Shown here: piece after piece, positions 1-64,000 of the stretch
Position numbering within the stretch: the first letter of the stretch is position 1
Layout: each line of letters starts with the position of its first letter
NCBI GenBank assembly: GCA_019843655.1
Contig: JACDQD010000005.1
Coordinates: 26,856,954 to 26,920,953 of the forward strand
Length of the DNA stretch: 64,000 bases
Source of the DNA: Lethocerus indicus
Lineage: Eukaryota > Arthropoda > Insecta > Hemiptera > Belostomatidae
Direction of reading: 5' to 3'
The notes under the pieces: generated by a model
What the model was told of the DNA's origin: nothing
Databases searched by the model: none
The model's input: only the letters and a program-made list of their open reading frames with translations
Translations under genes and position numbers: made by a program

Positions 1-1869
1 GTGGTCTTATGGGACAAAGCAGACCCCGAAAAGCGGCTCGCTCAAACCGGTCCCTGAATTATCAAAAAGCGGGGCTACCCCCAGCCGGCTGAATGGGGAA
101 ACACCATCAAAATTGATGACCGAGCATTTATTAGAGGGAGAGCTCCCGCGCTCAACTCCCATGGTCACGTATTACATATAACATAGACAGAAAGGGCCAG
201 AGTGGATCCCAGAGATCTACACCGGAGCGCACAGAAAATATGTTTCCTAGAGCGCGGTCGACATTATAAATGTTCGCTGAAATGCCTTATAGAATCGTAT
301 TTGTTTTATTTGAGATAAGCCACCAAGTAGAGCCACAAAGATGAGGGAATATAACAATTGTATGTAAAAAGTTTATTTAGACTACATTCGTACATATAAG
401 GACGTCGCACGTACTCCTGAGTTACTGCTCAGTAAGAATCCATGTGATCCCATGTAATTTATAAAAAATGCTTTCACCCATGTCATAAATTAACGTTTCA
501 ATCGCGGTGACTCTCACTAGCCGAATCATGAACGACTGCCAATAGGGTGGCTTCATGTCATCAGAAAGACTGATTCAAGGTGTGTAAATTTACAAATATA
601 GAAATCGGTGCAGAAATATTAACAAATTTCTCCAAATTTACGAAACTGTCATATCTAAAAATGATAAATGTGAGGGTCTCACGGGTCGTCTGACAAATGC
701 GAAAATGCGATCAAATTACTGGCAAATTTCGTTCAGGGTTAATGTAACAGAAGATAATTTTTATCGCGTCCAATACCAGAGTCGGGAGAAAGTTTTTATT
801 CCTTCCGAGGCAGATAAGAGAATGGGGAAATCATACAAAAGGGAAATACAAAGAAGAAGAAGTGGTATGGGAAAGAACAGAGGGGGAGATCGCGATTTCG
901 AGTTTTAGACTGGGAAGAAGAAACTCTTCAGTTTGGCGGAAAAGTAGTTTGCGGTGTTTTCCGGATTTCTTTTCGGCGGGGAAATTCGGCTGATCGGGAT
1001 CTCAGCGCCGGCACTACATTTCCGATAAGGGGCGCTAAATGAAAAGGGCCGGTAGTAAATTATACAAGTCGTTTTACTTTCAATTGTGATTTATTTTCCC
1101 CCATGTTGCTTCTATGTGTACTTAGACTGCTTCCATGTGTTATCCTTATAGTCAAAAGATAATTCTGTCTGGACGCATTAGCTAAGATCAGACTGATATA
1201 CCTAAAGGACAATGTACATGCACTACATTATATGTCCAAAAGTAGCAGTTCGTATATGATTCAATATTATTCAAATTGGGGAGAAACTACAGGAAAAATT
1301 CACCGTTCCTAAAATATTCTTAATTAATTGAATCCGTGGGGATCGGTATACTCCTTAAACTAAATTATTTAAACTACTTTTAACAAGAACAAATATCTGT
1401 GTTCGGTCTGAACAATTTAAATGAATGAAACTGGACACTATAGAAAGAAAATATGAGACTAGCTTCACGTTAAAACGCTACGTATTAATTAAATTGCTGC
1501 ATTAATTATATTAATAATTTATTCGTTAACGAATTCATCTCAGTGTTGTATATCGAAGATTTATCTTCGAACAATTTCGGCAAGTAACTTTCCCCCTCCG
1601 TTTTGTTGTAAACTTTATCACTTGGCTGTGTAAAGAGGCGCTCCTTCGCCTACTAAGAAAGTATCTCCCCCACCCGACTATATATTACACAGTGGCTCCG
1701 GAAAAGACGTCGTCGAGATACGGAACCTCGTAAAAAATTGTTTTTACCACGGAAAAACCAAGGGTGGTGGGGCGGGGGGTGGAAAACCGTTTTTCTAAAC
1801 CGGTTCGGCCTCGCCAAACAATCGTTCCACACTCGCCACTCCGTAACGCTCTTTTTTGTCTCTCACCTA

Positions 1870-1870
<1 letters not shown>
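1..1870. other. Intergenic or intronic DNA, no gene recognised
   Basis: AT-rich sequence with no open frame resembling a known protein family. A small CpG-richer block lies around 930-1050. I see no tRNA, no transposon end and no convincing promoter. The 67-codon frame at 705-908 is lysine/arginine-rich and has no recognisable motif. Confidence 0.6.

Positions 1871-1913
<43 letters not shown>
1871..1913. repeat. (CT)n microsatellite
   Basis: A nearly uninterrupted CT dinucleotide run, pure from about 1877 to 1913. It creates arginine/glutamate-rich or leucine/serine-rich artefact reading frames on both strands. Confidence 0.95.
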
Positions 1914-1915
<2 letters not shown>

Positions 1916-4900
1916 GAGTTCCAACACTTCTTGTTATGACATAAGTTTTAAATTAGAAAAGTTACTCCTTTTGGACCGTGACGTCCACGATGGAACGTGG
2001 TGTCGGAGCGAGCGAAATATGAGGACGTATTTGTGAGATGAGTGCCTGTTTCAACCGTTCGAAACGGTTTATCGGCCCTCAAGCCGATTTAACGCCGATT
2101 CGGAAATTAATTGCGAGCCGAAACCTCTTAAATCTCAGTAATGGAATCAAGACTTACCCCCGTACAGCTTTGTCTCCCCAGTTAGAATTGTCAACCTGTC
2201 CATAATCCCCGAGGCGTCCCACCCAATCCGAGAGGGTTTTATTTTAAATGCCATAAAGTTCTCCGCCTTCCAGAAGGGAAGTGATAAGTCTCTCCCCGCC
2301 TATCCAGTCCCAAAAAGTGATATGCAAATTCTAAAATAAAGCTCGACAATGGACTCTCAAAAAACTGAATCTCTAACTGTAATCCTCCTGATTCCTAGTT
2401 CTATACATCACCGAACTCATATCTTAATTGTTCAAACGGTACCTCGATTCAGTAAACACTAGGCATTGCAATCTTTAATCAGTAGTCAGTTTTTTGACCT
2501 TTCCGTATATTGAACCCGGTCGCTTCGGGCCGAAACGTTACCCGACCGGTTAAATGAAATAAGGGTACGCTGGAAGGAGCCAGCTCAGATAAGGGTTTAT
2601 TTCAACTGCAGGAGGCCGCCGGCTTATCGGATACAAAACAACCCCTCCGCCCGGGCTTTTTATCGCCTATTCGGAAATTAATTAGTAGAAGAGGCCCCGG
2701 AATTAGGCCCCGGACAAACACGCTCCAAAAACAAGCCTCCGAAGTATCATCCCCCGCATATGAATCAACCGCCCGAAATATCTCAGGCGACGGTGGTCGC
2801 GTTCCGAATAGTAAACAGGTTTTAATGAGTTTCCCCCAAATGGAAAATGGAGCCCGAGAGGGTTTTCCAGATTATATTTCCCCACAAGGAGGAAGCCGAG
2901 GAAGGCTTGAGGCGTTATTGGGTGGAGAAAAAATATGACTAATCGTGCTTAACCTTTCCCTTGATAATTTCCACGCAACGACATGTGTAGAGATGTTCAA
3001 GTGGAAAATTCAGCTCTAATAATTAAATCTCTTATAAACATTTCTTCCAATTCAAAACGTAGGTTTGTCTAAAAAATTACTTGCCCCCGGTAAATAGAAA
3101 TTTCCACTTTTGTTAATGAAACACGACCAATGATCAAATATACTTGCCCTTTCCTCCTATAGTAAATTACCGTATAAATATTACAAGCGGATGACATATT
3201 GTAGAATCTTACGGTCCATTTATATACTATAGCTTATTATAAATTAGCATTAAGGTGCTATTTCATTTATGTTCATAACTGATGTAGAATAAGTCATCAT
3301 GCCTTGCGATTTAATGGTATTTCTTTATTAATAAGTAATTACCGCTTCTTTTATCAACGTGAATTTACATGTACCATTTTCTTTTATCGTTCAGGTGCAT
3401 TCCTTGCGATCAGTAAGAGATAATACATCTTACAACAGGTCGAATACGTATTGTCCGAAGTATTTGTAATCTTGTAGAACAACGGATTATCCGTAAGGTA
3501 ATCCGTAAGAGGGGCGTTTAGGATTGTTTGAAACAGGTGAGTAGGGGGAGTAAACGGGCCGTGCCTAATACGGCGGAACCCCTGAGCATTAGGCCGCGGC
3601 CAAATTAAACTGTTCGCTTCCAGCCCAGGTAGGCTTTCCCCTTATTCTAGGACATGTAAATGTGGGTACGCCGGTATAGGAGCGACAAGGCCGGGTTTGA
3701 CCGCCGGACGGATACTTTCCAGAGAATTCCTCTTCACCCCATCTGTCCACCTAGCTAATCCTATAATACCATGGGATGTTTATTACTATAACATTTTCTA
3801 TGGTCCCTACTTTGTGCAGTAGATATGATTGCATTATTTTTTGTCAGAATTCAACATCTGATTTTTAAGAGGTATAAACCGAGCCAGTAAAATAATTGTT
3901 ACTGAGAGTACTTTTTACTGAGGGGCGCACCCTGTGTCGAGGCACCAAACACAAATAATCGCTGTTTTGTCAGCCTGTTACTACAAGGGTATTGCCGCTC
4001 GATATAACGAGTTAATTTCGGTAACGTATTCTAGAAGATACGTACCGTGTCCATAATTTCCGAGCGTCGTAGACTATGCAAAATACCCCGATCGGATAAT
4101 AGTTGGCCTCGGTTAATTAACGGAAAAGCTACTCGCAGGAAGGGACTGGCTGCGGGCCCGATAGTGTTAGCCAACCTGCGGTTTATATACAAACCGTTAA
4201 GACGTATCGGCACTGAGCCTACACTCGGAGGAGCCGGGAGGTGTTCATTCGGCGGCGGGTTGGTACAACTGGGCTGTGTAAATCCCGCGTGTTTGCAATG
4301 CAGATTGGCTGTGTAGAAAGGGGAGGCCGCCCGCAGTAAGCTCCGCTGTGGGGTCGAAGAGGACCGGGGAAGTCCGTGAGGAAATGGTTGGTAGCCCTTC
4401 CTCCCGCACCAGCACCCGCACCAACACCGACACCCAACCCCCTCCTAATCGTGCTGACCGCAAGTCTTAGCCCAACACTAACACTAACTCACTTCCCTTC
4501 ACGCTAATTAACTGCACCCTTTCGGTTTCATGTTTCAGGCCTATTTCCGAGGGGGCCATAAGCGTCCAGAGCCGACTAATTAATCCCGAATTTATGTCCG
4601 GTTGAAATTATACGCTTCAATTAGGGCCCTCGAGTGGGTAATATACGTTAGATTGTGTACACCAGTCATTACGCATGGTTGGCCGTGTTTGGCTGACTCT
4701 TACACGGAATGTAGCTCGGCAGTACTGGACAGAGATCTGTAAACGGCGTATTTCAAACTGGATATAAAGACAATTCGATAGTTCCTGATAACGTGCAGAA
4801 ATAAGGTCCAAATTAATGGAAGTATTTTGTCGGGAAAAGAAGCAAACAGATGGCAAACACAACCGAAATTTTTGTAAGTAAAATCTATAAATGAATTTTG

Positions 4901-7900
4901 GATAGTTCGGATAGGCTGTAATAAACTGTCTACTCTTATTAAATTTAAATGTTGAAAGAGTGTGTTGGTATAATTAAACGTAATGCTGATTCTTATTGAC
5001 GAAAACATTTAAGAAGAAAACTGTGTTCTCGATTCATTTTTTTAATTTGTTGTCTCCACTGTTTTTGCCGTAAACTAGACCGGCTTCTACACACGTCGCC
5101 AGTAGAATTCCGTCAGAAATGTAGGCACTCCCGGCGAATACCTTAAACTGAAACCATTTTTGTTGTCCACGCTTGAAATTGAGGTTACAAAGGCAAATAT
5201 CTGGCCGGTGGGGCGAATTCGACGGTAGTAGATTGGGTGGGGTGGAGGTAAATTTTGAGTTGTTGAGTTGGCGGGGGCGGGGGCTGGGGGCCGGATCAAA
5301 GGGCAGAGGGCCATTCCCTACTCGACCGCAGTTTGAATTTCTAGAGGCCTAGAAACTCGGGCCACTGCGCCCGCTTCGGTTGGCCGCATTCCAACGCGGT
5401 CGGTTCGACTCGGATTGATTCGATTACACTTACACGGAACAATGGATGCCTGTTAGATACCTCCTGATAGATAGCGAAGGGCCAATAAAGGCACCCGAAA
5501 TCCATGAAATGTGATATATAATTCAACATCGCGTGTCTTATTAGACGTATTTCGACTTCCCTCGATTATTTAAACTTTAAAATGTAATATGCAATCAATA
5601 TTGTGTAGCTTTTTTAACAAACTGTAATTAACAGAAAAAGTAGACGAAGGCGACACCCGTTTTGAGTTCCAAAACGAATCCTGTCATATTTATTCGTAAG
5701 CATGTGGTACATTAGGGGATTTAGGCTAACAACAATATTGCTCCATTGATAGATGAGTACGTAGCGTTGACAACCATACAAGAATAAAATAAAATAATAT
5801 AAATATTAACCGATAATATTAAAATTTAATCGGTAAACTATACAAACCCACCAGGAAGAACGTTAATGGTATATTTAATAGCCGATTTTATCCAACTTCA
5901 GTTTAATTGTAATGAAATGATATTTAAATTACTAAACAGTTCGCATGGACGTCTCAAACTATGCTGTGAACAATTCGCAGGGCTTGTGGTTTTCTACTGT
6001 GGCTTAATTAATCTCTGTGGAGCGCAGTTTGGAGAACTCTACCTAAGCTAACTTAAATCCAATTAGTCCTACTTGATATTTCGTCTGGTGACATCCAATT
6101 TTATTGTCATAGTCGACAATGGAATAATTATCCCAAGTGAAATCTGACTGCAATGTTTGTTAAGTAATTTTCAGGGGTGGTTTCAGGCAGATAAATTAAT
6201 TGCAACTTTATGAAAAAAAGTTACGAATTAATGTTTTATTTCGCTGAGCATTGAGTAGGAGGCGCAAGGTATTTCTGATACCTCGCTAAATCCGGTGCTT
6301 ACTTGTTTACACCATGTCACCAAAACTAGAATAATGTGTCGATGAAACGCATTGTTACCACGTTAGTAGCATTTAACTATCGTTTATTTTCTGAATAACT
6401 TCAATACCAGTGGGTGTCAAGGATTAATTTAAATAATGTCCAAGTTTAATTTAAATATTATGGAGGAACGTAGTTCCTATTCCGATTAATGAAAATTGAT
6501 AATAAAATTAATAAACATTCGTAGTATCTTAACGTACTGAAACACGTTTTTTTAAATTCCACCAGCTCCTTGTTCCGACTGTTTAAGTCGTGTTTATCGA
6601 GAGACATCTTTTATAAGTTTGGCACGGACTTGGTGTCGTAAAACTGCCCGACGCGCGATAAGCCTGCGGGCATTTGCAATAGCCGGCAGAGTGCAGAACA
6701 GCGTGAATCGCATCGGTTTAATTGCAGAGTGGACTTCAATCGGTTAATAGCGTTCAAGCTGGACGACTCTATTTGAATTCGGTCCCAACCCCGGCCGGGC
6801 CGCTGATAGATATCGGTCGCGAAACCGATATCGTCCGCGGCGGATATTTACCGCTCGTTCAAATATTGGCCTTCGAACGTGGCATCGAAATCGAGGCTTT
6901 TATTAGTAATTCGTTTGATTCTGATTCGCGCGATGGCAGGTGGATAGTACCGCGGATAAGAGAAGAAGGAGGGAAGAAAGGATTCCTGAGAAAACCCCTC
7001 TCAGGGGCGGTAATACTGAGTTATGTACTTTTAGTGTCATATTATTTGTGAAGGCTGTCGCTTTATAGGTGGTGTGCAATTAATGTGAGATGGGGGTGAG
7101 TTACTGTTCCCACAGAGCTCAACAATCGCTGAGATAAAACCTATGAATCTTTCCGGTAATAATTTCAAATCGTAACAAAAACTTATATTAACTTGTAAAT
7201 AATTTGGCAACAATGCTACTCGGCATGCAGTGGAGTGGCTGAAAGTTTTCTTGTCAAATTTTTAGTTTCCCACTCAACCGGTGCCGAATTAAAGTTGCCT
7301 GATTGGCGGCCAGCGAAAGTTTGGAAGGCAGTCACGCCCCAATATACAAACGCCTTGAGACAAACTTAAAGTATAGTACGGGGGCTTATTAATTGTAAAA
7401 GACAAGTTGGGCCGTCCTCAGTAGTGGTAAATTAAGTAATTGCATGTCGGCTGGCGATGAAGCATCCCAGCCAGTTATTTGAGTTATTCAGGTTGGGGGA
7501 TATACACAAAAATAATCTTATTTTTGCAACCCACTTTTACAATGTTTAAACACTAGGAAGGCCAACACAAAGGGGAGAATATGAAACTCGTTCAAGAAAT
7601 AAAATAATAAATTGAATACGCAATATTATTATTGCAAAAATAATAGCCGGAATAATGCTATTACCAGCAATACTAGAAGTCCTATTAAAGTTAAGTTAAT
7701 TATTACAGTAAAGAAAATGTAGATAAGGGAGTATTAACAGCAAGGGAATTGCTCTGGGCCCTTTTATATGCAAACGTACAAGCTCCTATGGAATTAAATA
7801 TGGGGCCGCTACTATATATCAACCCCAACTATAATCTTCCTAAAACGCGGTCGCGGTTTCAACTTCATTAAGTTAAGGTTTTAAATTCATATAATTTCTA

Positions 7901-8103
7901 AAAAGTAAGACACACGGCCGGTGAAACGGTATTTCTCTTTTTTAAAATAAAACCTAGTTCACTGTTCGAAAAGGGCGGGGTTCATTTTTAAATGGGGGAA
8001 TACGAAATAAATTTTAAACGCGTGGGGGAAGGTGGTAGTTTGAAATGTGTTAGTGATCGGATTGGGCTAAGGGGTTGGGGACGAAAGGGGGTGAATAAAG
8101 TTG
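1914..8103. other. Intergenic or intronic DNA with CpG-rich blocks
   Basis: Mostly AT-rich, with short CpG-rich blocks at about 2040-2120, 2500-2900, 3540-3720, 4080-4460, 5200-5430 and 6650-6960. None has recognisable coding content. The alternation of AT-rich DNA with compact GC-rich islands could be ordinary composition or regulatory DNA; conservation data would be needed to tell. Confidence 0.5.
6809..6832. repeat. Perfect 9-bp hairpin
   Basis: GATATCGGT and its reverse complement ACCGATATC are separated by a 6-nt CG-containing loop. It sits in one of the CpG-rich blocks. Function unknown; it could be a dimeric protein-binding site or chance. Confidence 0.6.
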
Positions 8104-8131
8104 CACACGCACACACACACACACACACACA
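8104..8131. repeat. (CA)n microsatellite
   Basis: A CA dinucleotide run with one CG interruption near its start, followed by a looser CA-rich stretch to about 8150. Confidence 0.95.
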
Positions 8132-11108
8132 GGCGCGCACACATTCACACGGCCGCGTTGACTCCTCTCAATTGCCCAATTAAAACTTCACTCTCCGCCA
8201 GTTACTTCCAAGGCAAATTAAACTTAAATCGCATTAACGCTCCGCCCCACCCAGAGCCAGACCGCGCACCTAAACTGTCCCTTAATGGGGCCTGATCGAT
8301 GTCCACGTTAGAGGGCGGATTTCGATATTTTTTGCTTTCAATAACTGACCAACAGTCTTCGACCCCAGTTCTGTTATTTATCCGGCGCCTCAACTTTAAG
8401 TCGGACAAATATGTATTGCAAATAGCTGAATTCATTATTTCGGGTTCATTTAACTTACTATGTTCAATATTTCATTACAATGTTTTGTCAAAGAAGGAGT
8501 TGCAAAAATGAATCAGTTTTCCGGTTTTAATTCTTTCTTAATTATTACATCGAATTTCCCCTTATTTAGATCCATTTCAATATGTTTTTATGTCACATTA
8601 TAAATTACAGTAATTCTGCGAGAATGATGATATTAGACCACGCTTATTACAAAGTAATTAAAAACAACGATAATTGATCCATTCGTAATAACGTTGACAT
8701 TGTACAAATCGTATAAATTCAATGCACATTAATAACAATTAAAGTCCTAATGGTCTTCGTTCTACGTTATCAAAAATAATGGCCTCGTTTTAATTGGTAA
8801 TTTCGGTCATAATTATGGACAATAATTTATACAAATGTGATAGAATAATCCAGGATATATTGCACGAAGGATAATTTATTATCGTATAGTACTTATATTC
8901 TTTCATTATATTTATTTAATTTGCTAATGTCATATATATTTGTGTGTATGTCTATATACAAGTTTACCTGCTCTGATACAGTTCTATCTCAATTCAGTTG
9001 TTTTAAATTTAACATATTATCTTGGCCGCATTTCTCCAGCGAGTCCCTCTCTCCTAAAATGTAGGCTCAATTCCTAAAACGTGGATTTGGGTAGAGTTTA
9101 CTTGTAGCATTAACGCTCCTTTGTCAGAAATTTTTACTCTAAAGTTTCTTCGACTCCGAAAATTATACACAGTTCCTGCCCCACCTGTAAATGGGACTGG
9201 CGGGTTGGTCGCGGGGGAAACTGGGGCGGGGAGTGGGGATTATGCAAATGAAAGAAGCTAAGAGACAGGCGCAAATCTCGTTTAAAACGCATTAAGGGAT
9301 AGAGGGAAGGGGACAGAAAAACCCTTACGAGACGGCCGGACATGAAGTTTTTTTTCCTGGAATAGACTATTGCCGTCGGTCATAACATTTTGGAACATTA
9401 TTGCCCACATTACAACCTAAATATTGAAAGGTAAAGTTAATTATTAGTTATGATGAAATTCTAATTAAACCGATGACAAAGAACGAAGTTATAACATTAA
9501 ATGTGCGGTAATTGTTGATTTTTTAATCCTTGATTTTCTACCATCATTCGTATTCAATTCAGTCCTGATTGGCGAGAGAGAAAGATTGGCGTAACTAAGG
9601 GAGAATGTCTCAACTCGTAACGTACCCGTAATATATACAATGAATTTGATTGGGGAAGTAAAACTTTTGAACCATCTTCTCCACTCGACAGTTGAACTCT
9701 TTTTGAATATAACGCTGTAATTTTTACAAAAAGAACTCGTTAAGTGCTCACTCGAGCGAATTACTGCAACCGGCGTAAGAATGGAATTATTCCTTATATC
9801 CGCTTATCCTGGAAGTGTTCAGATTGCGCCGAGTGTATATGTTTTACAACGCTGGTGAAAAATAATGGAAATCGAACGTACTTTGGTTGAAATCCAATAT
9901 GCATAATTAATTATAGCAGGGACTGGCGCGCTATCCCCCATCGTGGCAATCTATAATGGGTCCGTGTGTATCACCGCCGCCATATTCTACACACAAGTCG
10001 AGATTAGAGTGATAACAGTGGCTACAAATTGGGACAAAAATACGGCAGGATAATGGGGCCGGCCGGCCAGAGCGGAAGGGATCTAAGGAAGCGACAAACA
10101 GTTAAGTTAACGCTTCAAAGAGTTCAACAATAAGTCGAACTCGGTAAATGTTTAAAACTGTCAACAGACTGACACTCCCGGTGTCACAACAACTTTAATA
10201 CTCTCATTCACTCCAATTAGTAAGGTTTAGTATACTAAACCTAACATATTTGTTCTCAATAGGCAATTTTCTTAGTTATAATTGCCCCGCTTCGAGAGAA
10301 GTAAATTTTGAATTTGAAATGAGAGGATATCAAATAAATTCCACTTCCTCGATAGTGTTCGCTTTTCAGTTTTGAACTTCCCACCTGGCTCCCGTCAGAC
10401 TGTTGCCAATTTCGGAGGGCGGCCTCCTCCACCTGTATACAAGTACTTGGGACAAGCGAAATGGGGTCCACGATTGAACAACAAGTGCCGTGTTAAGTTG
10501 GCCGCCCTGAGACCGTCGAGTGGATGTCGGTCAGTTTATCGAGTGTTATTTGTAGGTGTCTCAAAACCACCCACGAAATGGTCCCACCGTGAACAGACAC
10601 TCTCCACTTACAGACACTATTCTCTTAGAAATCGCTCCCTCACTCCCTCCCCCTCTCCCTCTCTCTCCCTCTCTCTCTCTTATTGTGATTGGATAAAGTT
10701 TGGAACGCCCGTCCACCCCTCCTCCTGGCCCGCAACTGTGTCAGACCCTTTAATAGGAACCAGCCAAAACTGGAACCCTTGAAGTTCAATACTGTGAACT
10801 ACAACTATTGAAGTCGGGTATAATCTACTAGAGGCCTAACTTGTACTTGTTAATAAAGTAATATCACGTCACCCCCGAATTAATTTCTGATAGACCTAAA
10901 TTCGTACAAGTTATCGTCAGTAGATTAGTGACCTGAGGTTGTCCAATGCAAGTATGCCGTATGAAATATTTCATCGCGGACCACAGAACAAGTATTTTTA
11001 TTCTTATTCAACATCGTGCCTAACGCCAGAGCAGATTTCGGTACTGAGAATATCCTCGGAACTGTTTTTTCACGGCAAAATTTGGCCGAGAGTGGTAATA
11101 ACGTTTCA

Positions 11109-11121
11109 CCCCCCCCCCCCC
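11109..11121. repeat. Poly(C) tract
   Basis: A run of about 13 C residues. Homopolymer length in an assembly is often uncertain. Confidence 0.85.
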
Positions 11122-11340
11122 ACTTACCTTTTTAACAGACCGTTAAATCTTTTAGATTAGAAATTATTTTTATTTTTATTTCCACTTTTAAACGTCCAGC
11201 AATTTATCCGGCTCTAAAATCCTCCTAGACCGATTTATATTGGCCGTAATCTGCGCGATTTTCATCCCCCAGAGGGGCGAAACCGCAACCCCATCCTCGG
11301 GCTATTATCCTTTGAATAAAAGCTGGAATGGTGGCGGAGG

Positions 11341-11431
11341 GGAGGAGAGACGATAGAGATAAAGAGATAGATGCGGAGATAGACCGAGGGAGAGAGAGAG
11401 ATAGAGAGAGAGAGAGGGAGAGATAGAGAAG
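11341..11431. repeat. GA/GATA-rich simple repeat
   Basis: An interrupted purine-rich repeat of GAGA and ATAGAGA units. Confidence 0.85.
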
Positions 11432-14400
11432 ACATCTTCATTAAGGGCGGAGGGAATAAAGGGTAAAAAGGGCGGGGGTCTGAGCCGCCGGCTGATTATT
11501 CTCAACCGAACCGGCGTTTTATTGTGTTCACGGAGGACACAGAAAAAATAAATTTGAACCAATCTGGTTGGGCACCGTCCAAATTTCCGGCGCAGGAAGA
11601 TAAAACCTTTTCAATGTTGGTTGGTCCCGGACGTATAAAACACACTGTTTTCGACTTAGTCCTCTTTATACGAGTGATCGATACAGATCAGCGGTTGTTT
11701 TTTCTTGTTTTATCTCAGTGTCACGATCCTGTTATGAATATTACCACTCGTAGGATTTTATTTCTTCCGCTGAACTGTCACATATCCTTATTTCGTTTAC
11801 ATATATTGCATATTATATACTATAATAATAATTGTATTTTTATTACATATATTGTATTGGCATTTCTGGAGCGATTCTGATTCTCTCGGACTCGTTCAAT
11901 CGTATACAACGACTATACTATCGAAATTATTCGAAATATTTTATGAAGTGACGCTAACAATCTAATTGGATGGTGCAGACCGGATTTTCTGCCTTTTTTG
12001 TGGGAAAAATAGAATTCAAAAATTAGGCACTATTACAGAGCAAGTTCTATATTATTGAAAACAAAACTGGGACCTGATATAATGAAAAACACTTGGTTTA
12101 CTAAGAAAGGGAGTACTTTTGCTATTGGATAACAATGTCTCGCTTTTGATACGTCCCAATTTGGAATTCAGTTGCCATGATCGGTCTTCTTCTTGTTTGC
12201 CACCCACGCAAAGTCATAAAGCGGTCTACTTTAATAGCAACGAAGAAGTGAATTGTTTTCTGCCTGATAAGAATAGTACAGCGATGGAAACATTTTATAA
12301 TTTAGCAGGCAAATTGTTCGATTCGATGAATATACCATTTTGTCTTCACTTCAAATAGATGGTTTGACTCAATTTTACATTTCAAGTTATACTGCGAAAC
12401 TGTACTTCCGAATCAGGCCCGGAAATTATACAAGACCCAAAGTAATTTAATTTTTCCTACCACTTCCATAACAATTGCAGCGTAATGAATAATATCTTCC
12501 AAGAAGTCTGAAGATTACACCCCCCTTTGGTCGCTTTATTGTCTCGCTTAATAATTCCTGATGAATAGCAAGTGATGAAATACGGACGCTATCCACGGGG
12601 CCGTTTCATTCTGCAAATGTATCAATGGGCTCGGCTAGGAGGCAATGGGGCCGACACAAGGCATTCCCTAGAACTCAGGGCCCCGTTTGATGAATTATAT
12701 TCATGCCCGCATTGCACAATAGCATTCCGGGCTTTGCCTACCGCGACGGCGCTCCCGCCCGTCTCGCTCCATTAGTTACTCTCCTGTAACGGACTCGGAA
12801 ACCATTCCTTAGGGATGGAATTTTGTTTGAATTACTCGACGGCGAAACCCAAATGTTTATAAAAGTGCAATGTAAACAGGGGAGGAATGTGTTCTGCTTT
12901 CAGCAACTATATGAGAAATTCGCGAGACGAACAAATTAAAACATGAGTTTGTTTTAATTTGTTTATCTTCCATATTTCATTGTAAGATGCATATAAATGG
13001 GATTTTATGAATGTCCATGTTGGTGTAAGCTAGAGCTATACAAGCGAGAGGGGGTTAAAAGTCGCGAGTGATTAAAAGCAAAACTTGTAATGCTCATATT
13101 ACGTTCACAATGTTTACATTTGTTTCGTAGATATGAAAATTCGAGTTCTTCAATTTATTTATTTTCGTACGAGAACTTCAATTTAATAACACTGCCTATT
13201 AGATTGTGGTATAGACGATTTCATAAATGAATCGCAAATTAAACTGAAACCGAAATTGAATCTGGGAAGAGTTTCCTAGAAAGTCCCAGAAGCACTAACC
13301 ACTTCAAACGCTCTGCAAAGGGAGCACTCGAACACTGAAGTGTGTGTGCGTGTGCGTGTGTGATGTCCAGAAGAGAAGTTTGGCGGCCTCCGGCTTTCAT
13401 AACTCGGGACCGAGCGCATAGAACTGTGCCACAATTTGTACTTTTCTCTGGTATCACTGCGACACTTACAGTTTCGATCAAGAAGGGGACATTTTCAGGC
13501 ACGATATAACCTAAGCCACTGATATCACTGAAGTTATTACAACAAATATAAGCTAATAATAATTCCATTATAGGTAATTGCAGTATTAAGTAGCAATTTT
13601 TGAGAATCTATGAAATGCGAGCGCTTCACATTAAAGAGGACGAATTTGAATATGAATTGAGATCGCGGTTATGTTTTATGTTCCTGTGACAAGGTCAAAG
13701 GAATTTATGTGGATACTGGAAAGCTGCCACGTGTTATCCGAATTGACTTGCTTTGGGCAAAATTCCATAGTCAAATCTCGAGCCTACAGCTGAACGAAGG
13801 CTGCATCGCCGATACCATTTCAAAAATAAATAAGCCTCCTTGCCGCAGCGGCGCGGCTAATTCAGTAAAATATTCAGATGAGACTGTACTATATGTTTGG
13901 TAGGAGATGGCATCAGTATTAAATGATCTATTGTGGTGGTGGAGCGGGCAGCGGGGAGGGGGCAGGGGGCAGTTGGCCTCCTCTGACGCCGGCGGAATAC
14001 CTGAATTAGCATACGGACGGCAATTTATCACCGTGACATTAAAGCATTATGGCCCCGAGTACGGGCCATTTACAAGGCCATCTCAATCTGAATTATAAGT
14101 GGCGGGACAGGCAGGCGCAGTTAACAATAATGGTCTGTTCAGACTTGGCCCCGGACACACAAAAAAGACCGGCACAGAAGAGCCTCATTGATAACAGCCA
14201 TTAAACCGCCAGGTAACTATAGTTTAATACAAAAAACTGAATAGGGTGAAAATAATCTGTCATGATTATTTGTTCCGTTTGTTCTGTTTCTGTTATGATG
14301 TTCATGATCTTCAGAAATTTTTGGTTTCTTGAGTAAATATGATATCGAGGCGAAAAGAAGATATTAAATCCTGTTTTTTGACGACAATGTATTTTATACT

Positions 14401-15458
14401 GCAATCTAACCTACATTTTCCCAATGTAAAATAATTGTTTTGCCTAGCGGCCATTAGTTTAAGTGTTCCAATATAGAATGTTAGGATCACACAATGTTAC
14501 AGGTACCCATTTTATTGACTACTCATTTTCATAACGAAATGGCAATTTGATGAGTAACAGCTAAAACATCTGGGTAGAGTAGTGGGGAGGAAACACAATT
14601 GGAACCTGTTTACACACTGAATACAGACAAAAAAAGTGAAAAGAGAAACTGTTAAAAGAAAAAAAAACAACGAAGGAAGTAGTATAATGAGGCGTTACTG
14701 CGCAAAGCCCCCATTAAGCCTCGGACTTACTTCCCTCGCCCCAGCCAGGCAACACAGCCCCTCCGAGGCTTTAACACCTTGCGAGGTTTCACTTAGCGAA
14801 AACCTCGAAAAGTTTATTAAAATTTCCAAAATTGTCCAATTCCCGAGAATAGTCCCCACTTGAAAACCGTAATTAAAGAGTTTCCTAGGAGCTTATTCAA
14901 TTACATTTGAATAAAATCGAATGATACCAATTCGTTTCATGTGTAGAGTTAATAAGTGGGAACACTTATTGTACGGCCTTTCGTTTTATTGGGAGAATTC
15001 ATTTTATTAACCACAATATTCGCTTTTGTTGTTGCAACAGTACTACCGGTTGCCAGCCGAAACGGGGAAACAGCGTTATGAGAAAATACGGTAATTTTTC
15101 ACATTTTATAGAAATTAAAAACTGTAATTTTTCATATTTATGCGTCCAAGAAAGGGAGAAAACAAGGCGGATAATTTGGCAGGGCTCGGTTCATTCGTCA
15201 TTAAACATTCATGCTGTCGGAAAATTCATTGGGATTTTTCACTTCATGGCCGTCGATTTATATTTATTTGGCTGCCGGCTTGTATTTTGTCGGACAGGGC
15301 CGTCTCTCAGGGCCCAATTTATAAAACTGCCCTCTTTCCACCCCCCAAGTCTCCTTCCCCTTTTTTCTAACTCGGGGTTTGTACGGGGGACAGTGATTGA
15401 TATAAACGGCGCCTTGAAGATAGACCACATCCAGCATCCACCCACTGCAACACCCCAC

Positions 15459-19267
<3,809 letters not shown>

Positions 19268-19278
19268 TCTCGAAATAT
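19268..19278. repeat. Target-site duplication, left copy (LINE)
   Basis: TCTCGAAATAT, identical to 19870-19880 on the other side of the truncated LINE. It abuts the T-rich tract that is the poly(A) tail of the element on the minus strand. Confidence 0.8.
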
Positions 19279-19869
19279 ATTTTTTTAACCTTTTTTTTAT
19301 TTTTTGTACAATCAACTACGTATAGTTATGGGTACAACTGATGAGTGTTTTCTTTTCGCATGAATGTCTCGATAAAAGAGGCCACCCAATAATGGCACTT
19401 TTTCCAGATGAACAGTTTATGGCTTCGGGCTAAGAAGATCTCTGGGCCAGTGGCGTTTGAGCCGACGCTGGGGAGATAATGGATGGGAAACAGAGGAAAG
19501 GGACTGAACGAGTGGATTTGGATGTGGAGAGAGGCGGGAATGGAATTTAAGGAAGCGTGATTTTGCGACTTCGTCGACTGTCGGTATGTTGAGGTCATTA
19601 TGGATTGTTCGGTTAGAAACATACCAGGGAGCATTAAGGATGGTACGAAGGACTTTTGATTGGAATCTCTGGATGCGGGCGATGTTGGATTTCTTAGCGG
19701 AACCCCATAGCTCTATTCCGTAAGTCCATGTCGGTTTTAAAATGGATTTGTATATTATAAGTTTGTTGTCTACTATCAGTTTTGATGTATTTTTCAAAAG
19801 ATGTCTCAGCAGTCCAAATTTGTGGTTGAGGTCTGTTCTTTTGAGTCGCGTATGGGGGTTCCACGTGAG
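19279..19869 (-). mobile_element. 5'-truncated Jockey-clade LINE with 11-bp TSD
   Basis: A 591-bp fragment of a non-LTR retrotransposon on the minus strand. It carries the C-terminal part of the reverse transcriptase protein, a short 3' UTR and an interrupted A-rich tail (T-rich at about 19279-19310 on the plus strand). The coding match starts exactly at the inner edge of the right TSD, which is the expected signature of 5' truncation during target-primed reverse transcription. The TSDs are perfect over 11 bp. Confidence 0.85.
19417..19869 (-). pseudogene. Jockey-like reverse transcriptase, C-terminal fragment
   Basis: About 150 residues starting with LTWNPHTRLKR, followed by the block typical of Jockey-clade proteins after the RT core: KSILKPTWTYGIELWG, then QSKVLRTILNAPWYVSNRTIH, then DLNIPTVDEV and FHSRL. 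The catalytic RT motifs (F/YADD) lie upstream in intact elements and are missing here, so the copy is dead. The frame is open to its natural stop at 19417. A few residues upstream of LTW in the same open frame belong to flanking DNA, because the TSD lies there. Family assignment rests on recalled motif patterns, not a search. Confidence 0.85.
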
Positions 19870-19880
19870 TCTCGAAATAT
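19870..19880. repeat. Target-site duplication, right copy (LINE)
   Basis: Second copy of TCTCGAAATAT, matching 19268-19278 exactly. Confidence 0.8.
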
Positions 19881-20284
19881 TAATGTTCCAACATGCTCCG
19901 ATTTTTACGTACGTAGAACAATAAATATATAATATGTGAATGCACATACAACAACCCGCTCGTTAGTGTGTTGTTTTCAACTCTGAGAAATGTATTGAAT
20001 TGAATTATTGAAACAATTCTACGGAAAAATTATTTCCATTAAATTTTCGAGCTTACTTATAAAATTGAACAAGGAAGCATTTCCGTGAAACTGTTTTTTG
20101 CTAAGTACAAAAATAAGTTTTAGACAATACAGCGTTGCCAATACATTAATTTTTATCTTTGGTTTTGTCTCTCCATGGCATGGGCCACCTGAGACCCTCC
20201 TTTTGGATTTTTGCAGCTGCCCCCACTGAACGTTCCGATGTGCCCCTGGGGGGCCGTACGCCCATGCTGGCTTACTGGGCGGCC

Positions 20285-20407
20285 TACTTTCCAGGTATAC
20301 GGAAGGCTGCACTTGGCGTTCCCGCACTGAAACCTAATAAAGCCCAGACCGAATCATCCAGCTACAGACCAATAAACCTGTTGCCCACGCTGTTAAGGGT
20401 GATCTAA
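20285..20407 (+). pseudogene. Non-LTR reverse transcriptase fragment (N-terminal RT motifs)
   Basis: Forty codons resembling the start of the RT domain of Jockey/R1-type elements: YFPGIRKAALGVPALKPNK followed by SSYRPINLLPTL. The usual pattern in these families is FP..WK.A.V..I.KP.K.....SSYRPISLLP. The frame stops right after this block, where an intact RT would continue for several hundred residues. It is on the opposite strand from the LINE at 19.3-19.9 kb and represents a separate, older relic. Its boundaries and TSD are not visible. Confidence 0.6.
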
Positions 20408-23400
20408 AAGACTCCAATAAGAAACTCGAAACATAATTCCCTCGACACGGTTAGGGAATACAACTAAGAACAAATAGCTCTCGCGGAAAATACGTAGGAA
20501 TACCTGCCAGCCGGTGAATGTAAATCTGAAGCGAATTATTGTAAATACAAAAGCAATGTAAACAATTGAAGGAAATAATTACTATTGGAATTGAAATATT
20601 GAAGCATTAATATGACAGACCTAATGCTCAGTACACGAATGTAGAAAGGCACGCGGGCCAGTATTGAACAACATTTGTATATCGTCTACGAAATTCTATG
20701 TACGTTTGAAGAAAAAATAAAGTAACTGTAATTTTAATTGCTGGTTTAGTCATTTGTAATTGGAAAGTGGCTCGGCGTTAACTCATCGACTCGGGTTCGA
20801 GTTCCGCAATTTTCATTCAATTAAAAACACCCGCTGAACCAATAAAGATTAGATTCGCCTTGACAAGTTTAGCCGCTAGTGGGGTTGCACCAGTTTAAAG
20901 GTTTGTTAGAAGATCATTCCCGACAATAAAGGTTTTTAGGAGATCTGATGAAATTGATCGCCTCAACCCCCGGCGATAGGGCTGGAGTGAATTCCACGAC
21001 AAAAACCGGTTTCAATGCTGCAATCCCCCACTGGAACTGTAGAAACCCCGTTCCGGTTGGGCTTTCTTCTGTCCAATCTCGGTTACGTATTTATTCTTTA
21101 TTGTTAATTTTACTCTGCATTTCTCTACAAGGATATTCCATACTCTGCCTAATGGAAACCAGAATTATCCGACCTCAAATTCTCGTGGAAATTCCGGTCG
21201 AAAATTTACCCAGACAAAGGTTTTTTTTTTGCTTTCAGAATTAAATATTTTAAAATGTTACCCATATCGGTGAATGAATTCTGTTGTCCGTAACAATTAT
21301 CCCCTTCCCAATTAACGTTTGGGATTGAATCGAATATAGCGTGTAACACGGATTAATTGGATGCTAATTATTTTGAACTCCAGAAAGGCCCGTTAAGCAG
21401 GTATGTAATTAAATACACAATTTCACTTTTGAATAATTGGCTTGCTTGAATCCATCCTTGTTGTTTCCTAACATATAATGCATAATGATGAATTATATAC
21501 ATTGATGTACCCCATTAATAGTAGTTATTCTTTTAAGGAAAAATAAATCATAATTGACATCGTCTCGCATTTTCTTCTTGTATATGTAAGGCATTTTCTG
21601 CCGCTTGTATATTGTCAATGTATAGATGTATACGGACAAAAAATCTTTTTACATTTTCATGAATCCCCGTAATTTCAAGGTATTATTATGCCCATACATG
21701 GAGGTGACATTCAGTTATATACCAATGTACGCAGCGGACATCGAATTGGTATTTTCGAAAATCCAAAACTTCTAACTGTGTGACTTCTTATTGGTTCGTC
21801 TCCAATTACGCTATTACAGTTTACAACGTGAAATTATAGGGACGGTCTCTGGTAACTATATCAGTTATAGGAAGGGCGGGCTCGGTCTCTAACGACCGGG
21901 TCGTTTCGTTTAGTTCGGTGTGTTTCTGACAGTAAACGATGCCCGCCCGCATAATGCCCCACCCCAACCCCCATAACCTAAATGCCTTTTCATATCTCGA
22001 TTTCTGGCCTTTTAACACTTTAACCGTATTAAGACTCCATTGCCGAAGGTGGGCGGCAAACATTTCACGCCGAATTTTCAATATTGACTTCGAAACCTAT
22101 TCAAGTTTGGCCTTTTATACCTGAAAGGGCGGAGGGCGACCAGCTCAATAAACTCAATATAATTATATTTGAATTTAGTTTCGCTAAAGAAATTATATCT
22201 TTTGAAATTCGTTTTTCCATGGAATGAATGCATAAAATTTCACTCGTTCTCTTGGCTCTCAGTGATAGTACCTAAGTACATCACTAGCATATTGACGGAA
22301 AGCTAATTTAAGTTACCTGAATGATTCTTTGATGTTAATAGTTTCATAAGGCGCATCGCGATGTGTATAAGAGGTAGTATTCTTTAGTTCCTCCATACAC
22401 GAAATAGAGCAAAACGCGTAGAGGTAATAGGAGAAAAGAATAAAAAAGGAAAACACGGTTTGTTCATAGTGAACGCTAATGTAAAAACAAATTTAAAAGT
22501 AATTGCATTTCGAAGTTCAGAAATGCAAGAGTCCGAATGAAACTTATAAATTATGTATGCTTAAAAGTTATCATTCCTTTGCATAAAAGAAGTTTTTACA
22601 AACTTGTAACGAGCTAATTCTTATATTCAAAATTATTCTGTTAATATAAATGGTTGAGATAAACTATAGAGGAAATGAATTTAGAAAATAATATTTCGTT
22701 GGAATATACGATTTCACTAACTAATGAATATCTAAGCAGCTGCGCAGGGCTTCTGAGGCGTTTTGGAACTACCACCAAATTCCCTTCATACATTTTGCAC
22801 TCTACCTACATAAATATTTAACCCATACTGCTTATAAACCGGCCTGGACCCCCTCATTACCTGGCGTTTCGGTAATGCAATTCCACCTTTAAAAATCCCC
22901 GTTTCATACTTTTATCTCTTATTCTTCGTTGAATAACGACAACAAAGTGCGAATTTTAATTCTTGGTCTTTGCTAGTAACTGGCCTCACTCTCACCACTA
23001 TTTTCGGTTAACTTCTACGCCGTGATTAACCATCGACATTTTAACTTCAATCAATCCATAATTAATATGAGAAAACCACTCTTTGCGGAATGGTCCACTC
23101 TTGGATTAATCGTTTTACTCGTTTTTCGGGAGAACATCGCGGAGGGAGAATTTCCCGGGGACCTCTATCCTGTATGTATTTGTAAAATCCAAATCTGCAG
23201 AGGTTTTTCGGCGTACTGCACAAGTCGTTCTGTAGGTACATCGCATATTTGACGTATTAAAAAATTATTGTTAATTCTGACGTTGCAGGATTATATAGAA
23301 CATGAAATTAAATTAGCTACAAAACTAGCCTTGGAAATGATACGGCCGCGTGGAATACAGGCCCGAATAATATAAGGGTGGTTGTACAGTACAGGCGGGG

Positions 23401-23683
23401 ATTGTGAAGTTTGGCGAATGCTAATTGAATGAGAAGGGATGAAGAGGCGGCTGGCGGTCTGGGCTGGTTTCAGTGGGCCCGGCAGTGGGCGAATGAATGA
23501 TGGCCGTCCGCAAGGGCGGCGCGCTCAATCATGCCGCGGGGCGCTCCGGTAGTTAGAGCCTGGAAAAGGGCTTTTGTCGGCGGAGGCGGTCAGCCCTTAA
23601 GTAATCCGAGGGCGGGCCGGCCAGGGCTCCGGGAAACAACAAAGCCGCCGGAGCCACCGCCGTCCTAATGAACTTCACCCGTA

Positions 23684-23754
23684 CGAAATGATTCATGGTT
23701 TTCGGTCGAGTGGCTCGGCGGTTGTTTATCTTTGAATAAGTGGCCGCGATCATC
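23684..23754. other. Two-part repeated motif, copy 1
   Basis: Part 1 is CGAAATGATTCATGG (23684-23698). Part 2 begins TGTTTATCTTTGAATAA and runs to about 23754. The same two parts occur in the same order about 890 bp downstream with different spacing. TGTTTAT fits the forkhead-type consensus. It may be a duplicated cis-regulatory module; no coding sense is apparent. Confidence 0.4.
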
Positions 23755-24573
23755 GTCCCTTCCGCTCCCGCCCGCCTTCTTATCGCCCCCAACTTGTTCT
23801 CATTAACCCGGAGATGGTAGGTCGAAGTCTTTCCAGACCGGACTTCTCCTTCTTACAGTTATTGGAGGCGGTACTTGAAAATAGTAGAAAACCACCATAT
23901 TTCCTTTGAATTTACAGTATTCACTTTGTTTGGTGCAGTTTTATAAAAAAGGTTTTAATTAGAACACAAAAAATTGTCGATGCCCTACCATGAAATACGC
24001 GGTATAAGTTCTGATTAGTGCGCCATTTTTTAACGACGTTATTCTTCGGATGGTTTATTTTTCAGGATTCATTGTAATTATTTCCATTTCTTATTAAGCT
24101 TGGCCAGTGGGGTTTTTCATAATGCGTTACATCTATATATATCATAATCTGCCACCTATAAGCATGGGTGCCCTATATTCAACGATCTGTTCCTTTTTGA
24201 ACAATTGTTTTATTGTGATTAAGGTTTAAAATAAAAAATCGTTAAATCGTCCTAATCCCTTTATGTGTCACAAGTATATTGATCAATAATTTAAGCGTTG
24301 AACGCAGATTTTTTTTAAAAATTCTATCCGAGGCAACGAATTGCATTAATCAAAAAATTATGCGGAGACAAACAGGTAAAAAGTGATCTGTACCTTTCCC
24401 TGCTGAAATTCCGGCAAAGATGCTCGATTTGTTTCGCCTGAGGACGTTTAACTTTCGTGTTATTAGTCAAAGCGAGACGCATAAATAGCCTCTTTATAAG
24501 AAGGCCTCGGTTTATTAGATATGCTCAACAGTGTTGGGTGGTGGGGGTGGCGGTTGCGTGGTAACGAGAAGCA

Positions 24574-24669
24574 CGAAACGATTCATGATTTATCGCGAGG
24601 TGAGCCCCTTGTACCGTACACGGGCCCAATTTAGGCCTGTTTATTTTGGAATAAATTGCCGACATCATT
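24574..24669. other. Two-part repeated motif, copy 2
   Basis: Part 1 is CGAAACGATTCATGA (24574-24588). Part 2 begins TGTTTATTTTGGAATAAA and continues to GACATCAT near 24669. The spacing between parts is about 50 bp here against about 25 bp in copy 1. Confidence 0.4.
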
Positions 24670-24964
24670 TCACCGGTTCGAGTTGTGCAACATTCATGAG
24701 GCCGTTTTAAGCAAAGCGCCAGGCGCAGCTTTTTGTTAAATGGCGACTTTGCGACTTTTGCATACAAAAAATTGCGCTAAAAAGCCTAGTATATAAAACC
24801 TAGTATATATTCTAATATCATTTTCAACCATATACTTAGGTGCGATAAACATAGCGCGCGATTTTTTCCTTTCCCTTTTCGTAGATTTTATAACAAAAAA
24901 GTTGACAGTAACTCTTAGAGAGTTACACTATTTCTTTGTATTCATTCTACTCTGTTTGGCATGT

Positions 24965-24982
24965 GGCCTTTGGCCAAAGGCC
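24965..24982. repeat. 18-bp perfect palindrome
   Basis: GGCCTTTGGCCAAAGGCC is identical to its reverse complement over all 18 bases. Possible homodimer binding site or chance; no neighbouring gene informs it. Confidence 0.7.
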
Positions 24983-27900
24983 GTTCATCAATCTTGATTT
25001 CTCAGTCTCTCAGGATCACACATCTAAAGAAGACGGATTTTCAGTGCGGGCGCCACCTTCTAGCCACGATCTGAAATATCTCACAATTGATTTTTATCAA
25101 GCCTGATATGATGTTATAGCTACTTTCACATTAACTCGTAACCTGAATCCAGAATAAAAAGATGTGCGCAGTTAATGAGTTTCAATAATTTATTGGAACA
25201 CTCGAAAAATAAATAAATTAGCACATAAAATAAGAATAAAACTTTTTTGAACTATTAACCAACTGCAACACAAAGAGAACGCGATGTAGTTTGAAGTACG
25301 GCCAATAGATAACACCACTATATTGGTACCGTTCTTTCTAACAGCTCGATCTTGGGAACAGAAATAGTTTCATAGTTGAATTATTTTATTATGGCTAATT
25401 TGTACTTGTCCGGAAATAATAGGATCGATATTAGCCCTTTAAAAACTCTACGAAAACGGTATCTCCGTGAGGAGGAATAAATTCAGGACTTGAAGTAAGA
25501 GAGTACTAAATCTTCTTACACACGAAAATATCTTAAATAACAGAGCAGGTTTACAGTACAGCTTAAACAGCTGAGCACAGTTCAAACAAAAGGGCCTACG
25601 AACTGAGCATAACCTAAGGGCATTCCTAAGGAGGATTTGCATACAATTCCAATTAACCAATTGGGAAAGGGCAGTCTCTATCATTTGAGGGAACTTTTAT
25701 CATAGAGCTATCTTAGTGAGTTGTATGGTAAAGCATGCCAAAGAAGGGGAGATATAAGAAATGGTAAAAACTCAATTAACCGATCCGAATTGTGTAAACC
25801 CTGTTGTATGTATCGAAACTTGTTTGCCCCTATGAAATGGGAGAATCTAAGGGCCGCTGTCAGGTGTAGCTATCATCAATTCAAAATTAATAATTAGTTT
25901 ATGCTAGTGCAGGTAGGGTTGGGCGTAGGGGCCCTTTCAATAAGAGTATTTCCGGCCATGTTAACGTGCCTGTGTGCGTGTGCGTGTGTGTCTGTGCGGT
26001 CGATGGGACGCCTAAATTACACAACAAGTTAACGCAAGTTATATTAGTTTCATACGTATCCTCTCTGAAGCCCCTCCCAATTCAGTTTCAGTTAAAGTCA
26101 ATGCATGATTTTAACTTCCCGCGTCGGTGTTGGTGGGAGGGTGAGTTCGCCCCAACCCTAAATTCTGCTTAATGCCCGGCTATGACCACCAGGCATCGGA
26201 CAATGGGACCGCCGTCCATATTTTGACATTGTGTTGAATTAATGAACCCTAGCGGCGCGGAGGGCCCCACTTTTCGCGGCACATCGTTAAATGTCAAAAC
26301 GTATTTCGTGGTGGTGTTTTCGTTTTTTTTTTGGTTATTCGTAATCGGAAGGGGATCCTGGAATATTTCAAATATCGACGCGAGCATCATGGCTCATTTC
26401 GCGTTAAGCTGGCATCACAATTCGGCCGTTAATAAAGCCATGTACTGTGATCAAAAGAGTATGTCTGTTTGTAACCGTGAAGGGAGTGAGTGTAATTCGA
26501 GTTCTCTTATTCTTATTACGTAACTTTCCCTATTCCCATAACAACAGTTTGAACAATACAACTTTATTTAGACTTAATGCTCATGTTTTTTTGCTATTTA
26601 TTTTTTATGGCGTAATTTGGTTTTTGGTTGGGTGTAAACGAGGTATTTCAAGTATATTACTAACATTAAAGGGATGCAATTTTAACCACAATTTTTTATT
26701 TTGTATGAATTTACATTTTTAAGTCCAATTTTAAAGTCGCCACTTAATGTATCAAGGAGGCGAAAAGAATCTAAAGAATGACGATGTATAATGAAAACGA
26801 TGGTAATTCAACTATATATTGGAATGGGGATCCTCATTCTGTTGTTTTAAAGGAGTTTTATTGTTTTTGTTTAAACTAATATTTCATTAATTATGGGTTC
26901 GGAAACATTTGCTTTTTATTATTTATTTAGAATTATCTAAATTAATAACTCGAAATTTAACGCTGTAGAAGAAAAGAGTTATTTATTATCGAAATAAACA
27001 ATATATTTAAAATTATAATAAATCCTCAACTTCAAGAACACAGCTTAAAAACGGTTATCATCTTAACTGGAGTTGAAAATATCAGAATTAACTAACTAGT
27101 TTAATTCAATAAGGGGAGATAACTTTTTAAAGACCTTGTAGCAATCATTTTTCAGAACAAGTGCCGGCACTGAAATAGCCTCATTTTGAAAGTTTTCCTC
27201 TACGCCTTCCAGACATTACATTAACACCCTTGAAACCAGTTTGACCACTTGCTCCTGTTCCTTTTGGCCTTTAATCAAATTACCCAATTTCATTTAGCAG
27301 GTTTTGTTTTCTGCCGCGTTGAATCATTTCAAATTCGTCTACTATTTAAATTAGTAAATTAATTAATATTCTGCCCGCAACCTGAATTCCCGTATCCCCC
27401 ATTCATTCCAAACTCGCGTCTATTGTTCTATTTTTATTAATATTAATGGTAACGAACCGCTGACTTTATGTTTTATCCTTGTCGATAGTAACGACGCATG
27501 ATGCTATATAAAACGTTATAAGTCCACCATGGATTAATTTAATGTAGTGTCTATCACGTCCTGAACTTAACGTTACTGTGAAGAATATGCAAAAAATGGC
27601 CCGCGGCAGAAATGAGTATGACACACCTGCAATAGCCGGATATAATTCGTTTTTCTCTAATAAACGTCTTTTTTCAATGTCTTATTATTAGTTTTCCTTC
27701 AGCCACGAGTCAATAAGTAGAATTTCTCCGCAAAGCCAAATAGCCGGTACTTATACGGTGTGTGTATATTGGCGCTCAGAATTTCCAGACGCCCTAACAT
27801 ATTGGAAACATGTGGGATCAGGAGTCAGAGACCATCGTTTCAAAGGCCCGGTCGGTCGGCCGGCAGCCCTACGCCAAAGGGGCCCGGCAGCGACCTTTCG

Positions 27901-28925
27901 AATTGTACCGGGGCCACACACACACACAGGCACACACAGGTCCACACAAAGAAGGCCGCCGGGGCTTAATCCCCGGGGCTGGCTGATAAGAGCCCGGAAG
28001 GCGAGGAAAAGGAGGAGAGGGGTGGGGGAGGGATGAAAGGGGCTCAGAATAAGAAAGGGGTACCGGGGGTTGGTGGTGGTGGTGGTAATGAGAAAGGGCT
28101 GGCAGGAGGAAACCAACACAGCCCTTCAATACCGACCCTTCCTTATGACCCGGCAGTACTATTTTGACTTCAGTCCAGGCTTGGCTAAGGTATCGCCGTT
28201 TGAACCAGTAATAATGTTTTCACTATTCTTTCCTAGTCTCTTTTTTTCAGGTTTGTATCCAATTTGCTGTATTGGGCAGTCTGAAAAATGTACAAATCCG
28301 GGTCAGGGAAATGAGATGGCCGTCTGCACTTCAATCTAGGCAAAATACTTCCATTCGAAGAGGTACTGTTCCCACCTTTGTTCTCGAGTTTTGTCCTGAG
28401 TTCGATTTAAACTTAGGCCTAATCTATGATATAACCTAACTGAGCTTGAAACCCCGGAATGCGGATTATTACTTCTCTAGCCGCAGAGTCATCGCATCCC
28501 TGATAATACAATTTGCAATTTATTATAATTCAGTACTATTTCTAAGTTTCTGTAGACACTGTTCAATTTGTACTCTAATACATCAATTTGTCACGCAATT
28601 AATGCTGTATACTGACTTTCGGAGCGGTATGTCATAATAAAGAAAGAATGAGGGAACGTTTATATTTTTGTTCTTTAATTACTCTCCTACTAACGGTTTT
28701 ATTGGTAAATAAGTAATTGAAAATTTAATTTGAGAAACAGAAAATAATATGGAATTTTTGTACCATTCGTATATGTCAAGCGATAAGCATGCCCGTCTAC
28801 AATAATTTGAATCATTGACTCTACTTAGCGATCAATCGTTATCGGATATTCGACTTATAATGGAATGATTATAATTGAAAAGGGCGGCAGGGAAGTGGGA
28901 GAGCAGTTAGTGGTGGGGGTCACCC

Positions 28926-28997
28926 GCCTCTTTAGCTCAGTGGCAGAGCACTGGTCTCGTAAACCAGGGGTCGTGAGTTCAAACCTCACAGGAGGCA
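28926..28997 (+). tRNA. tRNA-Thr (anticodon CGT)
   Basis: A 72-nt tRNA gene that folds into a full cloverleaf. The acceptor stem GCCTCTT pairs with AGGAGGC (one G-U pair), with discriminator A at 28997. The A box is TAGCTCAGTGG (28933-28943). The anticodon stem CTGGT/ACCAG closes a 7-nt loop CTCGTAA with anticodon CGT at 28958-28960, which reads ACG (Thr). The T stem GTGAG/CTCAC closes loop TTCAAAC. There is no intron and the CCA is not encoded, as in eukaryotic nuclear tRNA genes. A run of eight T residues 19 nt downstream is a strong Pol III terminator. It is the only tRNA I find in the window. Confidence 0.96.
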
Positions 28998-31900
28998 AAA
29001 CTTATTACGTCGGGGTTTTTTTTATTGAAACCGGACTCACTTTAGCTCCCAAACCCGTCCTGCTGGACACCTGTTAGTGTCTGCCGGCTCTGGGAGTGGC
29101 ATCGGCCAAAAATAGACTTATTCAGACACGACAGGATATAATTCTTTCTTTAATAATCCTAGTTGCATTGCAGCTATGTTCATCCTTCAAAAACTATGTC
29201 GGATGAATAGATATTACACAAATAATTAAAAAGGAATCTGAGAAATTACTTACGTTTTTATACTCATATTTGCCACTACAATTACTATCGTAATTCGATA
29301 CTGATTTTCCATTCCCAATCATTTTAATTACGAATAAGCATTACGGCATAAAGCCGCACCTACATATGAATTTTTCTCAGGATAATTTTAGTAGTAACTG
29401 GGAATTTAAAATATAACAAAACTTGTCTTAACTCACTAATTCGGTCCAACTTAATTAAGATGCTCGCCTGAAAGCTGACCAACCTTTCAGGCTGACTAGG
29501 TTTTGAGCATTCTGAGCAAGACAATTGTTGCGAGGGTCACAGGCGGTTGGGCGGAGGGCCTAATCCCTTTACAGGGACAAGCCTCTGCTTTAGGGCCTAG
29601 TAGTCTTAAGTGCGCTACCCCTAGAAAATGGCCGGCTCGAACACTTGTGTTGTTTTCGAACACTTAAAAGTTTAAGTGGCGAGGATTTTAATACTGGCGT
29701 TTAGTTCGAGCTTAGAATTATTTTTGATTAAATACTCTCCTTCTTGAAGCGAATACAAAATGTAAACATCTATCTGAATTTGAAACGAATCTTCTATAAT
29801 AAACTTACAGTACCCCTACATACCAAAGGGCGAAAAAACAACACAAAATTGATAACAATTATGGCTTCGTGCTTTTCTAGTCTCTGTTTTATTTCATGCA
29901 CAACGTCAACGGACATATGAATAAATGGTGCTTCTTTTGAAAGGGTGATTATATACTTTGGTTTACATATTCATTTTCATCATTGTTCATTAAGGCGGAG
30001 ATACGCTGCCATTTACGAAAGCGCTAGTATGTAATTTCACGTTTGTAGTTTACAAATTGCAATGCGTACTTCATTTAATTTCAAATGGTGTTGATCCTAT
30101 TGAGTACTGCAATGTTCTGGCGGCAAACCATCTTGCCGACACGATAAGGACCCGAAAGGGGTATAAAATAAATAAGGCTGGTGGGTGCAGCGCAAGGATC
30201 AAAAGAAACGACTTCGACAAAAGAAAAGCCGACTCTGATAAAATACAGTTGCACAATTCAGAGAAACGCGGCAAGATTGACGAGGGGGGGAAATTCCTGG
30301 AATGGCCGGTTTGGGGGTTTATGGTGGGACTAGAAATACAGGGTACCCGCAGGTATACTGCCGCTCAGGGCCAACAAAAAACAGGTTATTTACAAATAAA
30401 AACTTTGTAAAAAGTCATGTTCACAATTTGCTTCAACGGATTTGTGGAAAAACGGAAATTTTTATTCAGCATATAGAAAACAAATACTAATTCCTAATTA
30501 TTTATTCTTCTGTTTCCGGTATTTTATGGTAGTTTGGGTTATTTCCGAAATTTTTTTCACAAGTGGCTTATGTTGTGACTCCCTTTAATCATTCCTTACG
30601 CCTCTGGAAGTGAGTTCAACTTTCCCTAATGTTTGTTTTGACAAATACGTCCACACTGTTTCTTATTGGATTATTTATTAACTGAAATGGTTATTTCATT
30701 TTTTTTAAATAGCATCCATTTTATAGTTGTAGAAGTTTACTTTGAGGCTGTGGGGTATGGGCCTATTTTAGCCTCGGTCCAGACCAAATTGTTTGCAGTT
30801 GTGGTCTCTTCTGGAGACTTACACAATTTGAACTATAACTCAAGTTCAGGCCTTGCCGCCCCCCGGGCCAATTTCCTCCCTTCCCCCAATCCCAGCAGAG
30901 CTCCGCTGAATCTTGATTAGGGTTGAACATCGGTACAATGTACTGTCGTCTGCCGCCCCCCAACCCCCCGCCCACACCCCCACGAAACTGTTTCCAGTCG
31001 TCGTATCATAATCAGACTCGGGCCCGGAATCCCCTTTAGCCCCGTTATATCCCGGGACCCTTATCTCGCAACCCACCACCCCTCTACCCACACTCCCACC
31101 GAGGGTGGGCCGTTTGTTTTTTGCTCGCGAATCTATATTTTTTGTTGTACCGATTAATCACGCGGCGGAAAACAAAAACAGGGGACCGCCTGTAATATAT
31201 ACTTGCTTTGATGTTGGAATTGGGGACAGTCAAAAATCTCCAAAGAAAACAAACATATCAAACGCATTATTTGAAATGGGTTGCACTCCATCATTGATCA
31301 CTGATAGGAGGTATTTGAACATTAAATTCCCAATACGGGCTCTATTATTATGTGGGCCGGACAACTGTATAGGTCTAGAGTGCACTGAAGCGCAATGAAC
31401 CGTTTTACGCCCGGTTCGGTCGGCAAATATTTAAATAGTAAGACCGGCCTCTCTGTCGCCGGTTTGATTTATATATCCTACGGCCAGAACAAACCGTGCG
31501 GACTGGCCAGTGTGTGTACACTGGCGTCCAGAAGTATGTCCCCCCCCCCCCCCCTGTTCAAACCGAACCTCGGATAAAACCCATTATTGACAGTCGAATG
31601 CAATTACGGGCCCTCGCGTGTTTGGAATTTGAATGGCGAAGCCGGTAAAGAAGAACTAGGTAATTTTATCCCAGCCATTGTCTTGCAGTCATAGACGTAC
31701 CATTTGAATTGGACTCGATCTAAACCAAACACATATCTTACACTTTTTTACGACAAACAAAACCTCTCGATGCCTGCGTGGAAAAGAGTTTTAGAGATTG
31801 TCTACCGACTCACGCTTGTTCCTGTACTCATCAACGTCAGTATCCCGATAATAATTGCACACGTCTCTTAGTTTTTTACTGACAGAATGTATTTGACGAA

Positions 31901-32509
31901 ATCAAGCAGGTGAAATAGGTTACTGACAGCAGGGACGTTAAAACACGATCGGTGATAATTCTCAGTTTACTGTTATTCACTCTGTGATTTTCCCTCTTTT
32001 TCCTGGAAAAAAAGGGTAAAGGATAAATGTAAAATCCATTTCGAGCGGGGCCGCATTTGCCTAAACAGACCCACAAACCCTAGAATCTAGCATTCTACTT
32101 TTATCGACTCCTTTTCTCTTATTCCAACCCTTCAAACCGGAGCCCATTCATAGACAGTAAAACGTCCCGATGGGCGTCCCTCGGTACTTTACACCAGAAC
32201 GGTGTTTCTTTATACAATGCGTTCTCCCTTTCGGAACAATATAGAACCGTGATGATGCCGCACACTACTCGATTAAAAAATATCAAGTAATTACTGATAA
32301 AACAAAACTCTGTGCTGCATAAATTTGAATGGATCGAAACTTTTTTCCTTAATTACACAGAACAAAAAAAATTTATATTGTCCATTCTCAAAAATGAAAG
32401 CAGGTACTGGACACAACGCTGATTTTTTAAATTATAATAGAACATCATTTTATTATATATTTATTATTTGAATAGCGAATTAAAGCTCGCCCAAACGCGT
32501 TTTAATTAG
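28998..32509. other. Intergenic or intronic DNA after the tRNA
   Basis: No gene recognised. A 117-codon frame at 30057-30410 is basic and hydrophilic but has no recognisable motif. A poly(C) tract lies at 31540-31554, next to an 8-bp hairpin (GCCAGTGT...ACACTGGC) at 31506-31525. The left TSD of the composite element begins at 32510. Confidence 0.5.
29016..29023 (+). terminator. Pol III terminator of tRNA-Thr
   Basis: Eight consecutive T residues on the sense strand, 19 nt after the mature tRNA 3' end. A T-run of four or more is the usual Pol III stop signal. Confidence 0.85.
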
Positions 32510-32520
32510 AATATAATGTG
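32510..32520. repeat. Target-site duplication, left copy (composite PLE)
   Basis: AATATAATGTG, identical to 46872-46882. The two copies lie directly outside the ends of the 14.35-kb composite, which identifies its outer limits as the product of one insertion. Confidence 0.85.
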
Positions 32521-32564
32521 TAGGTTTGTGATGTTTCTGTCTCCTCTCGCTGGTTAGGTCTTTT

Positions 32565-32601
32565 GCTAGACCGGTTTCGGCTGCTCGCCATCTTCAGCAG
32601 C
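32565..32601 (-). ncRNA. Hammerhead ribozyme motif, left PLE arm
   Basis: Minus-strand match to the hammerhead core: stem I GCUG, then CUGAAGA (fits CUGANGA), an unpaired U, stem II GGC-GAGCA-GCC, then GAAA, a short palindromic ACCGGU that would form a minimal stem III (possibly as a dimer), and a GUC cleavage triplet. The predicted cut lies between 32569 and 32568. Stem I closes with UAGC (one G-U pair). PLEs of many animals are known to carry such ribozymes. The sequence is identical to the right-arm copy. Confidence 0.8.
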
Positions 32602-32979
32602 GGTGTTAGTCACTGTTAGCACTTTGGATGTTTTTTGGGGATCCTCACTGCACTGTTACTTTCACATGTACTGTAATGTTTGTCAGTATGTCAGTCGTTT
32701 ATATATGTGTTCTGTTATTGTTATTGGGGGTTATGTTTGTCTTCGGATTTTGTTAATCCGTTTTCTAGGTGAGTCAGATTGTCGGAAGGGGGTGGTGTGG
32801 TGCTAGGGTGGGTGTGATCCTTTAAGAGGACATAGGTGTAAATATCGCGTCACTCTGGGAATTCATTTTCTCATTTATAATGTTGTTTTTCTTATGTTTG
32901 AAGATCTCCAGGTTTTCTATAATGTCTAATTCTTTTCCTTTTTTACCTGGGTGTAATAATTTTAAAGATCTTGTGATGT

Positions 32980-33591
32980 TCATTGTGTTTCGTGCCCGGT
33001 GTTTATAATATGGTTGGCGAAATTGGAATCTGTTTTGCTTTTTTAATAGTTTTGTTATTGTATTGGCGGGATATCGGTTGTTCTTTGCAACTTGGAGGAT
33101 TGTTTTATGTTCATTGTCATATTTTTCGTTGGATAAGGGGTATTTGTTTAGTCTGTCTGTTAGGTATTTTAGTGCCGCTAGTTTGTGTTGGTGTGGGTGG
33201 TTGGATTGTTGGTGATGATGGTGTCTGTGGTGGTATCATCGCTAAAAATGTCAAATGTGAGTCTTTTTCTTTTTTTATGGTGACGTCTAAGAAATTAATT
33301 TGGTCGTCTTTTTCTTTCTCTATCGTGTATTGTATTTTTGGGTGGAGTTCGTTTGGGAATTCTATTGTTATATTCTTTGTCAGGTGTGATTTTAAGAGTT
33401 TAATCCTTTCTTTGATTGGTATAGACGTGTAATAGTTATTTATGTCCAATGATATTAATTTTGTTTTTCTAGTTGTTTTAGTTGTGTTTATGGAGTTTAT
33501 TAGTTCTAATGTGTTTTTGCTGTGTAATTGTTGTTTAGGGTGATTTTTTCTTTAATTATTTTCGCGATGTGTTAGGCTATTTTATATATCC
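32980..33591 (-). pseudogene. PLE reverse transcriptase remnant, GIY-YIG deleted
   Basis: Reads from about 33586 leftwards. RT motif A is visible as SLDINNYYTSIP, with the catalytic Asp at about 33446, and the later INFLDVTI block is present. The central RT part with the glycine-proline motif and the YxDD box is missing between them. Relative to the right arm there is a further 299-bp deletion that removes most of the GIY-YIG endonuclease, leaving only its end (FANHIINTGHETQ and the stop at 32980-32982). Two frame breaks after HLTF are shared with the right arm. Not functional. Confidence 0.8.
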
Positions 33592-33615
33592 ACGGATAGC
33601 GGATATATAAAATAG
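33577..33615. repeat. Foldback at the left PLE/satB junction
   Basis: CTATTTTATATATCC (33577-33591) and its exact reverse complement (33601-33615) flank a 9-nt spacer. The right junction contains only one half of this inverted repeat, at 45461-45475. The extra half on the left may be the scar of snap-back DNA synthesis at the junction. Confidence 0.75.
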
Positions 33616-34036
33616 AGTTGTCGATTGGATAGCGGGGGTCGTGGGGGAGGTTCCGGGCAGCACGGAGGGTAGGAGGCCGGGGGGACTATGTGAGTTGTCG
33701 ATTGGATAGCGGGGGTCGTAGGGGATGTTCCGAGCGGCAAGGCGGGTAAGTGGCAAGAGGGAGGATGTGAGTTGTCGATTGGATAGCGGGGGTCGTGCCG
33801 AAGTTCCGGATGGACCGGCGAGTAGGTGGCCGGAGAGAGGATGTAAGTTGTCGATTGGATAACGGGGGTCGTGGGGGAAGTTCCGGGTGGACCGGCGGGT
33901 AGGAGGCCGGGGGGACGATATGAGTGGTCGACGGGCTAGCGAGGGTCGTGGGGTAAGTTCCGGGTGGCACGGTGGGTAAATGGCCGGAGGATGGATGTGA
34001 GTTGTCGATTAGAAAGAGGGGGTCGTGAGGGACGTG
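33615..34036 (-). repeat. satB satellite, left block (77-bp monomer)
   Basis: About five and a half monomers. Anchor GAGTTG-like sites at 33615, 33692, 33769, 33845, 33922 and 33999 give a 76-77 bp period. It is G-rich on the plus strand, the reverse complement of the right satB block. Individual monomers differ by several substitutions. The block passes into satA near 34037 at a stretch where both repeats share a CCGGG...CGTGGG-like core. Confidence 0.85.
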
Positions 34037-37000
34037 CCGGGCACCGTGGGACGGACAACGGGACGCTCACTACACACTCCGAGAGGGAAACACGAGTCGT
34101 CGGTCAGGCCGACTCAACAAGTCTGTTCTCTCCCGGAGGCGGGGCTCCCGGCCGAACACATTGGGCCGCGCGCTGGACGCATCTCGTAAGGGCCAACGAG
34201 TGGTCATCCCGGGCACCGTGGGACGGACAACGGGACGCTCACTACACACTCCGAGAGGGAAACACGAGTGGTCGGTCAGGCCGACTCAACAAGTCTGTTC
34301 TCTCCCGGAGGCGGGGCTCCCGGCCGAACACATTGGGCCGCGCGCTGGACGCATCTCGTAAAAGGCCAACGAGTGGTCATCCCGGGCACCGTGGGACGGA
34401 CAACGGGACGCTCACTACACACTCCGAGAGGGAAACACGAGTGGTCGGTCAGGCCGACTCAAGTCTGTTCTCCCAGGTCGGGGCTCCCGGCCGAACACAT
34501 TGGGCCGCGCGCTGGACGCCATCTCGTAAAGGCCAACGAGTGGTCATCCCGGGCACCGTGGGACGGACAACGGGACGCTCACTACACACTCCGAGAGGGA
34601 AACACGAGTGGTCGGTCAGGCCGACTCAACAAGTCTGTTCTCTCCCGGAGGCGGGGCTCCCGGCCGAACACATTGGGCCGCGCGCTGGACGCATCTCGTA
34701 AAAGGCCAACGAGTGGTCATCCCGGGCACCGTGGGACGGACAACGGGACGCTCACTACACACTCCGAGAGGGAAACACGAGTGGTCGGTCAGGCCGACTC
34801 AACAAGTCTGTTCTCTCCCGGAGGCGGGGCTCCCGGCCGAACACATTGGGCCGCGCGCTGGACGCCTCTCGTAAAAGGCCAACGAGTGGTCATCCCGGGC
34901 ACCGTGGGACGGACAACGGGACGCTCACTACACACTCCGAGAGGGAAACACGAGTGGTCGGTCAGGCCGACTCAACAAGTCTGTTCTCTCCCGGAGGCGG
35001 GGCTCCCGGCCGAACACATTGGGCCGCGCGCTGGACGCATCTCGTAAGGGCCAACGAATGGTCATCCCGGGCACCGTGGGACGGACAACGGGACGCTCAC
35101 TACACACTCCGAGAGGGAAACACGAGTGGTCGGTCAGGCCGACTCAACAAGTCTGTTCTCTCCCGGAGGCGGGGCTCCCGGCCGAACACATTGGGCCGCG
35201 CGCTGGACGCCTCTCGTAAAAGGCCAACGAGTGGTCATCCCGGGCACCGTGGGACGGACAACGGGACGCTCACTACACACTCCGAGAGGGAAACACGAGT
35301 GGTCGGTCAGGCCGACTCAACAAGTCTGTTCTCTCCCGGAGGCGGGGCTCCCGGCCGAACACATTGGGCCGCGCGCTGGACGCATCTCGTAAGGGCCAAC
35401 GAATGGTCATCCCGGGCACCGTGGGACGGACAACGGGACGCTCACTACACACTCCGAGAGGGAAACACGAGTGGTCGGTCAGGCCGACTCAACAAGTCTG
35501 TTCTCTCCCGGAGGCGGGGCTCCCGGCCGAACACATTGGGCCGCGCGCTGGACGCATCTCGTAAGGGCCAACGAATGGTCATCCCGGGCACCGTGGGACG
35601 GACAACGGGACGCTCACTACACACCTACGAGTGGTCGGAGGCCGACTCAACAAGTCTGTTCTCTCCCGGAGGCCGCTCCTCGGGCCGAACACATTGGGCC
35701 GCGCGTGGCATCTCGTCAAGGGGCAACGAGGATCCCGGCACCGTGACGGACAACGGACGACAACGGGACGCTACACACCACTCCGGTGGTGGTCAGGCCG
35801 ACTCAAGCAAGTCTGTTCTCTTGACGGCCAAAACTCACACTCCGAGAGGGACGATCTCACGAGGGTCGGTCCAACAAGTCTGTTCATTCCTGCCGGAGGA
35901 TCGGACAACGGCTCCCGACGCTCGACTACACACTCTCCGGAGTCATCCCGGGTCACCGACGGACAACAGGACGCTCCGCCGACTCAACAAGTCTGTTCTC
36001 TCGGAGGCGGGGCTCCCGGCCGCACATCTCCCGGCACCGTGGGACGGACAACGGGACGCTCACTACACACTGAAACACGAGTGGTCGGTCAGGCCGACTC
36101 AACCGGGGCTCGAACAAGGACGCCTCTCGTAAAGGCCAACGAGTGGTCAATGGGACGGACAACAGGACGCTCACTCATCGAGAGGGAAACACGTCAGGCC
36201 GACTCAACAACCGTCGGTCAGGCCGACTCACTGGAGAGGGAAGTGGTCATTCCGAGAAACACGAGTGGTCGGTCAGGAGGTGCAGGGCTCCGAACACATT
36301 GGGCCGCGCGCTGGACGCCTCTCGTAAACAACTGCACCGTGGGCCGCGCGCTGGACGCCTCCGCAGGGCTAAAAGGCCACGCCTCTCGTAAAAGGGTCTG
36401 AGTGGTCATCCCGGGCACCGTGGGACGGACAACGGGACGCTCTACACCTTGAGGGAAACACGAGTGGTCGGTCAGGCCGACTCAACAAGTCTGTTCTCCC
36501 TTACGGAGGTGGGCTCCCGCCGAACACATTGGGCCGCTGGACGCATCTCGTAAAAGGCAACGAGTGGTCATCCCGGGCACCGTGGGACGGACAACGGGAC
36601 GCTCACTACACACTCCGAGAGGGAAACACGTGGGGTCGGTCAGGCCGACTCAGCAAGTCTGTTCTCTCCGGAGGCGGGCTCCCAGGCCGAACACATTGGG
36701 CCGCGCGCTGCGACGCCTCTCGTAAAGGCCAACACGAATGGTCATCCCGGGCACCGTGGGACGGACAAGGGACGCTCACTACACTCGAGGAGGACGGTGG
36801 TCAGTCAGGCCGACTCAACAAGTCTGTTCTCTCCAGGCGGGGCTCCCAGCCGAACACATTGGGCCGCGCGCTGGACCTCTCGTAAAGGCCAAGCGAATGG
36901 TCATCCCGGGCACCGTGGGACGGACAACAGGACGCTCACTACACACTCCGAGGAAAACACGAGTGGTCGGTCAGGCCGACTCAACAAGGTCTTCTCTCCC

Positions 37001-40000
37001 GGAGTCAGGGCTCCCAGCCGAACATTGGGCCGCGCGCTGGACGCATCTCGTAAAAGGCCAACGAATGGTCATCCCAGGCACCGTGGGACGGACAACGGGA
37101 CGCTCACTACACACTCCGGAGGAGAAACACGAGGTGGTCGGTCAGGCCGACTCAACAAGTCTGTTCTCCCGGAGGCAGGCGGGGCTCCCGGCCGAACACA
37201 TTGGATTGGGCCGCGCGCTGGACGCCTCTCATGTAAAGGTCCAACAGAGTGGTCATCCCGGGCACCGTGGGACGGACAACAGGACTCTCACTACACACCT
37301 CCGAGAGGAAACACGAGTGGTCGGTCAGGCCGACTCAACAAGTCTGTTCTCTTACGGAGCGGGGCTCCGGCCGAACACATTGGGCCGCGCGCTGGACGCA
37401 TCTCGTAAAGGCCAACAGTGGTCATCCCGGGCACCGTGGGACGGACAACAGGACGCTCACCACTCCGAGAGAAGCGGTGGTCGGTCGAGGCCGACTCAGC
37501 AAGTCTGTTCTCTCCCGGAGGCGGGCTCCCGGCCGAACACACGGTGAGCCGCGCGCTGGACGCATCTCGTAAAGGTCCCAGCGGAATGGTCATCCCAGGC
37601 ACCTTGGGACGGACAACGGGACGCTCACTACACACTCCGGGGAGGAAACACGAGTGGTCGGTCAGGCCGACTCAACAAGTCTGTTCTCGGAGTCGGGGCA
37701 CCAGCCGAACACATTGGGCCGCGCGCTGGACGCCTCTCGTAAAAGGCCAACAGGTGGTCATCCCGGGCACCGTGGGACGGACAACGGGACGCTCACTACA
37801 CACTCGAGGGAAACACGAGTGGTCGGTCAGGCCTCAACAAGTCTGTTCTCTCCGGAGGCGGGGCTCAGCCGAACACATTGGGCCGCGCGCTGGACGCATC
37901 AAGTAAAGGCCAACAGGTGATCCGGGCACCGTGGGACGGACAACAGGACGCTCACTACACACTCGGGGAAACACGGTCGTGGTCAGGCCGACTTCAACAA
38001 GTCTGTTCTCTCCCGGGCGGGGCGAACACATTGGGCCGCGCGCTGGACGCATCTCGTAAAGGCCAACGAGTGGTCATCCCGGGCACCGTGGGACGGACAA
38101 CGGGACGCTCACACACACTCAGGGAAACACGAGTGGTCGGTCAGGCCGACTCAACAAGTCTGTTCTCTCCCGGAGGCGGGGCTCCCGGCCGAACACATTG
38201 GGCCGCGCGCTGGACGCATTTCGTAAGGGCCAACGAATGGTCATCCCGGGCACCGTGGGACGGACAACGGGACGCTCACTACACACTCCGAGAGGGAAAC
38301 ACGAGTGGTCGGTCAGGCCGACTCAACAAGTCTGTTCTCTCCCGGAGGCGGGGCTCCCGGCCGAACATTGGGCCGCGCGCTGGACGCATCTCATAAAGGC
38401 CAGCAGTGGTCATCCGGGCACCGTGGGACGGACAACAGGACGCACTACTACACACTCCGAGGGAAACACGAGTGGTCGGTCAGGCCGACTCAACAAGTCT
38501 GTTCTCTCCCGGAGGCGGGCTCCCGGCCGACACATTGGGCCGCGCGCTGGAATGCATTTAAATGAGGGCCAGCAGATGAATCATCCCGGGCACCGTGGGA
38601 CCCGGACAACGGGACGCTCACTACACACTCCGAGGAGGGAGTTAGTCGGTCAGGCCGACTCAGCAAAGTCTGTTCTCTCTCGAGCAGGGCTCAGCCCGAA
38701 CACATTGGGCCGCGCGCTGGACGCATCTCGTAAAGGCCAACGGTGGTCATCATCAGTGGGACGGACAGCAGGACGCTGCACACCCGAGGAGGAAAACGAG
38801 TGGTCGGTCAGGCCGACTCAACAAGTCTGTTCTCTCTCCCGGAGGCGGGCTGACCCGAACACATTGGGCCGCGCGCTGGACTGCATCTCGAAGTAAAGGA
38901 GCCAGCAGTGCAGATGTCCAAGACGTGTGGGACGGACAACGGGACGCTCACTGCACTCCGAGGGAGGCACGAGTAGTCGGTTAGGGCCGACTCAACAGGT
39001 CAATTCTCTGAGGCGGAATACATTGGCCGCGCGCTGGACGCATCTCGTAAAGGCCAACAGTGAGTCATCCCGGGCACCGTGGGACGGACAGGACGCTCAC
39101 TACACAGAGCTTGAGAGAGTGAGTCGGTCAGGCCGACTCAACAAGTCTGTTCTCTCCCGAGTCAGAAGCTCCGGCCGAACACATTGGGCCGCGCGCTGGA
39201 CGCATTCGTAAGGCCAACGAATGGTGGTCATCCCGGGCACCGTGGGACGGACAACGGGACGCTCACTACACACTCCGAGAGGAAACACGAGTGGTCGGTC
39301 GGCCGACTCAACAAGTCTGTTCTCTCCCAGGAGGCGGGGCTCCCGCCCGAACACATTGGGCCGCGCACTGGTGCATCTCGTAAGACCAGGTGGTCATCCC
39401 AGGCACCGTGGGACGGACAACAGGACGCTCACACACCTCCCGAGAGCACGAAGTGGTCGGTCAGGCCGACTCAACAGGATCTGTTCTCTCCCGGAGGCGG
39501 GGCTCCCGGCCGAACACATTGGGCCGGCGCTGGACGCACTGTTCACAGTAAGGGCCAACAGATGGTCATCCCGGGCACCGTGGGACGGACAGGACGCTCA
39601 CTACACACTCCGAGAGAAACACGGTGGTCGGTCGAGGCCGACTCAACAAGTCTGTTCTCTCGGAGGCAGGGCTCCCGGCCGAACACATTGGGCCGCGCGC
39701 TGGACGCTCTCGTAAAAGGTCTACGAGTGGTCATCCCGGGCCGTGGGACGGACACAGGACGCTCACTACACACTCCGAGAGAGAAACACGGTGGTCGGTC
39801 AGGCCGACTCAACAAGTCTGTTCTCCCGGAGCGGGGCTCCGGCCGAACACATTGGGCCGCGCGCTGGACGCCTCTCGTAAAAGGTCAACGAGTGGTCATC
39901 CCGGCACCGTGGGACGGACAACAGGACGCTCACTACACTCGAGAGGAAACACGGTGGTCGGTCAGGCCGACTCAACAAGTCTGTTCTCTCCCGGAGCAGG

Positions 40001-41391
40001 GCTCCAGCCGAACATTGGGCCGCGCGCTGGACGCTCTCGTAAAGGTCTACAGTGGTCATCCCGGGCACCGTGGGACGGACAACAGGACGCTCACTCACTA
40101 CACTCCGAGGAGAAACACGAGTGGTCGGTCAGGCCGACTCAACAAGTCTGTTCTCTCCCGGAGGCAGGGGCTCGGCCGAACACATTGGGCCGCGCGCTGG
40201 ACGCCTCTCGTAAAAGGTCAGGTGGTCATCCCGGGCACCGTGGGACGGACTACAGGACGCTCACTACACACTCCGAGGAGAGCACGGTGGTCGGTCAGGC
40301 CGACTCAACAAGTCTGTTCTCTCCCGGAGGCGGGGCTCCAACCGAACACATTGGGCCGCGCGCTGGACGCCTCTCGTAAAGGCCAACAGTGGTCATCCCG
40401 GGCACCGTGGGACGGACAACGGGACGCTCACTACACACTCCGAGAGGGAAACACGAGTGGTCGGTCAGGCCGACTCAACAAGTCTGTTCTCCACGGAGGC
40501 GGGGCTCCCAGCCGAACACATTGGGCCGCGCGCTGGACGCCTCTCGTAAAGGCCAACGAGTGGTCATCCCGGGCACCGTGGGACGGACAACGGGACGCTC
40601 ACCTCCGAGAGGGCACGAGTGGTCGGTCAGGCCGACTCAACAAGTCTGTTCTCTCCCGGAGGCGGGGCTCCCGCCGAACACATGGGCCGCGCGCTGGACG
40701 CCTCTCGTAAAGGCCAACAGGTGGTCATCCCGGGCACCGTGGGACGGACAACGGGACGCTCACTACACACTCGAGAGGGAAACACGAGTGGTCGGTCAGG
40801 CCGACTCAACAAGTCTGTTCCTCCCGGAGGCGGGGCTCCCGGCCGAACACATTGGGCCGCGCGCTGGACGCCTCTCGTAAAGGCCAACGAGTGGTCATCG
40901 GGCGCGTGGGACGGACAACGGGACGCTCTACACACTCGAGAGGAAACACGAGTGGTCGGTCAGGCCGACTCAACAAGTCTGTTCTCTCCCAGGCAGGGCT
41001 CGCCGAACACATTGGGCCGCGCGCTGGACGCCTCCGTAAAGGGCCAACGAGTGGTCATCCCGGGCACCGTGGGACGGACAACGGGACGCTCACTACACTC
41101 CGAGAGGGAAACACGGTGGTCGGTCAGGCCGACTCAACAAGTCTGTTCTCTCCCGGAGGCAGGGCTCCCGGAGGCATTGGGCCGCGCGCTGGACGCCTCT
41201 CGTAAAGGCCACGGTGGTCATCCCGGGCACCGTGGGACGGACAACGGGACGCTCACTCCTACACTCGAGGGGGACCACGGTGGTCAGTCGAATGGAAGCT
41301 CAGCAGTCTGTTCCTCCCAGGCAGGGCTCCGCCGAACACATTGGGCCGCGCGCTGGACGCCTCTCGTAAAGGCCAACGAGTGGTCATCCCG
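34037..41391. repeat. satA satellite (172-173 bp monomer)
   Basis: Roughly 43 tandem monomers. In the clean part (to about 35620) the anchor CGCTGGAC falls at 34171, 34343, 34510, 34683, 34856, 35029, 35201, 35374 and 35546, giving 172-173 bp spacing with one 167-bp unit. Monomers are nearly identical, differing mainly at a CTCGTAAGGGCC/CTCGTAAAAGGCC site that partly alternates. From about 35625 to the gap they carry many small deletions and G-to-A changes, and mean spacing drops to about 165 bp. The monomer contains the hairpin GTCGG-TCAGG-CCGAC. Two of the three plus frames have no stop codon, which explains the long false ORFs. The array runs into an assembly gap, so copy number is a minimum. 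Confidence 0.93.
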
Positions 41392-41491
41392 NNNNNNNNN
41401 NNNNNNNNNNNNNNNNNNNNNNNNNNNNNNNNNNNNNNNNNNNNNNNNNNNNNNNNNNNNNNNNNNNNNNNNNNNNNNNNNNNNNNNNNNN
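41392..41491. other. Assembly gap (100 N)
   Basis: Exactly 100 N, the conventional placeholder for a gap of unknown length. satA lies on its left and degenerate satB on its right, so the satA/satB junction on this side is not seen. Confidence 0.98.
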
Positions 41492-44400
41492 TTATTCTTT
41501 CTGGTTTTACGTGTTGTGCGTTTCTTGGATTTTTGCATGATTTCTTGCTAGTTTGCCGGATACACCCTCTTACATCCTCCTGCTGGAGCCCTTTGCTTCA
41601 AGGCCCTTGAACTCTCGCATGAACCTTGCTAGTCTGTCGACACCCACATCCTCCTGCTGGCTCTCCTACCTGGGGCTGCTGCCCTGAACCTCCCCTCGCT
41701 GAACCCTGCTAGCCTGTCGACAACTCACATCCTCCTGCTGGCCTCCTACCTGCTGTGCTGCCCTGAACCTCCTCGATTGACCCTATGGGTTGTCGATAAT
41801 TTTAAGGGTTTTTTGTTGGTTGGGATGGCAAGTGTTTTTTTGGCGGCCTTGCATTGGTACTTTTGTGGTTTTGCTTGGGGTGTTTTTGGTGGTGGCGGTT
41901 GATAATTTATTCTTGTTTTTTGTGTGTTTTGCCTTTCTTTGTGGACCCTTTTGCGTAGTTTTGTTGATACCTCTGGTATCTCTTCTTCTGGCTCCGGCCT
42001 CCTACCCGCCGTGCTGCCCTGAACCTCCCCACGACCGACCGCCAGCCCGTCGACAACCTCACATTCTCCTCCGTTTCCTACCGGCGTGCCGCCCCGAACC
42101 CTCCCCACGACTCCCCAGCCTGTCGACAACTTCACATCCTCCCTCCGGCTCCTACCTGCTGCCGCCTCGAACCTCCTCCTTCGACGACCCCACGCCGCTC
42201 GACCAATGGACATCACCTCCTCGACCCTACCCGCCGTGCCGCCCTGAACCTCCCCACGACCCCGCCAGCCCGTCGACAACTCACATCCTCCCTCCGGCCT
42301 CCTACCCGCCGTGCCGCCCCTGAACCTCCCTGCTAGCCTGTCGATAACTCACATCCTCCCTCCGCCTCCTACCTGCTGTGCTGCCCTGAACTCTCCACTT
42401 ACAATCCTGCTAGACTGCCGATAATCCTGCATCCTCCTCCTGGCCTCTTACCTGCTGTTTGCTGCCCCCTGAACCTCTCACATTCCCTCAGCCTGTCGAC
42501 AACCTACATCCTCCTGCTGGCTCCTCCCTACCCGCTGCCGCTGCTGCCCTGAACCTCCCCACGAACCCTGCTAGCCTGTCGATAACTCAACCTCCTGCTG
42601 GCCTCCCTCGGCCTTGCTAAGTGGGTTTTTATGAATTTTGGTGTTTGCTGACACGGTATTTTTTTGCGTGGCGGTGGGGTGTTTTGGAAGTGGATATTTT
42701 GTTTTGTTGATACGGTATTTTTTTTTGGTTTTTACGGTTGGGGTGTTTTTTTATGAACTTTTGGTGTTTGCTGACACTTATAATTTAAGCGGTTTCTTGG
42801 CCTGCTGTGCTGCTCTGAACTCCCTACTTCCACGAACCTCCTGCTAGCCTGTCGATAACTCTGGCATCCTCCTGCCGGGTTTCTACCTGCTGTGCTGCCC
42901 TGAACCTCGCATGAACCCTGCTAGCCTGTCGACAACTCCACATCCCTCCCCTCCGGGTTTCCCACCTACTGTGCCGCCCTGAATCCTTCCTACGCACCCC
43001 TGCTAGACTGTCGATAACCTCATCCTCCTGTGGCTGGTGGGGTGTCTTTTATGAGTCCTGTAGCGTGTTGATAACTGGTATTTTCTGCTGGAGCGTGTTG
43101 GGGTGTGTTTTTTGGAATTTTGCGTAGTTTGTTGATACGATTCTTCTTTCTTGCGGTGTTGGCTGGCTTGCTGTGCTGCTCTTGAATTTCTCTACATGGG
43201 ACCCTTGCTAGATTGGTGAAGCCGATAGTTCAAGTATCCTCTTCTGGCCTCCTCCTTGTACCTGCCGTGCTGCCCGTGAACCTCCCCACGACCCTGCTAG
43301 CCTGACAACTTTACATCCTCCTGCTGGCCTCTCCTACCTGCCAAAGGCCCCGATGACCTCCCTGAACTCCCCTGCTAGACTGTCGACAATCTCCCTACAT
43401 CCTCCCTGCCTCCTTACCTGCCAAGCTCATTGACCTCCCCTAGATTTTTTGGTGGTTTGTTGATACTTGGTACTTTTTGTTTCTGGAGCTGTTGGGGTGT
43501 TTCCATTTTTATGGCCTTGGTGGTTTGCTGGACCTCCTTTCTTGGAGTTTTCCAAGTGTTTCTTTCCCTACCCGCGATGATTTACCCGCCAAAGGCCGGG
43601 CGGTTTGCCGATAACTTAATCCTCTCTTGCTGGTTTCTCGGCCCTGTGTGCTGCCCTGAACCTCATGAACCCTGCCAGACTCCCCTGCTAGCTCTGTCGA
43701 CAACTCATCCCCTCGACTGGAGCCCTCCGCATTTGCTGCTGCCCTCACCTCTCGGATGACCTCCAGTCTAGCCTTGTCGTTGATAACCTATCCTCCCTTC
43801 CTGCTCCTCCGGACCTGCGTGCTGCTCCTGAACCTCCTCCCTTTACGATCCTGCCGTGTTTAGTACTCCCTCCGGATAACCTTCCCATCCTCCCGGAGCG
43901 AAGATGGCAAGTGTTTGAATTTTTTTATGATGAGTGGCGGTGCTGGCCCCGAACTTTATTTTTAGTGGCGGCAATTTTTCTTGTGCTGAGCTTTTGGTGG
44001 TTTGTTGAGGCGGTCCTCTCTTGGCAAGCTGGTTTTTACTTTTGAATTCCTAACCTAGTTTCTCGACAACCTTACATCCTTTCCGCTACGACGGCCTGCC
44101 AGCCCGTCGACAACTCACATCCTCCCTCGGCCTCCTACCGCCGTGCTCTGAACCTCCCTCACGACCCTGCTAGCCTGTCGACAACTCACATCCTCCCTCC
44201 GGCTCCTCCTACGTGCCTCCTCTGAACCTCCCTCACGACCCCTGCAGCCTGTCGACAACCACATCCTCCTCCTCCTACAACCCTCCACGACCCCCTTCGG
44301 CCGTGCCGCCCGAACCTCCCCACGACCCCTGGCCTGTCGACAACTTGCATCCTCCTCCGTTTACCCGGTTGCCGTGCCGCCTGAACCTCCTCACGACCCC

Positions 44401-45459
44401 GCTAGCCCGTCGACAACTCACATCCTCCTCTCCCTCCTACCTTTGCCGCCCGGAACCTCCCTCACGACCCCTGGCCGTCGACAACTCACACATCCTCCCT
44501 CCGGCCTCCTACCCGCCGTGCCGCCCGAACCTCACGACCCCGCTAGCCCGTCGACAACTCACATCCTCCTCCGGCCTCCTACCTGCCGTGCCGCCCTGAA
44601 CCTCCCTCCACGACCCCCGCTAGCCGTCGACAACTCACATCCTCCCTCCTCCTACTGGCGTGCCGCCCGAACCTCCCTCACGACCCCCGCTAGCCCGTCG
44701 ACAACTCACATCCTCCCTCCGGCCTCCTACCCGCCGTGCCGCCCGAACCTCCCCCACGACCCCCGCTAGCCCGTCGACAACTCACATCCTCCCTCCGGCC
44801 TCCTACCCGCCGTGCCGCCCGGAACCTCCCCCACGACCCCCGCTAGCCCGTCGACAACTCACATCCTCCCTCCGGCCTCCTACCCGCCGTGCCGCCCCGA
44901 ACCTCCCTCACGACCCCCGCTAGCCCGTCGACAACTCACATCCTCCCTCCGGCCTCCTACCCGCCGTGCCGCCCGGAACCTCCCCTCACGACCCCGCTAG
45001 CCCGTCGACAACCTCACATCCTCCCTCCGGCCTCCTATGCTGCCTGAACCTCCCCCACGACCCCCGCTAGCCCGTCGACAACTCACATCCTCCCTCCGGC
45101 CTCCTACCCGGCGTGCCGCCCGGAACCTCCCTCACGACCCCCGCTAGGCCGTCGACAACTCACATCCTCCCTCCGGCCTCCTACCCGCCGTGCCGCCCCG
45201 AACCTCCCTCACGACCCCCGCTAGCCCGTCGACAACTCACATCCTCCCTCCGGCCTCCTACCCGCCGTGCCGCCCCGGAACCTCCCTCACGACCCCCGCT
45301 AGCCCGTCGACAACTCACATCCTCCCTCCGGCCTCCTACCCGCCGTGCCGCCCGGAACCTCCCTCACGACCCCCGCTAGCCCGTCGACAACTCACATCCT
45401 CCCTCCGGCCTCCTACCCGGCGTGCCGCCCGGAACCTCCCTCATGACCCCCGCTATCCG
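41492..45459 (+). repeat. satB satellite, right block (77-bp monomer)
   Basis: About fifty 77-bp monomers, C-rich on the plus strand. In the clean part (about 44500-45459) successive GAACC anchors at 44822, 44899 and 44976 give exactly 77 bp. The core reads GCTAGCCCGTCGACAACTC then ACATCCTCCCTCCGG. Between 41492 and about 44100 monomers are degenerate; several stretches (about 41790-41980, 42620-42800, 43030-43160, 43440-43560, 43890-44060) keep the register but are strongly T-enriched, as if many C had become T. The array ends at GCTATCCGT against the PLE arm. Reading frames here are artefacts. Confidence 0.9.
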
Positions 45460-45465
45460 TGGATA

Positions 45466-46371
45466 TATAAAATAGTCAAACACATCGCGAAAATAATTAA
45501 AGAAAAAATCACCCTAAACAACAATTACACAGCAAAAACACATTAGAACTAATAAACTCCATAAACACAACTAAAACAACTAGAAAAACAAAATTAATAT
45601 CATTGGACATAAATAACTATTACACGTCTATACCAATCAAAGAAAGGATTAACCTCTTAAAATCACACCTGACAAAGAATATAACAATAGAATTCCCAAA
45701 CGAACTCCACCCAAAAATACAATACACGATAGAGAAAGAAAAAGACGACCAAATTAATTTCTTAGACGTCACCATAAAAAAAGAAAAAGACTCACATTTG
45801 ACATTTTTAGCGATGATACCACCACAGACACCATCATCACCAACAATCCAACCACCCACACCAACACAAACTAGCGGCACTAAAATACCTAACAGACAGA
45901 CTAAACAAATACCCCTTATCCAACGAAAAATATGACAATGAACATAAAACAATCCTCCAAGTTGCAAAGAACAACCGATATCCCGCCAATACAATAACAA
46001 AACTATTAAAAAAGAAAGAGAAGCCCACAACGAACCTCACAAACCCAGAAGAACCCCCCCAAAAATGGGCCACATTCACTTACACTGGCCACGAAACCTA
46101 CAAAATCACGAACATCTTTAAAAAACTAAAATTCAAAATATCATACAGAACAACCAATAAATTAGAAAAACACATCAGCACACAACAACAAAATAAACAC
46201 AAACAAAGCGGGATATACAAGATAACATGCGGATCGTGCGATGGAGTTTACATCGGCCAAACCGGACGAAAAATTGAGGACAGATACAAGGAACATATAA
46301 AAGCCATAAAATACAAAACAGATTCCAATTTCGCCAACCATATTATAAACACCGGGCACGAAACACAATGA
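45466..46371 (+). pseudogene. PLE reverse transcriptase / GIY-YIG endonuclease remnant
   Basis: Remains of a Penelope-like protein in three frames. An N-terminal RT part reads HSKNTLELINSIN, then motif A SLDINNYYTSIP (Asp codon 45606-45608). The core with the YxDD box is absent: LLKSHLTK runs almost directly into NELHPKIQYTIEKEK and INFLDVTI. Frame breaks near 45805 and 45865 separate this from the C-terminal frame, which opens near KLAALKYLTDRLNKYPLS and runs to TGA at 46369-46371. It contains a GIY-YIG domain: SGIYKITC, a second Cys, GVYIGQTGR, RYKEHI and FANHIINTGHE, matching the Cys/His-bearing PLE endonuclease type. The endonuclease segment looks intact; the RT cannot be active. Upstream sequence is replaced by satB. 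Confidence 0.87.
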
Positions 46372-46749
46372 ACATCACAAGATCTTTAAAATTATTACAC
46401 CCAGGTAAAAAAGGAAAAGAATTAGACATTATAGAAAACCTGGAGATCTTCAAACATAAGAAAAACAACATTATAAATGAGAAAATGAATTCCCAGAGTG
46501 ACGCGATATTTACACCTATGTCCTCTTAAAGGATCACACCCACCCTAGCACCACACCACCCCCTTCCGACAATCTGACTCACCTAGAAAACGGATTAACA
46601 AAATCCGAAGACAAACATAACCCCCAATAACAATAACAGAACACATATATAAACGACTGACATACTGACAAACATTACAGTACATGTGAAAGTAACAGTG
46701 CAGTGAGGATCCCCAAAAAACATCCAAAGTGCTAACAGTGACTAACACC

Positions 46750-46786
46750 GCTGCTGAAGATGGCGAGCAGCCGAAACCGGTCTAGC
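46750..46786 (+). ncRNA. Hammerhead ribozyme motif, right PLE arm
   Basis: Stem I GCUG (46750-46753), core CUGAAGA (46754-46760), unpaired U, stem II GGC/GCC with loop GAGCA, core GAAA (46773-46776), ACCGGU minimal stem III, H17 = C at 46782, then UAGC (46783-46786) closing stem I. The predicted cut lies between 46782 and 46783. The following bases form a hairpin GGTCT-AGCAAA-AGACC overlapping the cut site, which could compete with ribozyme folding. It lies about 380 nt after the endonuclease stop, near the element end. Confidence 0.82.
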
Positions 46787-46871
46787 AAAAGACCTAACCA
46801 GCGAGAGGAGACAGAAACATCACGAACCTACAGTATTCCAACCCCTCGCAGACCACAAAACAGGTATATCA

Positions 46872-46882
46872 AATATAATGTG
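46872..46882. repeat. Target-site duplication, right copy (composite PLE)
   Basis: AATATAATGTG, identical to 32510-32520. Confidence 0.85.
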
Positions 46883-49285
46883 ATTTCTGCGGACAACAAA
46901 CTTCCTCTCAATCAGAATAACCCGATTTCCTGCCCATTTATGAGCTTGCAATATTGCAATTTATACGGCCAGCCATTTTCGTCCCGATGCTAGCCGCGGC
47001 CGCAGAAATCTCATTAATTCCTTCCGACGTTAATGCGGTTATTTATCTGAGGGATAGGAATGAGGGGGCGGTAAGGTTTTGGAAAATTGGGAGACGTCCG
47101 AGGGTAGTTTCCTTTTTTTAGTGCCAAAGGGCTTTATTTTTATTCTGTAGCCAGGGAAATTTCACATCACTTGAATTCTGAACTGCGAAAAAAGCAAAAT
47201 CAATGAAATAGGAGTGTGAACTGTAAAAATATGGTCCGTGTATAAGAATCCCGCCTACACTGCCACTGCAGTTTAATTGCCATCTGTCAGTGATATAGAG
47301 GATGCACTTTTAAAGGTTTATAGGTGTTGATTATTATAATCTGTTACTCCTCACCGAGGACCCAATCAAAATCACAACAGTTTAGTAACAGATTATGTTA
47401 TCTTAAACATGCCGCTGTTGGCGGTGGTCCGGGGGAGGGGGTGTTCAAGCCGGTTCCCTTTAGCTGATTTCAGAATTGACCTTTCAGAAGACACCTGATT
47501 GATGATACGTACATTACCGGAACACAGGTCTGAGCCAAGCGAAACTTTCCAAGCGCTCGATTCTTCATCAACTTCCATCTCTCCACTCTCAACCAACTCT
47601 CTTATCACCAGATGACGCCCCCACCCCAAATTTCGCCACTACGCTTACGGCCTAATATACATCGGAGCGAATAAATTTAACTTTTTCCCGACCCTTTTTT
47701 TCCATTTTTTTGCGTGGCTTTATTTAGTAACCGCAATTTCTAAAGTATATTTCTAAAGCGTTGTCTCTAATTAGAGGTTGACTAATTGGAGGCACAGATG
47801 TATTTCATATTCCATTTTGTGAAGCAGTATGATATTTTATGATATTTATTTAGCTTAAGTTTTAAAATGTAATTATAGACATTGGTAATATTATATTTAC
47901 AATATATATCAAATTGCGAAAGGACACGGGGAAACTAATTAATAGAGTAGGAAATTTGGGCGAGTGACTATATTTATTTCTGTACATACAAAAAGTATGA
48001 TTATCGCAATGAGAACGTACGAATATATTCTGCGTACAATTTTAAATCTCCCAATAACTATTCAGATGTACTTCGTGAGCTATATACGGCAAGCTCGGTG
48101 CGACGCACTTGTTAGAAGGAAGAAAGTATCGGATAGTGAAGGACTGAAGGGTTCAAGTGGTGAAAATGGTGTCAAGTGTGAATGGGGCCCCGGGGGTTGT
48201 AAGGGGGCTGTCCCACACCCCAACCCACCCCCCTTAACGGCGACCCTTTCAATAAAAAGAAAAGAAAGAAAAAAGAATCCTATGTTATCATGCCCTGGAA
48301 TTACTCCCTACACCTACATACCTACGACTTACAGTCATATCTATGTAAATGTACATATACGAGTATATTCAGTTAGTACATGATTATATACGAGCTAGTT
48401 ATTTTCAACTCCTTCTTTTTATAAATTTGTATAAATATTTTCCGGTATTTTCTGCTTAGAAGTTAGGAGAGGAATTGCATTTCCAAATGTTCGTCAACCT
48501 TGTCCAACCTGACTGAATGAAATTGGATAACTTGTAAACTCCTTGCCGAGTTACGTGCCCTACATAGTCCTAACATAGCGGGCCGGATTGCTATATCAGC
48601 CAGCAATTCGAGTTTTATTTTTTTCTATAAGAAACGGAGGCGAGTTTAGCATTGTAGTTTAACATTGTATTTTTTTATGGTTTTTAATCATTTTGCATAT
48701 TTGAAGCTATCCCTGGAGAGTCTATTGTGGGGCAGGGTTAATTTCGGAGTGGTATTTCGCCGCGGGCCGGAAGATACCGGTTCGTATAATTTTACGGGCC
48801 GTAATTTTTCCTCATTCCAAGAAAATATGACCCCCGCCCACGGTAATTATTCTCTCAGGACAATGAAGTGAGGGCAGAACTCATATACAAGTCAACCGGC
48901 GCCGCGGCAGAATACGACTTCTCCTGCCAATACAGCTTCCACCACATAACGCGAAAATGATGGCAAGACCTAAATTCTAGCCACTTCTGGACGTATATGA
49001 AACCCAGCCGAGAAGAAATTTCATTATAGAGAGTCTCTATAAGGTTGTCAGTCAACCTTGATATTACTCGTCAGAAATATTACAAAATTATGTCTTCGGT
49101 TTAAAACACTGTCATTATGATTTCAGAAAAAATATCATTCCCAAAAAAAACCCCAGAAAAAAGAGCTACGTTTATAATCATAAGGTCAGTTTGGATTAAC
49201 TCTTCCAGTACCATAATATCAATAGAAAGTAAAATTTCTCATTGAAAGTCATCACGAGGTATATGGACACCCTCCGTATTCAGCA
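46883..49285. other. Intergenic or intronic DNA, no gene recognised
   Basis: AT-rich with GC-rich patches near 46970-47040, 47400-47460 and 48180-48240. The 139-codon frame at 47964-48383 has no family motif and ends in low-complexity sequence. No RNA gene seen. Confidence 0.5.
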
Positions 49286-49300
49286 ATAAGGACGTAATAT
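49286..49300. repeat. Target-site duplication, left copy (LINE)
   Basis: ATAAGGACGTAATAT, a perfect 15-bp match to 49701-49715. The T-run that follows is the poly(A) tail of the minus-strand LINE. Confidence 0.92.
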
Positions 49301-49700
49301 TTTTTTTTCACTCTTTTATTGTTACAACTGTAAAAGTATACAACAAGGAACATTGATATAGGCAATAGCTACAATAGACAACAATTAGAGGAGAAACCCA
49401 CTGGTTCCCCCCTTTTTTTTATTACTTATTTTATTTTATTTTTTTTATTTATTTTTTATTTACTTATTTTTTTGTAATTTTATTTATTTAAACATTTAGG
49501 TCGCGTGGTCACTTCCTTTTCAGGAGTCTGTAAGTAACGGTTGGACTAGTTGATTAAGGTGATGGTGGAGTCGTGAGTGGAAATTGCTGTATCGTTGTAT
49601 GGCGAGGTCACGGACAAATAGGACTTTAAGATCTGTGTGTAGGGTAAGGTTGGAGACATAATAGGGTGCGTCCGTTATTGTCCTTAATATTTTTGACTGT
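49301..49700 (-). mobile_element. 5'-truncated Jockey-like LINE with 15-bp TSD
   Basis: A 400-bp minus-strand fragment. From its 3' end it shows a short poly(A) tail (T-run 49299-49308 on the plus strand), a polyadenylation signal AATAAA (complement at 49315-49320), a 3' UTR with a long A/T-rich stretch (49416-49495) and the end of the RT reading frame. Truncation sits exactly at the TSD. The perfect TSD and retained tail suggest a fairly recent insertion. Confidence 0.88.
49520..49699 (-). pseudogene. Jockey-like reverse transcriptase, last ~59 codons
   Basis: Sixty codons including the stop: QSKILRTITDAPYYVSN then LTLHTDLKVLFV and FHSRLHHHLNQLVQ. This lines up with QSKVLRTILNAPWYVSN, IHNDLNIPTV and FHSRLSPHPNPLVQ in the 19.4-kb copy, so both belong to the same clade but not the same subfamily. 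Catalytic parts are absent. Confidence 0.82.
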
Positions 49701-49715
49701 ATAAGGACGTAATAT
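49701..49715. repeat. Target-site duplication, right copy (LINE)
   Basis: Second copy of ATAAGGACGTAATAT, matching 49286-49300. Confidence 0.92.
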
Positions 49716-50940
49716 AATAAAAATTCTTTCGTCCCCCAGTCCTTCGTAGAACCGGCTATTCAAGATAGGCCTTCATGCATAAATGTATTATTTTACATTG
49801 GAGTATTCGAATTAACAGAAGACTTTATGTATATTGATAGAATTCTATACAAAAGGCAGAGCGTCGCCCGGGATACGGCGCCCATGTGCCAAACATACAG
49901 AGGAGGTTCAAGGATAAGGTCATAAAACCAAAAAAAAATTCCTCCCGGAATTTCGGCATTTCCGAAGGATAACGGTCGACATATCCATATAATATTATAG
50001 AAAGGTTTCGTCATCAGGCTAGACACACACTAATCTCACTTAGATTCAATAATTAAAGCAGTTCACTCGTTCATATACTTTAATACGCATTTTCAAATTT
50101 CGTTAATATATTGATACCTGCTTTTTCCATACCTGAAATAAATTGTAAGTGTTTTAATCGATTTTTGCACAATTATGTTGTATGTTTTTCAGTTCCATAT
50201 CAAGTATTATACTGCAATTCGACTTTTAGGCCAGTTCCATTAGTGGATTCTGTTCAACTGTATTTAACGGGCAATTACTTGAGTGGTTTCGGAGTCGGCC
50301 ACCACAGACCCACTCGAGCCGACGCCTTCTTATTCCCTCCTCGTCCCGAAAGTAAATTCTCTCGACGCCCTAATTACCTGGCACATTTTTGTCCGAATTA
50401 TAAACGTCCGTTTTCCAACCAACCGTTCTACTCCGGCCAATAACTTTGTCCAATAACGCCGTTTCAACTTTTGCGTGGGCCGAATTTCGAAAATCGCCTC
50501 GCGCCGACCGGCGTCAAGGATATGAATTCGAGATAACTGTTACCTGTTCTGGTTCAATTAACAAGATGGTCAGAATACGCGTTTCTCCAAACCCATCTTC
50601 AACCAACGAATTCAATTTATATATGCAGAATTTCTTTTAAGATTCACCGGGAACAAATCGTAGTAAATCAACCATCACAATACTCTCTTTTTTTAGTTTC
50701 TTCATTTATTCATAAAGTTTTCTCGAAGGACTTGAACTGAGAAAACAAACAGTGCTTAATAAACTTGGTGCGTCAAAACTTTCTTTTCTCTCCGGTTTAT
50801 TCTGACGGGTATTCTCTGTGTTTCTTATATTATACGATTCTCTCACGCTGGACCGAGTATTCCTGCTATTGTTAATTTGAATTCAATAAAACAGAGGGCC
50901 CCATTAAATCTAGGTCACGCATCATAACTCAATATATTAC
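49716..50940. other. Intergenic or intronic DNA, no gene recognised
   Basis: AT-rich DNA; frames at 50111-50443 and 50446-50640 have no recognisable motif. CpG-richer around 50280-50520. Confidence 0.5.
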
Positions 50941-50962
50941 TAATACTGCTACTACTTATATT

Positions 50963-51052
50963 CTACTGGTGATGGAGAATAGTCGAAACCGGTATACATA
51001 AGTTTCTAATAATATAATAGATTTCTAAAGCCTCGCGGATCCCGCAAAACAA
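50963..51052 (+). ncRNA. Diverged hammerhead/PLE terminal relic
   Basis: CTGGTGATGG (50966-50975), CGAAACCGG (50984-50992) and a GTA triplet line up with the hammerhead of the composite element. The conserved A of CUGANGA is G here and stem I has only two pairs, so activity is unlikely. Downstream, CCTCGCGGATCCCGCAAAAC lines up with CCTCGCAGACCACAAAAC at the end of the composite and short elements, supporting common origin. It is probably an older PLE subfamily. Outer limits and TSD are not visible. Confidence 0.5.
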
Positions 51053-53250
51053 ATGTTATCTGAATGTTATATTTAGAGGATAATTGACAATGGTCTATAA
51101 TTTGAAAACGGGGATCCCAGAGAGTATGGAATACCTGGGATAAGTTGGACATATATAAGCGAGCGAGAGGAGCGAACATGTAAGCAACATAATTCTAAGT
51201 TCGCAGGTTGACTGTTACAAACGATCCGCCGTATGAACTGGAAACTAATTTCGTATTTCCTCCACGGGCGATGAATCCTCGTTTACATGTTCGCCTTATT
51301 TATGACCGGATGATATTAATCGCATTGTTATAGGGCGGGTTCAATCTTCGGGGAATGAAATTCTGAAGGGTCGGCCTAATGAAAGGTAACTGAAATGTTA
51401 TATCATCATTCAGAAGAGGCGGCCTCATCGGCCGGCGGAGGTTTTTTCATTAAACTTTGATTATGATCTCGGGGAAAAAGAACATTCGGGCTAATCTCAG
51501 GTATTTTTCCTTCATCATACGCTTCCCAAAACAATGAGAAAATAGACTTTGAGTCGGATTCTTGTGAACTTATCAAACCTATAAAAAAAGAAATTAATAC
51601 TTAGGTTATTAAAGTATATAATAATATTAACATCGAATTTATAAATTAATTGAATGTTTATTTAATATATTGGAATAATTAATAGTAGAATAATTGTTGA
51701 CAATCTGTACGAGAGGATGTGTAACTGAAGGGGTATCGCTTCAATGTAACATTCACTTGCTGCACCCGTACATTACATGAGGAGCCGTGACGGAATAAAA
51801 TTCTTTAAAATTTAAATCTGGCCGCGAATATTTTTTTTCCGCTTATTCGGGCCGACAGAAGACCATTTAAAGGAAATATATGTGCGCGTTTATCTTAGTA
51901 ATTCTCTTAGTAAGGGGGGGGGGATCTGAACTGCACCCAGCGCGAGTTCTTAAAATACAGTTCTGATGCAAATTGGCGTTTTATTCTTCGCGGATCTCAA
52001 TTGTCTCCACAAGAACAATAACTCAGACCGGGTTAGGATGATTCATTTCTGTATCACCCATAATATTCCGTGTTTTTAACATTATGGTATCCAAAAAACA
52101 GAGCAATGCATTTATTTTCTTACGTATATTATAGTTTACAGTGAGAGTATAGGGGAGGAAATTTAATTATTATATAGATTGAAGATATTCGATGCACGAA
52201 CAAGCACCAAGACCTCAATTCGTAACACGGAAATAAAATAAAAATAATAGTTTGAAACCGGTCTAGCAAGAGACCAGGAGGATACACACGATTGGGGGAA
52301 AAGCTATGGTATAAAAATTACAACTCGAGAAGTGTGGAAAATTGAACATTCTAAGGTTTACCGTAATGGCCTTCGCCTACTGCTGCCGGGTCAAAAACTC
52401 GTCAAGACCGCGTTGGGCCGTAATTTAATGGGCAAGAGGAAACTACTGACGATAAACAATTTTTCTCCCAGGTTCTTCAAACTCGACCCGCACATAAAGG
52501 GAAGTGAATTAAGTCCTGAGATGCCGGGGGGGGGGGTGAAAGGGCGGTAGGGGGAGTGGCGCTAATCCGCCTACGGTTAGCCCCGACTCTAAGTTCTATC
52601 TTCTTGGAGATAATAAAGTTCATTAGAACAAACTTCAGACGCGGTACGGGAGCCGCGGGAGAATTACACGGCAGATTCGGCAGCGGGCGCCCGACTCAAA
52701 GCCGAATATACTGCAACGCAACACTCCGGGCAAATGCGGGCTGATTTATTCAAATCCCCCCCTACTGAGGGCCCGACTGGGTTCAGCTGTAATCGAACTT
52801 CGCACAGCGTTCGTGGCCCGACCAATAGAAAACCGATAACCAATTAACGAACAACATTGCGGTATGAGAGTCCACAACTAAATAAAATATTTCAATCGGA
52901 ATATAACTATCCGCCTCCAATTAACACAATTAAGTAGAAATGGCAAATCAATTGGCAAAATAAAAAATATAACTTTCATCATTATAACGATAGGAAGCAT
53001 AGGGGATGTCGAAAGATTATTATTAGTTTATTTTTCAAATGCCTAAATAAATAGAGTGAGACTGTGATTCATACATATCCATATACTTCGCACCACTTCC
53101 TTTTGAGTTTGCATCTTGTATATTTTCAGTAACTATTTCATTAGAAATTGGAATAATGTGTCAAATTACGAGCAGAGCAGGGAAATTGTTCCCTGGGCTT
53201 CAGATCACCCGGGTCCTGGATAGTAGTGGTCATGTCAGGGGGACTGCTTT
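51053..53250. other. Intergenic or intronic DNA around the PLE relics
   Basis: Apart from the truncated hammerhead at 52254, no gene or RNA is recognised. A G-run lies near 51916-51923 and another near 52527-52536. Confidence 0.5.
52254..52286 (+). ncRNA. 3' half of a hammerhead motif (PLE relic)
   Basis: GAAACCGGTCTAGCAAGAGACC differs by one base from the right-arm sequence after stem II. The CUGANGA half is missing and replaced by A/T-rich sequence. Probably a truncated PLE end. Confidence 0.5.
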
Positions 53251-53308
53251 TTGTAACCCTCAGCCCCCCCTTTGTAACCCTAGGCCTCTCCCGTTTGTAA
53301 CCCTCACA
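53251..53308. repeat. Short tandem repeat of TTGTAACCCT units
   Basis: TTGTAACCCT starts at 53251, 53272 and 53295, with C-rich spacers that differ. A small degenerate minisatellite of 21-23 bp period. Confidence 0.75.
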
Positions 53309-55124
53309 CGCACGTCACATCCTCTAGATATCTCCTTTAGTGCTTGTGCCATCCCCTTATCGTCAGGAGGTGGGCGCCTGGCACAGAAGGCTTCTTCCAA
53401 AGTGTTGCGCTCTTACTTAATGCCGGACCAGAAGACGAAAGGCACGGGGGCCCGTAGACGGGAAACTGAATAAGGGCTTGCGTCAAAGCTCATCGGCGTT
53501 ACGCAGTCCGAGTAAAATGTACAAAGGGAAATTCAACAGTCACGCGAAACAAAGGGGAATAATGAAATACACATTTTCTACACAGGTTTTTTCGTCCAAC
53601 ACGTTACGGATCACTTTGTACTGAAACTTCGATACATAAATTGTCCAGTTACATTATCATTACTCGTGCTAACATATTTATCTTAATCGAAGTACGTTAA
53701 GTTGGCCCTATAGAATACTATCGCAAGCACCTCACTACACCAACAAAGGAAATCTCTGTATTACTAAGGCAATGCTACTGACGATAACGGGTTGCCGGAT
53801 AAGATAAGAGTAGTAGTGAATGTAATCAATAGATTACTGAAGAAATTCCGGCTACTAATAATTCCTTTCAATTAAATTCGAGTGTTAAATCAATCAACGT
53901 AACGCTTTCCGTATTAGTTGAACATACTTTGTTAACCGCAGACTGGAATCGAAGACGTCCTCCCCCCGGCGTTAAGCCGGCGATTTTCTTTAATGAAGTA
54001 ACCTTTTATAAACTTTTATTTCCCCAAGCCCGTTTAAGGGAGAGCCGGCGAATTAAAGTAGTTAACTGAATAAACAGGGAGGCGTCAAACCAACAGCCCC
54101 TTGGGCACATCGGCCTTTGTGAAAATCATCCCCCCTGAATAATTTTCACTTCCTCTATAACAATGGACTTCATTTTTTTATCAAGTTTCTCTTTCTTTTT
54201 TCTTCTCGCGTTGTTTTACAACTATAAACAAAGAGACGAAAGTCGGTTCAAAAAATTCGAAACTTTCCTTTTTAAGAGTCCCCTTGTTAATAATAAAGAA
54301 AGGCGACCGGGCTAACATTTCATTAAAGTGTCTATTTTCAATTGGATAATGCCCCTTCAACATTTAGCACATTATTACGGCGTCATTTTACGATAAGGAG
54401 CCGGAACCGGTCTTGCGCGAGTCCTCAGACGCAAAAATGTCCTGCCTTTACAATTTCTTATTACAATTTTCTTTTTATTTCAGTTGCACTGTTCAAGCAC
54501 AGATTCATGCTCCTTTAACTTTTTATTTACACTTCGCTGTTATTTAGCAAATGGGATTATCCAAATATAATTGTCAAATTAGTATTTGACTGGGGGTTTT
54601 TGTTGTTTAAGTGTTTAGATTTAACTGCAGCATACAATAACATTTTTGGCGTCAATAATCTGCGGACAGCATTAAATTTATTTATTTATTGTCGAGCCGA
54701 AATCAGTCTGGCTTTGACTCTAATTAAATGATAAATATTTATTTTCAAGTAAGTAGCAAACACTATATTATTAATATTGCTGATTTCACTTTCCGACATT
54801 ACGTTTTATGAGGGATCTGACTGACTATTTGTCAAAAATACTGAGTGTACAATTTCCAATTTACGATATGGCTAATGAGTCCGGTTTATATACCTGCAAA
54901 TGGTCTCTGTTCGAGAACACCTATTTTCAAAACGGTTCCTGCAAGAGTTGGGAGAATGGCGTTCGAGGAAAATAAATTTCACCCGAAACAGTTTGAAAAC
55001 GAGCGTTTAATTCGGACAAAAATTGAGATTGGGATTGGTGTGTGGGGGGAGGGGGAGGCAGTTAATTGGGAAGTCAAGAGAATTAACTTTGGGAACGGGC
55101 GTGGAATAAGAAAGCGCGAAGTGG

Positions 55125-55155
55125 ATAGAGAGAGAGAGAGGAAGAGAGAGAGAGA
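55125..55155. repeat. (GA)n microsatellite
   Basis: A GA dinucleotide run with one GAAGAG interruption, continuing as purine-rich sequence to about 55180. Confidence 0.9.
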
Positions 55156-55551
55156 AAATGAGAGGAGGAGGAGGAGTCGACATACCACCACTGAAACAAC
55201 TTAAGTAATTGCCCCCTGAACACAACCCAACACAACCCCTGTAATAGAACCGGCCGAACGTCGGAGACAAGAATATTTAATATGGAAATAAGAATGTCGG
55301 CTAAATGTCCTACTTTCTTATTTAAGAACAGACTGGAAGAACTGAATTTGAACAAATTCTTGGTAATTGTTATGACAGACTACAATCTAGAATATAATGA
55401 TTAGTTGTAAACATTAGAGACTATCAACATAACAGTGTTGTTTAATTCATTCTTTATTATTAAACGTACTCATATTATAGCATGTACTATTGGGCAATAT
55501 CGAATGTAATAATTCAAGAGATTAACTGAATTACTCAACGTGTCTATGAGG

Positions 55552-55685
55552 ACGTTTTCAAACAGGTTAATGATTGTGACTGGATAATGAAGATTGCTAG
55601 AAATAGCGGTCTAGAATATAGACCGGTTTTTGTCAATCCAGAATTCTGATTTGGATCAACAGTTGCTTCTACTCCTGAAAACGTC
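55552..55685 (-). other. Possible degraded hammerhead-like hairpin
   Basis: A 10-bp inverted repeat, GACGTTTTCA (55552-55561) and TGAAAACGTC (55676-55685), encloses a minus-strand series CTGTTGA, ATCCA...TGGAT stem, then AAAACCGGTCTA and a GGTCTA...TAGACC hairpin. The order resembles a hammerhead (core, stem II, GAAAC, cleavage region) with mutated core residues. It is a weak match. Just downstream on the plus strand is an AATAAATAAATGAATAAAT tail typical of some retroelements. Confidence 0.3.
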
Positions 55686-56241
55686 TAGAGCAGCCAAATA
55701 TCTGAGGACTGACGTTATGAACTTGAGCATGTACCGAGGGATTCACATTCGTTATTACAAGGCGCTGAGGCAATAAATAAATGAATAAATAATGATAATT
55801 AACTGGCAAGAGAAGGAGACAAATCAAAATAGCCGCATTTTTACTTCGTGCGTATCAATTTACTCCCATATCCAAAGTTAATATGTTGAGAACGTGTAAC
55901 ACGAGTTACAGTGTCGGCTTATATCAGTTTAGCATGCTCAATAGAAGGCCGCTTCCTATCCCTTAAAGGGAAAGGAACACGAAGGGAAGGAAGGGCTGGA
56001 AATTGAATAGGGCGAGGTCGAGGCGTGACGCCCCTTCTTCTTATTCTTGCCCACCCACCCCACCCCACAGTTGCCAAAAATTACTACGTATCAACGATTT
56101 TCACCCCATCAAGAAAGAGGAACAACGTCCGCTTTTTGTGCAAAATTCTCCTTGTTTCTTAATTGGAGGAGCTCCATTACTTAAACAAATAATAAATCCA
56201 AATTATTATTATAAATTAGTCTAACAAATTAATTCTGTAAC

Positions 56242-56253
56242 GTAACTTCTTAT
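56242..56253. repeat. Target-site duplication, left copy (short PLE derivative)
   Basis: GTAACTTCTTAT, identical to 56609-56620. Confidence 0.85.
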
Positions 56254-56608
56254 CGTAGATTTCGTGTGTTTCTGTCTCCTCTCGCTGGCTTGGTCTTTTG
56301 CTAGACCGGTTTCGGATGCTCGCCATCTTCAGTAGCGGTGTTCATCACTTTTGGCACTTTGGATGTTTTTTGGGCATCCTCACTGCACTGTCACTGTCAC
56401 TATAAGGTGCTATATGTAAGGCGCTAATACTAAAATGTAAGTCAGACCTTAGTTAGGGGCTAGTATTAGGTGTGCCGTCCCATTGAAACTAGTAGCGCAT
56501 TAAACTGAATACACTACTACAATCACCACAGTACCAAACCAGCGAGAGAAGAACGAAACCTACAGTATTCCAACCCCTCGCAGACCACAAAAGAGATATT
56601 TTAAACTA
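56254..56608 (-). mobile_element. Short non-autonomous PLE derivative with 12-bp TSD
   Basis: A 355-bp element with the same two ends as the 14.35-kb composite. The left end has the minus-strand hammerhead region and the adjoining sequence (to about 56400). The right end has the plus-strand CCAGCGAGAG...CCTACAGTATTCC and CCTCGCAGACCACAAAA sequence. The middle is unrelated and includes a 9-bp inverted repeat (CTAATACTA 56424-56432, TAGTATTAG 56461-56469). It has no coding capacity. Perfect 12-bp TSDs show it inserted as one unit, evidently with enzymes supplied in trans. Confidence 0.83.
56300..56336 (-). ncRNA. Hammerhead ribozyme motif, short PLE derivative
   Basis: Minus-strand CUGAAGA core, GAAA, ACCGGU and GUC cleavage triplet as in the composite element. 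Stem I is GCUA/UAGC, four Watson-Crick pairs, where the composite has GCUG/UAGC with a G-U pair. The stem II side reads UCC instead of GCC, which weakens the inner pair. The predicted cut lies between 56304 and 56303. Confidence 0.78.
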
Positions 56609-56620
56609 GTAACTTCTTAT
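56609..56620. repeat. Target-site duplication, right copy (short PLE derivative)
   Basis: Second copy of GTAACTTCTTAT, matching 56242-56253. Confidence 0.85.
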
Positions 56621-59600
56621 ATTAGGAAATTCTATATTCAAATGGCTATTGACGATAGGGGAAAAAATTAAAATTATTTGGAATATTAGGTCAAAGGTGA
56701 ATTCAGAACAAGAATGGAAGAAAAAATTGATTATTTCTATTATCTCTGTTTAGTTTTAAATTTATCTACAAATTTTTGAGTATTTCTTTCGAATTATTTA
56801 ATTTCCAGTAGAAGAACATTTAGTAACAACTCTGAGAACCATCAAGCTAAATGAACGTTTTGGGAAAATTACCGCAAGTGCGGGCAGTCTTTATGGAGGG
56901 GAACAGACAAAAGACAGGCAGATTAAAACGACCGGATCATTCATACTGGTGCCAGTTTAATTAATACACTGAAGATTAAAAAAAGAAAAGAGAGAGAGAG
57001 GGAGAGTAGAGGCCCCGAATATTTATGGAGCCCCTGGAGGGTCCAGTTTTTGTCAAGAACCTTCGGTTAATCTCGTAATTTTGCTGGCCGAGATAAAAAA
57101 AGAAACTTCGGGCAAAGTGGAGTCTGCTCTGCTCCTATTCCACGAATATGGCTCCATCGTGAAAATTTACGATCAGGCCTTTCCTCCTTTCGCATCCTCG
57201 CTCTAAATATCGGTCGCCCGGTGACTTCTGTTACGCGCAGCAGTTATTGCTGAGATATAATTATTTTCTCATTTTTGCTGTATAAAATACTGAATAATGT
57301 ATAGGAAATGGTAACAGTACTGGCAAGTTGGTTCATCGGCCTACACATAAATTACCAATAGAATGTTATATTATGTTCTCATAAAAATTAACATCCATGT
57401 TAGTATTTGGTCCGAACCCTTATTTACTTACGAATATGTTTACATAATTTGCAGAAAAAATGGCGACACTTTACGGTCCTTCAATTTAAGAAAAATGTAT
57501 GATACCGAAATAAGAAAACTGACTCTTGTGCGGATGTTAGATTGGAACAAAACAAAAATGCTACATGATATTCCACACCACAGCTCATGGGTTAATATCA
57601 TCTCCTTTTAACTCATCATAGAGACATAATTATACGCATTATTTGCATTTCCTTATAGACGGACAGAAAGTATGGGATAAAAGAGGCCCGGCGAATCATC
57701 ATTAGCGCCCCATAAAGATATGGGGCAAAAATGGCGAAAACTTCTACCCTTTCGGTTCCTCGATATTTTTCCAGCCCCGGCCCCGGAGTTTTTCTCATCG
57801 GCCCCCTTCCCCGGCCCCAAGATATTACCCGACCGCCTCCATGCTTAACCGGTTATCCGCCCGGGGGAGGGACCCCGGACGGGGGAAAAATACACCCCCG
57901 GGACGTCATTAGGGATGAAATTGGGGGGAACCTGAAGTTGACGGGATTAACTGTTTAAGTCGCAAGATGTAATTACACGTCGTTCCCTTCTCCCTAAGGT
58001 CATTTTCATAATTCACCGCCGGACATATTGGATTATAATTGGGCGGCAAAATATAAAGGACAGGAGGTAAGAAAAAAAGAAGGCAAATATCGGTTAGCCC
58101 AAGCAAGCTATATCAATTTGACCCAAGGTTAAAAAATACCTTTATAATGTAATTTAAATTTAATAAATACAACGATATTAATTTTTCTGACGTTATAAAG
58201 CCAGGGAGCTAAACATCACGGAATATGAATTTTAATTATGCCAAGGATAGTATGGGAAATATTAAGGAATTATTTTCTTTTTATACTAGATAAATTGCTT
58301 TCTATATATATCACCAGTCAACCAATTGGATGGCAAAATGGATTATTTTACAATACAAGTTATACTATGATCGGTATACACTACGTACGATGTACTATGA
58401 TGTGAAAACATATTGTTTCGTAACTAACTTTCCATCAAAGGCTGAGATATTCTGATCTTCTAAACCTGAAAAATTGCATCAAGCCCCGAGTGAAAAAGTG
58501 AAAGCGCGTAAAATTAAAGTGCTTTGAAGTGCCCGGTATAATTAAGGTATGATATCCGATAGGTTCTCCGTGTAATTTGCAACGCTCCGGGAAAACTAAC
58601 CTGTACCGGCAGAGAACACAGTTTGCACGCCAAGTTGGGCTTAATTTAAATGAAAGCGTAATTATTCTCTTTGTAGCAATTTCAGACGTCGACATCGATT
58701 TACTCGAAACAGCTTTAATATTTCGAAGTAAGGGCGAACATTAGTAAGGTGAAAAGTGAAAAGTTTCACTCTTATTTTTTTTTCACTCACTCTTCCCGTA
58801 GAGAAAGGAATAACCCTATCCATTAACGTGGCCCGAACCCTCTCACTAACGGTTTTATCAACATTAGATATTTATAATGTTAGGAAAGTATATCACGATG
58901 ATAACTTCAGGTGTATACTACCTTATAATAAAATCTATATTGTTGTTCAAATATATATCAGTGGGATAACTGATGTCGAAGGAGTCGATATTGATAGATC
59001 CAATAGCTAATTAGATCTAGTGGCAATATCTAATGGCGAGAGTGGTAAATGTATATTTATCAATGTGTATTTTAAAATTAACGTACATGACCTAACAGCT
59101 TCCTTATAGCTAAGGATTAGGTCTAATAGCTTCCGTAGGGTCTCTTATTGCAACATTGCCACTATCGATTAAAAGGATTATTAAACTAGCCAAAATATCC
59201 ATTGTTTGAGGTCTAACAATCATTTCACTGTATTAAATACAATAGCATAATTTTAATAGGCTTAGAGAACTAAAATAAATGTTTTATTAATGTAGTTCAA
59301 ATAGACATACTACAGTTCTGAAACATGTGCTGCAATTGAATCGGAATTGGAAATTAAACTTCAATTTGAACCGGTGGCGACCGATTATTTCGCGCTTTAT
59401 ATTTCATTAAACTGGCGGCGAACAACCCCCCCTTTATCCTAAGAATTATTGGTTGGTGGTTGGGGGATCAAGGGGGTTTAACTTGGATGAGCTTTACCTG
59501 GGAGGGGATGGATGCTAAGGAGACCGGCACCGCGGGCAGGTCGTCTCCCACTAACCTATTCATTGCCCCACCCTACGTGTTACAACGTGATTTACGATAG

Positions 59601-60164
59601 TGTTCGGAGGAGTGTTCCGCCCCTAACACGGACTAAATATTTTTTATGGGCCCCCGGCTATAAAGTGAGCTGTTTTGTGTGGGCGGGATGTTGGTGGGAG
59701 GGGACGTATTGATCATGAGTAAAACTGAATAAAAAAAAAGCTGGAGCCATTTTCCATAATAACGAGCTATGTTTCCAAGTTTATGATGGATGAAAGATCA
59801 AATTTATTCTCTAGTGCATATTTACTCCACCAGGCTGCAGGGAAATTTTGTCCTCTTGAAATTTCTGTATTGCAAGTATAGATTATTCGATGTAAATAAT
59901 TTTTTCATGCAGAATTTTATGCGTTAGGAATTAATTAGGAGGAACAATTTAAGTCCGAATCGTTCAGTCGCATTTGCACTACCCGGGACTGCGTTACTAA
60001 TGTACCTGATACATATATGTAATTAACGACGGAATTCTACTGACGCTTGTCCAACGCCTTAACCAGTGTGCGGTGGGGATATTACAGAACTGTGGAAAGC
60101 ATAAAATGCTTGCCATAAATATACACGGCACCTTTTATTCCCCAGTAGCCCATGAAACTACATC

Positions 60165-60167
<3 letters not shown>

Positions 60168-60223
<56 letters not shown>
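60168..60223. repeat. (AT)n microsatellite 1
   Basis: Pure TA dinucleotide run. A second one starts about 180 bp downstream, and both produce false isoleucine/tyrosine-rich frames. Confidence 0.95.
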
Positions 60224-60225
<2 letters not shown>

Positions 60226-60399
60226 TGTATTCACCTTCAGGAGATATCAAGTTAGTCTCTATTGGGAAAAGCGATAAAAATGAAAGAACCCGCAGAGTAA
60301 AACGAGGATGAGGATATCCTCGGGGACAGGTATGAAGAATTGGAAATGGGTGAAGGTTTATTTTGTATTGGAAAGCATATATTTTGCCTACTGCAATAT

Positions 60400-60401
<2 letters not shown>

Positions 60402-60450
<49 letters not shown>
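60402..60450. repeat. (AT)n microsatellite 2
   Basis: Pure TA dinucleotide run, ending in TATTTATG. Confidence 0.95.
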
Positions 60451-60453
<3 letters not shown>

Positions 60454-62584
60454 GTATATGCATGGAACAATTCTAAAGATTCACATAAACTAACTTTATT
60501 TCCCTGTCGTTAGGTTGCCGGTTCTATTAACGGTAGCGCAAATAGAATAGAGGAATTACTCAACTGGCTATAGTGGAGCGGCGGGTCCCTCGGGTGCTTC
60601 CCGAACAGAATAAAACAGTTATGCACATATCGAATAATTGATATACTTTCAAGTTGGTGTTCGGACCGCTCGCTCTAATATTTACCGGACTTTCGGTTCG
60701 GAAAAAAAATATTGCCCGTTGAATAAGCATCGGATAGTAATGAAATTGAAGGCGGACACGGGTAGGGAACGAAAGCCGGATTGGATAATAATTAATGGCG
60801 TTACATCATTTATTCAACAATATTCCGATATTAGGAAACTCAGCTCGAGGATATTCGCGGGGATTTCGCGAATTTTCTTCCTTCCGCTCGATTTTCGTTA
60901 TCATCACTGGAAGTTATGAAGCCTATTTTCGATTTTACTCTTGCTTTGCATAAATAATTTCTATATCCTACCCCGTAAGTTTTTATATGTCCTAACATAA
61001 AACTGTCGAATATCATCAACAACAGGTTATCGATTTTTATTTTTTAATGTCATATCTAAGTCAGCTGCAGAGTCGTTTGTTACATTCTTTTTGATTACGG
61101 TTTCGATAATTGGGGAGAAATTAAAGGCTGAAAAGTTTTCTTCATATAAGGACAGTGACATATTTAGGGCGTTATAAAGCAGTAACGGGGCTCTGTACAT
61201 TCCTGTACAGTTTGGCGGTGGGGGAAGAGCCTAAACTGAGTGCGGCCTTTACGGCGACTGTAACTGTAACGCTTATAGTTAATTGCCGTTGGCCTTCTAT
61301 TTACGACTAGCTGTTAGACAAGTTGTTTGCCCTTTACGCCCCATAACCGCAGACTACACGGCCCTTTTCCTAAAGTGCCCGGCCGAATTGTTATTTACAT
61401 ATTTTTTATCCCCTTAACCACCTCGTGAAACAACAACTATAGGCCTGTAATGACGCGAGCGTCAAACTTTATAACCGGAATATTAATCTGATTCATTCGT
61501 ATTAGACTGAAGGGCCAATTGATGGTAATCTATTGCCCTTTAATTGCAAAGTCTTTTCCTTGCAGTCACTAAAACATAAATTCATCGACAGAATAAAATT
61601 AATTTTTAAAATTTTTTCATCAATCTCCCTTAATAAATGGCGCTGACGTTTCTCTAAACCGCCCTACCTCCTTCTTAAGGAGGCGATTAATAATTTAATC
61701 AAGGAATGAGAAATTTAAAGTACAGTAAGGCTTAAGGTAGAATCCGGATCCGAAGCGGGTTCAGACTGTGTTGGAACCTTTCCTAATAAGCCGCCTACGG
61801 GGGTAGTGGGCCCGGAGGGTTAATCAAACGGGGTCGGGTAGCGTCATCGGACAATTTGCCGGCCCCCTGGAGAAGGCCTAATAATATCGGGGGGGTTAAT
61901 GAGAGGAGCCCAGCCTAGTTAGCGGACAGCTCACGGTTTAAACCCAATTATCCGATTAACCGAAGCCCGGGTCCCCTGCCCTGCCCGGCACCGGGTCAAG
62001 GCTCCGCCTCAGATCCACTTAACACGGCCAGAACTTCAGGTCGGAACAGGTTCGACATGAGATAGATAGAGTTAACCCTCCCTACCGACTCAACATCCAA
62101 GGAAGCCTACACAAGCGTCCTCCAAACGTTACACACACTTATCGTAAGGAAATATTTACGAAATTCGTTTTAGTGGTTCAGGTGCCATTATATTTTAATA
62201 GTTTCTAACGATATCCTAATTGCTGGTGGGGCAGGAAGCCAAATACTGCGTAATAACTTGTTTTGACTCGTCCACTAGTGTGATTTTCCCACTCAATTTT
62301 CAAACTCAAGCTTATTACTGATAAAAAGGAACGATGATTTTTATTTTTATCGTCTATTCATAAAAATGTTGCCCGCGCTTTTCTCCTCATATTCTATTCC
62401 TTTTGAATATTGACGTCAATATTCGCATGACAAGAGTCATGTAATGACTTTACATGGTGCACACGCAGACTGATGATATAATGTCCATATAAAATCCCCC
62501 CTTCCCACCACCACAACAATAAGATGGAGGATGTTGGGGGATTGCGATGTAAAATAAATGACTCTCGCGATTGCCATTCCGACG

Positions 62585-62758
62585 TATATAAAAAGGCAGG
62601 CTGCCTGTTATTTCGTGTAATTCATCTCAGACGATCCGGAAGACATGATGAGCACATGTCAGAGTGCTCCACCCCAATTTGAGGTCTCGGTTCCATTTTC
62701 AAATGTAACTCCCGTCGTGGGTTTAGGTTCCGTTTCAGTTTTCTGTCTCCGAGTTTAA
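62585..62758 (+). promoter_or_regulatory. Weak TATA promoter candidate with short ORF
   Basis: TATATAAAAAG at 62585-62595 is followed about 35 bp later by TTCATCT and TCAGACG, which loosely resemble arthropod initiator elements. An ATG at 62645 opens a 37-codon frame beginning MMSTCQSAPPQFEVSV and ending at 62758. A GT at 62705 could be a splice donor. Individually these signals are common by chance in AT-rich DNA; only their spacing is suggestive. No homology recognised. Confidence 0.2.
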
Positions 62759-64000
62759 TACGCCGGCCGTAAAGGAGAGACAGGCCTTACATAAAAGGGG
62801 GGCAAATATGTCCCACACTTTGAAATATAACATATATATTGCACAATTCTATTAAAAGGTCCAGTAAAAAGTGCGACTGCACAAAGTTTTTCGGTGGAAC
62901 TTTTACGACGATTCCGCCTATGTGGAAAGTTTTTGCATGTCGGTATATATCGAAACACAGCTTTTGTAGACTTAACGGTGACAAAGTCGTATTTATATGT
63001 GACTATTTGTAAGTTGAATACTAACGACGATGGTATGAAACCGAATTCGATTTAACTCGAGATCAAATAAGTGAAATGATACCACCTCAGCGAGGTAAAA
63101 CTGTTATTAAGAATTAGAGACTGGCCGAATGATGATAGTAGTTGAAACTTTTTTTGTTTCATAAGTGCAGAATTAACCTAGATCCAGGATCGGTTGGCGA
63201 CAATGGCCTGCTGGCAGGAGAGAAGTGATTTCCCCGCTGTCCTTTTGTGCTGTATTTCAAATAACAATACTCTCCGGCTCTCAAATAGGGCGGGATAAAA
63301 TATTCAGCCCGGTGGAGGGCCGGTTATGGGCCTCGGATTGAAGTCAATGGCCCGTAAGGCCGCGTAGGGCCCTCGCACAATTAGGCCACCGCTCAGAAAA
63401 TATCCATTTTCGACAACCGTTATCGTTCCAGCCCTTCACTGGCCAAAACCCTGCATAATTAATAAGTCCGATGCCGGTGATTCTAATTTATGCCGAGAGC
63501 CGCACGTTTCCACCGATATTAGAGCAAATAAAATTTACCGTTCCACAATTCACAACTGGAAAGTTGTGCAATGAATGGGTTTTTTCATTACTCGATGAAG
63601 CATTGTCAATACGCTCTCAACTGGCTCTGAAATGATGTTTCTGGAGGATTCCTATACAAATAGTCCGCATTACTCTACATCTTCGCAATATTCTTAATAT
63701 CGGTTAAATAAAATTTGAAATAATGAATTATTTCCGATTAAGTATTGTTAAAAGCCAGTTCTTTTGAAAGGGACTGTTGTAAGCATACCTGAGCGGTTTA
63801 AAAGCTCCAGGTTTAATGTAGAATGAGAAAGGGCTTTGTCAAATATTGGACCCGGTATTCTTTCTTTTCCCTTTTTTGTTCTGTTCCCTTCAATTTTTAA
63901 GCTTTTTCCGCCTGTTATCCTCTCCGGTTTCACGCTCGGTTTCGCCACGGTTTTTTGGGTGGCCACACCTACATTATTCTTATTCTTCTTCTCCTTCTTA
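62759..64000. other. Intergenic or intronic DNA, no gene recognised
   Basis: No open frame with a recognisable motif, no RNA gene and no repeat beyond short homopolymers. A GC-richer block lies around 63290-63400. Confidence 0.5.

Follow-up and report, generated by a model that had tools for sequence, protein, structure and literature searches.

How satellite arrays come to occupy new sites is an open question, and it is raised in concrete form by a composite of Penelope-like element (PLE) sequence and two GC-rich tandem repeats, satA and satB, at positions 32510-46882 of the window (the whole 64,000-nucleotide stretch of Lethocerus indicus DNA that was analysed): was the satellite DNA carried there by a retroelement, or did it expand later inside an insertion already in place? 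For this one locus we favour, with a rough probability of 0.55, a non-autonomous Penelope-like insertion that carried satellite DNA and was moved by the PLE machinery acting in trans. A retroelement insertion enclosing two satellites within a target-site duplication (TSD) would be one concrete route, with the PLE/satB junction as its testable signature.

The window holds the 11-mer AATATAATGTG exactly twice, on the + strand in both cases and directly outside the composite, at 32510-32520, where its final two bases may overlap the end of the left arm, and at 46872-46882; a third copy is absent from either strand. In 200,000 control draws from sequence outside the composite, an 11-mer taken at a random point was found again 11 times no farther than 60 bp from a second random point, and any 11-mer was common to two random 60-bp stretches in 64 of 50,000 draws; pairs less than 200 or 300 bp apart were skipped yet remain counted in these denominators. 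Beyond the 11-mer, no similarity between the flanks was seen in the BLAST analysis of the arms (query from 32400, up to 47000).

The two outer ends are unequal. The end of right-arm homology is separated from the right duplication by 39 bp (46833-46871, + strand), which form a 3' tail extension of the element present on this side only. Most of the tail recurs in a second, separate PLE-derived insertion, which lies with its duplications at 56242-56620 (+ strand) and served as internal comparison for the composite. It consists of a body of 355 bp (56254-56608) with no satellite, bounded by its own 12-bp duplication, GTAACTTCTTAT, which differs from that of the composite in sequence as well as in length, and it ends in an inverted tail at the left and a direct tail with the extension at the right, the unequal end anatomy being common to both insertions. 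The proposal of the earlier note that the outer ends of the composite derive from a single insertion fits its duplication, which was found as the note had described it, the one-sided tail and the presence of a second element with like ends and a different duplication. A hammerhead ribozyme in the tail was not supported by an Rfam search of 32400-47000, which returned, up to E 5, a single match (E 1.8) far below the gathering score; minimal hammerhead ribozymes have been reported in PLEs (available text of PMC7761336).

The anatomy of the ends also bears on the possibility of a foldback DNA transposon like Tetris of Drosophila virilis, moved by a DNA transposase and with an outer domain acquired from a PLE. 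The plan is alike, with an outer domain, inverted tandem repeats and a middle part, and the TSDs of Tetris measure 8-10 bp (available text of PMC4079207). However, the outermost bases of the composite are the PLE 3' end, which stops at the same point in the independent satellite-free insertion, and an extra tail on one side misfits the equal ends cut by a transposase. We consider this explanation very unlikely.

The arms are 3' parts of an endonuclease-type PLE, truncated on the 5' side and frameshifted, the left one at 32521-33593 (- strand) and the right one at 45459-46832 (+ strand). Aligned in inverted orientation over 1,082 bases they show 1,078 matches and 4 substitutions (99.6% identity outside the deletion), which confirms the inverted arms recorded previously. 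The left arm lacks 299 bp present in the right one, a deletion through which the GIY and YIG residues are lost, and the alignment has a further gap of 2 bases at its outermost end. Identical frameshifts are present in both arms. A fold-back artefact of reads as the source of the mirror arms was ruled out, each arm having its own flank and a private difference, namely the deletion on the left and the tail on the right. The endonuclease frame retained in the right arm, P0001 (45817-46368), has 69 relatives among 108 candidates, the best of which is labelled GIY-YIG, and the GIY and YIG residues are retained in 9 aligned sequences. Pfam PF01541 matched three of the four P0001 relatives tested, every one below its cut-off, and did not match P0001 itself, while RVT_1 was matched by a short remnant only (E 0.023; 14.8 bits against a cut-off of 29.6). 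The search of solved structures gave two matches, neither credible (E 0.43 and 0.93), and that for relatives of the endonuclease frame in viral contigs gave 115 pattern matches, with none upheld. For two mobile-element proteins, the best named relatives are from true bugs. BLAST of both arms against the window found no direct partial copy adjoining either arm. Because direct pLTR repeats were not seen here and vary between published PLE copies, the locus was filed as a defective, non-autonomous PLE derivative rather than a canonical element.

Inside the arms, the PLE/satB junction (CTATTTTATATATCCAC/GGATAGC) is identical on the left and right sides. At the left junction it is accompanied by a 15-bp palindrome with a 9-nt loop (33577-33615), of which 33601-33615 repeats the PLE end in inverted orientation. 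The left satB array (33616-34036, - strand) comprises a 77-bp unit repeated about 5.6 times, with copies that have diverged by substitutions, and the right one (41492-45458, + strand) contains T/G-rich fillers, is regular (95-97%) only at about 44726-45455 and becomes disordered towards an assembly gap. The opposite orientation of satB on the two sides bears out the inverted blocks previously noted. The satA array (34037-41391, + strand; 172/173-bp unit) was rightly placed inside the composite, but its central position is not borne out, since it runs only from the left satB to the gap; to the right of the gap BLAST for satA yields only matches of 9-12 bases (E 7). Neither satellite was found in the window outside the composite (best match, E 0.75). 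Since neither matches the PLE arms, they look like cargo rather than tandemized parts of the PLE. In viral contigs, no exact match was obtained with one satA 22-mer, one satB 25-mer and one tail 25-mer.

The near mirror symmetry claimed for the whole unit holds for the arms and fails for satB, whose left and right monomers show a mean identity of 79.5% (80 pairs). This comparison counts against an inverted segmental duplication, or palindrome formation, that copied a single satB-PLE border and left the 11-bp repeat as a by-product or by chance. Such an event would account for near-identical arms with common frameshifts and a common satB breakpoint, but not for satB just inside the arms failing to be near-identical, for flanks that share only the 11-mer in the arm BLAST or for a one-sided tail like that of the second element, and we regard it as very unlikely. 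The same comparison tells in part against the favoured account of a satellite-carrying insertion, as left and right satB approximately 20% apart would not result from simply folding back a single copy.

Between cargo and later expansion, which the earlier note had left side by side, the common PLE/satB breakpoint and the contrast in divergence between satB and arms favour cargo and do not amount to proof. An ordinary inverted PLE insertion, like that of 355 bp at 56254, may have come first, with satB and satA expanding or inserting inside it at a later time. The second element demonstrates that satellite-free inverted insertions exist in the family, and satA is 97-99% regular over approximately 1.4 kb at its left edge (as far as about 35416), as after a recent expansion. 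Nevertheless, this sequence of events requires that satB entered in opposite orientations at one same PLE breakpoint on both sides, and it leaves left satB monomers approximately 20% diverged by substitutions beside arms that are 0.4% apart, so that it is rather unlikely.

The centre of the composite is unreliable. Beyond about 35416 satA is rich in indels up to the gap (41392-41491), and the repeats on both sides decay into indels on approaching it, much of the interior being low-quality sequence. Because the gap is represented by 100 N, with its true length not fixed, the size of 14.35 kb given earlier is only nominal, and the symmetry of the satellites is unproven. A scaffolding error that joined, over the gap, one half of a satellite-bearing PLE insertion to one half of another would agree with the disordered repeats on either side of it, with satA not being found on the right and with the different make-up of satB on the two sides. 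It is nonetheless highly improbable in view of the 11-bp duplication at the outer ends and the chance rates reported above.

The T/G-rich fillers to the right of the gap were considered as foreign sequence, an explanation that was rejected. Among five fillers chosen by eye and scored against 200 shuffled units, three match C-to-T converted satB with z values of 7.0, 6.4 and 5.1, and two do not clearly match it (2.2 and 0.6); no z value above 1.8 was obtained with 15 pyrimidine-rich control pieces. Thus, most of the fillers tested resemble satB in which C has been read as T. The conversion is seen before A, C, G and T alike, which makes a process confined to a single dinucleotide unlikely. The locus also carries a caution: where a satellite seems to decay beside an assembly gap, base calling can be the cause.

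The insertion of a satellite-carrying chimera in trans may be envisaged as follows. At an older genomic junction, a dead, 5'-truncated PLE would have become fused to a satB array, and the enzymes of an active PLE would have acted in trans on RNA of this chimera. These would have made cuts 11 nt apart in an AT-rich target, DNA synthesis being primed on both sides from the element's 3' end, so that two copies, or a single folded-back copy, would have been joined head to head through their satellites, satA presumably being carried along rather than expanded later. The outcome would be an outer pair of inverted PLE arms, only one of them with a tail, enclosing inverted satB and, deeper inside, satA. 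In support, a Penelope enzyme cuts and extends both strands in vitro (available text of PMC11167929), and host DNA flanked by Penelope ends within TSDs provides a precedent (available text of PMC3846280). The duplication with its chance control, the arm identity, the frameshifts common to both arms, the GIY-YIG relatives, the PLE/satB junction common to both sides, the left-junction palindrome, the second insertion with its own 12-bp duplication and like unequal ends, and a left satB divergence far exceeding that of the arms were counted in favour of this account, and the single locus, the gapped centre, the sub-threshold Pfam matches for GIY-YIG and reverse transcriptase and the lack of a visible direct pLTR against it. 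A broader reading, decidedly unlikely at present, takes the composite as one member of a multi-copy, foldback-like, non-autonomous family with the PLE 3' part as ends and satellites inside; if so, the PLE machinery would spread kilobases of satellite DNA as retro-cargo, seeding new arrays. In the boldest version, the strand-specific C-to-T tracts of satB would reflect real deamination of cDNA instead of base-calling errors.

The closest parallel is the endonuclease-containing Penelope of the rotifer Adineta vaga, for which the available text of PMC3846280 describes inverted head-to-head terminal copies within TSDs of 8-10 bp, where one of the inverted ends may bear a 31-bp tail. The same text records palindromes at the inverted junctions, the capture of host DNA, including an NRPS gene, between the element ends, and defective copies moved in trans. 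The composite shares the inverted head-to-head ends, the short TSD, the one-sided tail and the junction palindrome. Because such insertions are in print, the mirror-ended form is already known, contrary to the earlier suggestion that a PLE-ended mirror unit was undescribed, and satellite DNA as cargo would be the unusual part: in the same source the element ends enclose a gene or unique spacer as cargo, whereas here they enclose two tandem-repeat arrays, and direct pLTRs are usual there, whereas none was seen beside the composite arms, which exceed 1 kb. With Tetris, the composite shares long inverted ends in which an outer domain is combined with tandem repeats, a variable middle, short TSDs and a link with satellite arrays (available text of PMC4079207). 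However, Tetris is regarded there as a DNA transposon and probably as a member of the Mutator superfamily, while the outer domain of the composite is a PLE 3' part, and the likeness is one of architecture only, namely long inverted ends containing tandem repeats, as the 39-bp tail makes the ends of the composite depart from equal terminal inverted repeats. More generally, according to the available texts of PMC12692304 and PMC11955569, Helitrons carry satellite monomers, mobile elements give rise to satellites, and Penelope is named among the sources, one catfish satellite being related to it, so that the composite has in common with these cases a mobile element as carrier or source of satellite DNA.

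The 11-bp target-site duplication (TSD) that the earlier note had placed at both ends of the composite was confirmed, with AATATAATGTG found at 32510–32520 and 46872–46882 and no further copy on either strand of the window. As a control, random points were drawn outside the composite: in 11 of 200,000 draws, the 11-mer at the first point turned up again no more than 60 bp from the second, and 64 of 50,000 pairs of random 60-bp stretches had an 11-mer in common. The TSD also provides the strongest support for a correct scaffold join. Its left copy directly abuts the left arm of the Penelope-like element (PLE) with no spacer; on the right side, homology with the left arm stops at 46832 and 39 bp follow up to the TSD. 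Since 46825–46867 recurs at 56557–56599 (95% over 43 bp), these 39 bp are part of the element.

A second PLE-derived insertion of 355 bp (56254–56608) is flanked by its own 12-bp TSD, GTAACTTCTTAT, at 56242–56253 and 56609–56620. On its left, a PLE tail in inverted orientation matches the left arm of the composite at 90.5% across 147 columns and terminates at the identical CTAC position; on its right stands a direct tail with the same extension as in the composite. It carries no satellite. Thus, unequal, inverted ends are a trait of the PLE family rather than of the satellite composite. Fainter remnants of the same tail were detected at 15792–15853, 52254–52275 and 50963–50996 (the last one weak, E 0.14), and such decayed remnants suggest an old, abundant PLE family in this region. 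The tail segment CTGAAGATGGCGAGCAGCCGAAACCGG (46754–46780; inverted at 32571–32597) is similar to a minimal hammerhead core, with no hammerhead match for it in Rfam. Elsewhere in the window, a reverse-transcriptase fragment of a non-LTR element, presumably Jockey-like, lies at 19420–19962 on the minus strand; among the matches listed (the best 120 of 385 proteins), its best named ones come from a water scorpion, Ranatra chinensis, at 71% and 80% over 82% and 45% of the query, respectively. Together with the Rhynocoris fuscipes relative of the endonuclease frame (below), this makes a true-bug host likely, although mobile elements are able to cross species.

Alignment of the right arm of the composite (45450–46832) with the left one (32521–33602) yielded 1,078 matches and 4 substitutions, a 299-bp deletion in the left arm (corresponding to 46015–46313 of the right arm) and a 2-base gap at the outer end. 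For P0001, the endonuclease frame of the right arm (open at 45817–46368), 69 of 108 candidate relatives were found at E ≤0.001, the top one being a Rhynocoris fuscipes protein (47% identity) with the UniRef label GIY-YIG. The GIY and YIG residues, which the left-arm deletion takes out, are retained in 9 aligned sequences of the P0001 alignment; in Pfam, PF01541 gave no match to P0001 itself and matched three of the four relatives tested, all below cut-off. A putative RT remnant matched RVT_1 under the cut-off (E 0.023). The reading frame shifts along the arm, and identically in both arms, so that both descend from one dead, 5'-truncated PLE parent. With its arms frame-shifted and 5'-truncated, the composite cannot provide its own enzymes.

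Inward from either arm, CTATTTTATATATCCAC is followed by GGATAGC and then by satB, a breakpoint common to both sides that points to a single ancestral PLE–satB fusion. At the left junction, 33 extra bases between two GGATAGC copies contain the PLE end once more in inverted orientation, and the resulting 15-bp palindrome (33577–33615, loop of 9 nt) is the longer of the two non-simple perfect hairpin loci of the window (arms of at least 12, loops of 3–20). In a study of the rotifer Adineta vaga, palindromes of such kind are attributed to self-priming (PMC3846280), which by analogy may be the origin of that at the left junction.

The two satellites have unit lengths of 77 bp (satB) and 172/173 bp (satA). 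Sequence search detected neither of them elsewhere in the window (three queries gave 20 matches beyond the composite at E ≤10, the best at E 0.75) or within the PLE arms. From the arrays, 22 satB monomers were cut; with one of 68 bp set aside, the remaining 21 gave identities of 80.0% left–left (10 pairs), 86.8% right–right (120 pairs, some degraded) and 79.5% left–right (80 pairs). Left satB copies diverge through substitutions; a single indel base was counted across three windows. Next to arms that are 0.4% apart, this divergence appears to predate the insertion and argues for captured cargo; turnover of the arrays or arm–arm gene conversion could mimic such older satB.

Most likely, a satB–PLE chimeric transcript was inserted in trans by Penelope machinery at a target opened by an 11-nt staggered cut, with synthesis primed from both sides or one copy folded back. 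The Penelope enzyme PAc is reported to cleave and extend both strands in vitro (PMC11167929). The left–right satB difference argues against one copy having simply folded back; it fits better with a pair of distinct chimeric copies or with array turnover at a later time.

The centre of the composite is not reliable. The regularity of satA is 97–99% up to about 35416, 64–65% in two windows (35762–36451), and then 80–95% until the 100-N gap at 41392–41491, to the right of which BLAST found no satA; right satB is 95–97% regular at 44726–45455 and disordered leftwards. Five T/G-rich fillers among the right-hand satB copies, picked by eye (41780–44060), were matched to satB with C read as T, giving z values of 1.8, 6.7, 6.9, 6.6 and 0.2 against shuffled fillers and of 2.2, 7.0, 6.4, 5.1 and 0.6 against 200 shuffled units, a test in which 15 pyrimidine-rich control pieces reached at most 1.8. 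Three of the five are convincing as C-to-T satB and two are not. In the five alignments, satB C became T at 311 of 454 positions, a value partly built in as C and T were scored equal, and G became A at 1 of 132; in good satB, C became T at 3 of 405. Every dinucleotide context is affected. Such change on the plus strand only would reflect a base-calling artefact or, less likely, deamination; strand-specific nanopore miscalls of C-rich repeats (e.g. CCCTAA to CTTCTT) are described in one report (PMC9414165). Given this unreliable centre and a right side on which no satA was detected, three of the initial claims are not established: the size of 14.35 kb, a central position of satA and near mirror symmetry of the satellites.

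Mirror-image PLE ends are already known, and inverted pLTRs (PLE repeats) with short 3' extensions are among the PLE features named in a curation guide (PMC8969392). Among the titles and abstract openings listed from open-licence literature, none describes satellite arrays enclosed in a PLE insertion with a single TSD, and the case rests on one locus with an unreliable centre. Penelope ends bracket captured host DNA in A. vaga, including an NRPS gene that bears an intron and has an 8-bp TSD (PMC3846280), and within the literature searched the architecture closest to that of the composite is Tetris (PMC4079207).
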